64,000 nucleotides of DNA from a virus. The notes beneath the pieces were generated by a model. That model made no database searches and had not been told where the DNA came from. It saw nothing but the letters and a program-made list of their open reading frames with translations. This document shows positions 1 to 64,000 of this stretch, piece by piece; position 1 is the first letter of the stretch, and the number at the start of each line of letters is the position of its first letter. A program made the position numbers and the translations under genes. The stretch covers positions 1 to 64,000 of IMG/VR virus record IMGVR_UViG_3300028045_000007. One strand, given 5' to 3'.

Positions 1-160
1 TATTGTTTTCCTTTATCATGGGATCGATATGATCAATTTCAAGATCATCTTCGCTGCCGCACCAAACGCATGGGCCGTTTTCGTCGAACCATTCTTGACG
101 ACGACGAGCCATCCATTCCCGTTGATAGGCCCTTTGTTTTTCTTTGTCTTTGTATCCCAT
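1..160 (-). CDS. HNH endonuclease, N-terminal part (runs off left edge)
   Basis: Translation of the minus strand from the ATG at 160 gives a basic N-terminus followed by CVWC at residues 32-35 and the HNH-like core DHIDP at residues 43-47, which is the zinc-knuckle plus first His pattern of small phage HNH endonucleases. The gene continues past base 1, so the rest of the beta-beta-alpha metal site is not visible. The start lies only 8 nt after the CCA end of the tRNA-His-like gene, so it probably shares that transcript. There is no good Shine-Dalgarno. Free-standing HNH genes next to tRNAs are common in large phages. Confidence 0.8.
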   Translation of the reverse strand, partial: MGYKDKEKQRAYQREWMARRRQEWFDENGPCVWCGSEDDLEIDHIDPMIKENN

Positions 161-168
161 GATTGTAT

Positions 169-237
169 TGGGGTGGAGCAGGGATTTGCACCCTTCCATT
201 CGGGTCACAGCCGAATTACCCACTTTGGGAACTCCAC
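169..237 (-). tRNA. tRNA-His-like (anticodon GTG), short D arm
   Basis: On the minus strand a 7-bp acceptor (GTGGAGT with GCTCCAC, last pair T-G), an anticodon stem TTCGG/CCGAA closing the 7-nt loop CTGTGAC (anticodon GTG) and a T arm AGGG-TGCAAAT-CCCT can be folded, followed by discriminator C and an encoded CCA at 169-171. C73 is typical of tRNA-His, but the extra G at position -1 is not encoded (the base is T). The D arm is very short (CCC/GGG around a small loop) and the T stem has only 4 good pairs. It could be a degenerate tRNA or a tRNA-like 3' end of the large RNA upstream. Confidence 0.6.
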
Positions 238-1500
238 AGTCCGTTTGCTGCCCTATCGCAGCGGTGTACGTGGAGGGCGGCTTACGTGTCCCCGCCCTCG
301 TTCAATACTCTCCACGTAGAGATCAAGCTTTTCACCTTGATATGAGCCTACGCTCTGTAATCAGTCACGTAGCTGTAGCCGCCATAAAAATCGCGAAACC
401 GTTAACTTCGCGTGCCGCCCCCCTAGCGGGGGAGTGCTCGGATATTTCTACACTACATTCTCATGACTTCCATACGCGGTGCCATGCCTAGGTCGGCTCT
501 CTGCATATGGCGTACTTCTGCCACGGCTTGCCAGCCGCAGCCCAAGTGATGGGTTGGTTTTTTCTTGATTGTACGTATCGCTTACTTAAACGTTATCTTC
601 AGCGATATGCAATCGTGGTCAGCATCCGTTTACCCATCCAAGCCTGCTTTCCGTGTATTTAGGGGGCTATCACAAGTTCTAACCCTGGTTGCTAGTGACC
701 GCCGATATGTGAAACACAATATACATGGTTAGGCGTCTGTGAACACGGTGATTAGCCGCTTCACTAGCTTCGTCTCTGTCGTTGCCTCTCGACTCCCAAC
801 AGCAGGACATAGTGTGTAGTTCATTCTGTGTTCCTTCTGGTGAAGCGATCAACTTCCCATAGGTCGCACGTAGCACTTTGAAAGCTTAGGACAATCGCCG
901 TACTACCCCTCGCGGGACATCTTCTCTTTTTCAAGATCAGATAGAGACGCTTCTGTCCTACACACGCTCGTTTTACTCATCTCAAAGAGATGGGCTTTCC
1001 TAAGATCACATTTTAAACAATGTTAGTTGCTTTTAGCCGTTACTTCGGTAAACGAATAAATCCGCCTTATTCCAAGCTGAATACCCACGGTGACACGTGG
1101 TCTCTTGCCTAAAACTTAATCGTGTGGTTCAGATGCGTCACCATCCTCGGTCACACTCGCCTGCCCAGTTCTCAACAAAACGGTGGACACCGCTCTATTG
1201 AAGACAAGCTTTTCTCTACCATGCGGCCCGCAGGCGACCGACTAACAGTCCTGGCCCAGCTAAAAGCACAGGATTTAGAATGTCCGGAGAACGCGGACAT
1301 ATGCTGGTGCGTCGGGCAGGTACTACCCCTGCTCCATTCCCTTACGGGATATGCCTTACTTACACTACCGACGCATGTTCCTTAGCGGCAGACGCTATGC
1401 GTCTCTGCCGCTATGATTGGTTCCGAGTTGTCAAAGAGAGGCGGCTGTGTTATGCCCTACCGCCTCGTCGGGCTCACCAGCGGCGTTTTCGCCTCCGGTA
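238..1500 (-). ncRNA. Candidate giant structured non-coding RNA
   Basis: This stretch has no credible ORF on either strand but many perfect inverted repeats: 1308-1315 with 1368-1375 (8 bp, enclosing smaller hairpins), 1280-1286 with 1294-1300, 1384-1395 with 1399-1412, 1085-1089 with 1096-1100, 978-983 with 987-992, 322-327 with 336-341, and 267-275 with 310-318 stacked on a GGGCGG/CCGCCC stem. The motif GGGGTAGTAC recurs at about 898-907 and 1321-1330. A strong minus-strand promoter lies at 1506-1533 and a tRNA-His-like gene follows at the 3' end. Size, phage location and tRNA neighbour resemble the GOLLD and ROOL classes of large ornate RNAs, but I cannot assign a class by eye. Confidence 0.65.
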
Positions 1501-1505
1501 TGTAC

Positions 1506-1533
1506 ATTATACACTAGTTTCGGTGTTCGTCAA
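1506..1533 (-). promoter_or_regulatory. Strong sigma70-type promoter for the large RNA
   Basis: Reading the minus strand, TTGACG (1533-1528), a 16-nt spacer and a perfect TATAAT (1511-1506) predict a start near 1499. Nothing coding follows for 1.3 kb, so the product is an RNA. Confidence 0.8.
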
Positions 1534-1603
1534 CTTCTTTTCGAGAAAAAGTTGGGCTGGAGGCCACACAACCCCCAGCCCAGCGGAAACACACGGAGAA
1601 AGA

Positions 1604-2476
1604 TCAGTCGTCCTGGCACTCACCCTCGCACCAATAGTCACCACAATGCTCGCAGTAGTCTTCCGAGTCGCAGTCGTAGTCATCGTCGTCCTGACCTAGA
1701 ACGCAGGGCATCGATTCTCCGATGGATACCTCGGAGCGATAGACGGGCTCCTCGATCAACTTCTCGCACTCCTCGACCACTTCGTACTTGCAAACACGCA
1801 ATTTGGAGCAAGAGCAGTCGAGCGGCACGCTGACAGCATCAGCGGGATTAACTTTAACGAGAACGACTCGACCGTCACTGCCAGCCCAGTCGGTTGCGTA
1901 GCGGTGGGTGCCAACGTGGAACCCATATGAGCAGCCAACGCTATGGTCATCGTTGACCTTGTTGCGAGGCATTTCATTAATGACTCCCACGCTATTGTCG
2001 AATCTGCCAGTGTGCTTGTCTTTCCATTCGGCGGAGATGCCCTTGTAGGCAATGAAGCATCCATCCTCGGTGACGGGGAAGTTGCCGTGTTCCAGGAATC
2101 TGTAAAGCTCATTGACGGCACGTCCGCTCGGATTTGCCATAAGCTTTTCCAGGAAGAGAGCCAGCGGAGCGTAGTCCTCGCCGTTTCGCATGAACTCGCC
2201 AATGCGGTCTGCGAGCACGTTGTTGATCTGCTCTCCATTCCAGAAGACCTCACCATACGGATTAACAGTAATGCCATTCAGTTCGCGTTCTATCGTAGTG
2301 GCAGGATTGAGCAGATCGTCGAGCCGATCGTAGCCAGACTTGTTGGACAAGATACTTGCAATCGGACCATAGTTCGGATGGGTGAGACCAAGCGAGTGGG
2401 TCTGACCGTTCCAGACCAGATTGATGTTGCCGTCAGCAGTGGTGATGTACGTGGGCTTTTTCTTTTTCCAGAACAT
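1604..2476 (-). CDS. rIIB: rIIB-like protein
   Basis: About 290 residues, starting at the ATG that yields MFWKKKKPTY. It lies one base behind the stop of the rIIA homologue (TAA-T-ATG) and is preceded by GGAG within that gene. The rIIA-rIIB order, length near the 312 residues of T4 rIIB and the late central motif FIAYKG followed by a His-rich conserved block (GFHVGTHRYA) support the call. In T4 the pair blocks Rex-type exclusion by a resident prophage. The C-terminus is an unusual Asp/Glu/Cys tail with CEHCGDYWCEGEC, a possible metal-binding knuckle. A longer in-frame N-terminal extension overlapping rIIA is possible but unlikely. Confidence 0.8.
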   Translation of the reverse strand: MFWKKKKPTYITTADGNINLVWNGQTHSLGLTHPNYGPIASILSNKSGYDRLDDLLNPATTIERELNGITVNPYGEVFWNGEQINNVLADRIGEFMRNGEDYAPLALFLEKLMANPSGRAVNELYRFLEHGNFPVTEDGCFIAYKGISAEWKDKHTGRFDNSVGVINEMPRNKVNDDHSVGCSYGFHVGTHRYATDWAGSDGRVVLVKVNPADAVSVPLDCSCSKLRVCKYEVVEECEKLIEEPVYRSEVSIGESMPCVLGQDDDDYDCDSEDYCEHCGDYWCEGECQDD

Positions 2477-2477
2477 A

Positions 2478-4409
2478 TTAGTTTTTCTCCTTGAGAGTGA
2501 TGTACTCAACAATGTCTGCCACGTTGACGTGACGAATTTGAATCTGCGAAAGTAGAGGATAACGTTCACGAAACAGTTCACAGTAATCAGGAGTGTCTGA
2601 TGGGTCGGGCACAACTAGATCGAACATCGCGAACATTGATTTAATAGTATTGCCGATGCGAGACGCTTTGGACATTGCTACCAAGTCGTCGCACACGGGC
2701 GACATATTCTTGATGGCATGGATGAGCATTGCCGGAAATGTGTAAGAGTCAAAGCTGTGTTGCATGCGACTCAGTTCGTACTTGGTCAGTAACGTTAGAC
2801 GCTTTTCTGCATACTTCTTTGCTTCGGTCTCGAAATCAGCCAGACCCAGTTTGTTACTGAGACGCTTGTAGTGCTTGTCGGCAATGCCGTAAACGGTATC
2901 GTATCCCATGGCTTGAGCAATTGCCAGGATTTCCCAAGCATTACGCTCTCTACCCTTGACCATGACGTTCCAACCAGTACGAGGTATGGCAATTGCTTTA
3001 GTGGTTTCTACCTTGTCTTCATCGACACGAGACCATTGATCCGCCTTGGAGCCACTGTATCCAGTAATGCTCTTAAAGAAGGAACGAGTGCCAGTGAACT
3101 TCTTTCGTTCACTCTGGGGAGCGTCGGGAAGCTCACTTATTCTGATGCTCGGCTCTCCGAACACCTGGGTGAAGCGAACCTCGTCCTCAACGTCGGCGAG
3201 GTACATGATGCCCTCTTGGGAACTCAACCAGTAGCGAAGCCGATTCTTGTAGGCTTGCGTCATCTTGACATCGCAGTGGACGATGACGTAATCAGTATAC
3301 TCGCTCGGCTGGAGCGATTCACGCCAGCGGTCTTGTCCGATGCAGAGCTTATTGCCCTTGAGCTTCATGCACTTGAGTTCGTACTTGCCCGATTCCTTAA
3401 TGGAAATGGATTTTTTTCCGGCGGGCAGGTCCCATACGTTACTGAAGCGTTGACGATTCCTGATCTCGGCCATGACACTAATGTCACCAGTCAGTTGTGC
3501 GTCAATCTTTACCTGAACGTCTTTCGATACCTTGTCCAGATGAGATTGAATATTGGCAATCGTGCGTTCGTTATAGTGAAGCTCCTCGCGGCTCACTGCA
3601 AAGTCACATTCGCCATTGTTAACAAACAAGATCAGGGCTCCACTCTGTCCCAGTTTGATCTTGAAGTGTTCCGTTGCCACAGTGTAGCGGACGTTACCCA
3701 TAACCACATTGATGCGGGAGGGAACACCAGCTTCTTGGCGATTGGAGTAAAGCTTGTAGTGAGCATGTTCGAAAAGAGGCTCGCACTCCTCGAATTCGAC
3801 GTTAGCCCCAGTGATCTTGGGACACATAGGCATAAATCGATACACCTTTTGTGCGGCACGCTGCCACTCGTACTCATCGCCAGCCTTGACTTGAACTGTG
3901 ATTTCAAGACCATTCGGTTCGTCAGTGGCATTGGTATCCATCAGGGCGATACGCGGCTCGCCAGTTTCGTTCCTATATGCGGAGTACGTATAGGAGGTAC
4001 CGTTCCAATAGGACGTTACCATGAACTGGTCCGTAAGAGCGAAGGGCGATTTCGAGCCCAAACCAAGGCGACCGATGAAATCGTCAGAATCACTCCTGGT
4101 GGACTCGAAGTACGTAGTGTAAACGTGCTTCACGTCTTCGGGCGAGAGTCCCGTGCCGTAGTCGCGGACCTTGAAAAAGGAAGCAAAGGAGTTGGGCATG
4201 TGAACATCGAAGGGCTTGTCGGTGGTGCCAGCTTCGACTTGAGCGTCATACGCATTGGTAGACAACTCTCTTACGACCGCAAGGATGGGGTCGGTGTACA
4301 GGCGGCTGGAGAGCACTTCGAAGGCGTGTGCGTTGGCCGCGATGGTGAAGTTGCTTTCGGAGAAGTCTCCCGACCGCTCGATGGTTCTGTCTTTAGTGTG
4401 TAGCTTCAT
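2478..4409 (-). CDS. rIIA: rIIA-like GHKL-type ATPase
   Basis: About 643 residues. The N-terminal 200 residues carry the Bergerat (GHKL) ATP-binding fold: ELSTNAYDA at 48-56 (N box, Asn and Asp for Mg and adenine), DYGTG at 83-87 (G1 box) and GLGSKSPFAL at 115-124 (G2 box). T4 rIIA has the same architecture and acts with rIIB at the membrane. The ATG at 4409 is chosen because AAGGGA lies about 6 nt upstream; an ATG 14 codons earlier lacks a site and overlaps the promoter. Transcription comes from the promoter at 4437-4464. Confidence 0.85.
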   Translation of the reverse strand: MKLHTKDRTIERSGDFSESNFTIAANAHAFEVLSSRLYTDPILAVVRELSTNAYDAQVEAGTTDKPFDVHMPNSFASFFKVRDYGTGLSPEDVKHVYTTYFESTRSDSDDFIGRLGLGSKSPFALTDQFMVTSYWNGTSYTYSAYRNETGEPRIALMDTNATDEPNGLEITVQVKAGDEYEWQRAAQKVYRFMPMCPKITGANVEFEECEPLFEHAHYKLYSNRQEAGVPSRINVVMGNVRYTVATEHFKIKLGQSGALILFVNNGECDFAVSREELHYNERTIANIQSHLDKVSKDVQVKIDAQLTGDISVMAEIRNRQRFSNVWDLPAGKKSISIKESGKYELKCMKLKGNKLCIGQDRWRESLQPSEYTDYVIVHCDVKMTQAYKNRLRYWLSSQEGIMYLADVEDEVRFTQVFGEPSIRISELPDAPQSERKKFTGTRSFFKSITGYSGSKADQWSRVDEDKVETTKAIAIPRTGWNVMVKGRERNAWEILAIAQAMGYDTVYGIADKHYKRLSNKLGLADFETEAKKYAEKRLTLLTKYELSRMQHSFDSYTFPAMLIHAIKNMSPVCDDLVAMSKASRIGNTIKSMFAMFDLVVPDPSDTPDYCELFRERYPLLSQIQIRHVNVADIVEYITLKEKN

Positions 4410-4436
4410 GTGTGTTCCCTTGTGTGAGGTGACTAC

Positions 4437-4464
4437 AGTATACTGCGTCAATAGCGTTTGTCAA
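4437..4464 (-). promoter_or_regulatory. Promoter of rIIA-rIIB
   Basis: TTGACA (4464-4459), 16-nt spacer, TATACT (4442-4437) on the minus strand. The leader before the rIIA ATG is about 20 nt and includes AAGGGA, so this unit is a normal leadered mRNA. Confidence 0.8.
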
Positions 4465-4476
4465 GTCACTTGCAGA

Positions 4477-5433
4477 TTATTTTGGGCACCTATTGTTGTA
4501 GTCACGACAAACGTCCAAGCACATCTTTTTACAGATAGTGTCCTTTTGGCAATCGTGGTTTTCAAGCCACTCCGCACGCTCTTGACGCATGTTCGGTCCA
4601 ACCTTGCCGATGGGATCGCCCATCTCACGCATATAGATGATGCAAGGGAAATGATACCCCTTTGCTACCGCCATGTCGTCCAGCACCAGCGGACACCGAG
4701 AGTTGTCAGTGTCTTCCATGCCACGAACGTGAGCACCACGCAGCACGTTATTGATACGATACCGCAAGATTGGGTACTTGTCAAGGATACGGTCGCCTAA
4801 ACTTGCCAACTGGGCAAGAGCCAGATTGTACTGGGCCGATGGAATAACCCGAATGTCAGAAACACCCAGTGCATCAGCGAACAGCACCGCGTTGACACAA
4901 TCGTGTACGTTCTCCTCAGTGAAGACCATGCCGACCGTGATGTACGTAATCTTGCTGAGACGACGAATGTTGTCGATTACAGTGTCCCATGCTCCAGGAA
5001 CGCCAGTCATCTTGTCGCCAATCGTGGCACAGCAGCCATCAAGCGAGATCGAGAGATCGTTCACGCCGCACTCGATAAGCTCGACGTACCTCTCGTGTGG
5101 GAACGAGCCATTACTTGAAATCGCAATATGCTCAACGCCGCCCTCTTTGCACATGGCCACCAGCGTGTCCAGTCCTTTGTAAAGCAGAGGCTCGCCGCCA
5201 GAGAAGCGAACGTTGCGTAGACCCTGGGAGATCCACAGACGCACTACCTCTTTTGCCTTTTCAAGTGGGAGAGTCCCTTGCAGATCTTCCCTAAGGCCCC
5301 TACAGTAAGGGCACTTGAAATTACAAGCGTGTGTGAGGATCAGTTCACACCTATGGAGAGGAGAGCTAACACTGGTGTTGGCTGCCCGCTCGTCCGACAG
5401 TGTGTAAAATCCGATGTCTTCTAGTCTTTGCAT
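4477..5433 (-). CDS. Radical SAM protein
   Basis: 318 residues. CNFKCPYC gives the CxxxCxxC cluster motif (Cys 37, 41, 44) that binds the [4Fe-4S] cluster cleaving S-adenosylmethionine. GGEPL at 79-83 is the SAM-binding motif, and ISSNG and ISLDG follow in the expected order of the TIM-barrel. The C-terminal part has six Cys (SRCP, FPCII, CQKDTICKKMC, VC and the last RCPK), a SPASM- or twitch-like auxiliary cluster region. The substrate is unknown; peptide or nucleotide modification are both known for such enzymes. It has its own promoter at 5477-5504 and a leader hairpin. Confidence 0.85.
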   Translation of the reverse strand: MQRLEDIGFYTLSDERAANTSVSSPLHRCELILTHACNFKCPYCRGLREDLQGTLPLEKAKEVVRLWISQGLRNVRFSGGEPLLYKGLDTLVAMCKEGGVEHIAISSNGSFPHERYVELIECGVNDLSISLDGCCATIGDKMTGVPGAWDTVIDNIRRLSKITYITVGMVFTEENVHDCVNAVLFADALGVSDIRVIPSAQYNLALAQLASLGDRILDKYPILRYRINNVLRGAHVRGMEDTDNSRCPLVLDDMAVAKGYHFPCIIYMREMGDPIGKVGPNMRQERAEWLENHDCQKDTICKKMCLDVCRDYNNRCPK

Positions 5434-5476
5434 GTCTCAATGAAAACTGGGCCAGGACGTTTGTTTATCCTGACCC

Positions 5477-5504
5477 AGTATACCAGCTAACTGACCGTTG
5501 TCAA
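5477..5504 (-). promoter_or_regulatory. Promoter of the radical SAM gene
   Basis: TTGACA (5504-5499), 16 nt, TATACT (5482-5477). The roughly 40-nt leader can fold a stem between GGGTCAGGA and TCCTGGCCC before the ATG at 5433. Confidence 0.75.
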
Positions 5505-5505
5505 G

Positions 5506-5871
5506 TTATTTCTTCGGCGGGGTTGGCATTTGCATCAGGAGGCTACTATCGAGGCCACCGTCGCCACCCATGAACCACTGAGGATATGCTCCGTCCCACT
5601 TCTCGGCACGGATCTTATCAATATCCAAGCGTTTCATCGCAAGGAATACCGGGTTCTCTTGGGCTTCAGAGGTTGCCTCGTTCACCATGCGGAGAGCGTC
5701 AGCTTCACCGGAGGCGATACGACGAGCCTTCTCGGCGATAGCGTTCGCTTCAAGCTCGATGATGGCGTTCTTGTCGGTTTGGGCAACCAGCAGAGCAGCC
5801 GCAACCACTTTCTCCTGCTGGGCAACAAACGTGTCCGAAGCCAGTGTAGAGACCCATGTCGGCACGCTCAT
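5506..5871 (-). CDS. SPFH/Band 7 C-terminal fragment
   Basis: About 121 residues. The Ala/Glu/Lys-rich stretch (AQQEKVVAAALLVAQ, EANAIAEKARRIASG, EADALRMVNEA) resembles the helical tail of stomatin/prohibitin-like SPFH proteins, followed by a Gly/Pro/Met-rich C-terminus. The N-terminal SPFH domain is missing: upstream sequence belongs to the receiver-like gene in another frame, which it overlaps by about 120 nt. The ATG at 5871 is one option; 5910 is the first in frame. It may be a remnant left by a deletion that joined two genes. Confidence 0.5.
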   Translation of the reverse strand: MSVPTWVSTLASDTFVAQQEKVVAAALLVAQTDKNAIIELEANAIAEKARRIASGEADALRMVNEATSEAQENPVFLAMKRLDIDKIRAEKWDGAYPQWFMGGDGGLDSSLLMQMPTPPKK

Positions 5872-6268
5872 AGAAGCCCTTGAGTTCCTCGATGATGCCG
5901 GGAAGCTCATGCGTTAGGAAAAGCCACGGGCGATAGTGTGTTGACCAATAGCCCGAATCCTCAAGCGTGTGTTTCATGCCATTCGCCGCAGGCGAATTCA
6001 TTGAATGGATAATCACGGTGTCGATCTTGGGAGAGTGTAGACTCATCCAGCGGGCGACCGCACTACCAGTGTTGTCGTCATCAACTGAAACAAAAGCCTC
6101 GCCACCCAGGTCGTGATCTAGAAACAGAGTGTCGTAGTCTTCCGTCTCCAATTGCTCGATGCACCCTGCGGCGGTGGTTGTGATATCAACCTCGACACCC
6201 GCAGCTTTGCACACGGCTTCAAACCTCTCGATACGATGAGGGTCGTCTTCAAGTACTAGTATTAGCAT
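5750..6268 (-). CDS. Receiver-like cyclic-phosphate-processing domain protein
   Basis: The first 120 residues (LVLEDDPHRIERF, then DTLFLDHDLGGE, then a late VIIHSMN) match the receiver-fold family described as cyclic-phosphate processing receiver domain (cPPRD). The acidic pair EDD, the DHDL motif and the conserved IHS/N motif are all present. The start follows directly after the stop of the metallophosphoesterase gene, so the two are coupled. The last 40 residues after ELKGFYERAD look unlike the family, are Cys/Gly-rich and overlap the SPFH fragment in another frame, so the natural C-terminus may be lost. Confidence 0.6.
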   Translation of the reverse strand: MLILVLEDDPHRIERFEAVCKAAGVEVDITTTAAGCIEQLETEDYDTLFLDHDLGGEAFVSVDDDNTGSAVARWMSLHSPKIDTVIIHSMNSPAANGMKHTLEDSGYWSTHYRPWLFLTHELPGIIEELKGFYERADMGLYTGFGHVCCPAGESGCGCSAGCPNRQERHHRA

Positions 6269-6976
6269 TTACCAATTAGTTGTAATGGTTTCGCCATCCC
6301 AGATGGTATAGCTTCTGTCTTCGATGATTGGACAACACGTCCACTCCATACCGCCTTGCTCGCCTTTAGCTCCCAGGTGATGGTGACCAAAAAACCAAAA
6401 GCGAGGTTGATAGTGTTCTCGTAATTCGTTTAGTAGAGACCTGTTGCCGTGTCCCACAATAGAGTTATATCTTTCATAACAATAAGGGATACTGGCAGGA
6501 TGGTCATGGCTGAAAATGGCGTCGATGGGACCATCGACGGTTTCGAAAGTCTTACGTATTTGTCCGTACGTAATGTCTTCTTGCGGCCACCAGCTAATGT
6601 GTGGATGACGAGCCTCTTTGTCGGCAGACGTAGCTCCCCCACAGAACAATAGTCTATACTGTTCTATTTCAAGAACACTACCGCGTGACATGTACTTCCA
6701 ATCGGGCTGTAGTGATCCACCATCAATGTCCAGACGATCAAAGTTCTCATGATTGCCATCAAGCCAATAAAACTTAACGTTTTCCTTGTAATAGGCAATC
6801 TGTTCGTCGGTGAGATATGCTCGCGTGAGCTTGTGCGGCTTGTCGTCCCATCCATACCCGAAGTCGCCACACTGAATCACGTGAGTAATATCAGGATGTG
6901 CTTGTAGGGCTCTTGCGAGCGTTATGTTTAAGTGACCCCAGTCTCCGTGAGTGTCACCCAGGATTAGGATTTTCAT
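6269..6976 (-). CDS. Calcineurin-like metallophosphoesterase
   Basis: 235 residues from MKILILGDTHGD. The dimetal site motifs appear in order: GDTHGD (7-12), GDFGYGW (about 39-45), GNHE (about 79), FSHDHP and GHHH near the C-terminus. Substrates of phage members include cyclic nucleotides, RNA ends or phosphoproteins. The ATG overlaps the stop of the macro-domain gene by 4 nt (ATGA), and the stop abuts the receiver-domain gene, so the three are one operon. This grouping suggests work on nucleotide-phosphate or ADP-ribose-type substrates. Confidence 0.85.
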   Translation of the reverse strand: MKILILGDTHGDWGHLNITLARALQAHPDITHVIQCGDFGYGWDDKPHKLTRAYLTDEQIAYYKENVKFYWLDGNHENFDRLDIDGGSLQPDWKYMSRGSVLEIEQYRLLFCGGATSADKEARHPHISWWPQEDITYGQIRKTFETVDGPIDAIFSHDHPASIPYCYERYNSIVGHGNRSLLNELREHYQPRFWFFGHHHLGAKGEQGGMEWTCCPIIEDRSYTIWDGETITTNW

Positions 6977-7401
6977 TCGGGCAGCTTGCAGATCACTGCG
7001 TTCGGTGCGACCTTTGCGATGATATCGAGTACCATCTCCCAATTACCGCCAGCGAGACCACAGCCCAGACTGTGCGGGATATAGAGAACGAGTTCGTTTG
7101 CTTCAGTAAAATCATACGCCTGATCTAGTGCGTACTCAAGGGCACCATAATTGGTTCGTAGTCCCTCGCCGTAAGTGCGTTGGCCAGCAAGATTAGCAAC
7201 GTACTGATTGTCGCCAACCGTTACAATTTGACAATCGCCTAGTTCCCATCTACGCTTTTGCGAGTACGCATCAAACACGTGGGGCCACTTGGTGCGAATT
7301 TGAAGGGCGAGACCACTACCCATCACACGCTGGCAATTAACCTGATGGCAGATGATGGCGGGTCCAGTCACGGTAAGAATGTCTTGGTCTATGGTTTGCA
7401 T
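6973..7401 (-). CDS. Macro domain protein (ADP-ribose-related)
   Basis: 142 residues from MQTIDQDILTVTG. The macro fold signatures are visible: HQVNCQRVMGSGLALQI (adenine/ribose loop with the VNC.. and GSGLA motif), YANLAGQ-like VANLAGQ, and the distal phosphate loop YIPHSLGCGLAGGNW. Such domains bind or hydrolyse ADP-ribose, ADP-ribose 1''-phosphate or ADP-ribosylated protein or nucleic acid. The start overlaps the preceding gene by 13 nt. In a phage it may reverse host ADP-ribosylation or handle by-products of RNA repair. Confidence 0.85.
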   Translation of the reverse strand: MQTIDQDILTVTGPAIICHQVNCQRVMGSGLALQIRTKWPHVFDAYSQKRRWELGDCQIVTVGDNQYVANLAGQRTYGEGLRTNYGALEYALDQAYDFTEANELVLYIPHSLGCGLAGGNWEMVLDIIAKVAPNAVICKLPE

Positions 7402-8156
7402 TTCGGGATCGGTCCTTCGTTGTTGGCCCAAGCTTCGAGATCTTCAACCGTGTACCAGCCAAAGTTATTGTCTTGCTGTTCGCGGGGGTTGAGCCAGTAG
7501 ATCACGGGGTGAGCCGACTCGGTTTCCTCGCCTTTCCAGCGAGGACTGAGGGCGTAAAACGTCTTGCCCGCCGCCTTCAGTTTCTCGTGGATGCCAGCAG
7601 CCGTTGACGCTTCCGTCAGTGCTCGCCAGTCTTCGTGAGCGGCGATCCACTTGTCGGCCCACTCTTGGGGTAGGGCGGATTGGATGATGATTTTCAGGCC
7701 ACTGTTACTGAAGGCTTGACCTTCGCTCGCAAACAGCGACTCACACGTCACGACAGCATCATCGTATGTAAATGCCCGCACAATCGCGTCGTAGACGTTT
7801 TTGTCACGAATGGCTACCACGAAGCCGCTTTCGGACCACGCACCAAGTACTTCCGCGTCATCGTCGAACCATTTCGACAGGAAGCGTTCGCCAACCTCTC
7901 CCACACTTTCCCAATCGGAGAGGGCAATCAGGTGCCACTCGATCTCCTTGATGGTCATTGTGCCGTACAGTAGTTTGCTGGTTTTGGTTACGTGGTAACG
8001 TGCCGCACCGTCCGCTTTCTCGAAAATGCCGAGATCTCGCTTGATGCCCTTGACGCCCCACTCGTGTTCGGCAGTGAAATCCCAGCCGAGGTTCACGCCA
8101 ATCAGGTTTCCGTCTTCGTCCCTGATGACTCCGTTGTCCTTGAATGTGCTTTTCAT
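7389..8156 (-). CDS. Unknown protein, 255 residues
   Basis: I recognise no family. It is acidic and soluble-looking, has no signal or membrane segment, and has several Trp-rich blocks (SDWESVGEVGERF, LPQEWADKWIAAHEDW) and a C-terminal GWYTVEDLEAW motif. It heads the operon that continues into the macro-domain, metallophosphoesterase and receiver-domain genes, so it may belong to the same function. The ATG is 6 nt behind a TATAAT box (8163-8168), so the mRNA should be leaderless. Confidence 0.75.
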   Translation of the reverse strand: MKSTFKDNGVIRDEDGNLIGVNLGWDFTAEHEWGVKGIKRDLGIFEKADGAARYHVTKTSKLLYGTMTIKEIEWHLIALSDWESVGEVGERFLSKWFDDDAEVLGAWSESGFVVAIRDKNVYDAIVRAFTYDDAVVTCESLFASEGQAFSNSGLKIIIQSALPQEWADKWIAAHEDWRALTEASTAAGIHEKLKAAGKTFYALSPRWKGEETESAHPVIYWLNPREQQDNNFGWYTVEDLEAWANNEGPIPKCKP

Positions 8157-8162
8157 GTAGGC

Positions 8163-8190
8163 ATTATACCACGTAAGTCATCGTTGTCAA
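8163..8190 (-). promoter_or_regulatory. Leaderless-type promoter for the gene at 8156
   Basis: TTGACA (8190-8185), 16 nt, TATAAT (8168-8163), then 6 nt to the ATG at 8156. The -35 overlaps the stop region of the upstream gene. Confidence 0.8.
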
Positions 8191-8447
8191 GACCTTCCTT
8201 CAAACTTCTTTTGGAGACGTAGGTATTCCTGGTATTCCTGTGATTCAACTCTTTTGATCGCCCGAGCACACCCCATCGCCTCGAATAGAATGCTGCCGAA
8301 GTTGGGAGCACCCTTGTCGATCACCATGTACGAGTTTTCATTACCTTCTCTCGGCAGAAAGAAGGCTATTCGCGTACACTTATGTAGTGTGTCCGCCACG
8401 AGGTTTACTTGTCTGTCACGATTGCGAAGTTGCGGGTGTTCAGCCAT
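8187..8447 (-). CDS. Unknown small protein, 86 residues
   Basis: Starts at MAEHPQLRNRDRQV; it overlaps the zinc-ribbon gene upstream by 8 nt. Basic N-terminus, a middle block IAFFLPREGNENSYMVIDKG that looks like beta strands, and a Gln/Glu/Arg-rich helix at the end. No family recognised. Translationally coupled to the preceding small genes from the promoter at 8959-8986. Confidence 0.7.
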   Translation of the reverse strand: MAEHPQLRNRDRQVNLVADTLHKCTRIAFFLPREGNENSYMVIDKGAPNFGSILFEAMGCARAIKRVESQEYQEYLRLQKKFEGRS

Positions 8448-8640
8448 CTTTCTTGTCCTTGGGATAGTCGTTACAGTAAAAGCCATCGCCCTTAAAGATA
8501 ACGCCAACGTTCCTACTGATGATTCTTTTCAAGTGAAGTTTCCCACAATTGGGACATTTACGCTTAGCCCCCTCAGTGATGCTCTGGAAAAACTCACATT
8601 GGAGACCACAATCCCCACATTCGTACTCATACGTGGGCAT
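8440..8640 (-). CDS. FmdB-type zinc ribbon protein
   Basis: 66 residues beginning MPTYEYECGDCG, the hallmark of the FmdB/regulatory zinc-ribbon family, with the second Cys pair CPNCG at about 29-33. The pattern CxxC-x(~17)-CxxC is complete. FmdB-like proteins are thought to bind zinc and, in some cases, regulate transcription; a phage role is unknown. The start shares one base with the stop of the membrane peptide gene upstream (TAATG). Confidence 0.85.
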   Translation of the reverse strand: MPTYEYECGDCGLQCEFFQSITEGAKRKCPNCGKLHLKRIISRNVGVIFKGDGFYCNDYPKDKKDG

Positions 8641-8765
8641 TACTGGTTAGCCATAAGCCACTGGGCAGCAGCGATCATCATGTAGATCATGGCGGCGGCA
8701 CTGCCAATACACAGAATTGCAGTAACGAGGAGCCAGACATTGAAGGTGCGGACAGCAGTCTTCAT
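8640..8765 (-). CDS. Small membrane protein, 41 residues
   Basis: Reading the minus strand from 8765 gives MKTAVRTFNVWLL and then a single hydrophobic segment rich in Ala, Ile and Met, ending QWLMANQ. One transmembrane helix is likely. The start overlaps the stop of the gene upstream (ATGA) and its stop overlaps the FmdB start (TAATG), so it is coupled on both sides. Confidence 0.7.
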   Translation of the reverse strand: MKTAVRTFNVWLLVTAILCIGSAAAMIYMMIAAAQWLMANQ

Positions 8766-8953
8766 GGTTTGGTCGAAGTTTTGTTGCCGGGGTTCGAAGG
8801 GTTGGATTCGTCTACGCATTGGTTATTTTTTGAAGGGGCCGGATAAAGAATGGCGGCTGCAATGAGCCATCCTCCAGCGACCGGATGCTCATTCATAAGT
8901 AGGTAGGTGCCACAACCAAGAAACAGGAGTGGTGCGATGTTGTTGACTAACAT
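8762..8953 (-). CDS. Small membrane protein, 63 residues
   Basis: Two hydrophobic segments (NIAPLLFLGCGTYLL and GGWLIAAAILY) are followed by a polar Asn/Ser/Lys tail. No family recognised. The ATG lies 5 nt after a TATAAT box, so this first gene of a four-gene chain is probably translated from a leaderless mRNA. Small two-helix proteins of this kind are common in phage early regions and could be membrane effectors. Confidence 0.7.
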   Translation of the reverse strand: MLVNNIAPLLFLGCGTYLLMNEHPVAGGWLIAAAILYPAPSKNNQCVDESNPSNPGNKTSTKP

Positions 8954-8958
8954 GCCTT

Positions 8959-8986
8959 ATTATACCACCGTTAAACGCTATGTCAA
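8959..8986 (-). promoter_or_regulatory. Leaderless-type promoter for the gene at 8953
   Basis: TTGACA (8986-8981), 16 nt, TATAAT (8964-8959), then 5 nt to the ATG. The -35 overlaps the last codons of the upstream gene (TTG ACA TAG). Confidence 0.8.
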
Positions 8987-9235
8987 CTCTTTTTCGAGAT
9001 CTTCCAACATCGAATCAACCAGAGCACACCTGTCCTCACGTTGCCATTCGTCAGCAATAGTTGTAGAGCCATCGGCGAGCCGACGAAGCATGGCATAGGC
9101 ACAAGGGATATTCCAGATGATATGTATTCCCTGTTCATTGTGGGGAGCCTCTGGATGCACGAAGTCCTCCATGCACTGCTCGAAGAGCATTCGGAGACCG
9201 TCGAGTTCACGTTTGGTTAGTTCCTGTATGGTCAT
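8978..9235 (-). CDS. Unknown small acidic protein, 85 residues
   Basis: Starts MTIQELTKRELDGL and is mostly helical by composition, with WNIPCAYAMLRRLADG in the middle and the acidic end MLEDLEKELT. The LEKE-type terminus is shared with several neighbouring genes. No family recognised. No clear promoter or ribosome site; a weak start is possible. Confidence 0.65.
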   Translation of the reverse strand: MTIQELTKRELDGLRMLFEQCMEDFVHPEAPHNEQGIHIIWNIPCAYAMLRRLADGSTTIADEWQREDRCALVDSMLEDLEKELT

Positions 9236-9307
9236 TTTTGTGTCAGATATGATGTTCAATGTCACAGTGATGTATGCACTTTTTGTGACGTATAGAGCAC
9301 TGTTAAG

Positions 9308-9559
9308 CTATATCGCTTCACCTTCCTCTAAAACGATTTTGAGTTTGCCACCGGCATTATCACGTGGTTCGACACGCACGATTTTGTATCCTGTCAGACA
9401 GGTGTAGTAGTTGTAATTGCCACCACCGAAGACATCAAGGCTACCCTCCCAAAAGCGAAATTCTGGCGTAAATCCTTCCGTGCAAGTGACCTGTCCCGTG
9501 AAGCGTGTCAGTTCACATTGACATGAGGAATCCCAGTAGACGACGTAAGTTTTATTCAT
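9308..9559 (-). CDS. Unknown small protein, 83 residues
   Basis: Starts MNKTYVVYWDSSC, overlapping the end of the small gene upstream by 8 nt. Cys at three places, aromatic-rich (FRFWEG, GGGNYNYYTC) and predicted beta-rich. No family recognised. It is the second gene of the unit driven by the promoter at 9692-9719. Confidence 0.7.
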   Translation of the reverse strand: MNKTYVVYWDSSCQCELTRFTGQVTCTEGFTPEFRFWEGSLDVFGGGNYNYYTCLTGYKIVRVEPRDNAGGKLKIVLEEGEAI

Positions 9560-9686
9560 TTTCGAGTTCCTTAGCAAGTGCAATTGCCATATCCCAGCCC
9601 TTCTGAGTGGGCTCGAAACGAGCAAAGGGCGAGAAGTAAAACGTATTCTTGGCGAAGTGCGGATCGATCATTTCTGAGATCTTCAT
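9552..9686 (-). CDS. Small protein, 44 residues, paralogue of the 10382-10720 C-terminus
   Basis: Reads MKISEMIDPHFAKNTFYFSPF and continues RFEPTQKGWDMAIALAKELENE. It matches the last 40 residues of the protein at 10382-10720 (IDPHFAKNTYYFSPFARFEP, then GWTMARILAEELEKE), so it is a partial duplicate that kept only this module. The ATG lies 5 nt after TATACT, a leaderless geometry. Confidence 0.75.
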   Translation of the reverse strand: MKISEMIDPHFAKNTFYFSPFARFEPTQKGWDMAIALAKELENE

Positions 9687-9691
9687 GACTC

Positions 9692-9719
9692 AGTATACCT
9701 CACGCAGCGGACGGGGCAA
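9692..9719 (-). promoter_or_regulatory. Leaderless-type promoter for the gene at 9686
   Basis: TTGCCC (9719-9714), 16 nt, TATACT (9697-9692), 5 nt to the ATG. Confidence 0.7.
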
Positions 9720-9736
9720 GTCTTTTTCAAGCGAAG

Positions 9737-9928
9737 TTATTCTTTTTCGAGCGTTGCTCTCAGCACTCCCTCAATGATATGCTGCTGGAAACGAACATCA
9801 ATGCCTTTGCGGTAGAGGTCGTCTACGATCTGGCGGGCAGAGAAGTCGGAGTCCATGTCGGTGGTGGCAAGCACGTTGCTGGTGATGGCGGCGATCTTGG
9901 CCACGATACGTTCTAATTCAGGATTCAT
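9737..9928 (-). CDS. Unknown small protein, 63 residues
   Basis: MNPELERIVAKIAAITS and on, helical, ending ATLEKE. A TTGACT-16-TACAAT promoter overlaps the ATG itself (TACAATG), so transcription from it would begin inside the coding region; the gene is more likely read from upstream, or the true start is a later codon. No family recognised. Confidence 0.6.
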   Translation of the reverse strand: MNPELERIVAKIAAITSNVLATTDMDSDFSARQIVDDLYRKGIDVRFQQHIIEGVLRATLEKE

Positions 9929-9950
9929 TGTATCACACTTAGTGTCTAAG

Positions 9951-10166
9951 TCAAGGCAGAACCCTGACTTCTTCCATCTTGAACTCCACTATTTCAAGCT
10001 CACGCCAATGGCCCGAAATGCGTAGGCACCGCTTACAGTGCTTGAAAGCAACGGTGGTGATACCCAGCGTTCCGTAGATGTCGCCAATGGGGCCGAAGGA
10101 GTGTTTACCTTTGGACTTATACTCTCCGGTGGCCTTGTCCCTGATCTTGTACGCTAGGATGGTCAT
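9951..10166 (-). CDS. Unknown small basic protein, 71 residues
   Basis: MTILAYKIRDKATGEYKSKG, then GPIGDIYGTLG and a CKRC pair. The first part resembles small phage proteins with a short beta-hairpin repeat, but I cannot name a family. It starts 2 nt after the stop of the upstream gene (TAA-CC-ATG), so it is co-translated. Confidence 0.7.
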   Translation of the reverse strand: MTILAYKIRDKATGEYKSKGKHSFGPIGDIYGTLGITTVAFKHCKRCLRISGHWRELEIVEFKMEEVRVLP

Positions 10167-10168
10167 GG

Positions 10169-10372
10169 TTATGCTCTATCTTTTTCAAGCCGTTCAAACT
10201 TCCTCAAGAGAGAAACAAGAACAGTATGTTCGTCGGAGCCCTCGGTCTCGATCTCTTCGGTGAGACGTGTGGTGATGCTGCTTGCGATAAGCTCTATCTC
10301 TTGGCGAGTGAGCTTGACGACGCGATTGCGGATCTTGTCGAGCTTGGTGGCCTTGAAGTCTTCGTATGACAT
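10169..10372 (-). CDS. Unknown small helical protein, 67 residues
   Basis: MSYEDFKATKLDKIRNRVV and a long helix ending FERLEKDRA. Its start is preceded by the shared junction GGATATAACC found between several genes here, which supplies an AGGA ribosome site 8-9 nt away. No family recognised. Confidence 0.7.
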   Translation of the reverse strand: MSYEDFKATKLDKIRNRVVKLTRQEIELIASSITTRLTEEIETEGSDEHTVLVSLLRKFERLEKDRA

Positions 10373-10381
10373 GGTTATATC

Positions 10382-10720
10382 CTATTCCTTTTCAAGCTCC
10401 TCAGCAAGTATTCGTGCCATCGTCCAACCATGTTCAGTGGGTTCAAAACGGGCAAAAGGAGAGAAGTAGTACGTATTCTTGGCGAAGTGTGGATCGATGC
10501 TATCCTGCTCCTCTAGTTCTTTGAGGAAGCAGTCTCGATACACCAGGATCTTGTCGCCCTCATGGTTGTGGCAATCAGGGTAATTCACCATGACGACCAG
10601 GGTGGAGCCAATCTGAATCCATGTACGAATAGTGTAGTTGGACGGATCAGGATTGCCAGAAGGCCGGGACCGTTGTGGCTCGTCGTACGACGACGATGAT
10701 CCAAATATGTTTATTCCCAT
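10382..10720 (-). CDS. Unknown protein, 112 residues
   Basis: N-terminus Ser/Pro/Arg-rich, middle IRTWIQIGSTLVVMVNYPD (beta strands), then the module IDPHFAKNTYYFSPFARFEP that is duplicated at 9552-9686, and the end AEELEKE. No family recognised. It starts after the repeated junction and a TAGGATA ribosome site. Confidence 0.75.
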   Translation of the reverse strand: MGINIFGSSSSYDEPQRSRPSGNPDPSNYTIRTWIQIGSTLVVMVNYPDCHNHEGDKILVYRDCFLKELEEQDSIDPHFAKNTYYFSPFARFEPTEHGWTMARILAEELEKE

Positions 10721-10729
10721 GGTTATATC

Positions 10730-10921
10730 CTATTCTTTTTCAAGCTCGTCGTTCACTCCCCTAAAGAGAGAAAGAACTTCCTTAGAGAGAAGGAACAGAC
10801 TCTTGACTCTGGTGGGGTCTGCTCCGTGTGCGATTAGTTCGTCGCAAGTGACGCCTAGGCGGGTGAGGTCGAGGGCGGTGCAGGGCTTGTAGTTGAGGGC
10901 TCGGTGGTCGTATTCGGGCAT
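10730..10921 (-). CDS. Unknown small protein, 63 residues
   Basis: MPEYDHRALNYKPCTALDLT, then a helical part and the end NDELEKE. The start follows the junction TATAACC with a GGTATAAC-like site. No family recognised; kept because of the conserved gene-junction pattern and tight packing. Confidence 0.65.
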   Translation of the reverse strand: MPEYDHRALNYKPCTALDLTRLGVTCDELIAHGADPTRVKSLFLLSKEVLSLFRGVNDELEKE

Positions 10922-10930
10922 GGTTATACC

Positions 10931-11083
10931 TTATTCTTTTTCAAGCTGAATCCAAGCAGTAGAAAGAGAACCACTACTAGAACGAAAGAGACCATACAGC
11001 CACCAACCACTCTTGGTGCGGAAGCCGGATTTGTGGTATTCGAGGATGGCTTTGATGATGGTGAGTTTGGTGTTATCTGACAT
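10931..11083 (-). CDS. Unknown small protein, 50 residues
   Basis: Starts MSDNTKLTIIKAILEYHKSG, 4 nt behind GGAGC, and ends TAWIQLEKE. The shared LEKE stop junction and the ribosome site support this frame over the overlapping hydrophobic frame at 10924-11127. No family recognised. Confidence 0.6.
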   Translation of the reverse strand: MSDNTKLTIIKAILEYHKSGFRTKSGWWLYGLFRSSSGSLSTAWIQLEKE

Positions 11084-11157
11084 AGCTCCGTATCCTGTGG
11101 GATAGTGTTTGCGATACACCTATACACACACTCTCACTAGTACTTATTAGCCCCTAA

Positions 11158-11346
11158 CTACCTCGGCCCGAACGCTCCACCGATTTTAGTGCAGCTAGAA
11201 GCGGCTGCCGCCACCTCAAGGTGCATCAGAATCTTGCTGAGTCGCTCCGCTGCCTCAGTAGCTTCCTCCCAAGTCGGGGTCCCCACGTCGTGTTGGTCCA
11301 GCACTTTGATCCACTTCTCTAACTGTCTATGGATGATCTTCTTCAT
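11158..11346 (-). CDS. Unknown small protein, 62 residues
   Basis: MKKIIHRQLEKWIKVLDQH, then a helix rich in Ala/Glu and a C-terminal AAAASSCTKIGGAFGPR. No family recognised. Second gene behind the promoter at 11545-11572. Confidence 0.6.
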   Translation of the reverse strand: MKKIIHRQLEKWIKVLDQHDVGTPTWEEATEAAERLSKILMHLEVAAAASSCTKIGGAFGPR

Positions 11347-11364
11347 GAGGGCTTCAAATAGAGT

Positions 11365-11538
11365 TTACGAGGGGTCGCTGCAACCTTTCCAGGCCCGCTC
11401 TCCATGGTCGTACCAGAACCACCCCGATTGCGTCTTACAGTACCAATCGTTGAAGCGGGCTTTCCAGCAAACATCTATGACTGCCTCATCTGGAACCCTT
11501 ACCCCGTTCTTGGTCAGGAGCTTGTTGTAATCCTTCAT
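11365..11538 (-). CDS. Unknown small protein, 57 residues
   Basis: Minus strand from 11538: MKDYNKLLTKNGVRVPDEAV followed by a Trp/Cys-rich part (CWKARFNDWYCKTQSGWFWY) and GERAWKGCSDPS. Seven aromatic and three Cys residues in 30 positions suggest a compact metal-binding or SH3-like fold, but I recognise no family. The ATG lies 6 nt after TATGAT, a leaderless geometry. Confidence 0.75.
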   Translation of the reverse strand: MKDYNKLLTKNGVRVPDEAVIDVCWKARFNDWYCKTQSGWFWYDHGERAWKGCSDPS

Positions 11539-11544
11539 GGCTCT

Positions 11545-11572
11545 ATCATATCATATGGTTAGTGTTTGTCAA
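11545..11572 (-). promoter_or_regulatory. Leaderless-type promoter for the gene at 11538
   Basis: TTGACA (11572-11567), 16 nt, TATGAT (11550-11545), 6 nt to the ATG. It is the last minus-strand promoter before the plus-strand tRNA unit. Confidence 0.8.
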
Positions 11573-11754
11573 GATCAACTTAAAAAAGAAATTCACTTGA
11601 CAGTAGAGAGCCTTTGGTGTACTATGAATGTGCATGGGCACCAACGTGAATGGCCCCTGTACAGTTGGCCTCGCAAGCCTGTAAACGAGACAAAGATCGG
11701 CCCAAGGCGAAATGGGCGAAAATCACGTCTCATCCTGTTTTTTCCTGTTTTAAG

Positions 11755-11783
11755 TGGACAGGACTTGAAAAAGAGGGTATAAT
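11755..11783 (+). promoter_or_regulatory. Promoter of the tRNA-fMet unit
   Basis: TGGACA (11755-11760), 17 nt, perfect TATAAT (11778-11783). About 105 nt of structured-looking 5' sequence follow before the tRNA. Confidence 0.7.
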
Positions 11784-11894
11784 GGTGTGACTTGCCGACG
11801 GGCGAGTAAAGGTCTCCCCACTGGTGAAGCTAGCCAGGGTGGTAAATTCCCAGAGATCCGCGTGGTTTGCCGAGGCCACACTTACAACTTATGT

Positions 11895-11971
11895 CGCGGG
11901 GTAGAGCAGTCAGGCAGCTCGTCAGACCCATAATCTGGAGGTCGCTGGTTCGAATCCAGCTCCCGCTACCA
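11895..11971 (+). tRNA. Initiator-type tRNA-fMet (CAT)
   Basis: 77 nt with encoded CCA and complete cloverleaf: acceptor CGCGGGG/TCCCGCT, D arm GAGC...GCTC, anticodon stem TCAGA/TCTGG with loop CCCATAA (CAT), variable AGGTC, T arm GCTGG-TTCGAAT-CCAGC. The first pair is an unpaired C1 x T72, the feature that lets formyltransferase recognise bacterial initiator tRNA, and overall it resembles E. coli tRNA-fMet (CGCGGGGTGGAGCAGC start). The three G-C pairs usual in the initiator anticodon stem are not conserved (A29-G30-A31 instead). Confidence 0.9.
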
Positions 11972-11974
11972 CAT

Positions 11975-12014
11975 AACCAGCCGTCACCCATGAGCCCGAC
12001 CGGCTGGTTGTTTC
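11975..12014 (+). terminator. Hairpin after tRNA-fMet
   Basis: AACCAGCCG (11975-11983) pairs with CGGCTGGTT (12001-12009), followed by GTTT. It may end the tRNA transcript, though the T-run is short. Confidence 0.55.
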
Positions 12015-12130
12015 GAGGGGATTACAAAGAGTGGACAAACGCACCCGATTCTGCTGAATCAACCGGGTGCCTCCGAAAACCACAGCCGCAGGCAGGCGGA
12101 AGCGGTGATACAAGATGTCATCGCCCCCTC

Positions 12131-12164
12131 AGGAGCACCGGGATACGTCCTGGTGCTCCTTTTT
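12131..12164 (+). terminator. Rho-independent terminator
   Basis: AGGAGCACC (12131-12139) pairs with GGTGCTCCT (12152-12160) and runs into five T. Confidence 0.75.
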
Positions 12165-12170
12165 CGTGTA

Positions 12171-12320
12171 ATTGTAGCAGCATGGGGTCACCCCTTACTT
12201 AAGCCCATTCGCTAACTTCTGAACGAAGTAAGCGTCTGGGCTAATTTCGTAGCAGGGTAGGTTTTTCCCTTACTGTGTGCCATCCTTGAAATTGTAGCAG
12301 GGTGGCATTTGCCCTTACTT
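12171..12320 (+). repeat. Three short repeats in a non-coding stretch
   Basis: Three copies (12171-12200, 12245-12274, 12291-12320) share TGTAGCAG, then a GGG...CCC mini-hairpin, then TTACT. Spacing is 74 and 46 nt. The rest of 12165-12640 has no convincing plus-strand gene; a GC-rich inverted repeat GGCCCCC/GGGGGCC lies near 12364-12383. Confidence 0.55.
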
Positions 12321-12486
12321 GGGGGCCGGGGCACACGCCTGTGGGTCAGGGTAATGTAAAATCCCGGCCCCCGAAGGGGGCCGCCCTCCGCTCAAGGCGG
12401 ATACTGGGGTCAGGCGGGCGGCAACTCCTGACGCCGATACTCTCATCCTTATCCGCGTTGCTTTGTTCTCGTTTTCAAGTCACCTC

Positions 12487-12514
12487 AGTATACTCTACTG
12501 AGCGTGGAAGTCAA
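12487..12514 (-). promoter_or_regulatory. Minus-strand promoter with no clear gene
   Basis: TTGACT (12514-12509), 16 nt, TATACT (12492-12487). Downstream on the minus strand only a GC-rich non-coding stretch or a doubtful 43-codon ORF follows. Confidence 0.55.
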
Positions 12515-12541
12515 GGAAAAGCCCGGTTTTCTTTACCGGGT
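12514..12541 (-). terminator. Terminator behind the 18-codon ORF
   Basis: Minus strand CCCGGT (12540-12535) pairs with ACCGGG (12527-12522), followed by CTTTT. It directly ends the micro-ORF transcript. Confidence 0.6.
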
Positions 12542-12589
12542 GTGTCCGTGGTACTCCAGTGGCCACGGCTCTCTTTTCCTTTCGTTCAT
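12533..12589 (-). CDS. Leaderless micro-ORF, 18 residues
   Basis: Minus strand reads MNERKREPWPLEYHGHTR and stops, with the ATG exactly 6 nt behind a TATAGT box that has a TTGACA 16 nt upstream. The unit is closed by its own terminator. The promoter-to-start geometry equals that of the larger leaderless genes, which argues the peptide is made; the peptide itself is unknown. It could also be a small RNA that happens to begin with ATG. Confidence 0.4.
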   Translation of the reverse strand: MNERKREPWPLEYHGHTR

Positions 12590-12595
12590 GCCATC

Positions 12596-12623
12596 ACTAT
12601 ACTATATGGGAGCCGATTGTCAA
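12596..12623 (-). promoter_or_regulatory. Leaderless-type promoter for the micro-ORF
   Basis: TTGACA (12623-12618), 16 nt, TATAGT (12601-12596), 6 nt to the ATG at 12589. Confidence 0.65.
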
Positions 12624-12648
12624 CTCGAAATAGAAAATTAGTTTGTTC

Positions 12649-12676
12649 TTGACTTCCGGCACCCGTACTGTATACT
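12649..12676 (+). promoter_or_regulatory. Promoter of the gene at 12733
   Basis: TTGACT (12649-12654), 16 nt, TATACT (12671-12676). The leader of about 50 nt holds a small CCCCTGAGGGG hairpin and CGGAGA upstream of the ATG. Confidence 0.8.
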
Positions 12677-12732
12677 CTTGGCGAATCGAACGAAACGCCC
12701 CTGAGGGGCACAACACCGGAGACAATAGTAAT

Positions 12733-12945
12733 ATGAGCGAAGAAATCAAACGCACCGTGGGCCGTCCCGCTTCCTTCCCCGCCAACGTGGAAACCAAGGC
12801 TTTTCTGAAAAAGCTTCCGGTCGATGCCATTGCCATGGTGAGGGAACTGGCGGAACGTCGGGGGCAGAATCTCGACTTCACCCTGGATCAGATGATCCGG
12901 CGGTCCTTCAGAGAGGCGACCCGCAGCCGCTCGAAAAAGAGCTGA
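12733..12945 (+). CDS. Small basic protein, possible ribbon-helix-helix regulator
   Basis: 70 residues starting MSEEIKRTVGRPASFPANVE. The order basic N-terminal strand, then two amphipathic helices (DAIAMVRELAERRGQ and TLDQMIRRSFREAT), and the Arg/Lys/Ser tail would fit a ribbon-helix-helix DNA-binding protein, but I cannot confirm the fold. GGAGA lies about 10 nt before the ATG. The stop overlaps the next ATG (TGATG). Confidence 0.65.
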   Translation: MSEEIKRTVGRPASFPANVETKAFLKKLPVDAIAMVRELAERRGQNLDFTLDQMIRRSFREATRSRSKKS

Positions 12946-13034
12946 TGTCCTGGGCAAAAGTCTGGTACGCATCCCTCCCTTTTTGGGCAATCGCCTGCCT
13001 GTATGCTGTCGAGCTATATTACAGGTACCACTGA
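12945..13034 (+). CDS. Hydrophobic micro-protein, 29 residues
   Basis: Starts inside the stop of the preceding gene (TGATG) and reads MSWAKVWYASLPFWAIACLY followed by AVELYYRYH. It has one possible membrane helix with many aromatic residues. A strong terminator follows at once, so it ends the operon. No family recognised. Confidence 0.55.
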   Translation: MSWAKVWYASLPFWAIACLYAVELYYRYH

Positions 13035-13039
13035 TCCAT

Positions 13040-13072
13040 GGGCCACCCGATTACAGGTGGCCCATCTTTTTT
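13040..13072 (+). terminator. Rho-independent terminator
   Basis: GGGCCACC (13040-13047) pairs with GGTGGCCC (13056-13063), then a run of T to 13072. Confidence 0.85.
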
Positions 13073-13083
13073 CAGGAATGCAG

Positions 13084-13111
13084 TTGACTTCTCGCGATCG
13101 TACGGTATACT
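13084..13111 (+). promoter_or_regulatory. Promoter of the DUF932-like gene
   Basis: TTGACT (13084-13089), 16 nt, TATACT (13106-13111), leader of about 45 nt with AAAGGA. Confidence 0.8.
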
Positions 13112-13158
13112 GACTGTGAATCGAACACAACGCAACTCAAGCAAAAGGACACAGAGCC

Positions 13159-14247
13159 ATGACCGATATCACTGGATTCTTCAACGCAAGGCAAGATGGC
13201 GACACGCACGCTAAAAGCCTCTTCACCGGGATCGGCGGCGACACCTCCGATACCATCATCTCCGACCTTCCGACCTTCCTGGAAGCCGCTGGCAGGGACT
13301 ACGGTATCCTCCGAAAGCCCGCCCTTGTGAATGATCCTTTCGGGGGAGTCGATGAGCACGGGAATATCGTTCCCGTCACCCGTGAGGTCGAAGGACAGTA
13401 TCACCTGACCCGTACCAATGATGGCCGGGTCGTCTCCCCTCACACTGTCACGGGGCAGTATGAGCCGCTGACCCTGCTCGATATCGCTGCTGAAATCCAG
13501 CCGTGGTGCGATGCCGGGTGGGTCACTCCCGATGCTGTCTACAGTGGCAAGAACGAATCCCTGGAGGTTCTCTGCCTCCGTATGGACGCCTCCGGAATGC
13601 TCCCGAACGGGGAACAATGGGATCACTATATCGTCTTCCGGAACCCGCACGGCTCCGGTGGCAAGGCCAAGGGAACCATTATCAGCTATAAGCCGGTATG
13701 TTCCAATACTTTCGGGGCTATCGGTCGCGGGATCGAATTCTCGGTGACTCACCGGATGTCCGCGAAAATGACCGAGGAAGAACGGCAGACCGTTATGGCC
13801 AAGCGGGTGGCGAAAGCGAAAGCCGCCTGGACTCAGGCCGACAAGTATATCGCCGGGCTCGCTCAGCGTATCAACGCCTGGAACGCCCAGCCCTTGACCG
13901 TGGTGCAAGCCGGTGCCCTGACCGATACCCTGCTCGGTATCAAGCCGGGAGCCGATCTCACGAACCGGGAGGAGGTTTCCAAGCAAGCCGCGAACAAGCG
14001 GGACGCGATCGTCCGAGGATTCTCAATGCCGCAATTCGGCACGAACGGTGCCACCCTGGGCGATTGGGTCAACGGTTTCACCTTCTGGAACTCCAGCCCG
14101 AATTCCGAAAGCGTGTCCAAGTCTCAAGTCGCCTCCGTGGATCGCATGATCCGGAACGTGGATCCGAACGGCTCCGGGTACAAGCTGGAAGCGAAAGCCC
14201 TCGAAATCGCTCGGCGTGTCCTGGACGGCACGATCACGCTGGCCTAA
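13159..14247 (+). CDS. DUF932-like phage/plasmid protein
   Basis: 362 residues. The pattern fits the phage/plasmid-related DUF932 group: a ligand-like N-terminal part with YGILRKPAL, a beta-rich middle (RVVSPHTVTGQYEPL, DHYIVFRNPHGSGG) and the conserved VCSNTFGA block in which Cys-Asn-Thr is typical. The function of the family is unknown; members occur on plasmids and phages near replication genes. AAAGGA lies 12 nt before the ATG. The largest product of this small-gene region. Confidence 0.7.
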   Translation: MTDITGFFNARQDGDTHAKSLFTGIGGDTSDTIISDLPTFLEAAGRDYGILRKPALVNDPFGGVDEHGNIVPVTREVEGQYHLTRTNDGRVVSPHTVTGQYEPLTLLDIAAEIQPWCDAGWVTPDAVYSGKNESLEVLCLRMDASGMLPNGEQWDHYIVFRNPHGSGGKAKGTIISYKPVCSNTFGAIGRGIEFSVTHRMSAKMTEEERQTVMAKRVAKAKAAWTQADKYIAGLAQRINAWNAQPLTVVQAGALTDTLLGIKPGADLTNREEVSKQAANKRDAIVRGFSMPQFGTNGATLGDWVNGFTFWNSSPNSESVSKSQVASVDRMIRNVDPNGSGYKLEAKALEIARRVLDGTITLA

Positions 14248-14259
14248 TCTTTACGCGGG

Positions 14260-14293
14260 CGGGGCTTGACAGCCCCGCCCCGTAAGGTATACT
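14260..14293 (+). promoter_or_regulatory. Leaderless-type promoter inside a hairpin
   Basis: CGGGGCT (14260-14266) pairs with AGCCCCG (14271-14277) around TGAC; the -35 TTGACA (14266-14271) is the loop and its edges. A 16-nt spacer leads to TATACT (14288-14293), 5 nt before the ATG at 14299. Confidence 0.75.
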
Positions 14294-14298
14294 CTGGT

Positions 14299-14520
14299 AT
14301 GTCAAGACACACAATCGGAACCAAGCGAGGTTCCGTCCGGGGGGCTCCCCCCGATGTCTATGTAGGTTTCGGAGAATTCGACGAAACCGAGGAAGCCTGG
14401 GAGCCGACCATCCGGTTGGCAAAGAACATGGGAGCGTGGGTGCTCTGTATGATTCTCTCGGCTTTCCTGTTTGTGCTCATGGTAGCCTTTGGCTGGCTAC
14501 CTGACGATTTCCTAGATTGA
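14299..14520 (+). CDS. Single-pass membrane protein, 73 residues
   Basis: MSRHTIGTKRGSVRGAPPDV, an acidic middle (GEFDETEEAWEP), then one strong transmembrane helix (AWVLCMILSAFLFVLMVAFGW) close to the C-terminus. Orientation is likely N-in with a short outer tail. No family recognised. Leaderless geometry (5 nt from the -10). Confidence 0.75.
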   Translation: MSRHTIGTKRGSVRGAPPDVYVGFGEFDETEEAWEPTIRLAKNMGAWVLCMILSAFLFVLMVAFGWLPDDFLD

Positions 14521-14525
14521 GCCAC

Positions 14526-14558
14526 GGGGCCGGTTCCGACCGGCCCCAATTATTTTTT
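14526..14558 (+). terminator. Rho-independent terminator
   Basis: GGGGCCGGT (14526-14534) pairs with ACCGGCCCC (14539-14547) and is followed by TATTTTTT. Confidence 0.85.
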
Positions 14559-14567
14559 CCTTTCCGC

Positions 14568-14595
14568 TTGACTTTCGAGTACCATGGGGTATACT
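14568..14595 (+). promoter_or_regulatory. Promoter of the interrupted tRNA-like RNA
   Basis: TTGACT (14568-14573), 16 nt, TATACT (14590-14595). The tRNA-like 5' end lies about 35 nt downstream. Confidence 0.75.
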
Positions 14596-14630
14596 GTCAC
14601 TGTTGAGGAGAGGAGATTGAAAACTCAGAT

Positions 14631-14825
14631 GGGGGGATAGCTCAATTGGTTAGAGCGGGTCGCCGCAAGGCGATGTCCTCAAGTCTTAGCCAGACTGTCG
14701 CACGGTTAGCTCCCGTGACGCATAGGAAAGCACCGGGGGGTTGCTCCCCTGAGAGACGAACAGGAATACAATATAACTCGAGGTTATTGTATCGGTTGCA
14801 GGTTCGAACCCTGCTCACCCCACCA
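14631..14825 (+). tRNA. Interrupted tRNA or tRNA-like RNA (195 nt)
   Basis: The 5' part is a normal tRNA half: acceptor GGGGGGA, TA, D arm GCTC-AATTGGTTA-GAGC (14631-14656). The 3' part is equally normal: variable CGGTT, T arm GCAGG-TTCGAAC-CCTGC, acceptor TCACCCC, A, encoded CCA (14793-14825). One acceptor pair (G5 x A68) is mismatched. About 108 nt of GC-rich, stem-forming sequence separate the D arm from an ATACA/TGTAT stem (14766-14770 with 14788-14792) that would be the anticodon stem with an oversized 17-nt loop. No anticodon can be assigned. An intron, or a dedicated tRNA mimic, are the options. Confidence 0.6.
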
Positions 14826-14901
14826 CCTACAACCCTGTATAATTCTAGCAGCGTCACGCATACTAGTTACAGGGACCGATCGCGTCATGGTCTTCCTTCC
14901 G

Positions 14902-14943
14902 CCCTGCCAGAATGGCTCTGCCATTCTGACAGGGTGTTTTTTT
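14902..14943 (+). terminator. Rho-independent terminator
   Basis: A long hairpin (CCCTG.CAGAATGGC with GCCATTCTG.CAGGG, 14902-14934) followed by TGTTTTTTT ends the tRNA-like unit. Confidence 0.85.
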
Positions 14944-15069
14944 CTATGTCCTCCCCACGGATCGGGATACTATTTCACAGTAGCAGTATATCACACCGGA
15001 GGCGGCTGTCAAGTCCTAAAACATAACTTTTACATTCCAGGTGCGGTGGTATGTGTAAAATCGGCCCCC

Positions 15070-15202
15070 TGAGGGGTCCAGGAGCCCGCGTGCCGCGTTT
15101 TTTCGCATAGCTCGCGATAGGCGTAGTCGCGTGACGGCCCAAACCTCGGCACAGAGCCGCACAGAGCGTCTCAGGGAAAAGCAAAAGAAATAAAGAAAGC
15201 AC
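15070..15202 (+). repeat. Intergenic cassette, divergent copy
   Basis: Shows the same order as the cassettes in 21-30 kb: GTCCAGGAGCCCGCG, T-run plus CGCATAGCTCGCG, GAGCCGCACAGAGCG, an A-rich tract (AAAAGCAAAAGAAATAAAG) and then a TTGCCT promoter. The preceding 14944-15069 stretch shows no gene. Confidence 0.55.
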
Positions 15203-15230
15203 TTGCCTTTCTCTCTCCATGCGGTATACT
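15203..15230 (+). promoter_or_regulatory. Leaderless-type promoter for the ORF at 15237
   Basis: TTGCCT (15203-15208), 16 nt, TATACT (15225-15230), 6 nt to the ATG. A-rich sequence upstream may act as an UP element. Confidence 0.75.
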
Positions 15231-15236
15231 GCTGGC

Positions 15237-15367
15237 ATGAATAAAGCATATTTCGTTGGGGCCGTGGGGCTCTCTCATACGCTACTGAGGCAGAAGCCGA
15301 GATAGCAAAAGACGGCGACCCCGATGGCTACTCTCTGATGGTCGAAGAAATAACGGAAACCGTTTGA
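15237..15367 (+). CDS. Small leaderless gene with apparent -1 frameshift
   Basis: The ATG at 15237 opens MNKAYFVGAVG and the frame stops at 15305. Switching to the -1 frame at GTGGGGCTC continues as ALSYATEAEIAKDGDPDGYS and LMVEEITETV to a TGA at 15365-15367 that overlaps the next -35, exactly as in other genes here. A base missing from the G4 run (true G5) or a programmed -1 shift would give one 43-residue protein. No family recognised. Confidence 0.5.
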
Positions 15368-15391
15368 CTTCTCACGATTGTGGGGTATACT
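15364..15391 (+). promoter_or_regulatory. Leaderless-type promoter of the GP88-like gene
   Basis: TTGACT (15364-15369), 16 nt, TATACT (15386-15391), 6 nt to the ATG at 15398. Confidence 0.85.
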
Positions 15392-15397
15392 GAAACC

Positions 15398-16030
15398 ATG
15401 AAGGTAACGATCAAGCAACTCGAAACGGCAACGGGTACCCTCTCCAATCCCTCTAAAATGCCGGGTTTCGGCTACGGTATTCCGGCCCGCCATTGTATCA
15501 CGGGCGGTAGGCTTCGCAAGGTCGATTGCAGCGTATGCTCGCATTGCTACGGATGCAAGGGGCGATACGTATTCAAGAGCGTGGTAGCGGCTCAGGATCG
15601 CCGTTTCGCCTCCCTGGCAGACTTGGAAGTCTGGACTGCCAATATGACAGCCCTGATTTCGAGAAAACTCGAAAAGAAAGAGAAAGTCTTTCGCTGGCAT
15701 GATTCGGGCGATATCCAATCGGCGGAACATCTTTCCGCTATCGTGCAGATCGCTCGCAACCTTCCCGCGATTCAATTCTGGCTCCCGACGAAAGAATACG
15801 GTATTGTCCGTCGATGGCTCAGGAGCCACCGTATGCCTTCCAATCTCGTCATCCGGGTTTCGGCCCCGATGGTCGGCGAATCTCTCCAGGCCATTCCTGG
15901 CACCGTTTCGAGCACCGTGCAGACTGGAAAAGGTTTCGTATGTCCCGCCCCCGATCAGAATAACGAGTGTCAGGACTGCCGGGCTTGCTGGAATAAAAAC
16001 GTGAAATCAGTTGACTATCACAAGCAATAG
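15398..16030 (+). CDS. GP88-family phage protein
   Basis: 210 residues. The N-terminal block LSNPSKMPGFGYGIPARHC, the Cys pair CSVCSHCYGCKGRY, RWHDSGDIQSAEHL and FWLPTKEY match the Gp88 family of phage and plasmid proteins. The Cys-rich ends (Cys at both termini, C..C..C near NECQDCRACW) suggest a metal or iron-sulfur site. The molecular function is unknown. Leaderless ATG; the last codons hold the -35 of the next promoter. Confidence 0.8.
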   Translation: MKVTIKQLETATGTLSNPSKMPGFGYGIPARHCITGGRLRKVDCSVCSHCYGCKGRYVFKSVVAAQDRRFASLADLEVWTANMTALISRKLEKKEKVFRWHDSGDIQSAEHLSAIVQIARNLPAIQFWLPTKEYGIVRRWLRSHRMPSNLVIRVSAPMVGESLQAIPGTVSSTVQTGKGFVCPAPDQNNECQDCRACWNKNVKSVDYHKQ

Positions 16031-16038
16031 GGTATACT
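16011..16038 (+). promoter_or_regulatory. Promoter of a small RNA
   Basis: TTGACT (16011-16016) lies in the end of the GP88-like gene, 16 nt before TATACT (16033-16038). The base triplet where other units have ATG is ACG, and no ORF follows. Confidence 0.75.
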
Positions 16039-16044
16039 GAAAGC

Positions 16045-16149
16045 ACGTGGAAGCGAGGGGCCACTCGCCGCCACTAGGGTACACGGGCGAAATCCCAATC
16101 CCGCCGGTAGCCCCGTCAAGGTGAAATAATCCTGGCGGGGCTTGTTCTA
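16045..16149 (+). ncRNA. Candidate small structured RNA, about 105 nt
   Basis: The transcript from the promoter at 16011-16038 has no reading frame longer than 11 codons. It holds GAGGGGCCACTC, GGGCGAAATCCC and a final GC-rich hairpin (CCCCGTCAAGG 16111-16121 with CCTGGCGGGG 16131-16140) followed by CTTGTTCT, a plausible terminator. An sRNA or a cis-regulatory element are both possible. Confidence 0.55.
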
Positions 16150-16185
16150 GTCCCCTTGTAAGCTCGCTCACGGCCACGGGAAAAA

Positions 16186-16262
16186 ATCAAGGTAGCTTAG
16201 CCACGCACGAAAAATGAAACGCCCGCACGCGGGCTCCCAGAGCGTCCGCTGTAATTGTGTTT
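16186..16262 (+). repeat. Intergenic cassette, partial copy
   Basis: GTAGCTTAGCCACGC, the palindrome GCCCGCACGCGGGC and CCAGAGCGTCCGCTG occur in cassette order ahead of a TTGACA box. Confidence 0.5.
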
Positions 16263-16301
16263 TTCAAGTTGACAATACACAAACTTCCGTGTTACGGTAT
16301 C

Positions 16302-16499
16302 GTGGTCGAAGTCAATGATGTCGGCTATTGTGGCACCATCATGCCGGGGCAACTCACTCACCACATTTTCGAGGGGATCACCAGCATGGTCCTGGCTCAC
16401 GCTATTGCGGGAGTGGACATCGAGGACCCGAGGTATCTGGAGGGGATCGAAACCGCTGTAGAAAACGTTGAAGGATTACTTGACGAATCACGATCCTGA
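16302..16499 (+). CDS. Unknown small protein, about 65 residues
   Basis: The frame reads VEVNDVGYCGTIMPGQLTHH, then a helical middle (SMVLAHAIAGVDIED) and an acidic end. TTGACA at 16269-16274 is followed by an imperfect -10 just before a GTG at 16302, taken as the start; ATG 16341 is the alternative. The stop overlaps the next promoter. No family recognised. Confidence 0.6.
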   Translation: MVEVNDVGYCGTIMPGQLTHHIFEGITSMVLAHAIAGVDIEDPRYLEGIETAVENVEGLLDESRS

Positions 16500-16507
16500 G
16501 GTATACT
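16480..16507 (+). promoter_or_regulatory. Leaderless-type promoter for the gene at 16514
   Basis: TTGACG (16480-16485), 16 nt, TATACT (16502-16507), 6 nt to the ATG. Confidence 0.8.
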
Positions 16508-16513
16508 GAGGAC

Positions 16514-16738
16514 ATGGAAACAACAACACTCGCACCCGGGATCTACACGCTTTTCGTGCTGTATGAAAACGGCATCTGGGAACAGCCCCTCTATCGTATC
16601 GAGGGAGAGGGATGGACCGAGCACGCTATCGAGGCAATCGCTATCAATGCGAACCGCAAGATATTCTACGCTTGCGGAGTTCAGGAAGACCGCGACGCTG
16701 ACGAAGACCTTGCTGAGAACCTTGGAGAGTGCCCCTGA
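16514..16738 (+). CDS. Unknown small acidic protein, 74 residues
   Basis: METTTLAPGIYTLFVLYENG, beta-rich start (IYTLFVLYENGIWEQPLYRI), then a helix and an Asp/Glu-rich end. Leaderless ATG. The stop TGA overlaps the methyltransferase ATG (TGATG), so the two are coupled. No family recognised. Confidence 0.75.
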   Translation: METTTLAPGIYTLFVLYENGIWEQPLYRIEGEGWTEHAIEAIAINANRKIFYACGVQEDRDADEDLAENLGECP

Positions 16739-17250
16739 TGCAATGCACGCAACGCAAGAACACGATAGGCACCTACCGGAAGCTCAAGCGGCTCATCCTC
16801 CCGGGGGCCATGGTCCTAGACTATGGCTCTGGCTATGGCCTAGGGGCAACGTTGCTCCATGCGGACGCTTTCGAGCCCAATGCACGTGAGGGAGTATGGC
16901 CCACCTACACTCAGCCCCATCACATTCCCGCGAGTCTGTACGACGTGGTGGTATGTAACTGCGTGCTAAACGTGGTGGACAAGTGGGAGGATCGGGTGGA
17001 GATCATGAACCATATCGTGCGTGCCCTCAAGCCGGGTGGGTGTGCATACATCATGGCACGCTCGCATAGGGACGTGGGCGATATCAAGCACAAAACAGCA
17101 GAGGGAGACGGCTGGAGACTGAAGAACGGTGCTTTCCAGCGTGGATACGGTCGTGACGAGCTAAGGGGCTTCCTGGTGCCCTTCGGTGAGGTGACGCGGA
17201 TTTTCCGCATCAATAGTATCGGATTCTGCTTGACAACTCCTACTCCGTAG
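16738..17250 (+). CDS. SAM-dependent class I methyltransferase
   Basis: 170 residues from MQCTQRKNTIGTYRKLK. Motif I is VLDYGSGYGLGA (glycine loop binding S-adenosylmethionine), motif II region AFEPNA, motif IV YDVVVCNCVLNVV, and LKPGGCAYIMAR is the typical post-IV strand. The substrate is not evident; this compact type methylates small molecules, RNA or protein. Coupled to the upstream gene through TGATG. Its last codons contain the -35 of the next gene. Confidence 0.85.
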   Translation: MQCTQRKNTIGTYRKLKRLILPGAMVLDYGSGYGLGATLLHADAFEPNAREGVWPTYTQPHHIPASLYDVVVCNCVLNVVDKWEDRVEIMNHIVRALKPGGCAYIMARSHRDVGDIKHKTAEGDGWRLKNGAFQRGYGRDELRGFLVPFGEVTRIFRINSIGFCLTTPTP

Positions 17251-17258
17251 GATACAAT
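17230..17258 (+). promoter_or_regulatory. Leaderless-type promoter for the gene at 17265
   Basis: TTGACA (17230-17235), 17 nt, TACAAT (17253-17258), 6 nt to the ATG. Confidence 0.8.
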
Positions 17259-17264
17259 GAGAGC

Positions 17265-17477
17265 ATGAAGCTCGTTCCGAAAACCCGCAAAGGGAAGAAC
17301 AGGCTCCACGAAGCGGGGACGGACGAGTGGCGTATCGTGAGACGGAGTGATTCCGTGATATGCTTCAACGGCAAGCCGGGCATCCTAATCGAGCCCGTGC
17401 TAGAGGATAGAACCAAAGCGGACAATAAGAGTCGCTGGGTCCTCGCTGACAATGATCCGGATTTTACGTGGGCCTAA
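17265..17477 (+). CDS. Unknown small basic protein, 70 residues
   Basis: MKLVPKTRKGKNRLHEAGTD, then WRIVRRSDSVICFNGKPGIL and a C-terminal Trp-containing tail. The alternation of strands and basic loops would fit an SH3/OB-like fold, but no family is recognised. Leaderless ATG; first of a four-gene chain. Confidence 0.75.
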   Translation: MKLVPKTRKGKNRLHEAGTDEWRIVRRSDSVICFNGKPGILIEPVLEDRTKADNKSRWVLADNDPDFTWA

Positions 17478-17491
17478 CGGCTCGCAGAACC

Positions 17492-17698
17492 ATGGTACTC
17501 TATGAGATTTGGGACGGGAACCGTTATCGGTCAACCGTCATGCCCTCGGAAGACCTCGATGAGGTTATCAGCGAGGAAGGGAGACGATGCAATCGGCTCC
17601 ACGTGGTCAAGGTGGAAAACGGGAAAAGGAGCGATCTGGTTCCCGTCCGTCACGAGGACTATTCAGACGAGGAATACGGCGATGAAGCTCGCAACTGA
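17492..17698 (+). CDS. Unknown small acidic protein, 68 residues
   Basis: MVLYEIWDGNRYRSTVMPSE, then a helix, VVKVENGKRSDLVPVRHEDY and the acidic end DEEYGDEARN. A GTG at 17468 would add 8 residues and overlap the upstream gene. There is no Shine-Dalgarno before either start. It overlaps the next gene by 17 nt. Confidence 0.7.
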   Translation: MVLYEIWDGNRYRSTVMPSEDLDEVISEEGRRCNRLHVVKVENGKRSDLVPVRHEDYSDEEYGDEARN

Positions 17699-17981
17699 GT
17701 GGCTTTTCAAGCGGCCCGCACGTGCCCTCAAGATCTATTTCGGTGGTGGTAGAAAGGATGCCATCATCGAGAAATGCATCGACTGTGTAGGCACGAGCCA
17801 GGAAGCCAAGCTCTGCCCGTGCGTGGATTGCACGCTCTGGCCGTTCCGTCCTGGTGCTACCAAGGGCGAGGTTCCGGACCACGTGCCCTCACGTGAGGAG
17901 CTGGAAAGGCTCGCGGGCGAGAAGGTGCCCGATGCCGTGCGGGAGAACGCCCGCAAGATGGGCAACGCCCGGAAAGAGTGA
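17682..17981 (+). CDS. Small Cys-rich phage protein, 99 residues
   Basis: MKLATEWLFKRPARALKIYF, then CIDCVGTSQEAKLCPCVDC followed by TLWPFRPG. This Cys-x2-Cys-G...C-x-C-x2-C-LWP(F/Y)R-G pattern is common in short phage proteins of unknown function and probably binds zinc. The C-terminus is an amphipathic helix (SREELERLAGEKVPDAVREN). Starts inside the preceding gene. Confidence 0.75.
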   Translation: MKLATEWLFKRPARALKIYFGGGRKDAIIEKCIDCVGTSQEAKLCPCVDCTLWPFRPGATKGEVPDHVPSREELERLAGEKVPDAVRENARKMGNARKE

Positions 17982-17999
17982 GGTTTCTCACAATTCTAT

Positions 18000-18028
18000 T
18001 TGACTATGCTCCGCTTTTGTTGTACTAT
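18000..18028 (+). promoter_or_regulatory. Leaderless-type promoter for the gene at 18035
   Basis: TTGACT (18000-18005), 17 nt, TACTAT (18023-18028), 6 nt to the ATG. Confidence 0.75.
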
Positions 18029-18034
18029 GTACAT

Positions 18035-18187
18035 ATGAAGCGGAGCAAAGCCAAACGAAAGCCCAAGTCGGCAGAGAAAGCCCAGCGTGGTGCTGGTGCT
18101 GCTGCAAACGCTACCAAGGGCAGGGCTCGCACCTTCCGCAACCGCAAACGTGAGGCTGCACGTAAAGCGTGCAGGGGCAACCGATGA
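18035..18187 (+). CDS. Highly basic small protein, 50 residues
   Basis: MKRSKAKRKPKSAEKAQRG and on: about 40 percent Lys/Arg, with Ala/Gly linkers and no hydrophobic core, so probably a nucleic-acid-binding or disordered protein. Leaderless ATG; its stop overlaps the next ATG (ATGA). Confidence 0.7.
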   Translation: MKRSKAKRKPKSAEKAQRGAGAAANATKGRARTFRNRKREAARKACRGNR

Positions 18188-18342
18188 TGCAAGCATGGAA
18201 CGTCTATCGTCCGAGCCACTATGGGAACCTGCGTCACATTGACACGGTATTCTATACAGCCGACTGCGATGCGGAGTGGGTCAAGGACACCCTTGTCAGT
18301 CATGACGGCTATCGTCCTGATATCATAGTGAGGAAGGCATGA
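18184..18342 (+). CDS. Unknown small protein, 52 residues
   Basis: Starts in the overlap ATGA and reads MMQAWNVYRPSHYGNLRHID, then TVFYTADCDAEWVKDTLVSHDGY and IIVRKA. A beta-alpha-beta arrangement is likely. A second ATG directly follows the first. The stop overlaps the next ATG (ATGA), so three genes are coupled. No family recognised. Confidence 0.7.
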   Translation: MMQAWNVYRPSHYGNLRHIDTVFYTADCDAEWVKDTLVSHDGYRPDIIVRKA

Positions 18343-18680
18343 AGTATCCCGCAGTACGCCGCTACATGGGTCTTCGTGCTCGATACGCCGAAGAGGATTG
18401 CCCCCGGTGTGACGATCCTGGCTCTGGTATGTGGCTCGATACTCACCACAAGGCATGGATATGCACACGGTGCAAGCGTGCTAGTAGATACCACCTACAC
18501 AAAGCGAGCAGGAACTATCAGGGCAACCCCTATCAGGGGTCGTCCAATGATAACCAGCGGGCCGAGTGTGCCACCCTGGAGGAAGCCCGTGCCCTACAGT
18601 TGAAGCTGAGTAGGCGGAACGGTGTGGGCTGGCGGATCTACGATGCTGATACCCTTGAAGAAGTCGCGGGTCCTATTTGA
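18339..18680 (+). CDS. Zinc-ribbon protein, 113 residues
   Basis: CPRCDDPGSG at 21-30 and ICTRCKRAS at about 41-49 form a CxxC...CxxC ribbon. The basic middle is followed by ATLEEARALQLKLSRRNGVGW with a final RIYDADTLEEVAGPI. Possibly a nucleic-acid-binding accessory protein. The TGA stop lies in the -35 of the next promoter. Confidence 0.75.
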   Translation: MKYPAVRRYMGLRARYAEEDCPRCDDPGSGMWLDTHHKAWICTRCKRASRYHLHKASRNYQGNPYQGSSNDNQRAECATLEEARALQLKLSRRNGVGWRIYDADTLEEVAGPI

Positions 18681-18704
18681 CTTCTCCCGATCCTGAGGTA
18701 CAAT
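18677..18704 (+). promoter_or_regulatory. Leaderless-type promoter for the gene at 18711
   Basis: TTGACT (18677-18682, overlapping the upstream TGA stop), 16 nt, TACAAT (18699-18704), 6 nt to the ATG. Confidence 0.8.
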
Positions 18705-18710
18705 AGAACC

Positions 18711-18977
18711 ATGAAGATCACTGGACAACTAATGACGCAACCGCAAGCCACAGAGACCGCCGATGGTAGAGTGTTGGTAGCGGTCTTTGGAGTCATCGCG
18801 GTACCCAAAGGGAGCGAACTGGACATCACCCATAGGCAATTCATTGTCGCTGGTGGTGCTGATTGGTCCGGTATGCACACCGATTTGAAGATCCACCACG
18901 TGGAGACGCAAGATCACCCCGAGTGTAGGGGCATGGGTGTTACCGGCATCCTCACTAGCCCCATTTGGCGGGTATGA
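18711..18977 (+). CDS. Unknown small protein, 88 residues
   Basis: MKITGQLMTQPQATETADGR, then strong beta strands (VLVAVFGVIAVPKGSELDI) and a His-rich middle. No family recognised. Leaderless ATG. Its stop overlaps the following ATG (ATGATG). Confidence 0.75.
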   Translation: MKITGQLMTQPQATETADGRVLVAVFGVIAVPKGSELDITHRQFIVAGGADWSGMHTDLKIHHVETQDHPECRGMGVTGILTSPIWRV

Positions 18978-19207
18978 TGATCGAGCAAGTACGCGGCACC
19001 AGAGCCCCGTGGGACGAACGTATCCAAGCCCTATGGGATGAGCGTGTGGCTCCTCTCTTCGCCGATGGTGAAACGTGCAGCCATGCCAACTACTTCTCCC
19101 CTCGGCCATACGTGGACGAATACAACCGGGCTACTCGTTTCGAGGGATTCTGCTACACCGTGCAGCCGGGGTATCGTGTTTGCATAAAAGAATGGTTCCC
19201 CTCTTGA
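18974..19207 (+). CDS. Unknown small protein, 77 residues
   Basis: MMIEQVRGTRAPWDERIQAL, a Trp/Asp-rich start, Cys at three positions and many Tyr residues towards the end (FCYTVQPGYRVCIKEWF). Coupled to the upstream gene by ATGA. Its TGA stop lies within the TTGACT of the next promoter. No family recognised. Confidence 0.75.
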   Translation: MMIEQVRGTRAPWDERIQALWDERVAPLFADGETCSHANYFSPRPYVDEYNRATRFEGFCYTVQPGYRVCIKEWFPS

Positions 19208-19231
19208 CTAGTACCGATTAGGTGCTATACT
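19204..19231 (+). promoter_or_regulatory. Leaderless-type promoter opening a GTG micro-ORF
   Basis: TTGACT (19204-19209), 16 nt, TATACT (19226-19231), 6 nt to the GTG at 19238. Confidence 0.75.
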
Positions 19232-19237
19232 GTCATC

Positions 19238-19276
19238 GTGAACGAGAAAACGACATTCATCCACGAACGAGAATAG
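19238..19276 (+). CDS. Leaderless upstream ORF, 12 residues
   Basis: GTG at the standard 6-nt distance from TATACT starts MNEKTTFIHERE and stops with TAG, 2 nt before the ATG of the next gene. It is likely a leader peptide that loads ribosomes for re-initiation at 19279. Confidence 0.45.
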   Translation: MNEKTTFIHERE

Positions 19277-19278
19277 AT

Positions 19279-19731
19279 ATGGGACAATACTACCACGTCG
19301 TGAACCTGGACAAACGCGAATACCTCCACCCGCATCGTATGGGGGACGGCTTGAAACTCCTGGAGTTCGGCTCCTCAGGTGACGGCACCATGCTCGGGCT
19401 TGCCGTGCTCCTGGCAGACGGCAACGGTCGCGGAGGTGGAGACCTTCACTCTGAGCATCCCATCATCGGCTCATGGGCAGGGGATCGCATCGTCATTGCT
19501 GGCGACTACGCTGACGAGGGGAACTACATCGCCGCCGAGGACATCACCCCCGAAATGGTGGAACAGATCCGCGACGACTACGGCGACGAGGAGAAGGAGG
19601 TAACGCACGAGACCATCACTCTCTACACGCTTTCCTGCGTATCATTCCGCGAGGTTTCGGAAGAGGTGCGGGCCGCCTTGCAGGGCGACCAGTGGTGTGC
19701 GGAGAACATGCGAGCGGGCTTCGGCTCGTAA
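19279..19731 (+). CDS. Conserved phage protein (MGQYYHVVNLDK type), 150 residues
   Basis: MGQYYHVVNLDKREYLHPHR followed by GDGLKLLEFG is a conserved start seen in phage and actinobacterial hypothetical proteins. The middle (HPIIGSWAGDRIVIAGDYADEG) is beta-rich and the end is acidic. Function unknown. It is probably translated by re-initiation after the micro-ORF. A hairpin that also carries the next -35 follows. Confidence 0.75.
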   Translation: MGQYYHVVNLDKREYLHPHRMGDGLKLLEFGSSGDGTMLGLAVLLADGNGRGGGDLHSEHPIIGSWAGDRIVIAGDYADEGNYIAAEDITPEMVEQIRDDYGDEEKEVTHETITLYTLSCVSFREVSEEVRAALQGDQWCAENMRAGFGS

Positions 19732-19742
19732 CGAAAATCCTA

Positions 19743-19778
19743 GGGGCCGCTTGACAAAGCGGCCCCTAGTGCTATACT
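19743..19778 (+). promoter_or_regulatory. Terminator-like hairpin with the -35 in its loop; leaderless promoter
   Basis: GGGGCCGC (19743-19750) pairs perfectly with GCGGCCCC (19759-19766); the loop TTGACAAA contains the -35. A 16-nt spacer leads to TATACT (19773-19778), 6 nt before the ATG at 19785. Confidence 0.8.
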
Positions 19779-19784
19779 GTAGTC

Positions 19785-20357
19785 ATGAATCACGCCGAAG
19801 AATCAATAGCCTACTACCTTGAGCATTATAGCTCGTGCCGCCTTGCGGCCCTCAACGCCCTGCTATTCTGTCTCAGTGGTGGTGCGGAATGGAATACCAA
19901 CGGCCAGCTAGACAACTGCTCAAGCGAGGTGCCGCCCGAGAAATGGTATCCGCCGGGTGATAGCCCGGAAGAGGCTAAAGAGTTCCACGATGGAAACGAT
20001 GCTTTCGAGCGAGCGTACTATGCCGAGAACACTTGGCACAATTGGTTTGATGCGTTCGACGTGATGCATTTCCATATCGGTGCAGTACCCGATAACGTTA
20101 GCGACGACTGGCTAGCTGTGTGTATCGAAGCGTGCGAAGCGTACCTAGCCGTGCCCAAGTGGATGCCCAAGATTGCAATAGGGTTCGACTACAGCGGCGT
20201 AACGTACACCGATGATGGTGAGCAGGTGGGAGAGATGCAACGGATTATGGAGCCGTGGCGATCCGATCCCGAGCTGAAGCTAGATAAGCCAGCCGTTACC
20301 AAAATCCTGGAAAAACTACTTGCAATTCGTGCTGAGCGTGATACAGTAGAGGCATGA
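19785..20357 (+). CDS. Unknown protein, 190 residues
   Basis: MNHAEESIAYYLEHYSSCRL, then Trp/Tyr/Asp-rich blocks (NTWHNWFDAFDVMHFHIG) and a helical C-terminus. Soluble and acidic. No family recognised. The next promoter starts within its final codons (TTGCAA 20320-20325). Leaderless ATG. Confidence 0.75.
   Translation: MNHAEESIAYYLEHYSSCRLAALNALLFCLSGGAEWNTNGQLDNCSSEVPPEKWYPPGDSPEEAKEFHDGNDAFERAYYAENTWHNWFDAFDVMHFHIGAVPDNVSDDWLAVCIEACEAYLAVPKWMPKIAIGFDYSGVTYTDDGEQVGEMQRIMEPWRSDPELKLDKPAVTKILEKLLAIRAERDTVEA
20320..20347 (+). promoter_or_regulatory. Leaderless-type promoter for the gene at 20354
   Basis: TTGCAA (20320-20325), 16 nt, TACAGT (20342-20347), 6 nt to the ATG. Confidence 0.7.
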
Positions 20358-20632
20358 GAGTCAAAGTCGAATATGCTGAGAATCCCGAGTGGGATGGAAT
20401 CATCGAGGGCGAGACATGGAACGATATCATGCACTCTGGAGTAGGTTGCACGGCTACTCGCATGACGGTGCTACCCGAGATCGAGACCTATGCCGATCTC
20501 CTCGCTCTCCAGGCAGAACGGTTCCCCGAGGGAGACGTATGTGAGGACAACGGGGGTCAACTCATCATATACACTGGTCTCCAAGAGACCAAGGGCGGGG
20601 AGTTGGAGCCAGCGGGAGAGCCGGAAGACTAG
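20354..20632 (+). CDS. Unknown small acidic protein, paralogue of 21737
   Basis: 92 residues, MRVKVEYAENPEWDGIIEGE. The C-terminal block NGGQLIIYTGLQ matches GGQIVIYTGLK in the protein at 21737-22063, and both start with a basic strand followed by an acidic loop, so they are paralogues. No family recognised. Overlaps the preceding stop (ATGA). Confidence 0.75.
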   Translation: MRVKVEYAENPEWDGIIEGETWNDIMHSGVGCTATRMTVLPEIETYADLLALQAERFPEGDVCEDNGGQLIIYTGLQETKGGELEPAGEPED

Positions 20633-20716
20633 AAGTCTGGCAAAACGCTTTACCTAAAATCCTACAGTGTGGCGTTTTGCGTTACTAAACACACCCCCAC
20701 CCCCAGCGGTACGCGG

Positions 20717-20733
20717 CCTGCCATTCTGGCAGG
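20717..20733 (+). terminator. Hairpin after 20632
   Basis: CCTGCCA pairs with TGGCAGG. The same CTGCCA...TGGCAG unit recurs in the terminators at 14902 and 30723. Here a clean T-run is absent. A GCAAAACGC/GCGTTTTGC inverted repeat lies just before it. Confidence 0.45.
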
Positions 20734-20814
20734 CTGCTGCCATTTTGGCTGTCAAGCACTTTCCGGCAACTCTTTGCCGGAAAAGATTTCCACCCCACAA
20801 TATCGACAATCCAT

Positions 20815-20842
20815 TTGCTTTTCGTGCTCAGTGTAGTATGAT
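20815..20842 (+). promoter_or_regulatory. Promoter of the gene at 20892
   Basis: TTGCTT (20815-20820), 16 nt, TATGAT (20837-20842). The leader of about 45 nt carries AAGGT before the ATG. Confidence 0.65.
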
Positions 20843-20891
20843 GAGGTGTTCAATCAATCAACCAACCGCTCACCAGAGCAAGGTAACACCC

Positions 20892-21239
20892 ATGAACGTC
20901 ATCACCCAATCCGAAGCCGCGAACCTCATCCGTCAGAGTGGCGGCAAGCTCTTCGGAGTCACCTTCCTGACCCGTGGCAAGGGCAATCTCCGCCGGATGA
21001 CCGCACGGACTGGCGTCCGCAAGGGCACCACGGGCGAGGGCCAGAAGTTCAACGCCCGCGACCTCAACCTGATCACCGTTCACGAATTCGTGACGGATGA
21101 GGCACGGGACGCGAGGGGTCGCTATCGCAATCTCACCACCCAATTCCGGAACGTGGCGATCGAGGGAATCACCCGGCTCAAGGTCGGCGGAACCGAATAC
21201 GACGTGGTTCCGGACACTTCCGGAGACTCTCCCTTCTAG
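20892..21239 (+). CDS. WYL_2/SH3-barrel-type phage protein
   Basis: 115 residues, MNVITQSEAANLIRQSGGKL, GVTFLTRGKGNLRRMTARTG, then LNLITVHEFVTD and a late VGGTEYDV. This is the layout of the Sm-like/SH3-barrel phage family (formerly DUF2693), which has an N-terminal helix with IxxSxGKxFxVxFxKR. Function unknown. A paralogue lies at 23150. Leadered mRNA. Confidence 0.7.
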   Translation: MNVITQSEAANLIRQSGGKLFGVTFLTRGKGNLRRMTARTGVRKGTTGEGQKFNARDLNLITVHEFVTDEARDARGRYRNLTTQFRNVAIEGITRLKVGGTEYDVVPDTSGDSPF

Positions 21240-21269
21240 TCTAGCCCATAGGGCTAAACAAAAATCCAA

Positions 21270-21305
21270 GGCCCCGCTTGACAATGCGGGGCCTTGTGCT
21301 ATACT
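21270..21305 (+). promoter_or_regulatory. Terminator-like hairpin with the -35 in its loop; leaderless promoter
   Basis: GGCCCCGC (21270-21277) pairs with GCGGGGCC (21286-21293); the loop TTGACAAT holds the -35. TATACT is at 21300-21305, 6 nt before the ATG at 21312. Confidence 0.8.
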
Positions 21306-21311
21306 GAAGGC

Positions 21312-21521
21312 ATGAAGAAATGCAGCACACACGGCGGAACGGAATGGAAAGGCGGCTACTGCGACAAGTGGTCCACCGATGCGGGGAAAGGCCCGTGCGT
21401 TGAGACTCACGAGCCCGAGCCCGGCACCTACGCCCACACGGCTCGTATGCTGGTCGATTGCGGGATGGACCCGGATGAGGCCGATCGCTGGAAAGACGAA
21501 ATGAAGGAGCGGGATCTGTAG
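21312..21521 (+). CDS. Unknown small Cys-containing protein, 69 residues
   Basis: MKKCSTHGGTEWKGGYCDKW, with CSTHG...YCDKW resembling a small zinc knuckle, then helical DEADRWKDEMKE. Leaderless ATG. No family recognised. Confidence 0.75.
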   Translation: MKKCSTHGGTEWKGGYCDKWSTDAGKGPCVETHEPEPGTYAHTARMLVDCGMDPDEADRWKDEMKERDL

Positions 21522-21523
21522 CC

Positions 21524-21703
21524 TGCCACAATGGCGGGGCCTAGCGGCCCCGCTAGTCGCTCCCTAAGCTCCCTGGCGGAGACCACCCCGCACCCCGCGT
21601 GGCTTAGCTACGCATGGCGAGCGAGGGTAGGCACACAAGCCCGCACGGGCAGCCTGATAGCCTGCTGTGAGCTTGAAAAGAGAAAAGAAAAGGGAAATGC
21701 CGC
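21524..21703 (+). repeat. Intergenic cassette, copy 1
   Basis: GGCGGGGCC-TAGC-GGCCCCGC terminator hairpin, GCGTGGCTTAGCTACGC, GCCCGCACGGGC, then an A-rich tract (AAAAGAGAAAAGAAAAGGG) and a TTGCCT promoter. Confidence 0.65.
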
Positions 21704-21731
21704 TTGCCTTTTCCCAATCGTGTGGTATAAT
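21704..21731 (+). promoter_or_regulatory. Leaderless-type promoter for the gene at 21737
   Basis: TTGCCT (21704-21709), 16 nt, TATAAT (21726-21731), 5 nt to the ATG. Confidence 0.8.
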
Positions 21732-21736
21732 AGAGC

Positions 21737-22063
21737 ATGAAATACAAAATCACCTGGACAGAGAATGTTGGTTACGAAGCAATCGTCGAAGGAGCAGACA
21801 GCCCCGAGCAGGCCCTAGAGTGGTTCCAAGATGATGCGGGCGAGTGGAATCCTCAGTCTACCGACTACTGTGAAATCGAACAGGACTCAATCGAGGTAGA
21901 GCCCTACTTTGATTCCAAAGAACAGCTTTCGGAACTCTGTTTCAAGCTGAGGACCGTACTCCCTCACCTGGAAGCTACCAGAGACGAAGGGGGTCAGATC
22001 GTGATCTACACTGGTCTCAAACTCACCGACCAAGGCAATCTGATCGAGCACGAACCCGAGTAG
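21737..22063 (+). CDS. Unknown acidic protein, 108 residues, paralogue of 20354
   Basis: MKYKITWTENVGYEAIVEGA, then a helix (SPEQALEWFQDDAGEW) and the shared DEGGQIVIYTGLK block. The helix insert is absent from the shorter paralogue at 20354. No family recognised. Leaderless ATG. Confidence 0.75.
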   Translation: MKYKITWTENVGYEAIVEGADSPEQALEWFQDDAGEWNPQSTDYCEIEQDSIEVEPYFDSKEQLSELCFKLRTVLPHLEATRDEGGQIVIYTGLKLTDQGNLIEHEPE

Positions 22064-22182
22064 AATCAGAAGTGTGGAAAAAGGCTTTACTTAGAATTTC
22101 AGCAGTCTAGGAAAATCCTTTACTTACATATACCACACACCCTTGGGGGCCGCCAGATTGGCGGTCTCCTGCCATTGTGACA

Positions 22183-22234
22183 GTCAAGGGAAATCGCCGA
22201 AATATTCGTGTCAAGCGAAATCACCGGAATATTC
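22183..22234 (+). repeat. Two direct repeats of about 25 nt
   Basis: GTCAAGGGAAATCGCCGAA... (22183-22207) and GTCAAGCGAAATCACCGGA... (22210-22234), both ending ATATTC, lie upstream of the promoter at 22250. A related copy is at 28760-28783. Regulator binding sites are one option. Confidence 0.55.
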
Positions 22235-22249
22235 TTTTCGAGAATTCAC

Positions 22250-22277
22250 TTGACAATCGCCTATCGTGGGGTATACT
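22250..22277 (+). promoter_or_regulatory. Leaderless-type promoter for the gene at 22284
   Basis: TTGACA (22250-22255), 16 nt, TATACT (22272-22277), 6 nt to the ATG. Confidence 0.85.
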
Positions 22278-22283
22278 CTCACC

Positions 22284-22478
22284 ATGAAGCAACCGACAAG
22301 CGAATACAGGCTGGCCATGGCGGACAAGGTGGACGAGTGGATACCCGCGTGCGGTGGTCACGAGGAGCCATTCACGGTCAACCATACCCGCTGGCAATAC
22401 ATGTACAACCCGGCCACGGGTGAGCATGGCTATCTGAATCTCGATACCGATATCATCGAGACTCCAGAATGGCTCTAG
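22284..22478 (+). CDS. Unknown small protein, 64 residues
   Basis: MKQPTSEYRLAMADKVDEWI, then CGGHEEPFTVNHTRWQYMYN and an acidic end. Leaderless ATG. No family recognised. Confidence 0.75.
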   Translation: MKQPTSEYRLAMADKVDEWIPACGGHEEPFTVNHTRWQYMYNPATGEHGYLNLDTDIIETPEWL

Positions 22479-22481
22479 GTG

Positions 22482-22616
22482 ACCCTCAGGCGGCCCACGG
22501 GCCGCTCTGCGAGGCTTTATTTTTTCGCACGTGGCTAAGCCACGCGGGCGGGCGGGCGGTGCCCGCAGCGGGCCGCACAGGCCGCGTGAGAGCATAAAAG
22601 AAAAGCAATTGAGAAC
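22482..22616 (+). repeat. Intergenic cassette, copy 2
   Basis: GGCGGCCCACGGGCCGCTC hairpin, GGCTTTATTTTTTCG, CGTGGCTAAGCCACGCGG, GCCCGCAGCGGGC, CGCACAGGCC, then AGCATAAAAGAAAAGCAATT before a TTGACA promoter. Confidence 0.75.
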
Positions 22617-22644
22617 TTGACAATCGCAGATCGTAGGGTATACT
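22617..22644 (+). promoter_or_regulatory. Leaderless-type promoter for the gene at 22651
   Basis: TTGACA (22617-22622), 16 nt, TATACT (22639-22644), 6 nt to the ATG. Confidence 0.85.
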
Positions 22645-22650
22645 GTAGTC

Positions 22651-22782
22651 ATGAAAGCCAAAAAAATCCGTGTACCAGTGCAATGCAATGAGTGTGGAAA
22701 AAAGTTCAAGGTCACGAACTTGAGTGGACGGTGCCCAAAATGCCGAGGATGCGATTTCGAGCCTACTTTTGAAGTAGCCTAG
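22651..22782 (+). CDS. Zinc-ribbon micro-protein, 43 residues
   Basis: MKAKKIRVPVQCNECGKKF, then SGRCPKCRGCDFEPTFEVA. CNECG and CPKC-RGC form a complete zinc ribbon resembling hydrogenase-maturation/rubredoxin-like small ribbons (GRCPKCxGxxF). Leaderless ATG, and flanked by cassettes on both sides. Confidence 0.75.
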   Translation: MKAKKIRVPVQCNECGKKFKVTNLSGRCPKCRGCDFEPTFEVA

Positions 22783-22785
22783 CGT

Positions 22786-22919
22786 CCACGAGAGGGGTCT
22801 ACGGGCCTCTCTCCGGGGTTATGTTTTTTCCCGCGTGGCTAAGCTACGCGGAAATCGACTCGTGCCCGCAGCGGGCCGCACAGGCCGTCTGAGAGCATAA
22901 AAGAAAAGCAATTTAGAAT
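22786..22919 (+). repeat. Intergenic cassette, copy 3
   Basis: GAGAGGGGTCTACGGGCCTCTC hairpin, TTATGTTTTTTCC, CGTGGCTAAGCTACGCGGAAAT, GCCCGCAGCGGGCCGCACAG, then AGCATAAAAGAAAAGCAATT before the promoter. Confidence 0.75.
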
Positions 22920-22947
22920 TTGACTTTTCGAGTTCACGTGGTACAAT
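22920..22947 (+). promoter_or_regulatory. Leaderless-type promoter for the gene at 22954
   Basis: TTGACT (22920-22925), 16 nt, TACAAT (22942-22947), 6 nt to the ATG. Confidence 0.8.
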
Positions 22948-22953
22948 GTAACC

Positions 22954-23091
22954 ATGACAAGAAAGATCATTGAGGACCAGGGACAGTTCTACGCTGTCGA
23001 ATACGACCCGCACTATCCCGCCGAGGTTACCATCATCGGCACTTTTGCCGATCGGGAAAAAGCCCAGGAAGTTCTTGACAAACGCTCCTGA
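22954..23091 (+). CDS. Unknown small protein, 45 residues
   Basis: MTRKIIEDQGQFYAVEYDPH, then VTIIGTFADREKAQEVLDKRS: a beta-beta-alpha unit like a small DUF of the SPOR/ACT type. The final codons (CTT GAC AAA) overlap the -35 of the next promoter. Leaderless ATG. No family recognised. Confidence 0.7.
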   Translation: MTRKIIEDQGQFYAVEYDPHYPAEVTIIGTFADREKAQEVLDKRS

Positions 23092-23102
23092 TAGGGTATA
23101 CT
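23075..23102 (+). promoter_or_regulatory. Promoter of the gene at 23150
   Basis: TTGACA (23075-23080), 16 nt, TATACT (23097-23102). A leader of about 40 nt with AAGGCAAGG follows. Confidence 0.8.
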
Positions 23103-23149
23103 CTCAGTGTTCATCGACTGCTACCGCCGACAAGGCAAGGCAAACAACT

Positions 23150-23476
23150 ATGACTCAGATCACTCAGACCGAAGCCGCCCGCATGATCCGCAACTCCGGG
23201 GGCAAGCTCTTTTCCGTCACGTTCACGAAGCGGAGCACTGGCTCCCGTCGCCGCATGACCGCCCGCGTGGGCGTTCGCAAGGGCGTTTCGGGTGGCGGGC
23301 AGCGGTTCAATCCCGCCGACCATCATCTCTTGACCGTTCACGAATTCGTGACGGACCCCGCACGGGGCGACAGGGGGCAACTCAGCAATATGGGCACGCA
23401 ATGGCGGAGTGTGCCGATTGACGGGATCACCGAGCTTCGGTGCGGTGGCCAAATCTTCCAAGTGAAGGACGCCTAG
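23150..23476 (+). CDS. WYL_2/SH3-barrel-type phage protein, paralogue of 20892
   Basis: 108 residues, MTQITQTEAARMIRNSGGKL with TFTKRSTGSRRRMTARVGVR and HHLLTVHEFVTDPARG. It aligns along its whole length with the protein at 20892, including the HEFVTD block, so it is a duplicate. Both have leadered mRNAs, unlike their neighbours. Confidence 0.7.
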   Translation: MTQITQTEAARMIRNSGGKLFSVTFTKRSTGSRRRMTARVGVRKGVSGGGQRFNPADHHLLTVHEFVTDPARGDRGQLSNMGTQWRSVPIDGITELRCGGQIFQVKDA

Positions 23477-23479
23477 AAA

Positions 23480-23630
23480 ACACCCCCGCAGGGGCGGCTG
23501 AGGCCGCCCCTGCGGACTTCTCCCGAGCTTTATTTTTGGGCACGTAGCTTAGCCACGCTGAAATCGCCACGTGCCCGTGGCGAGCCGCACAGGCCCGATG
23601 AGGACACGAAAAAGAAAAAGGGTATTCTAC
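23480..23630 (+). repeat. Intergenic cassette, copy 4
   Basis: GGGGCGGCTGAGGCCGCCCC terminator hairpin, GGACTTCTCCCGAGCTTTATTTTT, CGTAGCTTAGCCACGCTGAAAT, CCGTGG/GAGCCGCACAGGCCCG, then AGGACACGAAAAAGAAAAAGG before a TTGCAA promoter. Confidence 0.8.
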
Positions 23631-23658
23631 TTGCAATTTCAAGGCAATAGGGTATAAT
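23631..23658 (+). promoter_or_regulatory. Leaderless-type promoter for the gene at 23665
   Basis: TTGCAA (23631-23636), 16 nt, TATAAT (23653-23658), 6 nt to the ATG. Confidence 0.8.
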
Positions 23659-23664
23659 GAAACC

Positions 23665-23997
23665 ATGACGAACAGCAAGAACAACCGCAGCGAACGCAGC
23701 ATCCTTCTCTCCGTCTTCTCGGACGTGTTCAAGGATGTCAACGGCTTCCGCCCTACGGGGTGCCTGTTCCCCTCGGAATGCACCGAGGAGGAGATCCAGG
23801 CCAAGCTGGACGCCCTCCAGGTGACCCTGGAGGAGCAACTTGCCGAGGAGCAGGCTATCGACGATGATCTGGATGAGCGTTTCGAGGATTGGCGGGATGA
23901 CGCCGAAGCCATGGATGGCGATTTCGACAGCGGGATGGCTTCCGCCGGTTTCGGTACGGATGAGGACTACGGCTGCTATGGCGATGACGGCTGGTAA
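23665..23997 (+). CDS. Unknown acidic protein, 110 residues
   Basis: MTNSKNNRSERSILLSVFSD, a middle acidic coiled-coil-like helix (EEEIQAKLDALQVTLEEQLAEEQ) and a Gly/Asp/Tyr-rich tail. Strong negative charge. A DNA-mimic role is possible but only inferred. Leaderless ATG. Confidence 0.7.
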   Translation: MTNSKNNRSERSILLSVFSDVFKDVNGFRPTGCLFPSECTEEEIQAKLDALQVTLEEQLAEEQAIDDDLDERFEDWRDDAEAMDGDFDSGMASAGFGTDEDYGCYGDDGW

Positions 23998-24016
23998 GCC
24001 GACAAGGGAGCGAACA

Positions 24017-24229
24017 ATGCGACTCAGTTACCAATGGACCGGAACGAACGATAGGGGCGATGGCGAGGCGGATCTGGAACTTGAACCCCCTTGTTGTCCG
24101 GATCACTGTGGCGGCGACCTCTTTCTCGAAAGCGACCCCCGCGACAACCCCGAAAGCGAAGTGTGGCGGTGCTGCGACTGCAAACTAACATGGGACGGCT
24201 GCGGCTACGAAATCGAAGACGAGGAGTAG
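24017..24229 (+). CDS. Small zinc-ribbon protein, 70 residues
   Basis: MRLSYQWTGTNDRGDGEADL, then CCPDHCGG and WRCCDCKLTWDGCGY: two Cys groups that would bind zinc. It starts behind GGGAGCGAACA, a clear ribosome site, and is co-transcribed with the gene at 23665. No specific family. Confidence 0.75.
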   Translation: MRLSYQWTGTNDRGDGEADLELEPPCCPDHCGGDLFLESDPRDNPESEVWRCCDCKLTWDGCGYEIEDEE

Positions 24230-24232
24230 CCT

Positions 24233-24392
24233 GCCAGAATGGCGGGGCCTAGCGGCCCCTCCAGTCACTCCAGGAGCCCGCGTGCGGGGAGCGACCTCGA
24301 CCCCTTGTGGCTTAGCCACGCGGAAATTGACTCGTGCTCGTGGCGGCCCGTATGGGCCGCCTGAGGGCACAAAAAGAAAAGCAATTTGGTTC
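24233..24392 (+). repeat. Intergenic cassette, copy 5
   Basis: GGCGGGGCC-TAGC-GGCCCCTC hairpin, CCAGGAGCCCGCG, TTGTGGCTTAGCCACGCGGAAAT, GGCGGCCCGTATGGGCCGCC, then GGCACAAAAAGAAAAGCAATT before a TTGCAT promoter. Confidence 0.75.
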
Positions 24393-24420
24393 TTGCATTT
24401 CGAGGATAGTGTGGTATTAT
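24393..24420 (+). promoter_or_regulatory. Leaderless-type promoter for the gene at 24427
   Basis: TTGCAT (24393-24398), 16 nt, TATTAT (24415-24420), 6 nt to the ATG. Confidence 0.75.
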
Positions 24421-24426
24421 CTAACC

Positions 24427-24627
24427 ATGGAATACATCGACAGCAACGGCGACACCTGGACCATCTCCCTTGACCCGAAGCCCATCCCGACAGCGGCTCT
24501 GGATATCGACTACTGCCATGAGGACTACGATGGGGCTCCTGACGCCCACGATCACCGTTGTGGCAACGCGGGCAGTATTGCCGAGGCCAAGGCGATAATC
24601 GAAGAGATCGCGGCAGACTACGCCTGA
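24427..24627 (+). CDS. Unknown small acidic protein, 66 residues
   Basis: MEYIDSNGDTWTISLDPKPI, then an Asp/His-rich loop (DYCHEDYDGAPDAHDHRCG) that could bind metal and the helix SIAEAKAIIEEIAADYA. No family recognised. Leaderless ATG. Confidence 0.75.
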   Translation: MEYIDSNGDTWTISLDPKPIPTAALDIDYCHEDYDGAPDAHDHRCGNAGSIAEAKAIIEEIAADYA

Positions 24628-24629
24628 AA

Positions 24630-24778
24630 AACCCCGCACGGGCGGCTCAGGCCGCCCCTGCGGGCTTCTCGCGAGCTTTATTTTTTCCCGTGTGGCTTAG
24701 CTACGCTGAAATCGCCACGTGTCCGTGGCGAGCCGCACAGGCCCGCTGAGGGACACAAAAAGAAAAAGCATTTAGAGC
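24630..24778 (+). repeat. Intergenic cassette, copy 6
   Basis: GGGCGGCTCAGGCCGCCC hairpin, GGGCTTCTCGCGAGCTTTA, T-run, GTGGCTTAGCTACGCTGAAAT, GAGCCGCACAGGCCCG, then GGACACAAAAAGAAAAAGCA before a TTGCTT promoter. Nearly identical to copies 4, 10 and 12. Confidence 0.8.
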
Positions 24779-24806
24779 TTGCTTTTTTGAGTACAGATGA
24801 TATACT
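24779..24806 (+). promoter_or_regulatory. Promoter of the gene at 24834
   Basis: TTGCTT (24779-24784), 16 nt, TATACT (24801-24806). The 27-nt leader carries AAAGGAGCAAACC, a strong ribosome site. Confidence 0.75.
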
Positions 24807-24833
24807 CTCAGTGTTCAAACAAAGGAGCAAACC

Positions 24834-25124
24834 ATGAACAAGCACGAAGCAACACGTCTCGCATCGCTGGCCAAAGGCAAGGCCCTCATCCTGGAAGGCC
24901 AGTTTGAAATCCTGGACACCGTTGTCACTTTCGAGTTCAGGCCCGGCACCCCGGAGTTCGAAGTCGGCTGCAAGGCCCTTGAGATCCTGGAGGCAAAGCT
25001 GGAGGCCGCACAAGGTGAGGCTACAATGCTCTGGGGACTCGCCCTGGATGACATCGAGGAGCCTGGAGAAGAGTACACCGAGCAGGATGCTGCTCGCGAC
25101 TTCGGGGCCGAGCCCAAAGATTGA
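24834..25124 (+). CDS. Unknown acidic protein, 96 residues
   Basis: MNKHEATRLASLAKGKALIL, an amphipathic start, beta strands (FEILDTVVTFEFRPG), then a long helix and an acidic end. Leadered with AAAGGAG. No family recognised. Confidence 0.75.
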   Translation: MNKHEATRLASLAKGKALILEGQFEILDTVVTFEFRPGTPEFEVGCKALEILEAKLEAAQGEATMLWGLALDDIEEPGEEYTEQDAARDFGAEPKD

Positions 25125-25127
25125 CCG

Positions 25128-25315
25128 CTGCTCCTCTGGCGGCCCCTCGCAGAAAGCTGCGAGGGGCCGTTTCTACGTGTCCAGGAGCCCCGTGGGCGAG
25201 AGCCCACAAAACGCACGTGGCTAAGCCACGCGGGCGTGCCGGTGGTGCCCACAGCGGGCCGCATGGGCGGCCCCGTGGAGTCCTGTCAGAGCGAAAAATA
25301 AAATTGAGATACTAC
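25128..25315 (+). repeat. Intergenic cassette, copy 7
   Basis: GGCCCCTCGCAGAAAGCTGCGAGGGGCC-type terminator (25141-25168) with TTTCTACGTGTCCAGGAGCC, GTGGGCGAGAGCCCAC, CGTGGCTAAGCCACGCGG, CCACAGCGGGCCGCATGGGCGG, then GCGAAAAATAAAATTGAG before a TTGCCT promoter. Confidence 0.75.
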
Positions 25316-25343
25316 TTGCCTTTTCGAGTTCTTGTGATATACT
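25316..25343 (+). promoter_or_regulatory. Promoter of the gene at 25380
   Basis: TTGCCT (25316-25321), 16 nt, TATACT (25338-25343), leader with AAAGGAGCAAAC. Confidence 0.75.
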
Positions 25344-25379
25344 CTCAGTGTGAAGCAAACAATCATCAAAGGAGCAAAC

Positions 25380-25598
25380 ATGCAGTACACTCACAGCGTT
25401 TGGGAAGATCACGGACATTTCATCGGGTTGCGGCTTGGCAATTGGGAACTCCTCATGTACACGGGGGCGGATGAGCCTTTTTGGAAGGTGTCCAGAATGC
25501 AACGGCGTGGTTGCTTCCGGGGCGGTATGCACTTCCTGCGGTACTTCTCCCTGATCCGCTACTGGCCCTCAGAGGTGCATCATGCCGAGCTTGGTTGA
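25380..25598 (+). CDS. Unknown small protein, 72 residues
   Basis: MQYTHSVWEDHGHFIGLRLG, then NWELLMYTGADEPFWKVSRM and a Cys/Gly/Phe-rich end. The start follows AAAGGAG. It overlaps the next gene by 17 nt. No family recognised. Confidence 0.7.
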   Translation: MQYTHSVWEDHGHFIGLRLGNWELLMYTGADEPFWKVSRMQRRGCFRGGMHFLRYFSLIRYWPSEVHHAELG

Positions 25599-25746
25599 AC
25601 ACCTCCTGGAACGTCTCCAGCGAGCTTCAGAGGAGCGACAGCGGCAGCACGAGGCAATCATGCGAGAGCTTGTCGAGACGAAAATCACGCCGATGGATCG
25701 GGAATGGATCGTCCGCAAAAATCGGGACAAAGAAATAAAAGATTGA
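25582..25746 (+). CDS. Small coiled-coil-like protein, 54 residues
   Basis: MPSLVEHLLERLQRASEERQ and on: a single long Arg/Glu/Gln-rich helix with a basic end (IVRKNRDKEIKD). GAGGTG precedes the ATG. Its stop and the next -35 are 2 nt apart. No family recognised. Confidence 0.65.
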   Translation: MPSLVEHLLERLQRASEERQRQHEAIMRELVETKITPMDREWIVRKNRDKEIKD

Positions 25747-25748
25747 GC

Positions 25749-25784
25749 TTGACAAAACGCCAGGGTAGGGTATACTCTGGCGTT
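25749..25784 (+). promoter_or_regulatory. Promoter with a perfect inverted repeat flanking the -10
   Basis: TTGACA (25749-25754), 16 nt, TATACT (25771-25776). AACGCCAG (25756-25763) and CTGGCGTT (25777-25784) form a perfect 8-bp repeat around the -10, typical of an operator or of an mRNA 5' hairpin. Confidence 0.75.
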
Positions 25785-25809
25785 CAATCAAACCAACAAA
25801 GGAGCCAGC

Positions 25810-25995
25810 ATGATTCTTCAAGTGACCTACCAAGACGCCAGCGAGCCCGATTGCTGCCGAGTGGACTACATCGTGACCGTGGACGGCACCGAGCACTGCC
25901 TCGCCCCGTCCGCCCTCGGCACCAAGTACAACGACCGGGAAGCTATCGAGCGTGCCCGCATGCTCTTCGGCCCCGGCGTCTGCCTGCTCTTCTGA
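25810..25995 (+). CDS. Unknown small protein, 61 residues
   Basis: MILQVTYQDASEPDCCRVDY, beta strands and a final hydrophobic LFGPGVCLLF. The start follows AAAGGAGCCAGC. No family recognised. Confidence 0.7.
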   Translation: MILQVTYQDASEPDCCRVDYIVTVDGTEHCLAPSALGTKYNDREAIERARMLFGPGVCLLF

Positions 25996-25999
25996 TGCT

Positions 26000-26172
26000 G
26001 CTCCTCCTCTGGCCCCTCGCAGAAAGCTGCGAGGGGCCATTTCTACGTGTCCAGGAGCCCCGTGGGCGAGAGCCCACAAAACGCACGTAGCTAAGCCACG
26101 CGGAAATTGACTCGTGCTCGTGGCGGGCCGTACAGGCCCGCTGAGAGCACAAAAAGAAAAAGCATTTAGTTC
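26000..26172 (+). repeat. Intergenic cassette, copy 8
   Basis: GGCCCCTCGC...GCGAGGGGCC terminator, TTTCTACGTGTCCAGGAGCC, GTGGGCGAGAGCCCAC, CGTAGCTAAGCCACGCGGAAAT, GGCGGGCCGTACAGGCCCGC, then AGCACAAAAAGAAAAAGCA before a TTGCAT promoter. The first half is nearly identical to copy 7. Confidence 0.8.
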
Positions 26173-26200
26173 TTGCATTCTGACGATTGTGTGATATAAT
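26173..26200 (+). promoter_or_regulatory. Leaderless-type promoter for the gene at 26207
   Basis: TTGCAT (26173-26178), 16 nt, TATAAT (26195-26200), 6 nt to the ATG. Confidence 0.8.
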
Positions 26201-26206
26201 GACACC

Positions 26207-26344
26207 ATGAACGACACGAGCAAGAGCGATAAGCGGTACGGGCAGAGCGGGGAGTGGGGCAAGCTCTCGCAAGCCTACCGCAAGGCCGCGAACAAAAAGA
26301 GCCGCAAGAAAGCCAAAAAAGAACTTGACAATCCCGCTCAGTAG
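26207..26344 (+). CDS. Highly basic small protein, 45 residues
   Basis: MNDTSKSDKRYGQSGEWGKL, then AYRKAANKKSRKKAKKELDN. Lys/Arg-rich helix, likely nucleic-acid binding. The codons for ELDNPAQ contain the -35 of the next gene. Leaderless ATG. Confidence 0.7.
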   Translation: MNDTSKSDKRYGQSGEWGKLSQAYRKAANKKSRKKAKKELDNPAQ

Positions 26345-26352
26345 GGTATACT
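26325..26352 (+). promoter_or_regulatory. Promoter of the gene at 26380
   Basis: TTGACA (26325-26330), 16 nt, TATACT (26347-26352), leader with AAAGGAGCAAGAC. Confidence 0.8.
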
Positions 26353-26379
26353 GTGGCAACTTCAACAAAGGAGCAAGAC

Positions 26380-26595
26380 ATGACCCAGTTCAACGACAAC
26401 CTTGAAATCGGCGGAGACCTTCAGGACGAGTACAAGGCCATTCAGGAGGCCGAGCTGCTCGCAGAGGCCCCCGAGCCCGAGCCGATGACCCCCGCCGACG
26501 AAGAGGGCTTTTACGCGGAATGGTGCTACGATAACGGGGTGACCCCCGAGGAGATGGCTCTCGCCCAGGAGATGATCGAATTCGAGGAACGCTAG
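26380..26595 (+). CDS. Unknown acidic protein, 71 residues
   Basis: MTQFNDNLEIGGDLQDEYKA and on; about one third Asp/Glu, mostly helical, with a Pro/Glu linker (APEPEPMTPADEEG). Strong ribosome site AAAGGAG. No family recognised; charge would fit a DNA mimic but that is speculation. Confidence 0.7.
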   Translation: MTQFNDNLEIGGDLQDEYKAIQEAELLAEAPEPEPMTPADEEGFYAEWCYDNGVTPEEMALAQEMIEFEER

Positions 26596-26599
26596 TGCA

Positions 26600-26779
26600 T
26601 CGCTGCTCCTCCTCTGGCCCCTCGCGGAAAGACCCGCGAGGGGCCATTTCTACGTGTCCAGGAGCCCCGTGGGCGAGAGCCCACAAAATCAGCGTAGCTA
26701 AGCCACGCGGAAATCGCACCGTCTCCGCACGCGGGCATACAGGCACGCTGAGAGCACAAAAAGAAAAAGCATTTGGTTC
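26600..26779 (+). repeat. Intergenic cassette, copy 9
   Basis: GGCCCCTCGCGGAAAG...CGCGAGGGGCC terminator, TTTCTACGTGTCCAGGAGCC, GTGGGCGAGAGCCCAC, CGTAGCTAAGCCACGCGGAAAT, CCGCACGCGGG, then AGCACAAAAAGAAAAAGCA before a TTGCAT promoter. Confidence 0.8.
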
Positions 26780-26807
26780 TTGCATTTCGAGGATAGTGTG
26801 ATACTAT
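26780..26807 (+). promoter_or_regulatory. Leaderless-type promoter for the SprT-like gene
   Basis: TTGCAT (26780-26785), 16 nt, TACTAT (26802-26807), 6 nt to the ATG. The spacer is almost identical to that at 24399-24414. Confidence 0.75.
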
Positions 26808-26813
26808 CTAACC

Positions 26814-27329
26814 ATGAAGCAACGGAAAGAAATCATCTCGGCAACGCGGGCCATCCTTCACGAGTGCGTCCAGCTTGCCCCCCAGTGGGATCGCGAAATC
26901 AACAACGTGACCATCACGATCAACTCTCGGCTCACCGCGTGTGCGGGAAGGGCCAACATCCTGAAGGGAGAAATTCAGATTTCCCTTCCCTACTTTGCCG
27001 ACGATGGCAACTTCAACACCGCCCTTCGGGAAGTGGTTACGCATGAACTGGCCCATCTCCTCTCTCCCCCGACTCTCAAGGGACGCAAGAGAGACGTTCA
27101 CGGGCGAGCCTGGAGGGCCATGCACCGCCTCCTCGGTGGCAATGGTGACCGTTGTCACACTCTGGAGCTTGCGGCAGGCTACCAACGCAACACGCGGGGC
27201 CGTACGGCTCGTGTAGCGGTCTCCTGCGGTTGCGGTTGTGGCCAGCCAATGAAGCTGGGGCCGACTCAACTCAAGAGACACAATCGGGGTGAAACGTACT
27301 GCCTGAAGGGCCACAGACGCCGGTTCTAG
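26814..27329 (+). CDS. SprT-like zinc metalloprotease
   Basis: 171 residues. HELAH at 77-81 is the gluzincin HExxH motif, and HGRAWRAMHRLLG downstream supplies the third ligand region typical of SprT/Spartan-like proteins (HGxxW/F). The C-terminal CGCGCG and YCLKGH resemble the zinc ribbon that ends SprT domains. SprT proteases act on DNA-protein complexes or other targets; phage copies are common. Leaderless ATG. Confidence 0.8.
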   Translation: MKQRKEIISATRAILHECVQLAPQWDREINNVTITINSRLTACAGRANILKGEIQISLPYFADDGNFNTALREVVTHELAHLLSPPTLKGRKRDVHGRAWRAMHRLLGGNGDRCHTLELAAGYQRNTRGRTARVAVSCGCGCGQPMKLGPTQLKRHNRGETYCLKGHRRRF

Positions 27330-27334
27330 AAAAC

Positions 27335-27482
27335 ACCCCCGCAGGGGCGGCTCAGGCCGCCCCTGCGGGCTTCTCGCGAGCTTTATTTTTTCGCCTGTGG
27401 CTAAGCCACGCGGAAATCGCCTCGTGCCCGCACGCGGGCGTACAGGCCCGCTGAGGACACAAAAAGAAAAACGATTTAGAAT
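27335..27482 (+). repeat. Intergenic cassette, copy 10
   Basis: GGGGCGGCTCAGGCCGCCCC hairpin, GGGCTTCTCGCGAGCTTTA, T-run, GTGGCTAAGCCACGCGGAAAT, GCCCGCACGCGGGC, TACAGGCCCGC, then GGACACAAAAAGAAAAACGA before a TTGCTA promoter. Confidence 0.8.
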
Positions 27483-27510
27483 TTGCTATTTCGAGGTAAT
27501 CGGGTATACT
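27483..27510 (+). promoter_or_regulatory. Leaderless-type promoter for the gene at 27516
   Basis: TTGCTA (27483-27488), 16 nt, TATACT (27505-27510), 5 nt to the ATG. Confidence 0.75.
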
Positions 27511-27515
27511 GTGGC

Positions 27516-27662
27516 ATGGTCAAGACAGACGACAGCCAGACGCGGGAACACCTCACCATCCTCACCATCACTGACAGCCACGGAATGGTCGTGCTGAGTG
27601 AGACCGTCCGGAAGGACGACGCAGAGGCCATCATCGCGAAGTTCCTCTCCACTATCCGCTAG
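27516..27662 (+). CDS. Unknown small protein, 48 residues
   Basis: MVKTDDSQTREHLTILTITD, then HGMVVLSETVRKDDAEAIIA and a short helix. Beta-beta-alpha layout. Leaderless ATG. Followed 9 nt later by the next gene. No family recognised. Confidence 0.7.
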   Translation: MVKTDDSQTREHLTILTITDSHGMVVLSETVRKDDAEAIIAKFLSTIR

Positions 27663-27671
27663 GAGCCTTCT

Positions 27672-27851
27672 ATGTACCCTGAGTTTACCCTGATCGACGA
27701 TGGCACGCTTGATACAGTATGCCAGTGTGACCGTTGTGGCGAAGTCCTGCGGTTCTCTGGGGCCACGAGAGACGAATTGGGATATGTTGATCCTGAGTGG
27801 CTTGCCGATCAGGCCGAGCATCATGCCGACAGCGGCGATTGTGCCGACTAG
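27672..27851 (+). CDS. Small zinc-knuckle protein, 59 residues
   Basis: MYPEFTLIDDGTLDTVCQCD, with CQCDRCGEVLRF as one half of a zinc site and DSGDCAD at the end. AGGAG lies 7 nt before the ATG. Co-transcribed with 27516. Confidence 0.65.
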   Translation: MYPEFTLIDDGTLDTVCQCDRCGEVLRFSGATRDELGYVDPEWLADQAEHHADSGDCAD

Positions 27852-27854
27852 CAG

Positions 27855-27991
27855 CCACCCGGAGGGGTCCAGGAGCCCCTCTCCAGGGCTCTATTTTTTC
27901 CCGCGTAGCTAAGCCACGCGGAAATGAGCCCGTGCCCGCTGCGGGCCGCACAGGCCCGATGAGGGACACAAAAAGAAAAATCAATTAGTGC
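27855..27991 (+). repeat. Intergenic cassette, copy 11
   Basis: GGAGGGGTCCAGGAGCCCCTCTCC hairpin region, GGGCTCTATTTTTTCC, CGTAGCTAAGCCACGCGGAAAT, GCCCGCTGCGGGC, CGCACAGGCCCG, then GGACACAAAAAGAAAAATCA before a TTGCAT promoter. Confidence 0.75.
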
Positions 27992-28019
27992 TTGCATTCT
28001 GACGATTTCGAGGTATACT
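27992..28019 (+). promoter_or_regulatory. Leaderless-type promoter for the ORF at 28026
   Basis: TTGCAT (27992-27997), 16 nt, TATACT (28014-28019), 6 nt to the ATG. Confidence 0.8.
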
Positions 28020-28025
28020 GTTCAC

Positions 28026-28094
28026 ATGGATACAGCAAGCGAAACGAACCAGTGGGCCACGTTCAACTTGAGATTTTTCACGTACGAGCGGTAG
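28026..28094 (+). CDS. Leaderless ORF running into the HD gene in another frame, 22 residues
   Basis: The ATG at the standard distance opens MDTASETNQWATFNLRFFTY and ends ER-stop at 28094. A -1 shift at the T5 run (AGATTTTTC) would join it smoothly to the HD-domain frame at HVRAVDSHRGQ. Either the HD gene starts here with a frameshift or a missing base, or this is a leader peptide. Confidence 0.45.
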   Translation: MDTASETNQWATFNLRFFTYER

Positions 28095-28474
28095 ACTCCC
28101 ACCGAGGACAACTCGACAAGGGGGGTCTACCCTACATTCTGCACCCCTTGACCGTAATGGGGAGCGTGGACGGCATAGAGGCCAAGACCGTGGCCGTGCT
28201 GCACGACGTGGTAGAAGACACGCACGTATCGCTGGAGACGCTCTCCTTCCTTTTCCCTGATCTCATCGTGCGGGCCGTGGACGCTATCTCCAAACGTGAA
28301 GGGGAACTCAATCGAGCCTATTGGGAGCGTGTCAAGGCTAACCCGCTGGCCCTGGAGGTCAAGCTGGCAGATATCGCTCACAACACCTCGCCCGGTCGAG
28401 TGGCCGCACGAATCGAAGCAAGGCACGAAGCGAAAAAAACCGCAATGGTGGAGAAAGCCCATGCTGGAGAATGA
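28052..28474 (+). CDS. HD-domain phosphohydrolase (RelA/SpoT-like HD)
   Basis: The frame contains AVDSHRGQ, then GGLPYILHPLTVMG, LHDVVEDTHVSLETL, and VKLADIAHNT, the succession of H, HD and D residues found in the HD hydrolase domain of SpoT/MESH1-type enzymes, which remove pyrophosphate from (p)ppGpp, or dNTP/NTP related substrates. No synthetase domain is present. GTG 28052 is the first start in frame but has no ribosome site; the leaderless ATG at 28026 is in the -1 frame. Confidence 0.75.
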   Translation: MGHVQLEIFHVRAVDSHRGQLDKGGLPYILHPLTVMGSVDGIEAKTVAVLHDVVEDTHVSLETLSFLFPDLIVRAVDAISKREGELNRAYWERVKANPLALEVKLADIAHNTSPGRVAARIEARHEAKKTAMVEKAHAGE

Positions 28475-28580
28475 TGACATGTATGACATGGGGGTCACTA
28501 TGTGCTCGGCTGGTGTCGTGCTCGTGGTGCTCTTGCCCATCGGGCTGGCCGTGTCCCTGCTGATCGTGAGCTTTCTGTAG
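28461..28580 (+). CDS. Small membrane protein, 39 residues
   Basis: MLENDDMYDMGVTMCSAGVV, then one hydrophobic helix (LVVLLPIGLAVSLLIVSFL). Starts inside the HD gene, so it is coupled. Type of topology: acidic N-terminus outside or inside unclear. No family recognised. Confidence 0.65.
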   Translation: MLENDDMYDMGVTMCSAGVVLVVLLPIGLAVSLLIVSFL

Positions 28581-28759
28581 GATAGGAAAGCCGAAAAATC
28601 CTACAGTGTCACAATCCCCCTTTAGGGGCCGGGTATGTGCGTTCTACTCCCTAGTGCGTAGGCAATTCGTTCCTGGGAAAATCCTTCCCAGCAATCCTTT
28701 CGTACGTATTAGTGCGTATGGAAATTCTATCATAGAAGCATACCATACCCTGAGTGGAA

Positions 28760-28783
28760 GTCAAGCAAAATCACCGAAATCTT
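28760..28783 (+). repeat. Third copy of the GTCAAGC...CACCGAAAT repeat
   Basis: Matches the two direct repeats at 22183-22234. It sits in a 350-nt stretch (28581-28930) where I see no plus-strand gene; this stretch also holds a CCCCCTTTAGGGG hairpin, a TGGGAAAATCCTTCCCA hairpin and a possible minus-strand TTGACT-16-TATGCT promoter near 28735-28765. Confidence 0.45.
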
Positions 28784-28899
28784 TTGATATTTTCCGTGCC
28801 AAGTGGATTCCACAAAACAAAATAGCAGAACTGAATTGTCCTAACCCGCTGCAAAAGCACGAGTTAGGGCGTTTTCGAATACTACATTGGCCCGCCGAT

Positions 28900-28927
28900 T
28901 TGCTTCTCGCCCATAGCAGGGTATACT
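28900..28927 (+). promoter_or_regulatory. Leaderless-type promoter for the gene at 28934
   Basis: TTGCTT (28900-28905), 16 nt, TATACT (28922-28927), 6 nt to the ATG. Confidence 0.8.
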
Positions 28928-28933
28928 GTCCCC

Positions 28934-29128
28934 ATGAGTGAAGCACAAGACAACGGAATGGAAATCGCCGAGCGGGATGCCGCTCAAGAACAGAACGCCG
29001 AGAAGACTACACTGTCCGGCATTGGTAAGATGCTTAGGGGCATAGTCAAGAGTAACCCACACGGTGCGGAGTACTGGCGAGATGCCGCTCGCCGGATTCA
29101 GGAACGGATGTTCCAGGACATCGTGTAG
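28934..29128 (+). CDS. Unknown small protein, 64 residues
   Basis: MSEAQDNGMEIAERDAAQEQ, acidic helix, then LSGIGKMLRGIVKSNPHGAE and a basic helix ending RMFQDIV. No family recognised. Leaderless ATG. Confidence 0.7.
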   Translation: MSEAQDNGMEIAERDAAQEQNAEKTTLSGIGKMLRGIVKSNPHGAEYWRDAARRIQERMFQDIV

Positions 29129-29131
29129 AAA

Positions 29132-29280
29132 AAACCCCGCACGGGCGGCTGAGGCCGCCCCTGCGGGCTTCTCCCGAGCTTTGTTTTTTCGCACGTGGCT
29201 AAGCCACGCGGAAATCGCCCCGTGTCCGCACGTGAGCGTACAGGCCCGCTGAGGACACAAAAATAAAAGCAATTTAGAAC
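29132..29280 (+). repeat. Intergenic cassette, copy 12
   Basis: GGGCGGCTGAGGCCGCCC hairpin, GGGCTTCTCCCGAGCTTTG, T-run, CGTGGCTAAGCCACGCGGAAAT, CCGCACGTGAGCGTACAGG, then GGACACAAAAATAAAAGCAA before a TTGCAT promoter. Confidence 0.8.
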
Positions 29281-29308
29281 TTGCATTTTCCCAATACTGT
29301 GGTATACT
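29281..29308 (+). promoter_or_regulatory. Promoter of the gene at 29349
   Basis: TTGCAT (29281-29286), 16 nt, TATACT (29303-29308). The leader contains CGGATTGAGAAAC, shared with the leader at 30257-30270. Confidence 0.75.
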
Positions 29309-29348
29309 GTCGGCGGATTGAGAAACACGAAACCACGGAACAAACGAA

Positions 29349-29450
29349 ATGACCACCCGCACCTGCCTCACCTTGCTGACCCTCGCCGCTGGCACCGCCT
29401 GCTGGCTCGTTTTCGCTCTCGCCTCTACCGCTACCGCTGCTGGTCTCTAG
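29349..29450 (+). CDS. Small hydrophobic peptide, 33 residues, paralogue of 30290
   Basis: MTTRTCLTLLTLAAGTACWL, then VFALASTATAAGL. One membrane helix or an uncleaved signal-like peptide. It ends in the same ATAAGL as its paralogue at 30290 and both precede a second gene. The TAG stop is 1 nt before the next ATG. Confidence 0.65.
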   Translation: MTTRTCLTLLTLAAGTACWLVFALASTATAAGL

Positions 29451-29451
29451 A

Positions 29452-29706
29452 ATGAAAACCGAAACTATCTACATCGACGGCCAGCCGGTTGTCGCCTACG
29501 TGGTCGAATCCGCAGCCGATCTCGATTCCCTGCTGAGCAAGGCCGCCCTTGGGGTTGACCCTGAGCCCGAGCCCGAGCCCGATACCTGCGAGATGTGCGG
29601 GGATCCCTCTGGTGGGCATACCCTGTGCGGGGAGTGTAATGACTACGTTTTCGGTTTCGAGGACTGGTGCGGTTGGGAAAACGCCTATGGCGAGGAGGCA
29701 TACTAG
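29452..29706 (+). CDS. Small zinc-finger-like protein, 84 residues
   Basis: MKTETIYIDGQPVVAYVVES, a PEPEPEP linker, then CEMCGDPSGGHTLCGEC, a CxxC-His-CxxC arrangement, and an acidic/aromatic end. Immediately follows the hydrophobic peptide. No family recognised. Confidence 0.75.
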   Translation: MKTETIYIDGQPVVAYVVESAADLDSLLSKAALGVDPEPEPEPDTCEMCGDPSGGHTLCGECNDYVFGFEDWCGWENAYGEEAY

Positions 29707-29707
29707 C

Positions 29708-29950
29708 ATGGTATTCGATCCTATCACTAAGGGCTACCCCTGCTATGCTGAGTGGTGCCGTGTGCGGGCTGCCCTGATAGCCCTTCCTGACCATCCCCAA
29801 CGTATCCCTACTGTGCGTATGGCGATAGCCTCCCTGGTGCGTACCCTCAGGGGCAAGGGTGAGCGTGGTACTGCTGCTGGGGTATTGCACTATACCACGT
29901 GGCTGGGCTACCCTGTATCGGACGCTCAACTAGACAATCGGTACCACTGA
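29708..29950 (+). CDS. Unknown small protein, 80 residues
   Basis: MVFDPITKGYPCYAEWCRVR, a helical middle with several Arg and a final VLHYTTWLGYPVSDAQLDNR. It begins 1 nt after the upstream stop (TAG-C-ATG), so it is coupled. The last codons are followed by a terminator hairpin. No family recognised. Confidence 0.7.
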   Translation: MVFDPITKGYPCYAEWCRVRAALIALPDHPQRIPTVRMAIASLVRTLRGKGERGTAAGVLHYTTWLGYPVSDAQLDNRYH

Positions 29951-29954
29951 GCAT

Positions 29955-30110
29955 CCCACTAGGGGCGGCTGAGGCCGCCCCTGTGGCCCCTTCCTGGGGA
30001 CCTACCTGTACCATGCGTGGCTTAGCTACGCACAAAAAAATAAACGCTAGTACGCACGCTCCTGGGCACGTTAGAGCGTACCCTGTAGGGTACTATATAC
30101 GCATATGTGC
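29955..30110 (+). repeat. Intergenic cassette, degenerate copy
   Basis: GGGGCGGCTGAGGCCGCCCC hairpin (29963-29982), GCGTGGCTTAGCTACGC, A-run, then TACGCACGCTCCTGGGCACGT. The A-rich tract and promoter are missing here. The rest, to 30210, has several short inverted repeats and no gene. Confidence 0.6.
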
Positions 30111-30223
30111 ATAGCAAGGCACGTGCCAAGTGATGCGTATGAGAGAATCCATATTCCCCACACGACGCAAGTCGTTGTATTTCAAGGGGTTAGGAGCATA
30201 GGGATAATCTCTCGCTTGCACTC

Positions 30224-30253
30224 TCGACCGCACCCCTAATAGTATGGTATACT
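30224..30253 (+). promoter_or_regulatory. Weak promoter of the gene at 30290
   Basis: TATACT at 30248-30253 is clear. The -35 is uncertain (TCGACC at 30224-30229 with an 18-nt spacer). Confidence 0.45.
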
Positions 30254-30289
30254 GTCAGCGGATTGAGAAACGGCAAACAAGGAAACGAA

Positions 30290-30397
30290 ATGACCAACCT
30301 CATCACCCCCCGCACCGTCCTCTTCGCCCTCGCCCTCTCCGCCGCCGCCTACGTCGTGTCGGCCCTCGCCAATGCCGCTACCGCCGCCGGTCTCTAG
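30290..30397 (+). CDS. Small hydrophobic peptide, 35 residues, paralogue of 29349
   Basis: MTNLITPRTVLFALALSAAA, then YVVSALANAATAAGL. It shares the leader motif CGGATTGAGAAAC and the ending with the peptide at 29349. AAGGAAACGAA may serve as ribosome site. Signal-anchor-like. Confidence 0.65.
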   Translation: MTNLITPRTVLFALALSAAAYVVSALANAATAAGL

Positions 30398-30418
30398 GTC
30401 ACCACACAGGAGCACACA

Positions 30419-30679
30419 ATGGAAACCATCGAATTTCGCGGGCTGGTCATCGAAGTGGAAATTTCTTCCTACCCCGCTACGGGGCCGACGTTCTCCTGTG
30501 GTGGCACGCCCGCTGAATGGGATATGGAAATCTCTTCCGTGTCCCTGGGTGATGCGGAAGAACTTTCCGACTACCTTGAAATCGAGGATGTGAGCGAAGT
30601 GGAAGAATTTTCCACTGAGATGTTGGAAATCCTTGCCAACAACTGGTGGGAAGAAATTTCCGAAGAGATCGACGACTAG
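30419..30679 (+). CDS. Unknown acidic protein, 86 residues
   Basis: METIEFRGLVIEVEISSYPA, beta strands, then an Asp/Glu-rich helical half ending NNWWEEISEEIDD. AGGAG lies 9 nt before the ATG. Last plus-strand gene of this block. No family recognised. Confidence 0.75.
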   Translation: METIEFRGLVIEVEISSYPATGPTFSCGGTPAEWDMEISSVSLGDAEELSDYLEIEDVSEVEEFSTEMLEILANNWWEEISEEIDD

Positions 30680-30718
30680 GAAATCCTTTCCTACCCCACC
30701 CTCCCTGCCAAGCTGACA

Positions 30719-30750
30719 CCCTCCTGCCAAGATGGCAGGGGGGGTTTTTT
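30719..30750 (+). terminator. Rho-independent terminator of the plus-strand block
   Basis: CCTGCCA (30723-30729) pairs with TGGCAGG (30733-30739), followed by GGGGG and six T. The block of minus-strand genes begins 80 nt further on. Confidence 0.8.
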
Positions 30751-30828
30751 CGTTCTGCCAGAATGGCAGGACGCCGGAATCCGGCTAGGTCCCTCACAAA
30801 CACAGCAACACGAAAACTCGGTTAAGAG

Positions 30829-31083
30829 TTACTCAGTACCTTTGCTGTCCAACCTATAGCAGCTAAGATAGTCATCCCAACGAATGTCCCATCCAGCCTC
30901 AGACAATTCAACAGCAACCAATCGCTTCACCGCTACACTTAACGCGTAATGCCGTAATTCACCATTGTCGTAGCCATCGAGCAATCTTGACCGCACGTAT
31001 TTCAAGAACTTTTTAACTTCGCGTCGATAACGGTTCATACGATACTTTTCGAACTCTTGAGGGGTTGGTATACCAGCCATCAA
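30829..31083 (-). CDS. Unknown small basic protein, 84 residues
   Basis: MMAGIPTPQEFEKYRMNRYR, then a Lys/Arg-rich helix and an aromatic C-terminus (WDIRWDDYLSCYRLD). The start overlaps the upstream stop (ATGA). Last gene of the minus operon. No family recognised. Confidence 0.7.
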   Translation of the reverse strand: MMAGIPTPQEFEKYRMNRYRREVKKFLKYVRSRLLDGYDNGELRHYALSVAVKRLVAVELSEAGWDIRWDDYLSCYRLDSKGTE

Positions 31084-31436
31084 AATCCCCTCCGGTCGTT
31101 ATACGACCGCGAGCGTCTTTGCTGATGCCTGTAGTTAGCGTTACGACACTGGACTCGATCATAGCTGACAATACGAGTGCGACTTCGTCGCGAGGCAGCA
31201 CTCTGTCTCTGGCGGGCTGTGTCCCGCCTAACTTCTTCGCGGAACCGGCGATAGCGTTGCCTGTCTAGGCGGTCAAGCCGCCTCTGCACATTCTCATATG
31301 TGGTGAGCTGTCTTGATAGCGAGCCACATTTCGAGTAATCTGGCTGCGGCGGTCTAATTCTCGTTGACCCTTGTTGGCTAAAACCAACAGAGGAGATAGC
31401 GATTGCAGCAATAGCCGCCAGGATATATTTCTTCAT
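31080..31436 (-). CDS. Exported Arg-rich protein, 118 residues
   Basis: MKKYILAAIAAIAISSVGFS is a clean signal peptide with likely cleavage after GFS. The mature part is extremely rich in Arg, Ser and Gln with several Tyr and a Cys pair, so it is cationic and probably binds nucleic acid or cell-surface polymers. No family recognised. Confidence 0.7.
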   Translation of the reverse strand: MKKYILAAIAAIAISSVGFSQQGSTRIRPPQPDYSKCGSLSRQLTTYENVQRRLDRLDRQRYRRFREEVRRDTARQRQSAASRRSRTRIVSYDRVQCRNANYRHQQRRSRSYNDRRGF

Positions 31437-31613
31437 TTATTCAACCTTTTCAATCTCAATGGGCTCTTTCGTGTTTTCGTGTTCTTCGCTTGCTACTGGC
31501 TCCACAGAATTGTCAAGAGCCATGTTCACGGCTTGGTCCTGGTCTTCGGCATCAACCAAGTAATGCTCGTAGACCACCACGGTGCGAAGCACCGTAAGTC
31601 TGTATGTACTCAT
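31437..31613 (-). CDS. Unknown small acidic protein, 58 residues
   Basis: MSTYRLTVLRTVVVYEHYLV, then DAEDQDQAVNMALDN and an acidic tail. The N-terminal half resembles the small beta-alpha unit found in many phage proteins. AAAGGAG lies upstream of the ATG. No family recognised. Confidence 0.7.
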   Translation of the reverse strand: MSTYRLTVLRTVVVYEHYLVDAEDQDQAVNMALDNSVEPVASEEHENTKEPIEIEKVE

Positions 31614-31614
31614 G

Positions 31615-31698
31615 CTAACTCCTTTTCGAGATCGAGACATCACGCACTCTTTCGACCATAACAAACTGGCCCTCGTAGATGTATTTTGATCTAGCCAA
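31615..31698 (-). CDS. Possible small gene, TTG start, 27 residues
   Basis: An in-frame stretch (ARSKYIYEGQFVMVERVRDV and SISKRS) fills the gap between its neighbours and overlaps the upstream gene. TTG at 31698 is the only start that keeps all of it. Tentative. Confidence 0.35.
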   Translation of the reverse strand: MARSKYIYEGQFVMVERVRDVSISKRS

Positions 31699-31915
31699 CT
31701 TCGACCTCCACGTTGTAATACTCTGGCCACTCGCCCCACGGCTTTTCTTCGGGGAACTTGATGCACGGTCTGTTGTCCACCCTAATCATTTCGCGGAGGA
31801 CTGCAATCGCGAGTTCCTGAGATGACCACCCGCGAGCCACTGGCGGCGAGCCGGGTAGCCACGTGGCGTCAGCCGTGTACTTGCCGTCTTCGATGGTTAT
31901 ACGTACGACGTTCAT
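31691..31915 (-). CDS. Unknown small protein, 74 residues
   Basis: MNVVRITIEDGKYTADATWL, beta strands, then a helix and a Trp/Glu-rich end. The start overlaps the upstream stop (ATGA). No family recognised. Confidence 0.7.
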   Translation of the reverse strand: MNVVRITIEDGKYTADATWLPGSPPVARGWSSQELAIAVLREMIRVDNRPCIKFPEEKPWGEWPEYYNVEVEVG

Positions 31916-32253
31916 GAGCCGTCCTGCCCGTCTGGAGAGGGCGAAGCCTCTTGAAACTTCCACAGTCCACGCACGAAGTACGCTTCCTTGTGATCTTCGT
32001 CTTTGCCGAATAGCGTCCACGAGATCGGTGGCTCATCAGGGCTTCCAGCCCTATGGAAGTACAGATGGTCATTGGGTGATGGCTGGTCTACCATACGCAT
32101 TGTGTCTACGTCGGGACCAAGCATCAGAATGTATAGCCATCCTTCGGATGGAATGCGGCCTTCGCCTACGGTTTGAACGTCTTTATTCATTAGATTTCTG
32201 TTTCCGTTTGGTGGGGCATATGGAGCTTTGCTACTGCGTCGTGGACGACGCAT
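31912..32253 (-). CDS. Unknown protein, 113 residues
   Basis: Starts in TAATG shared with the upstream stop, giving a basic MRRPRRSSKAPYAP N-terminus. The second ATG at 32190 (MNKDVQTVGEGR) is the alternative. The middle WLYILMLGPDVDTMRMVDQP is followed by a Ser/Pro/Asp tail. No family recognised. Confidence 0.65.
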   Translation of the reverse strand: MRRPRRSSKAPYAPPNGNRNLMNKDVQTVGEGRIPSEGWLYILMLGPDVDTMRMVDQPSPNDHLYFHRAGSPDEPPISWTLFGKDEDHKEAYFVRGLWKFQEASPSPDGQDGS

Positions 32254-32624
32254 TATTTGTATTCGCCTGTTTCTGGATCCCACGTTTTGAAGGGGAGGTC
32301 TCGTGACTTCTGTGGCTTCATCGCAGGTTGCCGCGATCGTCTCTCTTTGGGCTGCTCCGGTTGCCGCAACTCGTATTCCTGCACTTTCCTTTTCGAGTTG
32401 TCCATCATGCGAACGTCATAGAAACCGTCAAAGTGCTTGTGAGCACCACACATGCAGTCGTGGTGATGATACCACCCAACAATCATGCAACGCTCGCCAG
32501 TCAGTACTACTTCGGCTATGCTGCCACAAGAGAACTTGCACTGGCGTTCATTTTCGCCTTCGTAGTCGCACGGGCCACAGCTTGCTAGCAAAGCTAGCAA
32601 AAGGGAGGCTAGTAGTTTCTTCAT
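32253..32624 (-). CDS. Putative lipoprotein, 123 residues
   Basis: MKKLLASLLLALLASC is a type II signal peptide with lipobox LASC, so the mature protein would be lipid-anchored at Cys 16. It has seven more Cys, a His-rich stretch (YHHHDCMCGAHKHF) that could bind metal, and a Lys/Pro/Arg tail. Coupled at both ends. Unknown function. Confidence 0.75.
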   Translation of the reverse strand: MKKLLASLLLALLASCGPCDYEGENERQCKFSCGSIAEVVLTGERCMIVGWYHHHDCMCGAHKHFDGFYDVRMMDNSKRKVQEYELRQPEQPKERRSRQPAMKPQKSRDLPFKTWDPETGEYK

Positions 32625-32851
32625 AGTCCTTGCCAAAGTCTCGGGTCATCGGTGTTTGATTTCAAGGTGGACAACAACACCGTGCGATTCCGCAAACGAT
32701 TCTTGACTGGTAAAGTGGCGGTTAGCCAAGTGATCAGCTCGTCATTGGTTGCATCCTTGAGATTGATAACGTATAGCATGTCATCGATGGATCGCAGGTT
32801 ATTCGCTTGCATGCGGTGTTCTACCCAGCGGTGTATTTCGTCAACCATCAT
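32621..32851 (-). CDS. Unknown small protein, 76 residues
   Basis: MMVDEIHRWVEHRMQANNLR, helical with few charges lost, ending DDPRLWQGL. Overlaps the lipoprotein start by 4 nt (ATGA) and the end of the metallophosphoesterase gene by 11 nt. No family recognised. Confidence 0.7.
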   Translation of the reverse strand: MMVDEIHRWVEHRMQANNLRSIDDMLYVINLKDATNDELITWLTATLPVKNRLRNRTVLLSTLKSNTDDPRLWQGL

Positions 32852-33434
32852 TGTGCCACCCCTCTGGGTGATCGAGAAAACGCAGATCGCTAGTTAGTCT
32901 GACTGGTCCGCCAAACATGTCGTAACCTACATCGTACTTGTGCGTGAAGACTTGCTTCGCTGCGTCTTCAGCACAGTATACCGTGTGTAGGTGACCATGC
33001 AAGTGAATACTGCCAGAACTTTTTCTGTGCCAATCGTCCAGTGGACGATGGCTCAGAATGAACGTGCGGTTTTCCACTTTGATTTCGAGGACTTCGCCCT
33101 CCAGTACCTCAACGTGCGGTACCTCTTGGCCCCTACGGTCCAATATGTCCACCAGACCAGGACCCCATTTCGAGGGCTCGTCGTGGTTCCCCACGACAAT
33201 CTTGATACGACCACCCAATTGTCTCAAATACCACAGGATACGTTCTTCGTCAACCCTAGGTCCCATAGCGAGGTCTCCCAGGTGAAAGATCACGTCGTCA
33301 TCGCTGGTGGCAGAGTTCCATCGTTCAATGACGGCCCTGTCCATCTTTCCGGTACTGCGAAACGGTCGTGAGCAGTACCGAATAATGTTGTGGTGCCCAA
33401 AGTGGGTGTCGCTAGTCGCGAATATTCTGCTCAT
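32841..33434 (-). CDS. Metallophosphoesterase of the calcineurin type
   Basis: 197 residues: SDTHFGHHNI (metal motif DxH), FHLGDLAMG, VVGNHDEPSK, LSHRPLDDWH and LHGHLHT occur in family order. The SDTHFGH start is typical of the small phage and YfcE-like phosphoesterases. A second such enzyme is encoded at 6269. Substrate unknown. Confidence 0.85.
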   Translation of the reverse strand: MSRIFATSDTHFGHHNIIRYCSRPFRSTGKMDRAVIERWNSATSDDDVIFHLGDLAMGPRVDEERILWYLRQLGGRIKIVVGNHDEPSKWGPGLVDILDRRGQEVPHVEVLEGEVLEIKVENRTFILSHRPLDDWHRKSSGSIHLHGHLHTVYCAEDAAKQVFTHKYDVGYDMFGGPVRLTSDLRFLDHPEGWHNDG

Positions 33435-33585
33435 CTTTCTTGTGCTCTAGGGGAGGTACTGTAAACTCCGCCATTTCAAGTGGCTTGAAGCACTCAGGAC
33501 ATCGCAGAAGGGGTTTGCCATCTAAACTAATGCCCGTCTGGTAAACGCCCTCTGACTTTTTACAAACGAAACAAATGGTGCTCAT
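33412..33585 (-). CDS. Small zinc-ribbon protein, 57 residues
   Basis: Minus strand from 33585: MSTICFVCKKSEGVYQTGIS with CFVC, then LRCPECFKPLE, a complete CxxC...CxxC ribbon, and an acidic end. Overlaps the next gene by 23 nt and its own upstream neighbour by 4 nt. Confidence 0.7.
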   Translation of the reverse strand: MSTICFVCKKSEGVYQTGISLDGKPLLRCPECFKPLEMAEFTVPPLEHKKDEQNIRD

Positions 33586-33983
33586 AGATACCCTTGGAAT
33601 TTCACGTTGTCACGATCTTTTAGTTCAAAACCGTGTCCATAGTAGCCGTTGTGACAGTTGAAGATATGGAGATACATTGTTTCCCGGCGATCGTCTTTTC
33701 GACGTAGCCGGAAAACGGCGATACCACCACTCTCCAACACGATACCCTCGGTGTTGGTATAGAAGAAGCTTGCATCAAAGACCCAATTCTCCCAATCTAG
33801 TTCTTGTAGCAGTTCTTTACTTGCGTCCCTACAGCCATCTTCGTCGGTAGGCGGACCCTCTTGGGGTTCTTCCGCCAAGAACCAATCTGCCCACTCGCAA
33901 CACGATTGGTAAGAATCGTATCCCACAAAGACATTATTCTCGTCTACCCAATTGTGCTTACCGTTTTCGTCGAAGTATCTCAT
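33582..33983 (-). CDS. Unknown protein, 133 residues
   Basis: MRYFDENGKHNWVDENNVFV, then GYDSYQSCCEWADWF, a pattern I recall from phage and bacterial hypothetical proteins with the GYDxxQxCCExAxWF motif. The middle and end are beta-rich (ESGGIAVFRLRRK, CHNGYYGHGFELKDRD). The start shares one base with the upstream stop (TAATG). Confidence 0.7.
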   Translation of the reverse strand: MRYFDENGKHNWVDENNVFVGYDSYQSCCEWADWFLAEEPQEGPPTDEDGCRDASKELLQELDWENWVFDASFFYTNTEGIVLESGGIAVFRLRRKDDRRETMYLHIFNCHNGYYGHGFELKDRDNVKFQGYL

Positions 33984-34321
33984 TATGCTAGTAGGATTAA
34001 ACAGGTCATGTGAGCTAATTGATCGAGCCCGATCACTTTCCAGAAAGCGTAAAGGCGTCCTTCTCGATGGTACTTTCCAGCCAGACGGCTGGAAATCCAA
34101 TCTATGGGCCAATGGAGTATACCATTCAGTGCCGCAAAAGTCAAGGGAGATTCCACAAAACCGTCAGCGAGAAACGCTATAACTGCCGTGTAGATAAGGA
34201 CATGTAGCGTTAGAATCCAGTTCGACTTACTCTTGTTGAGGCCCATCCACGTGGTCTGACATACGAAGTCAGCCACGAAGTGAGCCGCCAACAAGTAGAT
34301 TACAAGCCAAGCTTCGATCAT
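33983..34321 (-). CDS. DUF3307-like membrane protein
   Basis: 112 residues. LLAAHFVADFVCQTTWMGLN matches the start of DUF3307 proteins (HxxxDFxLQT.WM..NK), followed by HVLIYTAVIAF and the NGILHWPIDWISSRL and GLDQLAHM blocks. Three to four hydrophobic segments indicate an integral membrane protein. Function unknown, common in phages. Confidence 0.8.
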   Translation of the reverse strand: MIEAWLVIYLLAAHFVADFVCQTTWMGLNKSKSNWILTLHVLIYTAVIAFLADGFVESPLTFAALNGILHWPIDWISSRLAGKYHREGRLYAFWKVIGLDQLAHMTCLILLA

Positions 34322-35001
34322 TAGTAGCCGTAGGTCACAGTGACCAAAGCCCCCGCTTTAGTGTTGCCGTTACTCAGTAGCCACATGTTCACGCCGGGCG
34401 TATAGCTGATAGATGGCAACAGAGTTGTGGTCGAGTAGAAATCCACATTCGCCCCATTGGTGAGGGCGGCCAGAACCGAAGGTTCTGTGATCACTTGTCC
34501 TATTTCTGTTTTAAGTGGATCAAGCTCAGCGTGGGTTCCACCACTCGGTCCATCACCATCAATCACGCCATCGTGCGGTGCCACAGGAATGTTACCCAGG
34601 CTATTACGGCAAACGTCTACCATCATGTTGTGAGAAACGGACCCGCCAACAGTACCATTCGGCATCACGACCGAAATATCCCAGGTGCTATCGCCATCAG
34701 TCCCCAGGTCGCTCCGACTCGGGAAGGGTTGTCCACCGTGGTTTGGAGCATACCAAGACCAGCAGACGGCAGCATGGCCTCCGGGCGGACCACTCATGAT
34801 CTCGACTCCGTATTCCCAATACACTTTCAAGGCACAATCGACACGCACCCACTGGAGTCCAGGTCCAGCCGCAGGCAACGTTAGTACTTGAGTCTGTGGA
34901 TTGTCAATACGGAAAGTAGTGACGGTAGTAGATGGCACCGTAGGTGCCGAGGCTGGCGGTGCTAGCGGAGCTAGAGCCAGTAGTGCAGCAGTTAACATCA
35001 T
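34321..35001 (-). CDS. Exported beta-rich protein, 226 residues
   Basis: MMLTAALLALAPLAPPASAP is a signal peptide. The mature protein is Thr/Val/Gly-rich with many short strands (VTTFRIDNPQTQVLTLP and a final NTKAGALVTVTYGY) and looks like a secreted or surface beta-sandwich. No family recognised. It may also act in the virion, but the signal argues for export. Confidence 0.65.
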   Translation of the reverse strand: MMLTAALLALAPLAPPASAPTVPSTTVTTFRIDNPQTQVLTLPAAGPGLQWVRVDCALKVYWEYGVEIMSGPPGGHAAVCWSWYAPNHGGQPFPSRSDLGTDGDSTWDISVVMPNGTVGGSVSHNMMVDVCRNSLGNIPVAPHDGVIDGDGPSGGTHAELDPLKTEIGQVITEPSVLAALTNGANVDFYSTTTLLPSISYTPGVNMWLLSNGNTKAGALVTVTYGY

Positions 35002-35017
35002 GTCTTTTTCACTTCGC

Positions 35018-35323
35018 TCAAAAGAGCGGTGTAGTTTTTTTCTCACATCCACAACTGCGGTATGTCTCGGATTCCCTGTAACGGTATCCACATTTCACGC
35101 AGTAGAATTCGTTGTTGTGTTCCTTGTACATATGATCGCAGGATTCCTGGATCGCCCACAGGGCACTACTGGCATTGCGAACAAGCTCGGCCAACTGGAA
35201 GGCACTCAGTCTGAGCAGAGCATCCGGGATCATTTCTTGCGGCAGACGAGTCTCCGCAAGAGCGTGCTTGATACAGCGGCCAGCGTCATCGAAGGCCACT
35301 TCGGCATCGAATAGTTCTTTCAT
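35018..35323 (-). CDS. Unknown protein with C-terminal zinc site, 101 residues
   Basis: MKELFDAEVAFDDAGRCIKH, helical, then CDHMYKEHNNEFYCVKCGYRY and RSCGCEK with Cys/His spaced like a zinc finger. Overlaps the upstream stop by 4 nt. No family recognised. Confidence 0.7.
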   Translation of the reverse strand: MKELFDAEVAFDDAGRCIKHALAETRLPQEMIPDALLRLSAFQLAELVRNASSALWAIQESCDHMYKEHNNEFYCVKCGYRYRESETYRSCGCEKKTTPLF

Positions 35324-36057
35324 TGGTCCTTTTTCAGTTTGAAGGTCATCTTGTCCCAGTCAGCGATACACCAATCACCATCACCGTCTAGCCACAGACG
35401 CATGTACTTTTCCTCCTTGCAGGAAGCGTAAAACTCGAAAGTGGCTCCAGTCCAGGTGTGGGTAAACGTTACCCAGCATTCACCCTCCGACATACTGCAA
35501 CGCCAGTTGGTGTCATCAACGCTAATCCAGCAATCGCCTTCCACATCGATAGTGTGAGCGTTGTAATCGAATGTACGCCAGCTATCATCGATGACGGTGA
35601 CCTCTTTGTCCGAAGACTTCGGACAAGCCTCAGCGGGCAGCGTGGTACCGTCCGGAAGCAGAACCACGTCGCCGATAAGTTGCCCATGACACTCGTCAGT
35701 ATAGCAGTCGTCGTAGCCCTCGATATAGAGAACGTCGTCTTTCTCGCGGATAACCATTGGCCCGAAGTCGTTACACTCCCTCTCATACGTCTCTTCACAC
35801 CCACAGGTATAGGTAACGTAGACTTGACAGTAGTCAGGAAGCGTCGGAGGTCCGTCCGCTTTGCAAGTAAACTCGCCCGGCTTGTTGTAGTTCTCGACCC
35901 AACAGTCCAAGCCCATCATGGTGTCCTTGTCCCATTCGGCATACTTGAGATCGATCTTGGTGTCCTTTGAAGGCGTAACCACCTTCGAAGTGTTACTAAA
36001 GGCAGCCACCAACAAGACGGTGACTAGGCCACACAATACAGCAATTGTTTTCTTCAT
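35320..36057 (-). CDS. Exported Cys/Asp-rich protein, 245 residues
   Basis: MKKTIAVLCGLVTVLLVAAF is a signal peptide or anchor. The mature part is acidic with about 15 Cys (CQVYVTYTCGCEETYERECN and others), as in disulfide-bonded secreted proteins, and Trp/Asp-rich. No family recognised. Confidence 0.7.
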   Translation of the reverse strand: MKKTIAVLCGLVTVLLVAAFSNTSKVVTPSKDTKIDLKYAEWDKDTMMGLDCWVENYNKPGEFTCKADGPPTLPDYCQVYVTYTCGCEETYERECNDFGPMVIREKDDVLYIEGYDDCYTDECHGQLIGDVVLLPDGTTLPAEACPKSSDKEVTVIDDSWRTFDYNAHTIDVEGDCWISVDDTNWRCSMSEGECWVTFTHTWTGATFEFYASCKEEKYMRLWLDGDGDWCIADWDKMTFKLKKDQ

Positions 36058-37004
36058 ATACTTCTCCGCATGTGATCTGCGACAATGTAAATAAGTAGGT
36101 CGTCACACCATTCCATGTCTACCTTGTCAGGTAGAGAAGACGCGACCATCGTTTCTTCAACTCTCGCAAGAGACCTATCAAGGAAATCTTGCACTTGTTC
36201 CAGCTTGTACTCACCCTTTTTGATGTCGAGCAACATTGATGCGTACGGCAGCGGGAAGACGATCTCGCCATTGGTCAGAATGTCTTCTAGCTCATATGAG
36301 ACACGTACGGCGTGGCTCAGTGCTTTCCAGTCTTTACCGTCCTTGACGGCAGCTTGGTTGGCACGCACGCCATAACGAGAAATAGCAATGTCAATGGCCG
36401 TTCGGACGTGGTGAGAAGAAGTAGTTTCTCCGAACCACTTGCCACCGATTTGAAGCTCACGGACACCCTGCGGATTCTCACGTTCATCGTCACGAGGCAA
36501 CAGGTCCCACCTGTCGGCAAGCGTAGTATAGTCGTCGCATCCCTCGTGTAGTACGTCTTGAAATGCCTTGAGTTGGTTTAGGCGGTCGCCCTTCAAGGAG
36601 TACTTGGCGGCTTGGCTACGAGCATAGCCCACGAACGCATGCATGTTTTTCGAGAGAAATTTGTGCCTACACTTCACAAGCTCATTCCAAATCCAGCCGT
36701 ACTGACCTGTTGTTCTAGTTAGCTCTGCTGGCGTAAACAACATGTCAATGGCGACAGTCTGGCCTTGTGAAGCCAGCCTCACAAAGTGGTGTAGCCCGAA
36801 GCATTGACGGTCAACCTCGTCGGGAGCATTTTTGCGGGTGTCATCTCCGGAACCTTCGCTAAAGGTTCTCGGAATACGCCCTAACAGGATATCTTGTGCC
36901 GCAGGCAGAAAGATACCGCAATAGTCGCGATCTGATTGCTCGGTGGCAGTACCGTATAGATGACTGCCGAAGACAGTTTCGCAGATTAGGTTCTTCGGTC
37001 TCAT
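36054..37004 (-). CDS. RlaP-like DNA polymerase beta-type nucleotidyltransferase
   Basis: 316 residues starting MRPKNLICETVFGSHLYGT. GSHLYGT (13-19) and SDRD (24-27) are the nucleotidyltransferase GS...DxD signature. Later blocks (FHHF-like LHHFVRLASQG, a C-terminal LPxxV-like stretch) fit predicted nucleotidyltransferases of the RNA-ligase-associated RlaP group. The substrate could be RNA ends. A truncated duplicate lies at 37433-37675. The start overlaps the upstream stop (ATGA). Confidence 0.75.
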   Translation of the reverse strand: MRPKNLICETVFGSHLYGTATEQSDRDYCGIFLPAAQDILLGRIPRTFSEGSGDDTRKNAPDEVDRQCFGLHHFVRLASQGQTVAIDMLFTPAELTRTTGQYGWIWNELVKCRHKFLSKNMHAFVGYARSQAAKYSLKGDRLNQLKAFQDVLHEGCDDYTTLADRWDLLPRDDERENPQGVRELQIGGKWFGETTSSHHVRTAIDIAISRYGVRANQAAVKDGKDWKALSHAVRVSYELEDILTNGEIVFPLPYASMLLDIKKGEYKLEQVQDFLDRSLARVEETMVASSLPDKVDMEWCDDLLIYIVADHMRRSI

Positions 37005-37375
37005 TTTTCTAACTCTCGTAGACGAAGCTCTTCTTTGATTTCGTCTTTGTGTTCTTCGTACCATGCGTTATACAATGCCATCTTGGCCTCGTATTCGTTG
37101 AGGGCCTTTTGATAGAAGAACGTCTCGCTGTGAGTACAGAGGTCTACTGTACAGTGAGGTCTGTCGGATTCGTAGTAACAGCACTCGTAGCTCAGTTCGG
37201 ACTCAAGAAACGCTTCGGGATCTTCGGCGATTGCTTTCTGAAACATAGGCATCAGTACGTCTAAACTGACGTGATCGTCGCCCTCAGCGATTCTGTCTTT
37301 GAGGATCTTGCCCTTGGAAGCAGACTTCTTGGGCTCAACCGGCTTCTTCTTGATTCTAAATTTCTTGCGTTTCAT
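37001..37375 (-). CDS. Unknown basic/acidic protein, 124 residues
   Basis: MKRKKFRIKKKPVEPKKSAS, a Lys-rich start, then an acidic middle with CCYYESDRPHC and a final Glu/Leu/Lys helix. The start overlaps the stop of the fused remnant at 37372. No family recognised. Confidence 0.7.
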   Translation of the reverse strand: MKRKKFRIKKKPVEPKKSASKGKILKDRIAEGDDHVSLDVLMPMFQKAIAEDPEAFLESELSYECCYYESDRPHCTVDLCTHSETFFYQKALNEYEAKMALYNAWYEEHKDEIKEELRLRELEK

Positions 37376-37675
37376 GATATAATCTCGAAGTATTCGTAGT
37401 CTCGATATCTTTCTTTGCCTCTACAGCCACGCTTAGAAAGGCGTATTTGAATCATGGTGCCACAATAGTACTTTGTGCCAGCCGGTCCTCGATATTCGTA
37501 ATCGTGTACAATCCTGAAACCACGCCTCGGAAGAGGTCTTGGGGATACGCCCTAACAAGATATCTTGTGCCGAAGGCAGAAAGATTCCCTTGTAGTCGCG
37601 GTCTGACTGCTCTGTGGACGTGCCGTATAGGTGGCTACCAAATACAGTCTCGCAGATTAGGTTATTCGGTCTCAT
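37372..37675 (-). pseudogene. Fused remnants: nucleotidyltransferase N-terminus plus C-terminus of the 38131-type gene
   Basis: The first 48 codons from 37675 match the start of the nucleotidyltransferase at 36054 almost residue for residue (MRPNNLICETVFGSHLYGT and DILLGRIPKT). Then, in a shifted frame, GFRIVHDYEYRG and KRGCRGKERYRDYEYFE match the C-terminus of the small protein at 38131-38358. The in-frame ORF ends at 37433 as an unrelated tail. A deletion between two duplicated genes explains it. The shifted frame still ends in ATGA coupling with the next gene. Confidence 0.65.
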
Positions 37676-37880
37676 CGGGTATCTGCTCGAAATAGAATCC
37701 GTGGATTCGTTCTAGTTCTTTGACGACTGCGATAAAGTGCGGCAACGCGGAGTTTTTACCGGCCTTGACCAAGTTGGACTCTGCTATCGCAAGATGACAT
37801 AACATAGTGCTATAGTCTGTGCGTAGTGCCCTGTCATACTTCAGCACGATTCTTAGGTGGTTGCTATCAGGGTTTTTCAC
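37662..37880 (-). CDS. Unknown small protein, 72 residues
   Basis: MKNPDSNHLRIVLKYDRALR, helical, with LERIHGFYFEQIPDETE at the end. Overlaps both neighbours by a few bases. No family recognised. Confidence 0.7.
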   Translation of the reverse strand: MKNPDSNHLRIVLKYDRALRTDYSTMLCHLAIAESNLVKAGKNSALPHFIAVVKELERIHGFYFEQIPDETE

Positions 37881-38134
37881 TGATTTGCCTCAACAACCTC
37901 TTGTAGCTCGTCTTCGGCAACCCACACAACGTCGTCCGGATGGGTGGCAAGAGCACTCTTGATGCAGTATTCCCAAATACCCATTGCCTCGCTGTACTGC
38001 TTGTCTACGACAACGAAGACGTGCCCGGTGTTAGTCTCGATGACGTAGTTTACGTCGTAGAGCCCATCTGCCTCTTCGGGCATGATGCAACCGGCGGCCA
38101 AAAGAAACGCAAAAGCTAGGATCATGTTTTTCAT
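37877..38134 (-). CDS. Putative lipoprotein, 85 residues
   Basis: MKNMILAFAFLLAAGC has the lipobox LAAGC at the end of a type II signal. The mature part is acidic with two-strand and helix layout (HVFVVVDKQYSEAMGIWEYC). Coupled to the upstream gene by ATGA. Unknown function. Confidence 0.7.
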   Translation of the reverse strand: MKNMILAFAFLLAAGCIMPEEADGLYDVNYVIETNTGHVFVVVDKQYSEAMGIWEYCIKSALATHPDDVVWVAEDELQEVVEANQ

Positions 38135-38358
38135 TGTAGTTCGAAGTATTCGTAGTCTCGGTATCTTGCCTTGCCCCGGCACCCACGCTTGAAAATACGT
38201 ATTTGGATCCAGGTTCCTAAGTAGTAGGGCTTACCCGCTTTACCCCTATATTCGATGTCGTGTGCGAGCCTAAAGCCACGCTTCGGGTGTGCTTTCTTCA
38301 GTTCGTGTAGGCGACCTAGTGCTATCGCCTGAGTGAGTCTACGCCGGGACCTTGCCAT
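38131..38358 (-). CDS. Unknown basic protein, 75 residues
   Basis: MARSRRRLTQAIALGRLHEL, then RGFRLAHDIEYRGKAGKPYY and KRGCRGKARYRDYEYFELQ. Basic, beta-rich, possibly nucleic-acid binding. Its C-terminal half is duplicated in the remnant at 37372-37530. Overlaps the upstream gene by 20 nt. Confidence 0.7.
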   Translation of the reverse strand: MARSRRRLTQAIALGRLHELKKAHPKRGFRLAHDIEYRGKAGKPYYLGTWIQIRIFKRGCRGKARYRDYEYFELQ

Positions 38359-38836
38359 TGATGATGTCCTCGGTGCTGAACTCGTTGATAATCTTCTCCC
38401 TATGAATCGCGTAATCGAGACAGTTCTTTGTGCCTCCAGGCGAGCCGTTATAGTAAGCCGCTAGTACGTCACAGTTGTCAACCATCCACTCATTTCTTAT
38501 TTGAAGTTTGCCTGGGTTGTATCCAGGCTCGCAAATATACTTCACCTCGTCGCACTTGTCAAGTAGCTTCTGATATTTTTGTCTTGAAAAGTCAGGCCAC
38601 TTGGAATCGTACCCCTCAAACGGGAGGGCTGCGAGTACTGGCAATTTGAGGTGAAGTCCAACCTCCATCCAAAACTGATCGATACCCAGGGCTCCACCCG
38701 AGATAAGAACTAGCTCACCACCTGGAGCTTGCTCCAGAAAGTCTCGCATGTGACGGCGAATCGCTTTGTGTGCCGGGTCGTTCCTGTATCCGCCCAGCTT
38801 GTCTGGTCTGTGGCCTGTTACCGCAATATATACCAT
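38339..38836 (-). CDS. SLOG-family protein (YpsA/DUF1273-like)
   Basis: 165 residues. VTGHRPDKLGGY at the start and LISGGALGIDQFW are the nucleotide-binding signatures of the SLOG/LOG Rossmann family, followed by YNPGKLQIRNEWMVDNCDVL and GGTKNCLDYA. Related proteins sense or process nucleotide-derived ligands, and SLOG domains occur in defence systems. Role in the phage unknown. Confidence 0.75.
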   Translation of the reverse strand: MVYIAVTGHRPDKLGGYRNDPAHKAIRRHMRDFLEQAPGGELVLISGGALGIDQFWMEVGLHLKLPVLAALPFEGYDSKWPDFSRQKYQKLLDKCDEVKYICEPGYNPGKLQIRNEWMVDNCDVLAAYYNGSPGGTKNCLDYAIHREKIINEFSTEDIINGKVPA

Positions 38837-39304
38837 TCAGGATTCCCAGTACTCCACTTCGTAGTCAGTAGGTCCATCCAGCGGCGACAACATGATATAG
38901 AAACCATTGATGTCGGGCTCAATCAGCCATTGTAAGATGACTAGATCGCCTGCCATGGAACTGAAAAATGGGGTGTATACCGGCTCACCCTTCTCGTCGT
39001 GCGTAATGACGAACATTTGAAACGGTGCGTCAGCAACGATATCAAAATTGGCTAACAGGGGCTCTTGAACGCCAAACCAGTACGTGTCCGTATCAGTGTG
39101 CCATTCTAATTCACCACAGAAACTCTGTGGAACGAATACGAAGCCACCCATGTAGGTTGCTGTTAGAATGTCGTCGTTGGGCTCCTCGTCATAAATACAG
39201 ACCTGCGGAGGGGGCGGCGGATCTCCCGACCCACCCTCTTTGGGTTTTTCCCCACGGCTACAACCAAGTAGTAGTAAACATGCTGTAAGTGCTAGTAATT
39301 TCAT
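38837..39304 (-). CDS. Putative lipoprotein, 155 residues
   Basis: MKLLALTACLLLLGCSRG has the lipobox LLLGC. A Pro-rich linker (GDPPPPPQ) follows, then a beta-rich acidic domain with EEPNDDILTATYMGGF that resembles secreted bacterial pre-peptidase-like C-terminal domains. No stop between; unknown function. Confidence 0.75.
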   Translation of the reverse strand: MKLLALTACLLLLGCSRGEKPKEGGSGDPPPPPQVCIYDEEPNDDILTATYMGGFVFVPQSFCGELEWHTDTDTYWFGVQEPLLANFDIVADAPFQMFVITHDEKGEPVYTPFFSSMAGDLVILQWLIEPDINGFYIMLSPLDGPTDYEVEYWES

Positions 39305-39558
39305 TTCTGGTGAAACCTCCAAAACTCTTTGTCGCCTCTGGCAACAACTTCAATTCGCCAGCCAACGCTATTGTATTTGAGCATGATAGCTCTATCGACG
39401 CCCGGAATGTCAAATGTGCTTGGTTCGACATCTATGGGCGGTCCATTTGTATAATACTCCGCTACGAGTGCTTTGTCAATACGATCTTGCTCTTTCTTGA
39501 CAAATGCATTGACACGTTCGTCATTTTGCCTAGCTGCTTGTTGAGGATTGATAGCCAT
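39301..39558 (-). CDS. Unknown small protein, 85 residues
   Basis: MAINPQQAARQNDERVNAFV, helical start with several Gln/Arg, then IDVEPSTFDIPGVDRAIML and a beta end. Overlaps the lipoprotein start by 4 nt. No family recognised. Confidence 0.7.
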   Translation of the reverse strand: MAINPQQAARQNDERVNAFVKKEQDRIDKALVAEYYTNGPPIDVEPSTFDIPGVDRAIMLKYNSVGWRIEVVARGDKEFWRFHQK

Positions 39559-39562
39559 TCTA

Positions 39563-41038
39563 CTACTCCTGTAAGATACCGTAATTTGCTGGCGACAGAC
39601 AATCCAGCGGATTTTCGCCAACACTACTCATTTTGGCTTTTTGGATAAAGCCAGGGATACCACCGAATTCATCAAAGTTCTCTACCGTGAACACAGAGTA
39701 CCACGGCACTCCACCACCATTCTTTTTATTGGCTTGTTCGCCAGCGTCAACGTCAACATACCATTTTGGCTGTGGCCCAATAAATGCTGCCGCTGCGTCT
39801 GCTATGTCGGTCATGCCGATGCGACGACACGCTTCTACCAGAAGCATAGATTCAAATGTCTGCGTAATACGTCCGGTCATTCCGGGTGGATCTTTACGTG
39901 CGTCGGGCAATTGCCACGACTCTGGACCGAACGCATTAAGCATACCGTTAGGCATAGCTATTTGCTTAGTGGCCGTTTGCCAATGTTCAACGTGATCGTT
40001 CATAAATGCAGCCATCATGATGACGTGGGCTTCTGTGCGACCGATCCAGCTACAGGCATTGTGATGTTCTGTATTTGCCAGCTTCCACCAAAGAGTATCG
40101 TGCCACGGCTTGTAATACGTAGAACGCGGTGCCACTCTTTTCATTGTGTATGCCATACGACAGTCGTTCTGCACCATACCGAGCCAGAACTGAGCCCAGG
40201 GATTATAGTCGTAAAGACCCATGGCGTTGGTTACGGCACGCCTGAGATGTTGGCCATCATGACTGGACCAGCCACCCTCCCAGTGTGGTGTTGTCCAGAG
40301 TTTTTCGTATCGACACCACTTCTTGGTTTCAAGATGATCGCCACCAAATCCCGGAAGCTCTATTACCGGATTGCGAGTGAGATTATATTCAATTGGCACC
40401 TCTAAAGGCAAACCAGTGTTAGGATCGAGACATGCGATTCTTGTGCGACTCGTCGTGCCATCCATCTGTCGTGCATGAAGAGCGGCACCTTGCCAAGACT
40501 TCCACCACGAACCATGATACGGTGCGATACGGAATCCACCTGGACCCGCCCCGCCCGACAAACCAAAGAACTCATACGGGCCAACAGTTTGAGTTGGCTC
40601 ATAGTGATTTAGCGTGTTCTTGCAGAGGTCGTGAGCCCATTCAGGTATTACGGGATCTTTATTGATACGTTGACGATAGAGTGATTCTTCACCAAAGCCT
40701 TTCGTCAGCGTTCCTCGCGGCGGGATAACATTAATGCCCTTAACATCCCATACCTTCCTGTCGCCGATCGTTACAGCCAATCGCTTGAAATATGCGAATC
40801 CACGATCTTGAAAGCCATTGATAAAGGCTACTCGCCACGCAACCATCCCTTGTGAAATGGTCGCGAAAATGTAGCACGCGATCCCATCGATCTTTTTGAA
40901 GTAGACTACGAAACGACCGATAGCAAGGTCACCACCATACAAGTAATCAAAGTCACTAAGGGTACATGAAAACCTCTTTGCTCTTGAAAACCTGCCGCGA
41001 TAGCCGGTGTACTCGATTTTTAAACGCCCTGTTTCCAT
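39563..41038 (-). CDS. Unknown large protein, 491 residues
   Basis: No family recognised. Many aromatic and His residues: HGSWWKSWQGAAL, WSSHDGQHLRRAVTNA, STYYKPWHDTLWWKLANTEHH and EAHVIMMAAFMNDHVEHWQ. The repeated Trp/His/Asp helices would fit an alpha-alpha toroid as in many glycan-active enzymes. No signal peptide. It sits between a deaminase gene and a lipoprotein gene in the minus operon. A structural or host-cell-wall role is possible but unproven. Confidence 0.75.
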   Translation of the reverse strand: METGRLKIEYTGYRGRFSRAKRFSCTLSDFDYLYGGDLAIGRFVVYFKKIDGIACYIFATISQGMVAWRVAFINGFQDRGFAYFKRLAVTIGDRKVWDVKGINVIPPRGTLTKGFGEESLYRQRINKDPVIPEWAHDLCKNTLNHYEPTQTVGPYEFFGLSGGAGPGGFRIAPYHGSWWKSWQGAALHARQMDGTTSRTRIACLDPNTGLPLEVPIEYNLTRNPVIELPGFGGDHLETKKWCRYEKLWTTPHWEGGWSSHDGQHLRRAVTNAMGLYDYNPWAQFWLGMVQNDCRMAYTMKRVAPRSTYYKPWHDTLWWKLANTEHHNACSWIGRTEAHVIMMAAFMNDHVEHWQTATKQIAMPNGMLNAFGPESWQLPDARKDPPGMTGRITQTFESMLLVEACRRIGMTDIADAAAAFIGPQPKWYVDVDAGEQANKKNGGGVPWYSVFTVENFDEFGGIPGFIQKAKMSSVGENPLDCLSPANYGILQE

Positions 41039-41039
41039 A

Positions 41040-41576
41040 TTAACCCTCCCCTATTTTACCTACCTGGATATTGGCACGGAGCAAAAGCTCGATGCCGCTG
41101 AGAACCCTATATTCCTCATCATATATTACTCTAACAATACCCGACTGGATGATCAGTTTGGCACAATCGAGACACGGTGAAGAAGTAACGTACAAGGTGC
41201 CGCCACGTACGCTTACGGTAGAGCCAGCCGCCTTGGCTATTGCGTTTGATTCAGCGTGGAGTACCTCTGGCTTGGTTACGAGTTCGACAGAGTGCAACGG
41301 GGGGCCGCTTGTTATGCCGCATGGCAACTCTGCATTGCAGTAATTGCAATACAACAATCGCGTAACTCTGTCCTCGACCCACTCATGTACACAGCTAATT
41401 CTCTCGTTTTCGCAGCAGTTATCAAAACCAGAAGGCGTACCATTAAAACCAGGGAGCATCAGTCCGTCTGGCAGTACAATTACGGCACCGACCTTCGTGC
41501 GTTGAGCCCGCGACAGCTTACTCAACGCACGAGCACAGTCCATATATGCCTTATCTAGTGATTTCTGATTTGCCAT
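41040..41576 (-). CDS. Deoxycytidylate (dCMP) deaminase-like
   Basis: 178 residues. HAESNA (about 107) and TSSPCLDCAK (about 131) are the zinc-binding HAE and PCxxC motifs of the cytidine/deoxycytidylate deaminase superfamily. Four further Cys in FDNCCENE and LYCNYCNAE resemble the structural zinc seen in T4-type dCMP deaminase. It would supply dUMP for thymidylate synthesis. Confidence 0.85.
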   Translation of the reverse strand: MANQKSLDKAYMDCARALSKLSRAQRTKVGAVIVLPDGLMLPGFNGTPSGFDNCCENERISCVHEWVEDRVTRLLYCNYCNAELPCGITSGPPLHSVELVTKPEVLHAESNAIAKAAGSTVSVRGGTLYVTSSPCLDCAKLIIQSGIVRVIYDEEYRVLSGIELLLRANIQVGKIGEG

Positions 41577-41802
41577 CGAATGGATTTAGTAGTTGGGCGG
41601 TTTTTTCCGCTTCGAATAATCGACTCAGTTCGGAACGTAGACCACGGAGCCAGTTGGCAGCTATAGCTTGAAAAGCAACTTCCTCGTCGCCTTCTTGCGA
41701 TACGGCTAAGTCTCTCAACTCCCCCATATGCACCTGTGCAGCACGCCTACCTCGCATTCGAGCCAAGAAAAGCGTGTGTGCGAAGGTATCTTTCTTAGGC
41801 AT
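41551..41802 (-). CDS. Unknown small protein, 83 residues
   Basis: MPKKDTFAHTLFLARMRGRR, helical with an amphipathic middle and LFEAEKTAQLLNPFDGKSE. Overlaps the deaminase by 26 nt. No family recognised. Confidence 0.7.
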   Translation of the reverse strand: MPKKDTFAHTLFLARMRGRRAAQVHMGELRDLAVSQEGDEEVAFQAIAANWLRGLRSELSRLFEAEKTAQLLNPFDGKSEITR

Positions 41803-42335
41803 TATTTGTTTTCGTCGTCAGGGTCGAAGGATTGAAACGGCAATTGTAAGAATGCTTTAGCGTATTTCGACATCAGCTTGTCGTAAATGTCTTCTGGCGA
41901 ATATGACTTATCTTTTGAAATGACATGCATATCTGTTGACAGCATCGATGCTTTCACTGATATCTCATGAAACCCAATGACAATATTCTTGATGAGCTTC
42001 TCTATGCGAGCCTTACGAAGTCTGACTTCTGCATCTTGAAGCGTCTCTTTTAGTAAGTTCAAGCTTGCCCTTAGTGCGTCGCGACGCTTCTCCCAATTCA
42101 GACGTTGCAACGCGGTGACAGGGGGTTCGTCACATGACAGAATCGCGGAACTAATTTTTGAACTCTTAAACATTGCGTGAGCGTCCCGAGGATCGGCAGC
42201 GTCCACACATACTCCGCTGAAATCCATATTTACAGGATCAAACTCTTCTTCTGCAAATGCGTCAATATCCTGCACGAAGACGTTACTCTGGATCTTACCG
42301 CCCTCCCTTATGTGATAAACGTAGTATCTAGTCAT
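41802..42335 (-). CDS. Unknown protein, 177 residues
   Basis: MTRYYVYHIREGGKIQSNVF, beta start, then a long helix with heptad-like Leu (RLNWEKRRDALRASLNLLKE) and a helical C-terminus. Leaderless geometry at the promoter 42341-42369. No family recognised. Confidence 0.75.
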   Translation of the reverse strand: MTRYYVYHIREGGKIQSNVFVQDIDAFAEEEFDPVNMDFSGVCVDAADPRDAHAMFKSSKISSAILSCDEPPVTALQRLNWEKRRDALRASLNLLKETLQDAEVRLRKARIEKLIKNIVIGFHEISVKASMLSTDMHVISKDKSYSPEDIYDKLMSKYAKAFLQLPFQSFDPDDENK

Positions 42336-42340
42336 GATGA

Positions 42341-42369
42341 AGTCTACTATCTAGATGACACGAAGTCAA
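42341..42369 (-). promoter_or_regulatory. Leaderless-type promoter for the gene at 42335
   Basis: TTGACT (42369-42364), 17 nt, TAGACT (42346-42341), 5 nt to the ATG. Confidence 0.7.
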
Positions 42370-42650
42370 GAAATTTTGCCCCAATTATTCAAGAGCCGCA
42401 GGAGTTCGTGAGTACGAATCTCTAGCTCCTTCTTGCGTAAGTGACTTGGGTTCGTGGCCAGTTCGCTCAATAGGTCAGCAAGCTGCTTGTCGATAACGGC
42501 TAACAGCATACTAACGGTTGGCGGCTTAGGGCCAAACAACGCTTCTGTTACGCCTAACACTAGCTCGATACCAAGAGCCACTTCGGGTGACGCCACGGCA
42601 AGTCCAGCACGTACAATAGGATCGTTAAGTATATCGGTTACTTTTTCCAC
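42366..42650 (-). CDS. Unknown small protein, 94 residues
   Basis: MEKVTDILNDPIVRAGLAVA, a long weakly hydrophobic stretch (GIELVLGVTEALFG) and a Leu/Glu/Arg helix. A DUF of phage holin-associated type is conceivable but not supported. No family recognised. Confidence 0.7.
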   Translation of the reverse strand: MEKVTDILNDPIVRAGLAVASPEVALGIELVLGVTEALFGPKPPTVSMLLAVIDKQLADLLSELATNPSHLRKKELEIRTHELLRLLNNWGKIS

Positions 42651-42676
42651 TAGATGAATCCACCTTTAGAATACAC

Positions 42677-42937
42677 TCACTTCGCATTCACTGACTGTAT
42701 TTTGAATTCAACCGTGAGGCCATTACTGGTTTCGACGTATTTACATCGAACCTGTATCGTGGAATTCGCCAATACTTCGTTATCGCCTACACGTCCCCTA
42801 AGCCAGCGATGCAGGAGCGGCTTGATGTCTTCGATAGCCTCTACCTGTTTGGGGATGGCTTTTTCAAGGCCAATTGGAGCAGAACGTAAGATTCTGCCAT
42901 TCTTGAAAGATACTTCGGTGCTAAAACGAGTCTTCAT
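42677..42937 (-). CDS. Unknown small protein, 86 residues
   Basis: MKTRFSTEVSFKNGRILRSA, then a basic helical part and a beta end (TIQVRCKYVETSNGLTVEFK). Promoter at 42947-42975. No family recognised. Confidence 0.7.
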   Translation of the reverse strand: MKTRFSTEVSFKNGRILRSAPIGLEKAIPKQVEAIEDIKPLLHRWLRGRVGDNEVLANSTIQVRCKYVETSNGLTVEFKIQSVNAK

Positions 42938-42946
42938 GATGACTCT

Positions 42947-42975
42947 ATTATACGGTCGCGAAGCTAGTGCGTCAA
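42947..42975 (-). promoter_or_regulatory. Promoter of the gene at 42937
   Basis: TTGACG (42975-42970), 17 nt, TATAAT (42952-42947), 9 nt to the ATG. Confidence 0.75.
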
Positions 42976-43689
42976 CCTACATCGTCTATTTTTCCGCAAC
43001 CCAGACGTATTCGTCCACCAGTGGCTAATGCTGTGCCTGGCAATATCGATCTCGACCTGAGATAGCGTCTTTTGCTCTCCGTCCTTGACGTACGTCGGAT
43101 ACATCACGCATGACATTGCATTCGTCCCAAATGGTAGAATTACTGAACCAGTTGGAGCCGTATCTGTCATACTGAATACATGGGGCACCCCAAACACGTG
43201 TCCGAGTTCGTGTAGTGCAACTGAAAAAGCCTGTGTGGGGTTATCCTCTAAACGATCTGCATCTAGTAGGATCACGCGGTCACGCGGCAACCACATACCC
43301 AGTACGTTATCCGTTATAGCATAGGGCGATGTCTGGAGATCATCGATGACGATATTGATCACACCGGCACGTTGAAGTACTTCGATCGGCGTGTCCGGAG
43401 ATCCAATATAGACCGTAACCCTGATCGGCACATGACCGATCCACTCCTCGATCGCCTTGCACAATCCTACCATTGTTTCTGGGTACTTGTCGATCTGTTC
43501 TTTGTGAACTATAAACTCAAACGAGACATAAAAGTTATGCTCACTGGTGGCAGAATCCCGTGTTACTTCTACGTCTGGTGGACTAGTGAAGCTCAGTTGA
43601 TCAGTTAGATCGTACTTGTTCTGAGTAGGCGTTACGCAACAGGACAGGATCAGTAGGTATAAGCCAATCGGGATATATCGTAGCTTCAT
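42964..43689 (-). CDS. Matrixin-like zinc metalloprotease lipoprotein
   Basis: 241 residues. MKLRYIPIGLYLLILSCC carries a lipobox-like end. HELGHVFGVPH is the HExxHxxGxxH metzincin motif, and SCVMYPTYV downstream supplies the Met-turn, so the protein is a matrixin-type protease anchored outside the cytoplasm. A role in cell-wall or surface protein cleavage during lysis, or in exclusion of other phages, is possible. Confidence 0.8.
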   Translation of the reverse strand: MKLRYIPIGLYLLILSCCVTPTQNKYDLTDQLSFTSPPDVEVTRDSATSEHNFYVSFEFIVHKEQIDKYPETMVGLCKAIEEWIGHVPIRVTVYIGSPDTPIEVLQRAGVINIVIDDLQTSPYAITDNVLGMWLPRDRVILLDADRLEDNPTQAFSVALHELGHVFGVPHVFSMTDTAPTGSVILPFGTNAMSCVMYPTYVKDGEQKTLSQVEIDIARHSISHWWTNTSGLRKNRRCRLTH

Positions 43690-43753
43690 AGTACAATCTC
43701 ACTTCTAATGAACAGGGCCGTGCAAGGCTGGGAGCCATTCACTAATACTCTAA

Positions 43754-44188
43754 GTGACCGGCCCGGAAAAACTTGAAAAAAGGAAAAGGATACACGCCAC
43801 GTACTACTTACTAGGTGAGGCTGCCATTTTGGCATCCGGGTTTGACACCGCATGTTCGCTTCGCATTCTTCGTTCTGGCTTTCATGCTCTTATTTTGTCA
43901 TCAGATTCGGCTTTTGTCACCAAGTTTATGGAAACAATCATCACATCCGAGCAAGATCTTAGTAGTCATGATGAACCATTACCTGATGGCGTGCTGTTGG
44001 TACATTTTAAGATCGTAGGTGTCGGACCCAACACTTTAACTGAAGCTAATCACTTAGGACCTAAGATTTGCGACATCGTTCGTCCGCAACCTGGGTTTTT
44101 TGTAATTGGTAGCACCGAGGAAGGTATACGAGCCGCAATGCATGACCTCGTAGACCGTTTCTGTGATTCTAGAGAGGAAGTAGAATGA
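43754..44188 (+). CDS. Unknown protein, 144 residues, GTG start
   Basis: MTGPEKLEKRKRIHATYYLL (GTG read as Met), then hydrophobic GEAAILASGFDTACSLRIL, beta strands and a final helix. No ATG is available near the start. TAATAC lies 5 nt before the GTG, but the -35 is weak. First gene of the plus-strand late block. No family recognised. Confidence 0.65.
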   Translation: MTGPEKLEKRKRIHATYYLLGEAAILASGFDTACSLRILRSGFHALILSSDSAFVTKFMETIITSEQDLSSHDEPLPDGVLLVHFKIVGVGPNTLTEANHLGPKICDIVRPQPGFFVIGSTEEGIRAAMHDLVDRFCDSREEVE

Positions 44189-44481
44189 ATCAACGTTCAA
44201 AGAGAGCAAGAGATCGTAAGAAGACGCAAGATATCGACGTATCAACAATCCAAACGGGTGGTTATGTGGCCCATCACGGTCGTAACCAAGATCCTAACGT
44301 TCGCGTCCCGAAGGCTACTGGTGATATGACCGAGGGCATCAGGTCCGGTCTTGCCAAGGCTTCTCCCTTTTTCAAGAAGCTGAAAGAACTAAAGCCCGAC
44401 AGTCCAGAAGAGGAAAAGAAGGCGGTGGCCGAAGCAACAGAGAAGCATACCAAAAAGAAGGGCAAAGTAAAAGAAGAGTAG
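44185..44481 (+). CDS. Unknown basic protein, 98 residues
   Basis: MNQRSKRARDRKKTQDIDVS, basic start, a Gly/Ala middle (MTEGIRSGLAKASPFFKKLK) and a Lys/Glu tail. The start overlaps the upstream stop (ATGA). No family recognised. Confidence 0.75.
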   Translation: MNQRSKRARDRKKTQDIDVSTIQTGGYVAHHGRNQDPNVRVPKATGDMTEGIRSGLAKASPFFKKLKELKPDSPEEEKKAVAEATEKHTKKKGKVKEE

Positions 44482-44482
44482 T

Positions 44483-45073
44483 ATGACATTCACCGTAGTG
44501 GCCAGCGGCACCCTCACCTACGATGACGTGTCAGATATAGTTGAAGCATTAACCAGGACTGAGGGGCGAAAGTATCCAATTCCTGGGATGGACTTCGAAG
44601 ACACGGCTCAAGAAATCCGTGCAGAGTGTTTGCGGGTATTGAGCTTCTACGACCAGAGCCGCATCGGACCTTCTCCGTTTAAGTTTCTTCAGACGTGTGT
44701 CCGTAACTTCTTATACAATAAACGAAGAGGGATTTGGGTTCCGAACAATCCGCCGTGTACTCGTTGCCCCATGTGGAATAAGGCAAGTAAGTTTTGTACT
44801 GCTGAAGAGGTAGATTGTCGCAAGATAGTGCAGCACCGCAAAAACATGAACACTAAAGCTGCATTAAAGCAACCGGCTTCTCTTGAGGTTGACGTGTCTG
44901 ATCCAGAGCATGAACTCGCCATCGACGCCATGCTCCTAGATGAAAGCATTCGTGAGGCCATGCCCCCTCATCTTGTTTCACAGTACGAAAAGATGTTGGC
45001 TGGCGAACATGTTACGGCACGTATTAAGCGACAGGTACGCGACATTGTATCAACCATTATCCATCATGCCTAG
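44483..45073 (+). CDS. Sigma-70 region-2-like protein
   Basis: 196 residues. The block TAQEIRAECLRVLSFYDQSR, then PFKFLQTCVRNFLYNKRRGI resembles sigma-70 region 2 (core binding and helix for -10 recognition) as seen in phage late sigma-like proteins. CTRCPMWNKASKFC and CRKI add a Cys cluster that may bind zinc. It could direct late transcription of the virion genes behind it. The helix-turn-helix region 4 is not obvious. Confidence 0.6.
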   Translation: MTFTVVASGTLTYDDVSDIVEALTRTEGRKYPIPGMDFEDTAQEIRAECLRVLSFYDQSRIGPSPFKFLQTCVRNFLYNKRRGIWVPNNPPCTRCPMWNKASKFCTAEEVDCRKIVQHRKNMNTKAALKQPASLEVDVSDPEHELAIDAMLLDESIREAMPPHLVSQYEKMLAGEHVTARIKRQVRDIVSTIIHHA

Positions 45074-45875
45074 ATCATTTCCCGAAGAACAGCGACTCAT
45101 GGTTCGTGAACTTGCCGAGCAAGGTCACACCCATGTCGCAATTGTTAATGCGATGAGGGAACGTTTTCCTCAAGACTGGAAGGCGAAGAATGCTCATCGT
45201 ACCGTGAGTCGCATACTCAAAGACAACCCAGTAAAGTCCGCGATCCCCACGCCCGACATGCCTATGCCGAGTGTTAAGGTACCCTCGATGCCTAAGACGT
45301 TGGACGAGATGACGCGGGAGGAACGAGCACGTTACATCGAGGCACGCCTCCAAACGACGCCCAGATTTCGCATGGCATTCCGAAGCTTTGCCAAAGAAGA
45401 TAAGGATGTATTTGTCGATGAATACATGAGGATCATCAGGTCTACTGATACTCTCACCGAGGTAGAGGAGCAGGCGTTGTTCGCCGCCATTCTTGAACTC
45501 ATTCTTGCTTTTCAAGCACTTAATCGTAAAGAGAAGGAAGAACAGTGGCGTGACCAATCTTTAGCCGGGGAAATCGACGAGGATGATCCCCGCTATCGTC
45601 GTTTGGTAGAACCCAAGTATCAGAAAGAGTACGATGATCATATGAAGATGTATCAGCGTGGTACAGAGCAACTCAAGATGTCTCGTAGGGATCGTCTCAA
45701 GGAGGTGCGATCACAGAAACAGACGTTGATTGACTTAGCCGAAGAGTTATCGAGTAAAAATGCACAGTCAGAGGTAGCACACGAGATCGAACGCTTAGCT
45801 AAATTGCGAGACGATGAGCTTAAGCGTTTGTTGGAGCTAGGACATATCCATGGAGTGTTTGCGGACTATGAATAA
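45066..45875 (+). CDS. HTH protein, possible small terminase subunit
   Basis: 269 residues starting MPRSFPEEQRLMVRELAEQG. The N-terminal RLMVRELAEQGHTHVAIVNA with VSRILKDN is a helix-turn-helix of the type found in small terminase and transposase-like proteins. A Pro/Met-rich linker precedes long helices (QKQTLIDLAEELSSKNAQSE). It is the first gene upstream of the packaging region with a DNA-binding domain, which favours a small terminase role. Overlaps the upstream stop. Confidence 0.55.
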   Translation: MPRSFPEEQRLMVRELAEQGHTHVAIVNAMRERFPQDWKAKNAHRTVSRILKDNPVKSAIPTPDMPMPSVKVPSMPKTLDEMTREERARYIEARLQTTPRFRMAFRSFAKEDKDVFVDEYMRIIRSTDTLTEVEEQALFAAILELILAFQALNRKEKEEQWRDQSLAGEIDEDDPRYRRLVEPKYQKEYDDHMKMYQRGTEQLKMSRRDRLKEVRSQKQTLIDLAEELSSKNAQSEVAHEIERLAKLRDDELKRLLELGHIHGVFADYE

Positions 45876-46824
45876 AGAGCAACTAAAGATAGCGATGTTG
45901 TTTGCTTCTTGGGAAGAATTTGGCGAGGGGTGGAGCACGCCCATTGGCATTAGAGAAGAGCTGAGATCTCGTGGTCACGAGGTACGCCAATATAATCTTT
46001 ATCACGATCAAGGTATATTGTTTGCGGACAATGTGCGTCACTATTCTAATCAGGGTATTAACCAACTGTATCAAGATTTCCATGCGGGCACGTTTCGTCC
46101 TGACGCAATCTTCTGTATGGATTATGGGCCGTGGGACGCGATGCAATTTGGCAAACAGTATTTTCCTGGTTCCGTTTTAGTGAAAGAAGCTGGCGACGAG
46201 CCACAGGCTCACGCACAGCACTGTAGGGCAGCTCCGAGAGTTCATGTTATCTTGTCTCCTGACCTTCAATGTGTTGAACGTTATCACACAATGGGGTTCC
46301 ACGCGGTTCATTGGACGCACCATGCTGACCGCCGTATCTTCTATCCCCGACAGGAGGTGAATATCGAGTTTGATTGTGTGACCACGTGTGGTTCACGTGG
46401 CGAGAACGGTCTCACTGACAAGATTCAGAAGGCTCTCGGGGCTCGTTTCAACAATGAACGCTATTTCTTTGGCGACGACCACGCCAAGCGTCTCTGTATG
46501 GGTAAAATGGTCTTTCAATGTTCACAGTTCAAGGAAATTACTCGTCGCATTTTTGAAGGTATGGCATGTGGTCGCATGGTCATCACGGATCGCATACCGG
46601 ACAGTACCGGACTGTCAGAAATGTTTATTGAAGGTCAAGATATAGTGTACTATGACAGTGCGGAAGACGCTATCAATAAGATTCGTTACTATGCTTCGCA
46701 TGACGTGGAACGCGAAGAGATCGCTGTAAATGGCTACAAGAAGGTAATGGCCTATCATACGGAAGTGCAGCGTTGTGATGATTTCGAAGCATGCGTGCTT
46801 GCCGCCAAGGAGACCTTGGTATGA
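45868..46824 (+). CDS. Glycosyltransferase, GT-B type (CgeB/GT4-like)
   Basis: 318 residues from MNKEQLKIAMLFASWEEFGE. It has the layout of GT-B enzymes: an N-terminal Rossmann half with the short GxGW-like loop, then VHVILSPDLQCVERYH, VHWTHHADRRIFYP, and the C-terminal EITRRIFEGMACGRMVITDR block that contacts the nucleotide sugar. It may decorate phage DNA, virion or host surface glycans. An ATG at 45850 would add six residues. Confidence 0.75.
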   Translation: MNKEQLKIAMLFASWEEFGEGWSTPIGIREELRSRGHEVRQYNLYHDQGILFADNVRHYSNQGINQLYQDFHAGTFRPDAIFCMDYGPWDAMQFGKQYFPGSVLVKEAGDEPQAHAQHCRAAPRVHVILSPDLQCVERYHTMGFHAVHWTHHADRRIFYPRQEVNIEFDCVTTCGSRGENGLTDKIQKALGARFNNERYFFGDDHAKRLCMGKMVFQCSQFKEITRRIFEGMACGRMVITDRIPDSTGLSEMFIEGQDIVYYDSAEDAINKIRYYASHDVEREEIAVNGYKKVMAYHTEVQRCDDFEACVLAAKETLV

Positions 46825-47630
46825 CGAGTAGTGAGCGACATCTACGTCCCGATCAATCACGTTGGGACTTTAACGTACAACGATACAAAGATGATCGTGA
46901 CGTATTTTCGGAAAAAGGATTACTGTCTATTGTTGTGCTTGCACACGGTCGTCCGGAACATACTCATCTTGCCGTGTCGTCAACTATATCCTGTCTTCAA
47001 GATTATCCTGGTGAGATTGAGTGGATCTTTATTGAGAACTGCGATAGTGACGCTAACATGAAGTTCTTTAGGGGATTAGATCTAGAAAGAAAGGTTATCG
47101 TTTGTCAGAGCAACTATGGCATTAATGAGGCACTCAATCAGGGGTGGAAACTGTCTCGTGGCGAGTATGTCATGATTCATGAAAACGACTGGCAAGCGAT
47201 ATGCAACATAGATTTTGTTACGCCAGCCAAACAGATATTTGAGCAAGAGATTGATGTTGGTGTAATACAGTTACGTGACCCACACGATCCGAACGAGAAT
47301 TTTGGACGAGGTAAGCCAGAGTACAATCCCTGGTCCTGCACCGTAGAACAGGTTATGGAAGCTGGCTTTCATATATACGAGAGTCAGACTAGTGACGGAC
47401 ACTCTTATTTCGTGTCGAATCATCCTAATGGATTTAACAACAACCCAGTAATCATTCGGAAGAGTCTATATCATGCTTGTGGATCCTATCCAGAAGCACT
47501 GATGGGCTGCGATCCTCGCCATGGAGAAACAGAGTATCAAGCTCGTGTAGCTTACAAAGGCTATGAGACGGCGTACATTGGTGTGCCTATTTACCAACAC
47601 ATGGGACGAATACAGACTAAGGCGACGTAA
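46821..47630 (+). CDS. Glycosyltransferase family 2-like
   Basis: 269 residues from MTSSERHLRPDQSRWD. SIVVLAHGRPEHTHLAVSST and IEWIFIENCDSD, then NYGINEALNQGWKLSRGEYV and HENDWQ show the GT-A fold of family 2 with a D-x-x acidic metal motif. It starts in the ATGA overlap with the GT-B gene, so both act in one pathway. Substrate unknown. Confidence 0.8.
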   Translation: MTSSERHLRPDQSRWDFNVQRYKDDRDVFSEKGLLSIVVLAHGRPEHTHLAVSSTISCLQDYPGEIEWIFIENCDSDANMKFFRGLDLERKVIVCQSNYGINEALNQGWKLSRGEYVMIHENDWQAICNIDFVTPAKQIFEQEIDVGVIQLRDPHDPNENFGRGKPEYNPWSCTVEQVMEAGFHIYESQTSDGHSYFVSNHPNGFNNNPVIIRKSLYHACGSYPEALMGCDPRHGETEYQARVAYKGYETAYIGVPIYQHMGRIQTKAT

Positions 47631-47632
47631 GC

Positions 47633-48268
47633 ATGAGAACAAATAAGCTATCTAACGATACGTCAGATGCACATATTATTGGACGTGTATTGTCCATGAC
47701 AGATAACATTCCCAAGTTCATTATTGATGTTGGTGCGTCTGAGGGGCATTACAATAGCAACTCAATGCCGTTAATACTTGAGATGTCTTGGTGTGGCATT
47801 CTGCTTGAACCCATGCCGATTCAGTTTAAGCAATTGATGACAAGATATCAAGACATCGATGACATTCAATGTATCAATGCGGTGTTGTGCGATAACGACA
47901 GTATCGTTGATATGTTTATTCACCCTAATGATGGTGACGGTACCACAGCAGGCAACCATGGTTCGTCACTCATCAAAATGGCTCGTAATAAAATTGTTGT
48001 AAAGGTGCCATCTATATCATATGAGAGCTTAAATAGCTTGCGTAATCTAAGGGATGTAGGAATTTTGTCTATCGATACGGAAGGATACGATTTTGATATT
48101 TTGCGTGGCCTACTGCCTCTTGGTCTGCCAGCAGTTATCATTAGTGAGGTTATTGAGGTGGGCGAAGAAGACAAGGTGCGTTTTATAGAGTCGTTTGGCT
48201 ATCATATGATCATTGATGGGCATTCAAATAAAGCCTGGGCATTACCACATTATATACGGGAGAACTAA
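47633..48268 (+). CDS. FkbM-family methyltransferase
   Basis: 211 residues. IDVGASEGHYNSN is the SAM loop, GILLEPMPIQFKQL follows with the E-P-x motif, and SIDTEGYDFDILRG is the FkbM signature IDxEGxxxxxL. It would O-methylate a sugar or other hydroxyl, consistent with the two glycosyltransferases directly upstream. Confidence 0.85.
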   Translation: MRTNKLSNDTSDAHIIGRVLSMTDNIPKFIIDVGASEGHYNSNSMPLILEMSWCGILLEPMPIQFKQLMTRYQDIDDIQCINAVLCDNDSIVDMFIHPNDGDGTTAGNHGSSLIKMARNKIVVKVPSISYESLNSLRNLRDVGILSIDTEGYDFDILRGLLPLGLPAVIISEVIEVGEEDKVRFIESFGYHMIIDGHSNKAWALPHYIREN

Positions 48269-48269
48269 T

Positions 48270-48533
48270 ATGGAAAACAATTTTACGACCGGCGTTCCAC
48301 AGGGCGAAAGTAACGGAAGTGTTTTTCCGGATCAATACGGAAGTGTTTTTCCGGATCAATCGTGCCACTACGTACAGTCAATGCCCTGGACATACGTGCC
48401 GTATCCGACCAAATCTGCTCGTGAGCAGGTACAGGACGAGATTCTTATTAAGTTAGCCGAAGCAATTGAAGGCAATGACTTAAAGAAGGCAAGACAATTA
48501 ATTGAACTGGCAAAAACCCTAAAGGAACTGTAG
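48270..48533 (+). CDS. Unknown small protein with a tandem repeat, 87 residues
   Basis: MENNFTTGVPQGESNGSVFP: the block GSVFPDQ occurs twice in a row because of a perfect 19-nt core of a 24-nt tandem duplication at 48317-48364. The C-terminal half is an amphipathic helix (ILIKLAEAIEGNDLKKARQL). No family recognised. Confidence 0.7.
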   Translation: MENNFTTGVPQGESNGSVFPDQYGSVFPDQSCHYVQSMPWTYVPYPTKSAREQVQDEILIKLAEAIEGNDLKKARQLIELAKTLKEL

Positions 48534-48546
48534 AAGGAGATTAGAT

Positions 48547-48756
48547 ATGCCCAAACAAAATGACAAGGTATTGATTGATGGCGTGAAGGCACGCATTGAA
48601 ACATTCTGGGGACAAGGCAAGCACACTGTGTATAAGCTTGACGATGGTCGGGTAGTTTTTGATATTAGTGACGATGCTATTGTAGCAGATGAGCCAGTGA
48701 TCAAGAGAGGTCCCGCCCCGAAACACCCATACAAGAAGCCTAGCTTGGATGACTAA
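48547..48756 (+). CDS. Unknown small protein, 69 residues
   Basis: MPKQNDKVLIDGVKARIETF, with YKLDDGRVVFDISDDAIVA: a small beta barrel of the phage SH3/OB type is likely. AAGGAG lies 6 nt before the ATG. It overlaps the nuclease start by 8 nt. No family recognised. Confidence 0.7.
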   Translation: MPKQNDKVLIDGVKARIETFWGQGKHTVYKLDDGRVVFDISDDAIVADEPVIKRGPAPKHPYKKPSLDD

Positions 48757-49234
48757 GATTAAGCCAACTATTATTGTTGACACTCGGGAGAAGCTCCCTT
48801 GGGACTGGGAAGACGACGACGCTTTTGCGTCAGTAATCTATCGTAAACTTGACGCGGGTGACTATAGCATCGAGGGTCTCGAAGATGTCATTTTCATAGA
48901 ACGCAAGGCGTCTGTGGACGAGTTGTATAACAACTTTACCACGGGGAAGAAGCGTCTTGCGGCTGAGTTCGACAGGGTGACCGATCATAGGGTCAAGATC
49001 TTCATTATTGAAGAGACGTGCGAGGACATTCTCAATCCTCGTAAATACTACGTCAATAAAAAGAAGATCAATCGCAAGAGTCCAAAGATGCCTCCTGCTG
49101 TTGTAGCCTCTAGTCTTACTAATTTAGTGTTAGAGCAAAACGTACACGTGATCTTTGGTGGAAGTCGAGCACAGTCAATGGTTCGTGGTATCCTTTTGCG
49201 TGCCTGGGAGCTATATCAAAAAGGTCAACTATGA
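48749..49234 (+). CDS. ERCC4/XPF-type nuclease
   Basis: 161 residues. IIVDTREKLPW (VDxRE), KLDAGDYSIEG and VIFIERKASVDELY (ERKxxxD) make up the GDxxxERKxxxD core of the ERCC4 nuclease fold, with KRLAAEFDR following. Phage members act on branched DNA or in recombination. The stop overlaps the terminase ATG. Confidence 0.85.
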   Translation: MTKIKPTIIVDTREKLPWDWEDDDAFASVIYRKLDAGDYSIEGLEDVIFIERKASVDELYNNFTTGKKRLAAEFDRVTDHRVKIFIIEETCEDILNPRKYYVNKKKINRKSPKMPPAVVASSLTNLVLEQNVHVIFGGSRAQSMVRGILLRAWELYQKGQL

Positions 49235-51255
49235 AGGCTTCGAACATTAGAAGGCTACGTGGTGCCCCCTGGAGTCACATATGGACAAAGGACGATATTA
49301 AGACAGTCTTCGATGAGTGTGGTCCATTTCATAGTATCTACCATGCGTCAACGTTCAATCTGTCATGGTTTGTCGAGAAGACATTCAATAACCAACAGGG
49401 GAAGCCGCTTAAACTAGAAGACTTCCAGCAGATTATGCTGGATATGCTATGGCACAAGAAGTTCCCATTGGTTCTAGCCACACGTGGTGCCGGCAAGACC
49501 TTCATATTAGCATTGTATGCATTACTCAAGGCACTCCTGGTGCCCGGCTCGAAGATCGTGATCGTGGGGGCGGGCTTTCGTCAGGCAAAGCTTGTCTTCA
49601 AATATATTGAACAACTGTATGAGTCTAGCCCATTAATCAAGGAGGCCGTCTCCCATTGGGGCGGCCCTAAGTATGGATCTGATGCGGCAACACTTCGTGT
49701 TGGCTTATCGCACATTCAGGCTATCCCGATTGGTGATGGCGAGAAGATTCGTGGTTTGCGTGCTACGGTTCTGATCGCTGATGAGTTTTCATCTATTCCT
49801 GAAGACATCTTTGATATTGTTATTGAGCCGTTCACCGCCGTTCATATGAACCCGGCAGAACGTGCGGCACAAAAGAGATTCACGAGACGATTAGAAAAGC
49901 TTGGTGCGGACGACGGTCTCATTAAGGCCATTGAGAGTACTCAGGGGTTTGGTAACCAAATTGTACTCTCTGGCACCCCAAGCTATAAGCACAATCATTT
50001 TTACAAGAGATGGGCCGTCTATATGGCCTTTATCAAGTCGCGTGGCGACCCTAAGAAATTGAAGCGTGCCCTTGAAGAGCGGCAGCTACAGTCAACGGGT
50101 CGCTGGCAAGAGGTGGACGAGGATGATGTTGCCCATGCCGAAACATCTTGGCACCATTATGCTGTTTTCCAGTTACCCTATACGGCTTTGCCTGAGGGGT
50201 TTATGGAAGAGGACATTATCCGTAAAGCGAAGGCAACATATCCCGCCCACCGTTTTGCTATGGAGTACATGTCACAGTTTCCGGATGATACCGATGGTTT
50301 CATTCGACGATCCTGGATTGACAGAGCTACTCCGCGAGGACCAGACGATATTCCAGTTACAATAGAACTATATGGTGATCCGCGTGCAACATATGTGATG
50401 GGGGTTGACCCCGCTCGATTTAATGACAACCTGGGCGTAGTCGTTTTCAAGATCACTGACCGTGGCAAGGAATTCGTTTATTGTCAAGCCTGGGACAGCA
50501 CTCAGTTTGGCGTATCAGCACAGAAGATCCGAGAGATTGTGAAACGATTCAATGTCTCCTATATCGTAATGGATAAAGGGGGTGGCGGCGAGGCTATTCG
50601 AGAATGGCTATGTAAGAAGACCGATGGTGTTGATCCGGCAGATTTCATTTGGGTCATTCCTGACCAGATGGAGAAGTTTACCGGCAACAAGATGGGTATG
50701 TCGGCTCCAGGTCAGAAGATCTTGGAGATGGTGGACTTCACGCCATCATGGATTTCTCAGGCTGCCCATGCGGTTTCTGCCAACATCGAACAGGCCAATG
50801 TTTTGTTTGCAGACCGTGGCTATGCTGAAGCGGTGTACGACCAATACTTGCGTCACTTTTCCAAGCAAACAATCAACGAAAGCGAAAAGGTGTTCCTACA
50901 GCGTGACTTATGGGGTATGGACGAGTGGGAAGCCGAACAGGTGGGACCTGGGATTAAACCTACTTTTGGAGTACAGCAAAACATAGATGAGTGCATTAAT
51001 GAAACGTGTGCTATTATGCGTATGGTTAGTCCCAAAGGTACCGAAAGTTTTGAACTGCCGAAATTGGCCGAACAGCCCGAAGGGTTAGATATGCGTCGTC
51101 GAGACCGTTGGTCTGCTCTGATGCTCGCTAACTATGCCGCTAAAGTATACATGGGTACTGGCCACAAGACTAGTAATTCACCCGGCCTCGCCACTGGTAC
51201 AGGCCGCAACTATACAAACCGTGGAGTCCGTCGTAGAGGGTCCGTCTCTTATTAG
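49231..51255 (+). CDS. terL: Terminase large subunit
   Basis: 674 residues. ATRGAGKT at 83-90 is the Walker A motif, VLIADEF at 180-186 Walker B, and ILSGTPSYKHN-like IVLSGTPSYKHNHF follows as the C motif. The nuclease half begins at about 390 with MGVDPARF and holds further Asp clusters (VMDKGGGGEAI). It packages DNA into the prohead through the portal. The ATGA overlap with the nuclease gene and the portal gene downstream confirm the order. Confidence 0.9.
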   Translation: MKASNIRRLRGAPWSHIWTKDDIKTVFDECGPFHSIYHASTFNLSWFVEKTFNNQQGKPLKLEDFQQIMLDMLWHKKFPLVLATRGAGKTFILALYALLKALLVPGSKIVIVGAGFRQAKLVFKYIEQLYESSPLIKEAVSHWGGPKYGSDAATLRVGLSHIQAIPIGDGEKIRGLRATVLIADEFSSIPEDIFDIVIEPFTAVHMNPAERAAQKRFTRRLEKLGADDGLIKAIESTQGFGNQIVLSGTPSYKHNHFYKRWAVYMAFIKSRGDPKKLKRALEERQLQSTGRWQEVDEDDVAHAETSWHHYAVFQLPYTALPEGFMEEDIIRKAKATYPAHRFAMEYMSQFPDDTDGFIRRSWIDRATPRGPDDIPVTIELYGDPRATYVMGVDPARFNDNLGVVVFKITDRGKEFVYCQAWDSTQFGVSAQKIREIVKRFNVSYIVMDKGGGGEAIREWLCKKTDGVDPADFIWVIPDQMEKFTGNKMGMSAPGQKILEMVDFTPSWISQAAHAVSANIEQANVLFADRGYAEAVYDQYLRHFSKQTINESEKVFLQRDLWGMDEWEAEQVGPGIKPTFGVQQNIDECINETCAIMRMVSPKGTESFELPKLAEQPEGLDMRRRDRWSALMLANYAAKVYMGTGHKTSNSPGLATGTGRNYTNRGVRRRGSVSY

Positions 51256-51310
51256 TGTACTAGAGACATGAGCAATTATATCGCAATCTAATTACCCTGG
51301 AGCCCCTTCC

Positions 51311-53734
51311 ATGACTAAGAAACGCACTAATGCCGTCGAGAAAGCTCGCGAAGCCGTAATGTCACGTGCCGCTTCCCCTAACACTATGCTGTCGGCAACG
51401 AGCCGTACCAACGGCATGGATCGCACTAAGGGTTATTTTTACGGTAACATGGGTGACAGCGTTGAGCGTCGTGCCGATGGTGACGGGATGCTTGGTGGGG
51501 GCTCAGACATGTTTGGAGGCGGAGGTTCATCCTGGCAGGCTCAGGGTCCTGGCAACTACTTTGGATCTGGCCTCATTAGTGGCTTTGGTCGTATGCATGG
51601 CGGCGGCTATGGAAATGCTGGAGGATTTACATATCTCCGTCGTTTTTCGTCAAACGCATCCTTTAACCACGATATCATCTCGCGATGCATGATGGCGTAT
51701 CTGGGTTACGGAGTAGTGCGTAATATCATCGATCTTTATGCCGACTTCGCTACCGAAGGTATTGAGATTGATCACCCAGACGAGAGTGTTCGTAACTTCT
51801 ACAGGGCGTGGGCGACCAAGGTTGACTTACGTGACCGCATCCATAATTTCTTTTTGAATCTATTCGTTTCAGGGAACGTATTTGTACATCGTCGCTGGGC
51901 TGAACTGACCCCTCAAGAAAAGCGTGCGATGAGACGTTCTAAGGCGACAGAAAAGCTTGGTGATTCTCTGATCGTACGGGGTGCATCGAAAGACACTACG
52001 GTAGAGGGGCGTGAACACGGATTTATTGATTGGTACCTGAGTCAAAAAGGTGAGATCAATCTCGGTGACGACTCTAAGAATGGCGATAAGACAACTGCCG
52101 CACCGAAGACTCCGCAAGAAGAGAACATGCCAGAGAATCTAGAAAAGCGTATTCCTTGGGGATACACTTTTCTGAATCCACTTCAAATGGAAATGAGAGG
52201 TCGCAAGTTGCGTGGCGACCACTATTGGATCATGGCAATCGACAAACGCGACACGTTAGATTTGGCTCGCGGTTTAGGAATGCGAAGTACGCAAGAACTG
52301 GGTACGACCGAAGTTAACTTGCCGCGTGAGTTCCTGAGTCGCATCAAGGCTTATAGCGGCCCCGGAGCCGGTTACTCCGCAGAGGTCAAGCTAAACAATG
52401 AAGAGCTGTCTGTCGTGCAGGCACCGGGCAAATGGGACTGGTTTGATTGGGCGGTGCCGTTCTGCTTCCCGGCACTACGGGCATTGACATTCAAGGACTG
52501 TCTACGCAACATGGAAATGAAGGCTTGCCAGTCTGTCATTAACTCCATATTCCTTTTCAAGCTGGGTAACATTAAGGAAGGCTTACCCGCTGAGGACGAA
52601 CACTTCGAGCGTTTGGCAGACATGCTTCAAATGCCTGGACAGGCTTTGAATATCCTATGGAACGAGGCCATTGAGGCCGAAGTCATCCAGGCTGATGTCA
52701 AGGGTATTTTCGACATTGGCAAGCATGACTCTGCCGACAAGGATATCTTGACTGCACTTGGCATCCCCGAGGTATTGATTGGTGGCAAGGGCGGCAATTT
52801 CTCCAACTCATTTATAGCCGTATCAACAGTCCTAGAGCGTCTTGAGTCGTACCGTAATAAGGTACATACTTGGCTCATGAGCGAGATGAAAGTGATCGCT
52901 GACGCGATGGGCTTTCAGAAGCTTCCTACGATCAAGTTTGGTCGTACCAGTCTCAAGGATGAAAAATCACATCAGGCGTTCCTGACTGGTCTATATGATC
53001 GTGGAATCCTGTCTGGCGATACATTGCTCAGAGAGGCCGATACTGATGCCGAGATTGAAGCTTCCAAGATGAAGGAAGAGAAGAAGAAGTACAAAGAGAA
53101 GGATATCTTCGAGCCTAAAGGGCCTTTTGTTAAAGATCCCAAGCCAGCTCCCGGCACTCCTGGTGCGAAGCCGCCTGGAGGTGCTGCACCAAAGGCTAAA
53201 CCCAAGACTCCAAATGGCCGTCCACAAAATAGTGGTACTGGCCCCACTGGCGAACAGAGTAATCCGCGTGGTCCAAAAGGACAGAACGTTGCCGTCATCC
53301 TGGAGGCACAAGAACTTATTGGTCGTCGCGGACGTGCCATGCTTGAGCGTGTCGAGTCCTTCATTAGTGAACGTGTCATACGTGCTAAGGCCAGAGAGAA
53401 TCCTAACCTTAAGCACGTGAAAAATCTACGTGCCGAAGAACGCGACCGCCTTGAGTGGTTGATCTACAATGTTTTCAGTCACATGCCACTACCAGAAGAA
53501 CAGGACAAGCCGATTGAAGATGAATTCATCATCAATATGCTTCGCTCCGATGCTTGTGAGCGAATCAAGGTAGAGGTATTTAATATGTATACCGACAAGG
53601 TAGCCGAGTACAGTAAAACATACGGTAAGACGCCAACACGTGAGATGCGTCGTCAATTTATGGTATCTGCTTGGACCCAAACGGCCATCATGGAACATAT
53701 TGAACAAAAACCTGAGCCACTTTTAGGGTATTAG
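51311..53734 (+). CDS. Portal protein
   Basis: 807 residues directly behind the large terminase. A Gly/Met-rich N-terminus (GMLGGGSDMFGGGGSSW) is followed by RCMMAYLGYGVVRNIIDLYA and FFLNLFVSGNVFVHRRW, the wing and stem type blocks seen in portals, and HDSADKDILTALGIPEVLIG, typical of the crown/clip region. The Pro/Lys-rich linker (KDPKPAPGTPGAKPPGG) separates a helical C-terminal domain. Long for a portal, possibly a fusion. Confidence 0.75.
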   Translation: MTKKRTNAVEKAREAVMSRAASPNTMLSATSRTNGMDRTKGYFYGNMGDSVERRADGDGMLGGGSDMFGGGGSSWQAQGPGNYFGSGLISGFGRMHGGGYGNAGGFTYLRRFSSNASFNHDIISRCMMAYLGYGVVRNIIDLYADFATEGIEIDHPDESVRNFYRAWATKVDLRDRIHNFFLNLFVSGNVFVHRRWAELTPQEKRAMRRSKATEKLGDSLIVRGASKDTTVEGREHGFIDWYLSQKGEINLGDDSKNGDKTTAAPKTPQEENMPENLEKRIPWGYTFLNPLQMEMRGRKLRGDHYWIMAIDKRDTLDLARGLGMRSTQELGTTEVNLPREFLSRIKAYSGPGAGYSAEVKLNNEELSVVQAPGKWDWFDWAVPFCFPALRALTFKDCLRNMEMKACQSVINSIFLFKLGNIKEGLPAEDEHFERLADMLQMPGQALNILWNEAIEAEVIQADVKGIFDIGKHDSADKDILTALGIPEVLIGGKGGNFSNSFIAVSTVLERLESYRNKVHTWLMSEMKVIADAMGFQKLPTIKFGRTSLKDEKSHQAFLTGLYDRGILSGDTLLREADTDAEIEASKMKEEKKKYKEKDIFEPKGPFVKDPKPAPGTPGAKPPGGAAPKAKPKTPNGRPQNSGTGPTGEQSNPRGPKGQNVAVILEAQELIGRRGRAMLERVESFISERVIRAKARENPNLKHVKNLRAEERDRLEWLIYNVFSHMPLPEEQDKPIEDEFIINMLRSDACERIKVEVFNMYTDKVAEYSKTYGKTPTREMRRQFMVSAWTQTAIMEHIEQKPEPLLGY

Positions 53735-53752
53735 TCATATGAGGGATCTCGT

Positions 53753-54670
53753 ATGGACAAGACTGTAGCCATTATCCGTAAAGTCGGAGACAAATATTGT
53801 GTTTTCTCCGAAAGCGGCAAGAACTTAGGGTGTTCTACAACTCGTCAGGGTGCAGAAAAGCGATTACAGCAGGTTGAACACTTCAAGAATAAAGGGTCAT
53901 CAAACATGAATTACGACAACGCATTTGATAATTTTACCAAGGCACTTCACGACATTGATCCGACTGAGGTTGGCAAAGCTCCTGAAGCGTCTCCTCGTGA
54001 GATTGATGTAGAGTCTGAGACTCTGACGGTATCTGATACTTTGCAGGTTGGCAGCATTGCTAGTCGCCAGTCAGATCGACTGTTAGATACTAAGGACCAT
54101 TTCCCAGTCTTCTCTCAGGTACAAGCTCAGTCTAGTATGGCTCGCGTGATGCAACTCAACGAGTCGCCCTCTTGGTATAATGGCTCCATTGCCGAGCTTC
54201 GCCAAGAAGTCTACAACGGCATCATGAATTTGCACCCAGAGATTGAGTTGAATATTAGGGTGCCAGTTGAGCAGACTACCGCTCTATCCGATGGCGAAGA
54301 GGCTTCCAAGACCACTCAGCAGTCCATTGAAGATCCGATGAACACCTTGAAAAAGGATAATGTTCCTCAGGTGGGCCGCCCGACCCTGACGAGTGCCCAG
54401 GTAGTTCAGGCTCTTGAGGACGAAGAGACTCGCAAGGCCATTAGTGGTCGTTTAATGGAAATGGTCGATAAGCAGATCGACCACTTGAAAACAGCTAAGA
54501 AGGTAGCGACCCGTCTCCTAAAGAGCGGCCTGAAGGCTGAAGAATTTGATCAGATGAGCACGTACGTTCAAGAGGATATCTTGCGTGAATTAGTTTCGCG
54601 TGGTGTGAATGCTACCGCTACTGATCGTCGCCGTGAGTTGCTTGACCGTTTAAGTCGTAAGGAGGACTGA
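53753..54670 (+). CDS. Head-associated protein, unknown, 305 residues
   Basis: The N-terminus (MDKTVAIIRKVGDKYCVFSE, then GKNLGCSTTRQGAEKRLQQV) matches a short domain common at the start of phage and Mu-like proteins that reads K-x-C-V-x-S-E-S-G-K-x-L-G. A central acidic part and a long C-terminal helical domain follow. Position between portal and scaffold gene suggests a structural or assembly role. Confidence 0.65.
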   Translation: MDKTVAIIRKVGDKYCVFSESGKNLGCSTTRQGAEKRLQQVEHFKNKGSSNMNYDNAFDNFTKALHDIDPTEVGKAPEASPREIDVESETLTVSDTLQVGSIASRQSDRLLDTKDHFPVFSQVQAQSSMARVMQLNESPSWYNGSIAELRQEVYNGIMNLHPEIELNIRVPVEQTTALSDGEEASKTTQQSIEDPMNTLKKDNVPQVGRPTLTSAQVVQALEDEETRKAISGRLMEMVDKQIDHLKTAKKVATRLLKSGLKAEEFDQMSTYVQEDILRELVSRGVNATATDRRRELLDRLSRKED

Positions 54671-54672
54671 TC

Positions 54673-54981
54673 ATGCCTACTGATCTGAACGCAGGATATA
54701 CAAATAACGTAAACGTCATTCAGTCTCGCGTGGACGGTGCCCATTCGGTTCGTTATACGGATCGTCCCATTGACTATAATGGAGACGGGGCAAAGTCAAA
54801 AGTGACCATTACGTTTGTTAGTGGTGATGCCACGGGCACTCCCGCTGCTCCGGGTGGCAAAATGAGACAGACCGTTACGAAGCCCACTGGTATCGCTCGC
54901 AGTATCGTGGACGAAGTTACCGAAACTGACGGCGGTGTTCATAGCGATAGCGATGTAGACCAATTCACAGAGGGGAGTTGA
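54673..54981 (+). CDS. Unknown virion-region protein, 102 residues
   Basis: MPTDLNAGYTNNVNVIQSRV, a beta-rich protein with Gly/Thr/Asp and acidic tail. GGAGG lies just upstream of the ATG. Between portal and protease/scaffold genes. No family recognised. Confidence 0.7.
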   Translation: MPTDLNAGYTNNVNVIQSRVDGAHSVRYTDRPIDYNGDGAKSKVTITFVSGDATGTPAAPGGKMRQTVTKPTGIARSIVDEVTETDGGVHSDSDVDQFTEGS

Positions 54982-54983
54982 TC

Positions 54984-55148
54984 ATGGCAGATATTAAATC
55001 TAACGATAAGATGTTTGGACGAGGCGATTGGGATCGTAATCGTGGCATGCAGCACGATACTTTCAGTGAAGCTTTGGAGCGTGCTCATGCTGAGCAAGAA
55101 CCAAAAGAAAAGCCCAAAATCGTCCCCTTGAAGATTTTCGAGCAGTAG
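54984..55148 (+). CDS. Unknown small basic/acidic protein, 54 residues
   Basis: MADIKSNDKMFGRGDWDRNR, then a helix (SEALERAHAEQEPKEKPK) and IVPLKIFEQ. It starts 2 nt after the upstream stop (TGA-TC-ATG) with GGGGAG before it. No family recognised. Confidence 0.7.
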   Translation: MADIKSNDKMFGRGDWDRNRGMQHDTFSEALERAHAEQEPKEKPKIVPLKIFEQ

Positions 55149-55177
55149 TTTCGCCGTTTAGTTTATTGTCAATTGAC

Positions 55178-57034
55178 ATGAAATATCGCACTACATTCAC
55201 TACAAAGGCCGAGGTTGTTCATCCTCAGTCCAAAGAGTTTAAGGCAATTGCCAGTACTCTTCAGGAGAGTTACGGGTTTGATCTTAAGCCGCAGATGGAT
55301 CTCCTCTACGCTCGTTCGTGTCTGGTTTCTGCCGGCACCTCTGTTGGTGTAAATGATAACGACGATATCTTTACACGCGAGGAAGCCTGGGCAGCCCGTC
55401 ACACGCCTGTCCTCAAGCCATTCAATTGGCAACACCAAGACAAAGATATTCTTGGTGTAATGTATACAGTTCAAGCCTGCGATCTAGACGGCAACGTCCT
55501 TGACATTTCGGACGACACGCCTCCTGATTGTGACTTTGACTTATGGGTAGAAGCCGCCATTTTCCGCTTGATTCATGAAAGTCGTGCCGCCGAGATCGAA
55601 GCTCGTTCGAAAGCAGGCACGCTTTTCGTATCTATGGAAGCTTGGTTTGATGATTACAGTTATGGTTTATGTGACCCCGATACTGGTGATCTAGGCAAAA
55701 TTGTAGCCCGTCAACAAAATACCACGTTCCTGGATCGGCACTTACGTGCCGGTGGTGGCACGGGGGTATATCGTGATCCTGAGTCAGATCAGGACATGCG
55801 GATCGGTCGCGTCCTAAGGGCAATTACCTTTGGAGGTTGCGGCTTCGTGGACCGTCCCGCAAATAAGCGTTCCAAGATTGATACTGTTGAGTCTATGAAC
55901 TCTTCAGCGGAACGAGACACCGAATCGCAAATTGAAATCTTACTCCAAAAAGTGGAAGTGCTTGAGGCACAACATACACAACAACAAGCGGAGGAATTGG
56001 TAATGAACCATACTCAAGGTAACCAGGGGTCTGACCCCGAAGTCATTGGAGCGGCTATTGGTGCTGAACTCGACAAGCGAGACAAAGCAGAAGCCGTAGA
56101 ACGTGAGCGTACCGACTTGGTAGCTCGTGCAGAAGCAGCGGAAACCGCAAAAGACGAACTTCAGGCAAAGGTTGACGAACTTAGTCAAGCTCAGGACGCC
56201 AAGGACGTTGAGGTTGAGGCTCTTCAGAACCAACTTAAGGAATACGACGATGCGGTTGAGGGGCTCGTGCAAGAGCAGTCTACTGCTAGTGCTCCTGCTG
56301 AAATCGCTGCTATCGATGGTGTCACTGATGGTGACTCCGCTTGGAATGCCAAGATTGCTTGGATTCAGAAGTCGATGGCGTCTTTGCGTGATCGTGCGGC
56401 TCGTGCCGATGAGCTTGAAGCAGAGCTTGCCAAGGCCGAGGCTGTTGTACGTGAACAAGAAGTACGTAGCCTGTTTGGCGATCTGATGTCGGATGAGGCC
56501 GTTGAGACATTCGTGTCGCACGCCTCTTCTCTCGACGAAGACGAATATTCTCGCTGGCGTGACGAGAAGGAGCTAATGCTTCTTGAGCTATCGCAAGCGA
56601 AAAAGGAACTGCCCGAAGCTTTTAAGAAGAAGGGCAAAGATGACGACGACAAGGACGACAAGAAGGATAAGGGCAAAGCCAATATCTTTGAAGGTCTCCT
56701 AAGAGATCGTCGTGCGGAGGCGTACCCAGAGACGCCGACCGACATGGGCGACATGATCAACCCCCCTGGCGGCGAAGGCGTCGAGAGTGGTGTGAGTGCC
56801 GACCAATTAAGAACACCTCGTAACAAGATTGCTGGTAGCACTGCCGGGAACGATCCTGTCGAAGAGCTTGAGAACGCTCAAGCCGAAGACGGCATCCAGC
56901 TTGCCGGTGCCCAAGCGAGTGACGATGGTGAGGGTGAGAACCCGTTCCGCACCCTTGCGGGACTGGTGACTAACACCCATGAGGAAGAAGATGATGAAGT
57001 TCAGGATCGTCCTGGCTTTGACCCAGTTCAGTAA
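55178..57034 (+). CDS. Prohead protease with fused scaffold-like domain
   Basis: 618 residues. The N-terminal 230 (LYARSCLVSAGTSVGVNDND, KPFNWQHQDKDILGV, TLFVSMEAWFDDYSYG, CGFVDRPANKRS) resemble a phage capsid maturation protease: His in NWQH and Ser in VSMEA are candidate catalytic residues. From about 275 an acidic Ala/Glu/Gln coiled coil follows, as in scaffolds. A strong internal start is seen at 56003. TTG 55166 would add 4 residues. Confidence 0.7.
   Translation: MKYRTTFTTKAEVVHPQSKEFKAIASTLQESYGFDLKPQMDLLYARSCLVSAGTSVGVNDNDDIFTREEAWAARHTPVLKPFNWQHQDKDILGVMYTVQACDLDGNVLDISDDTPPDCDFDLWVEAAIFRLIHESRAAEIEARSKAGTLFVSMEAWFDDYSYGLCDPDTGDLGKIVARQQNTTFLDRHLRAGGGTGVYRDPESDQDMRIGRVLRAITFGGCGFVDRPANKRSKIDTVESMNSSAERDTESQIEILLQKVEVLEAQHTQQQAEELVMNHTQGNQGSDPEVIGAAIGAELDKRDKAEAVERERTDLVARAEAAETAKDELQAKVDELSQAQDAKDVEVEALQNQLKEYDDAVEGLVQEQSTASAPAEIAAIDGVTDGDSAWNAKIAWIQKSMASLRDRAARADELEAELAKAEAVVREQEVRSLFGDLMSDEAVETFVSHASSLDEDEYSRWRDEKELMLLELSQAKKELPEAFKKKGKDDDDKDDKKDKGKANIFEGLLRDRRAEAYPETPTDMGDMINPPGGEGVESGVSADQLRTPRNKIAGSTAGNDPVEELENAQAEDGIQLAGAQASDDGEGENPFRTLAGLVTNTHEEEDDEVQDRPGFDPVQ
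56003..57034 (+). CDS. Internal start: separate scaffold protein
   Basis: In-frame ATG (MNHTQGNQGSDPEVIGAAIG) preceded by GGAGG nine bases earlier, the best ribosome site of the region. The product, about 343 residues, is the coiled-coil part of the protease-scaffold polyprotein, as in lambda C/Nu3. Confidence 0.5.
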   Translation: MNHTQGNQGSDPEVIGAAIGAELDKRDKAEAVERERTDLVARAEAAETAKDELQAKVDELSQAQDAKDVEVEALQNQLKEYDDAVEGLVQEQSTASAPAEIAAIDGVTDGDSAWNAKIAWIQKSMASLRDRAARADELEAELAKAEAVVREQEVRSLFGDLMSDEAVETFVSHASSLDEDEYSRWRDEKELMLLELSQAKKELPEAFKKKGKDDDDKDDKKDKGKANIFEGLLRDRRAEAYPETPTDMGDMINPPGGEGVESGVSADQLRTPRNKIAGSTAGNDPVEELENAQAEDGIQLAGAQASDDGEGENPFRTLAGLVTNTHEEEDDEVQDRPGFDPVQ

Positions 57035-57049
57035 AAGGAGGCTATAATT

Positions 57050-57517
57050 ATGGCTCTAAAAGGAACCCGACAAACCTGGCAGACGAACATCGATCTGACA
57101 GTATCCGGTGTCGCTGAGCGTGGTGGTATTCTTTCGTTCGTTCCCGGCGTAGTAGGTCTTGCAGAGTACGGCAACGCTGCCGCAGTCTCAGGAGCACTTT
57201 CGAAGCCTGCTGGCTTACTTTTAGATGATGTAGAAGCGATGAACTTCTATAATCACGGAGAGTATCGTCAGCGTAACGTAGTCCCGCAAGGTAGTGTCAT
57301 TGGCATTGCTACAGAAGGTGAATTCTGGACGGACTTCGTTGAAACGGCTACTGCGGATGGGTTCAGCGTAGGTACTTACGCTCCCGGTGACACTTTGTAT
57401 CTTGGTGACGATGGAGAGGTAAGTCGTCAGCAAATTCACGCCCTTCGTGTCCAAGTTGGTGTGTGCCTCAGTGCAGCCACCGCTGACGGTTTCATCAAGA
57501 TCCGTCTTGAACTATAA
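57050..57517 (+). CDS. Head decoration-like protein, 155 residues
   Basis: MALKGTRQTWQTNIDLTVSG, beta-rich with Gly turns. The block PAGLLLDDVEAMNFYNH plus GTYAPGDTLYLGDDGEV aligns with the protein at 59856 (PLGMQLHDIEWMN, GTISPGDTVYVGPSG). Location between scaffold and capsid genes fits a decoration or minor capsid protein. AAAGGAGG precedes the ATG. Confidence 0.65.
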   Translation: MALKGTRQTWQTNIDLTVSGVAERGGILSFVPGVVGLAEYGNAAAVSGALSKPAGLLLDDVEAMNFYNHGEYRQRNVVPQGSVIGIATEGEFWTDFVETATADGFSVGTYAPGDTLYLGDDGEVSRQQIHALRVQVGVCLSAATADGFIKIRLEL

Positions 57518-57529
57518 GGAGGACTGAAT

Positions 57530-58570
57530 ATGAATTACGTACAACGTTATCCACAAAAAGCCATTGAGGCTCTACGTGCAACGGCGAGTCCGGACAGTGA
57601 TGTTCGTTGCCGTGCTCAAAAGACCCTTGCGGCTGAATTGAATGGCCCTCTTCGTCAGGGCGTATTCGATCGTGACAACCTGGGTGGGATTTACGAGAAG
57701 CAAGTTCTCGCCCCCGGTGCCCAGGCTAACTACCCGCTTGACTTCGTAAGGCCCGGTGAAGAAGATGATTACATGGCCTTCACCCTGCCGAAGCAAGGGC
57801 GTGTACCCGAGCGTCACGTTGAAGGCGACGAGCTATGGGTTCCGACGTTCAACGTTGGAAACGCCATTGACTGGTCGTTGAAGTACGCGAAAGAAGCACG
57901 TTTCGACGTGATCATGCGTGCTATTCGTGTTTACGAAGCTGGTTTTGTTCGCAAGATCAACAGTGACGGCTGGCGTACCATCCTTGGTGCTGCTGATGGT
58001 CGTGGCACTGTTGTGACAGCTAATGGTGCCGCTCCGTTTACTGGCTCGACGCTTGTTCCGACTGCGGCTGCTGGACAGTTCACCAAAGAACTGATCAGTC
58101 GCATGAAGACAGCGATGACTCGTGGTGCTGGTGGCAATGGTAACTCCGGTCGTCTGACCGACGTTTACCTGTCGCTTGAGGCCATGGAAGACATCCGTGC
58201 CTGGGACGTGGACGAGATTGACGAGTTTACTCGTCGCGAGATCTTTGTCAGTAAGGAATACGGCCTTGCCCAGATCTACGGGATCGTTCTTCACGAGATG
58301 ACTGAGTTTGGCGAAGGCCAAGAGTACGAAGAGTTCCTCGAAGTAACTCTTGCTCGTGCCCACTCGACTGCCGGGTCCGTAACCGCCAGAGAGTACTGCA
58401 TCGGTCTTGACCTGTCCACGATGGACAGCTTCGTGATGCCGATTCGCGAAGAACTGCAAACTTACGAAGACCCCGCTCTCTACCGTGAGCAGCGTGCCGG
58501 TATCTTCGGATGGATGGAGCACGGCTTCGCCGTTCTTGATCCGCGTCGTGTTCTCATCGGAGAATTCTAA
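57530..58570 (+). CDS. Major capsid protein (probable)
   Basis: 346 residues behind scaffold and decoration genes and closed by a strong terminator, as usual for the capsid gene. The N-terminal helix region (RATASPDSDVRCRAQKTLAA), E-loop-like stretch (PERHVEGDELWVPTFNVGN) and the last strands (DSFVMPIREELQTYEDPALY) fit the HK97 fold in length and order. AAGGAGG precedes the ATG. Confidence 0.7.
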   Translation: MNYVQRYPQKAIEALRATASPDSDVRCRAQKTLAAELNGPLRQGVFDRDNLGGIYEKQVLAPGAQANYPLDFVRPGEEDDYMAFTLPKQGRVPERHVEGDELWVPTFNVGNAIDWSLKYAKEARFDVIMRAIRVYEAGFVRKINSDGWRTILGAADGRGTVVTANGAAPFTGSTLVPTAAAGQFTKELISRMKTAMTRGAGGNGNSGRLTDVYLSLEAMEDIRAWDVDEIDEFTRREIFVSKEYGLAQIYGIVLHEMTEFGEGQEYEEFLEVTLARAHSTAGSVTAREYCIGLDLSTMDSFVMPIREELQTYEDPALYREQRAGIFGWMEHGFAVLDPRRVLIGEF

Positions 58571-58591
58571 GCCGACGTTTAACTGTAATAA

Positions 58592-58632
58592 GGGGGCAGC
58601 GAGTTTTTGGCTCGCTGCCCCCTTAGTGTATT
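58592..58632 (+). terminator. Rho-independent terminator after the capsid gene
   Basis: GGGGGCAGCGAG (58592-58603) pairs perfectly with CTCGCTGCCCCC (58611-58622), then T-rich. Confidence 0.85.
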
Positions 58633-58651
58633 TATATTTAGGGGTGTAGAC

Positions 58652-59521
58652 ATGAGTGAAACAAAAGTACTAACTGTTGGTCAAGCGGCATCTGCCCTGG
58701 ATATCTATCTGTCCGCCAGTAGCGTTGCCGTTAGTGGTAAATACGTTGGATTCGAGCTTTTTGACGCAGCGGGTGTATCTGCCGCGAGCGGAGTAGCTCT
58801 TAATCCAGCTCTTGGTAGCTACACTGGCGACGGCACGATTCCCGCTGGCTATCAATTGGGCGATTGGCGTGTTGACTGGACCATTATTACGGTAGCGGAC
58901 AGTTTGGCCACGGCAACAGAACCATTTACAGTACAGGACGTACTGATTTCTATAGGTTTTGTGCCGTCCACCGACGTTACCAGTCAAATTTACGAAGCCG
59001 TTCGATTAGACATTGGTGACCCCGATGGAACTACATTTGACGACGACTTCTTAAAACGTATTCTACAGAAGGCCGTGCGTAGACTTAATCATCGCCTTGG
59101 CTTGTCAGTAGTGTCTAGACCACAGGGCATTCCTGGCGGATTTGGCGGTCCACGCATTCAGGTAACGCCTATTGCGGCAGACGTTGAGGCTGGCACAGTA
59201 ACGCCCAGCAATGATGAGATACACGACCTTGTTATTATGCAAATGGAGCTGATCATCCTTGAAAGCGAAGTAAGTGCTCTCAAAAGAATGGCAGCCTCCA
59301 ACAACATTGGACCATACAGTGCTTCGGTTTCCGCTGCCGCGAATGATGGAGTATCGGTGACTAATGCCGATGGCGTGTCTATCTCAATCTCCCCATCACG
59401 TCTCAAGATACGTGCTGAGCTTCATAAGTTTGATGTTAAGCAACGCCGCGAGGAGCTAGAGGCTGCCGTGCGTGCTTTCTTAAGTCGTATGACTGGAAAC
59501 TTTGGAAAACTCATATACTGA
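58652..59521 (+). CDS. Head-to-tail connector-like protein, 289 residues
   Basis: MSETKVLTVGQAASALDIYL begins a beta-rich Ig-like half (DAAGVSAASGVALNPALG). From about 107 the helical YEAVRLDIGDPDGTTFDDDF, then RILQKAVRRLNHRLGL resembles head-tail adaptors of the gp6 type. The last part is helical. The stop overlaps the next ATG. Confidence 0.6.
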   Translation: MSETKVLTVGQAASALDIYLSASSVAVSGKYVGFELFDAAGVSAASGVALNPALGSYTGDGTIPAGYQLGDWRVDWTIITVADSLATATEPFTVQDVLISIGFVPSTDVTSQIYEAVRLDIGDPDGTTFDDDFLKRILQKAVRRLNHRLGLSVVSRPQGIPGGFGGPRIQVTPIAADVEAGTVTPSNDEIHDLVIMQMELIILESEVSALKRMAASNNIGPYSASVSAAANDGVSVTNADGVSISISPSRLKIRAELHKFDVKQRREELEAAVRAFLSRMTGNFGKLIY

Positions 59522-59865
59522 TGCTGGTGCATGCCAAAATCCCCCGTGGCGTCCTACATCTGGAAGGATTCAGAATTTATGGCCGCGAAACAAAGCAGCC
59601 ACCCCGTGACATACCCTTTACACTCTACGCTCATTTCAAGGACAGTTTGACAGACGGCACATACCGCGAAGGTTACCTACAACAGCTATTCGGCCACGTT
59701 TTTCCGGAGATAGCTTTTACATATCGAGAACTTCGTTGGTTGCCAGATGATACATTAGATGCCATAGGCCCACTAATGGTTCAGGATTACGACATTAAGT
59801 GGTCACACAAAAAGAAAGTAGACCAGATCAAGATAGCCCTTCGAGCTAAATCGCCATGTCAATAA
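59521..59865 (+). CDS. Head-tail or tail-completion protein, 114 residues
   Basis: MLVHAKIPRGVLHLEGFRIY, beta-rich and basic with Trp/Arg, no family recognised. Overlaps its neighbours by a few bases (ATG at TGATG), so translation is coupled. Position after the connector suggests a stopper-type role. Confidence 0.65.
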   Translation: MLVHAKIPRGVLHLEGFRIYGRETKQPPRDIPFTLYAHFKDSLTDGTYREGYLQQLFGHVFPEIAFTYRELRWLPDDTLDAIGPLMVQDYDIKWSHKKKVDQIKIALRAKSPCQ

Positions 59866-60422
59866 AGCCACTCAGACAAACACAACAAGTCAACGTAGAC
59901 TTTATTTGTCCCTGGACACAGGAGAGTGGCGGCTGCCTAACGCTTGCCACCGCGTCTGGCGTTACGTTTGCACAATATGCATACGATCCTACGGATGCCG
60001 CCCCACTAGGCATGCAGCTCCACGATATTGAGTGGATGAATACGACCCTGCATTACAATAGGACATATCGCGGCATCACAACCGATGTGCCCTATGGCAC
60101 GGTTGGTATCGGGGTGCGGGGTGAATTTAGTACAGATTGGGTTTATCCTGTTGGTACGATATCACCCGGTGATACCGTATACGTTGGCCCCAGTGGTATG
60201 TTTACTAATTCTGATAGTTTTGGTGGCATGCAGATTGGCAGGTTCATCGGGGCACTGCAAACAGACCCTCATACAGTGACTTTTCGAGGAATGGGTTTTA
60301 GTCGTCAATACATGGACACCGTGACAAAACAAATTGTATGGGAAAACAACCCTGCTGACGCTACTGAGTTGGCAACTCCTGGATACATCAAGATTGCCGT
60401 AGACATGGGGGCTAGACTATGA
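59856..60422 (+). CDS. Virion protein, paralogue of 57050, 188 residues
   Basis: MSIKPLRQTQQVNVDFICPW; the blocks GMQLHDIEWMNTTLHYNRTY, VPYGTVGIGVRGEFSTDWV and SPGDTVYVGPSG align with the protein at 57050. An insert (QYMDTVTKQIVWENNPADA) is unique. Possibly a second decoration or tail-neck protein. Confidence 0.65.
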   Translation: MSIKPLRQTQQVNVDFICPWTQESGGCLTLATASGVTFAQYAYDPTDAAPLGMQLHDIEWMNTTLHYNRTYRGITTDVPYGTVGIGVRGEFSTDWVYPVGTISPGDTVYVGPSGMFTNSDSFGGMQIGRFIGALQTDPHTVTFRGMGFSRQYMDTVTKQIVWENNPADATELATPGYIKIAVDMGARL

Positions 60423-60961
60423 CACTACTACCTAGTAATCAAGATCTTACGGCAGCCAGCGGTTTAGTCAATATACCGTTCCTGGAGGGTATTTATCATT
60501 CTATGATGGATGAGGCGATGCTTGATATGGGGCGTGTGGTGACATTTCATTTGCCAGCTATTAGACAACAAGATACGACCACACAAAGCAAGGCTGCTCC
60601 ACAACAGTTTAATCCTTTCTTTGGTGGAGTTGCTGTACCGCAACATACCACTAGGCAGCCGGGGGTGCAGGTTACGCATCGCGATGTCAATTACAATGCT
60701 CAGATTGTGCTTGGACCGCAAAAAGTTGATAATGATGCCCAGGGCATCGGCGAATTGCTTGATGGCGAAGCAATGATTACTGTTGTTATTGAGGCATTAG
60801 AACACGTTGAAGAGGCTCATAGCGTCAGCATCGAGGGTCGTCGCTATGCTGTTCAGCATCCTACTCGCCCGGTTGGCTTTAGCCAAAGACGTTATCTAAT
60901 GGTAAAGCTTAGAGAGATTCAAGAGCTTGAGCCAGGAACCCCCGACAATACGGTTGGCTAA
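60419..60961 (+). CDS. Unknown virion-region protein, 180 residues
   Basis: MTLLPSNQDLTAASGLVNIP, a Gln/Thr-rich loop and a beta-helical C-terminus (SVSIEGRRYAVQHPTRPVGF). No family recognised. Overlaps the upstream stop (ATGA). Likely a neck or tail completion protein by position. Confidence 0.65.
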   Translation: MTLLPSNQDLTAASGLVNIPFLEGIYHSMMDEAMLDMGRVVTFHLPAIRQQDTTTQSKAAPQQFNPFFGGVAVPQHTTRQPGVQVTHRDVNYNAQIVLGPQKVDNDAQGIGELLDGEAMITVVIEALEHVEEAHSVSIEGRRYAVQHPTRPVGFSQRRYLMVKLREIQELEPGTPDNTVG

Positions 60962-60963
60962 TC

Positions 60964-61989
60964 ATGGGACTTGAATATAAACTACGCAGCTTGCTAAAGT
61001 TGAACTATAAGTTCTTCATTGACATGCATATGTTACGTGAAGGGGCTTTCACTACGATAGCATCTGGAGCAACATTCTATGATGGTAGCGACATGAGTGT
61101 TCTACTGCCAGATGCTCATGCAGATGATACGTTATATGGCGTTGCAGACGGACAAGTGTGGCAATCTCCTTTTCGACAATGGGTATACGAGTCTGGTGTT
61201 CCTCTCGATGGCACCAACGTTCCGTCGCCGCCTCTAGTTGCTTCGGGCGTTTACATTGAGGGTGCCTTCAGGGCTACAAATGATGCTGTCTTCCCGCACA
61301 CCATCGATTACATTAATGGTAGAGTAATCTTTGACACCCCTCAATCATTGGATTTACAGGTACACGGAGAATTCTCGACGCGAGAGGTTCGTGTAGGGTT
61401 TGAGCATGAGTTCAACCGACAGTTTAATACGGGGTTTTTGAATAGTAAGTATACTACAAACCCACTCACGTCCATGCAGTTGGTTTATCCTTCTGGTGCA
61501 GCACAACCATTCCCAGCCGTTTTTATTGAAGTAGATCGTCGAGACTTTAGTGCTTTCGAACTAGGAAACCGCAGTGCAATCATCGAAGACGAAATTAAGC
61601 TACATGTTTGGGCCGTCAATGACATTCAGCGTGACAACATTGTGGATATCTTAACTGGACAATGGCGTAAAGCATTGCCCATGATAGACTTCAATATTGC
61701 ACCATTGCCGCTTTCTGGCATATACAATACCTTGTCTCCTGAATATGTTGCATATCAGACTATGCTGAGAAATACAACTCTAGTGACCACAATTGGCTCT
61801 GGAGTGCCGATTCGATACATCTCTCACATCGATGAAGCGTATGCTCAAAATCTTCCCGCTGCGGAGGAATATGAGAGGGCGTTGGTGACGTATGTAGTCA
61901 AAGTATATCTTAACGCTCCAACTACGCCGCTAGGACAGGTTTTCGGTCCCATCACTACATTGCCGACTATACAGGACCCCGGTATTTAG
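60964..61989 (+). CDS. Unknown virion protein, 341 residues
   Basis: MGLEYKLRSLLKLNYKFFID, then an alternation of beta strands and aromatic loops, with GRVIFDTPQSLDLQVHGEFS and FNRQFNTGFLNSKYTTNPLT. Tail-related by position before the tube-like gene. No family recognised. Confidence 0.65.
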   Translation: MGLEYKLRSLLKLNYKFFIDMHMLREGAFTTIASGATFYDGSDMSVLLPDAHADDTLYGVADGQVWQSPFRQWVYESGVPLDGTNVPSPPLVASGVYIEGAFRATNDAVFPHTIDYINGRVIFDTPQSLDLQVHGEFSTREVRVGFEHEFNRQFNTGFLNSKYTTNPLTSMQLVYPSGAAQPFPAVFIEVDRRDFSAFELGNRSAIIEDEIKLHVWAVNDIQRDNIVDILTGQWRKALPMIDFNIAPLPLSGIYNTLSPEYVAYQTMLRNTTLVTTIGSGVPIRYISHIDEAYAQNLPAAEEYERALVTYVVKVYLNAPTTPLGQVFGPITTLPTIQDPGI

Positions 61990-62068
61990 TGTACTATCGT
62001 TTAGCGGCAATGGTACCACGCTGTGAGATTTTGAGTTCATGAACTGCCCCGATTAGGGAGGAAACAAT

Positions 62069-63487
62069 ATGGCTAACAACAACCGTGTCTTCTGGGCGAT
62101 CGAGCAAGTCGCCATTAAAGATAACGCAGCTCCTCCGACTGGGGCTGTGGCACCTGTAAACTCACGAGAGTTTAGTACAGGCGTCCTTGCTTCTGGTATT
62201 GACGAGATTGGGGGTATCTGGGAGGTACCTCGTGGTCTTCAAAGTATTGGTATGTCCACGACGTTTAATCTTGAGCAAGTTTTCCAACTTGGACAAGTAG
62301 AGCTTTACGAGTATTCTGAGCGTCAACCAGATATTGAAGTCACCATGTCAAAGATTATCGACGGTACCAAGCCGTTGTTCTTGATGGTGACCGATCCGGC
62401 TGGTGCTAATGACATTGTGGCTCGTACTACCAGTTATCGAGTCGATGTTGCTCTCCAGATCTATCCTGATTCACAATTCCGTGCCACCGGCAGACCGCAG
62501 TCTATTGTTACTGCTTCCGGCATGTACTTGTCCAACGTCTCGTACGTTTTCCCGATTGATGGTGCGGTCACCGAAGACGTAACGTTAGTTGGTAACGACA
62601 AGATTTGGGGTTCGATCGTGGCGGTTAGTGGTCAAACTGCTGGTCATGATGGCGGTCAAGGTGGCGGCGAGCCGCTGGTTCCGTGGCCCGATGCTCAAGA
62701 TGGTGAGACTCCTATGGCTCCGGAAGGTACACCATCTGGTGTATTTGGTCACGATGGCCTGACTTCGGCTCTTGTCGAAGGTGGTGCGTCAGAATTGGCT
62801 GGCGGCACAGATCGTTTTGGTGTTATCATCGTAGGTTCTGGCGTACAGCGTCGCGAAGAGATTGACATCCGTCGCTCTATTCTACCGCGAGATATTCCTG
62901 GTGTCATTAGTCCTGTTGTGTCTGGTATTGATGCGGCCTATGTAAACGGCGGCGGTGGTGCTGAGGGTCCTGGTACCCTGCTTGGCACCGACGTGTTGAT
63001 TGGTAATGCCAACACTGACTATATTGCAGAGCACGTTCAGTCAATCACTTTGTCCTTCGCGATTGCACGTGAAGACATCTTTGAACTTGGTTCGAAGCGT
63101 CCATACGTCAAGGTGCCTGATTATCCGCTAGAGGCGACGACTGCTGTTGAGGTTATCACGGCTCAGGGTGACTTGGTTGATGCCACTTCTACTCCTGATT
63201 ATGGTGGTGACAACACATCGTCCTCTAACACGGTTATCATCCGTACTTGCGATGGTCTCCAGGTTGACCTTGGTGACACCAACCGTCTGACGGGCGTTGA
63301 TATGGGTGGCGGAGATGCTGGCGGTGACAATATGACTGTTACCTACAACTACTCTAGCTTTAACGTATTCAACGTTTCTCATGACTTCTTCCAGCCCAAC
63401 CACCGTGTTTTAGTATTCGAAACCGGGAACAGTCGCTTCAACGTTGGGGCTCCTTCGTTCCTGCGTTCTGATTTGGGTATCTTCTAG
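62069..63487 (+). CDS. Tail tube-like structural protein, 472 residues
   Basis: MANNNRVFWAIEQVAIKDNA, then GIWEVPRGLQSIGMSTTFNL and VELYEYSERQPDIEVTMSKI, beta-rich as in tube proteins. A Gly/Asp/Pro-rich middle (GGQGGGEPLVPWPDAQDG) looks like a linker or surface insertion. The AGGGAGGAAAC site is strong and the gene has its own leader and a terminator behind it, which fits an abundant structural protein. Confidence 0.6.
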   Translation: MANNNRVFWAIEQVAIKDNAAPPTGAVAPVNSREFSTGVLASGIDEIGGIWEVPRGLQSIGMSTTFNLEQVFQLGQVELYEYSERQPDIEVTMSKIIDGTKPLFLMVTDPAGANDIVARTTSYRVDVALQIYPDSQFRATGRPQSIVTASGMYLSNVSYVFPIDGAVTEDVTLVGNDKIWGSIVAVSGQTAGHDGGQGGGEPLVPWPDAQDGETPMAPEGTPSGVFGHDGLTSALVEGGASELAGGTDRFGVIIVGSGVQRREEIDIRRSILPRDIPGVISPVVSGIDAAYVNGGGGAEGPGTLLGTDVLIGNANTDYIAEHVQSITLSFAIAREDIFELGSKRPYVKVPDYPLEATTAVEVITAQGDLVDATSTPDYGGDNTSSSNTVIIRTCDGLQVDLGDTNRLTGVDMGGGDAGGDNMTVTYNYSSFNVFNVSHDFFQPNHRVLVFETGNSRFNVGAPSFLRSDLGIF

Positions 63488-63501
63488 TAAGGTACTGTTC
63501 G

Positions 63502-63537
63502 GCGGCGAGGTCTCGGGGGTGATCTCGCCGCTCTTTC
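63502..63537 (+). terminator. Hairpin after the tube-like gene
   Basis: GGCGAGGTC...GATCTCGCC with a CTCTTTCT tail. Weak but followed by a second, better terminator. Confidence 0.6.
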
Positions 63538-63579
63538 TACCCCCAGGTGCAAGGTACAATTCGTTTTGCGTACACAGTA

Positions 63580-63604
63580 GGGGCACCATCGTGCCCCTTT
63601 TTTA
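63580..63604 (+). terminator. Rho-independent terminator
   Basis: GGGGCAC-CATC-GTGCCCC (63580-63597) followed by six T, right before the next gene. Confidence 0.85.
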
Positions 63605-63606
63605 GT

Positions 63607-64000
63607 ATGACGGTACAGGATAAAATCAATAAGCTTTTGTGGGATCGTAGATGTGTCGTGTTTCCTAGCGACATGGAGATCCCAGATGGTCTAGAATATG
63701 TTATGTTGTTGGACCTGACGTTAGAAGACCGCAATCGCTATATCATGGTACGCGATTTAGAGGAACGCAAGAATCGTGCTATGGGAGTCCCTACCGAGGG
63801 TGAGCTACTTGACAATGCTCGTGCGGGGGGATATTGGGGCGACGTAGAGACAGAGATCGAAAGTCATGCCGACGAACACTTGGCTTTTCTTGAGGCAGAA
63901 TTTAACGCAAAGAAGAAGTTTAAATCTCGTCAAAATATCATCAAGAAACAGATTGAAGATACGATTGCCAAGCAAGAGTGGGTAAAGCGTAAACGCAATG
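63607..64000 (+). CDS. Tail-assembly-region protein, N-terminal part (runs off right edge)
   Basis: From ATG 63607 the open frame reaches the window end: MTVQDKINKLLWDRRCVVFP, then PDGLEYVMLLDLTLEDRNRY and a basic/acidic helical part (LEAEFNAKKKFKSRQNIIKK). A position after the tube gene is where tail assembly chaperones lie. No family recognised. Confidence 0.65.
   Translation, partial: MTVQDKINKLLWDRRCVVFPSDMEIPDGLEYVMLLDLTLEDRNRYIMVRDLEERKNRAMGVPTEGELLDNARAGGYWGDVETEIESHADEHLAFLEAEFNAKKKFKSRQNIIKKQIEDTIAKQEWVKRKRN

Follow-up and report, generated by a model that had tools for sequence, protein, structure and literature searches.

A candidate giant structured non-coding RNA with an rRNA-type boxA leader, encoded beside tRNA genes in an uncultured phage

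What occupies the long stretch between the rIIB gene and a tRNA gene near one end of this viral sequence? The window, meaning the whole stretch of DNA analysed, takes up the initial 64 kb of a linear record (154,408 bases) of an uncultured virus, the contig ends of which do not join. A preliminary description had placed here a candidate giant structured non-coding RNA that follows a strong promoter and runs up to a tRNA, and this is still the best reading, supported by covariation and by a non-coding pattern. The locus lies on the minus strand at about 1499-238 (about 1.26 kb), flanked by the rIIB terminator and a degenerate tRNA-His(GTG). Along that strand, rIIA and rIIB are followed by a hairpin, a promoter, the stretch of about 1.26 kb without a notable ORF, tRNA-His(GTG) and an HNH gene. 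The individual features are given below, with related phages denoted G001, G002 and so on.

4391-1604, minus strand: rIIA-rIIB unit, from PHROGs matches
1604-2494, minus strand: rIIB, from a PHROGs match
1553-1582, minus strand: intrinsic-terminator-like hairpin closing the upstream rIIA-rIIB unit (13-pair stem, 4-nt loop, T-rich tail)
1506-1533, minus strand: sigma-70-type promoter TTGACG-16-TATAAT (11/12 matches), predicted start about 1499
1438-1499, minus strand: 5' leader with G+C-rich hairpins
1427-1437, minus strand: rRNA-type boxA TCTTTGACAAC, the sole copy on both strands of the 64-kb window
1383-1413, minus strand: post-boxA hairpin, inner part GAGACGC...AGCGTC; same hairpin in G001, G002 and G004
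1305-1376 (also given as 1374-1305), minus strand: tRNA-like cloverleaf ending CACCA; 24 pairs, 10 with compensatory double changes in the window, G002 and G008
1122-1299, minus strand: core block B, 74% identical to G001 (E 5e-30); 18/37 pairs with double changes in 4 phages
953-1121, minus strand: core middle block, common to the window, G008 and G013
822-952, minus strand: core block C, 5' half (model R1); 39 pairs, 18 covarying, equalled in 0/500 shuffles
665-830, minus strand: core block C, 3' half, with a possible pseudoknot; 42 pairs, 9 with double changes; 76% identical to G008 (E 5e-51)
264-664, minus strand: 3' variable domain, defined by its fold only, no homologue found
247-263, minus strand: 3'-terminal hairpin CGCTGCRATAGGGCAGC, shared with the G002 RNA, again at its 3' end
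169-237, minus strand: degenerate tRNA-His(GTG), 69 bases (ARAGORN, 90% threshold)
2-162, minus strand: small downstream HNH endonuclease gene, cut by the contig end (PHROG 4234, E 5e-15)

The promoter, earlier called near-perfect, is indeed the best site in the region, and a promoter element precedes the locus at the same position in relatives too. Between the giant RNA and tRNA-His no terminator-like site was found.

The coding potential of the locus was assessed in several ways. The absence of any ORF of note over more than 1.2 kb, as first described, holds: no sense ORF in 238-1500 exceeds 65 aa, and no other ORF-free gap in the window is as large, whether ORFs of at least 70 or of at least 90 aa are counted. 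Antisense ORFs within 238-1500 reach 87 aa and others of 115-139 aa overlap the ends of the region; none of the ORFs tested at the locus matched Pfam. Could the locus nevertheless encode one protein, or several small ones? In G013 one frame runs open through 200 codons of the core, but it is not kept in the window or in G008 and has no match in PHROGs. Mismatches between the window and G008 fall evenly over the three frame positions of the core (0.365/0.380/0.399), unlike those in the terminase gene of the same phage pair (0.33/0.21/0.63), which argues that the core is not coding. In addition, many indels in the core alignment are not multiples of three and break the frame. With codon phase thus ignored, there is no sign of the conserved protein-coding frame that the preliminary description had set against its own proposal. 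Judged from these patterns the locus is non-coding, and the protein explanation is contradicted to the point of being extremely improbable.

Relatives were gathered through the terminase, first 11 and then 22 among viral contigs, at 38-79% identity, and their whole records were searched with the giant RNA as query. Matches were strong but patchy: 76% identity over query positions 576-866 in G008 (E 5e-51), 86% over 94-227 in G002 (E 9e-40), 74% over 232-450 in G001 (E 5e-30) and 73% over 567-796 in G013 (E 6e-24), with G004 linked indirectly through G008, G013 and G001. The locus lies downstream of rIIB and upstream of tRNAs in G001, G002 and G004, where other parts of the RNA occupy the same position. 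Transfer RNAs are also found downstream of the core in G013 and in G008, the latter having a tRNA-like gene between leader and core as well, while G003, G007 and G010 retain both the promoter and the tRNA array, their structured stretch being shorter. The full core is common to three phages only, namely the window, G008 and G013. Among 27 records, the model R1 matches at E about 1e-36 in G000, G008 and G013 only; it leaves the core undetected in G001, G002 and G004, which are therefore best seen as partial, mosaic members.

Beyond this phage clade the core was not found in pattern and model searches. A blastn comparison of the giant RNA with 50,697 phage records gave no match, and pattern searches for conserved strings of the core, in viral as well as genome contigs, returned known members only. 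Pattern matches in L055 and L094 were rejected as coding-like sequence of unrelated contigs, and those in L104/L106 as part of a protein gene; R1 matched none of the other pattern matches. A weak match in G015 was set aside as a chance partial hairpin match. For the 400 nt at the 3' end (264-664) no homologue was found.

Does the conserved region fold? The core alignment of the window, G008 and G013 (603-635 nt, 639 columns, 57-62% pairwise identity) was analysed with RNAalifold, which predicts 165 pairs; in 67 of these both partners have changed, with pairing preserved, in at least one sequence. Covarying pairs number 18/39 in block C (A4), the 131 best-conserved columns, which constitute R1, as against a shuffled mean of 8.2, and none of 500 shuffles reaches 18; sliding one strand of the helices reduces paired cells from 95% to 40-57%. 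Double changes are likewise seen in 9 of the 42 pairs of the 3' half of block C and, across four phages, in 18 of the 37 pairs of block B. The outer stem of the post-boxA hairpin is fully different yet paired in G001 and G004, with the inner GAGACGC...AGCGTC kept. The many pairable stems noticed at the outset are thus not only present but conserved by covariation, and the covariation in homologues is strong.

Consensus folding energies are low on the sense strand (z of -4.3 to -6.2 against column shuffles) and also on the antisense of the same alignment (z of -3.4 to -4.4), as the stems would be expected to produce, so that the strand assignment rests on the promoter and boxA. Folding of single sequences is unremarkable (mean z -1.5 sense and -1.6 antisense, background -0.8), the evidence for structure being comparative. 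This unexceptional folding, the degenerate tRNA-like pieces in several members and the patchy, mosaic homology are what a decayed tRNA array, or drifting intergenic DNA folding by chance, might leave behind. Compensatory changes on such a scale are, however, unexpected in drifting DNA, and promoter and boxA are conserved; we consider decay or drift very improbable. That the locus specifies a real structured non-coding RNA seems to us highly probable.

One claim fared less well. The preliminary description had pointed to a repeated motif, GGGGTAGTAC, in two hairpin contexts, and two copies are present, but neither is conserved: at the first place G002 reads GGAGGTAGTGCC and G008 reads GGAGAATGACC, and at the second G008 reads GGGGTATTGC. 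A functional repeat was accordingly rejected in favour of coincidence. The conclusion that the RNA is structured is independent of that argument.

Within 665-830 (-), two retained pairings, GCTAGTGA/TCACTAGC and GTGAAGCGG/CCGTGTTCAC, have bases in common; a further pairing of CTAACC with GGTTAG would be feasible across them, G013 lacking both sides. The sequence of this element would be compatible with a pseudoknot or a switch.

Near the 5' end, following the hairpin or leader, a cloverleaf is seen in the window, G002 and G008, with a 7-bp acceptor, an A and CCA; covariation affects 10 of its 24 pairs in these three phages. In the window its anticodon arm is shortened (4-bp/4-nt), its T loop reads GGTAGTA and there are no canonical D/T loops; ARAGORN does not call it even at a 50% threshold. 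It is for these reasons described as tRNA-like only. Two hairpins take its place in G013. The domain may derive from a tRNA gene that was domesticated, or it may serve as a signal for processing. After the G008 core, at about 4300-4369 (+) of L052, there is a second tRNA-like stem set ending CACCA, whose acceptor TGCGTCGG is identical to that of the window's tRNA-like domain; tRNA-like cassettes may move within the locus.

The tRNA-His-like gene reported at the 3' end is confirmed as tRNA-His(gtg) at 169-237(-) by ARAGORN at the 90% threshold, having been missed by default ARAGORN and by a gathering-threshold Rfam scan. G002 also carries a tRNA-His downstream of its copy of the RNA. The 5' end of tRNA-His probably sets the 3' end of the giant RNA through cleavage by RNase P. 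At the level of sequence, then, the locus is established as an independent non-coding unit with a conserved fold, a promoter, a boxA and a tRNA context.

Is this RNA already known under another name? Rfam 15 was searched with the window locus, G001 and G008 up to E 10, returning only tRNAs and chance matches. No family matches the locus, GOLLD, ROOL, HEARO and OLE included, nor do the models of group I/II introns or any other Rfam 15 family. Among the closest known systems are GOLLD and ROOL, RNA-only cages encoded near phage tRNA islands (PMC12286853). GOLLD (RF02032) is a giant, often >800 nt, structured RNA of phages and prophages found near tRNA islands, sometimes with tRNAs inside it or in linkers, and has a conserved and a variable part (PMC12286853); the present RNA shares the phage location near tRNA genes and is likewise longer than 800 nt. 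GOLLD conserves its 3' part, whereas here the core is 5' or central and the 3' part varies. ROOL (RF03087) is similarly an ornate phage-borne RNA often near tRNA islands, forming an RNA-only nanocage (PMC12286853), but the RNA described here is longer and has a boxA leader and a tRNA-like domain. A very divergent GOLLD or ROOL RNA would account for size class, phage context and tRNA neighbourhood, and tRNAs occur in GOLLD linkers too (PMC12286853). The two models are, however, silent at the window locus even at E 10, and in 17 related records neither reaches significance at the RNA, searches in which neither model had a positive control. We regard such a divergent member as improbable.

Two further phage RNAs offer analogies. 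Staphylococcus phage K lnc002 and the ncRNA of Vibrio phage ICP1 are abundant ORF-less transcripts of about 0.8-1.15 kb whose expression has been shown. In phage K the promoter-ncRNA-tRNA layout is the same, three tRNA genes following directly; the ICP1 ncRNA (about 0.8 kb), unlike the present one, is without tRNAs. Neither has significant sequence similarity to the giant RNA, nor a TTTGANAAC boxA, and the idea that boxA is common to known phage ncRNAs was rejected for its absence from both. These RNAs, comparable in size and setting, rank first or near the top in abundance among the transcripts of their phages (PMC7567579, PMC9241854), which by analogy makes high expression of the giant RNA plausible. 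Searches of Rfam, of phage records and of open papers turned up neither this class nor its boxA leader nor the tRNA-like domain inside it. Giant phage ncRNAs beside tRNAs are a known kind, and this particular class is best read as new.

HNH genes flank or interrupt the locus repeatedly (L045, L046, L048; window 2-162 (-)), on differing sides and strands: they lie beside it in G000, G001 and G002 and inside it in G004. An intron, the RNA of a homing element or an HNH-associated guide RNA of the HEARO/omegaRNA type could explain this proximity. With no intron or HEARO match in Rfam, and with HNH genes that differ in best family match, place and strand and so look like passengers, we give that explanation very little credence. 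Their recurrence in varied arrangements suggests that the locus is a homing hot spot, and homing may explain the mosaic pattern of homology.

The leader deserves separate attention. The boxA TCTTTGACAAC at 1437-1427(-) lies about 60-62 nt from the predicted start. For comparison, Gram-positive rRNA leaders read TCTTTGAAAAC at boxA. The sequence TCTTTGA[C/A]AA occurs once each in the examined stretches of G002, G007, G010, G008 and G013, at the equivalent place and always between the promoter and the RNA or tRNAs. The six loci sharing it are 1-2 mismatches from GYTCTTTAANA, a gamma-proteobacterial consensus (PMC5725501) that may not be that of the host. With the consensus at a conserved place in the leader, the element is classed as an rRNA-type boxA. 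G001 and G004 keep GACAACT[C/T]GGGAT, and boxA is absent from G003 and G005. The possibility that the element is a second promoter was rejected, since in no member is there a -10 at promoter distance. BoxA binds NusB and S10 (NusE), a complex thought to block Rho in pre-rRNA (PMC4807359, PMC10250234). As a long untranslated phage RNA meets the same Rho problem as pre-rRNA, antitermination would be the economical reading, and we think it more likely than not that the boxA is functional. The likeness is to the leader of bacterial rRNA operons (boxB-boxA-boxC), where boxA precedes a long untranslated RNA cotranscribed with tRNAs (PMC10250234, PMC5725501); the RNA here differs in being phage-encoded and not rRNA, and boxB and boxC were not identified.

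Two observations concern boxA more generally. In L050 and L051, tRNA arrays without the giant RNA still begin with promoter, leader and TCTTTGACAAC, so a boxA of rRNA type may be shared by tRNA operons throughout this group of phages. The window itself contains a second small stable-RNA unit at 14568-14822 (+), comprising a promoter-like TTGACT-16-TATACT, a boxA-like TTGAAAACTC at 14617 and, next, a tRNA gene that scores 34.7 bits with Rfam tRNA and has about 118 extra bases in the anticodon/variable region, for which no intron family matched.

Might the whole locus be simply an extended 5' leader or a spacer in a tRNA operon, giving an RNA that is structured and made but then removed and destroyed, and that serves only antitermination and processing? 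The tRNA arrays of G007 and G010 have the same promoter-leader-boxA arrangement with only short structured leaders, the length of the locus varies widely, and in the window a tRNA-like gene elsewhere is preceded by its own promoter and boxA-like element. A leader would not, however, need a conserved multi-helix body of about 600 nt with 67 covarying pairs, and that body is conserved independently of the neighbouring tRNAs. We therefore think a mere leader unlikely.

The best reading is instead a new class of giant structured phage RNA, with antitermination in the style of rRNA and trimming by tRNA-processing enzymes. We infer transcription, antitermination, processing, assembly and function as follows. 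The strong sigma-70 promoter behind the rIIB terminator would start the RNA at about 1499 on the minus strand, to continue to about 238, the giant RNA being the first product of a stable-RNA operon. BoxA in the leader would recruit the host NusB/S10 antitermination complex, allowing the long untranslated RNA to escape Rho and fold during synthesis, as pre-rRNA does. It would fold into the conserved multi-helix body, with the tRNA-like domain near its 5' end, and be freed by an RNase P cut at tRNA-His and perhaps also at the tRNA-like domain. The freed body would be a structural RNA, probably a self-assembling or a ribosome/tRNA-binding scaffold during infection, as proposed for GOLLD and ROOL. 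This whole explanation, of a giant ncRNA antiterminated via boxA, freed by RNase P and probably a structural scaffold, we hold to be likely. That the RNA forms an RNA assembly is a tentative suggestion. Similarly speculative is the broader idea of a third giant phage RNA class, distinct from GOLLD and ROOL, that takes over host rRNA antitermination through its own boxA, has a tRNA-like domain and might either form its assembly around ribosomes or tRNAs or act on them.

If that idea were true, the phage would make and co-transcriptionally fold an RNA machine in the way the cell makes its rRNA. Giant structured RNAs have only recently become a puzzle of phage biology; to our knowledge, two classes form RNA-only cages and the function of none is known. 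The occurrence of a third class, unrelated to these, in that same setting in the genome would point to convergence on a need for such RNAs next to phage tRNAs. From the boxA leader comes a concrete and testable hint as to how a giant RNA is made, tied to ribosomal RNA synthesis, and the alignments and model are starting material for probing and structural work.

Finally, a 63-nt element, GGCAYGGAGRGTGGWGCTTAGCGG...CYCTCCACCGAACA, is found at 90% identity in the RNA/tRNA loci of L048 (G004) and L088 (G013; G013:C1:37655-37717), and is perhaps a small mobile hairpin RNA.
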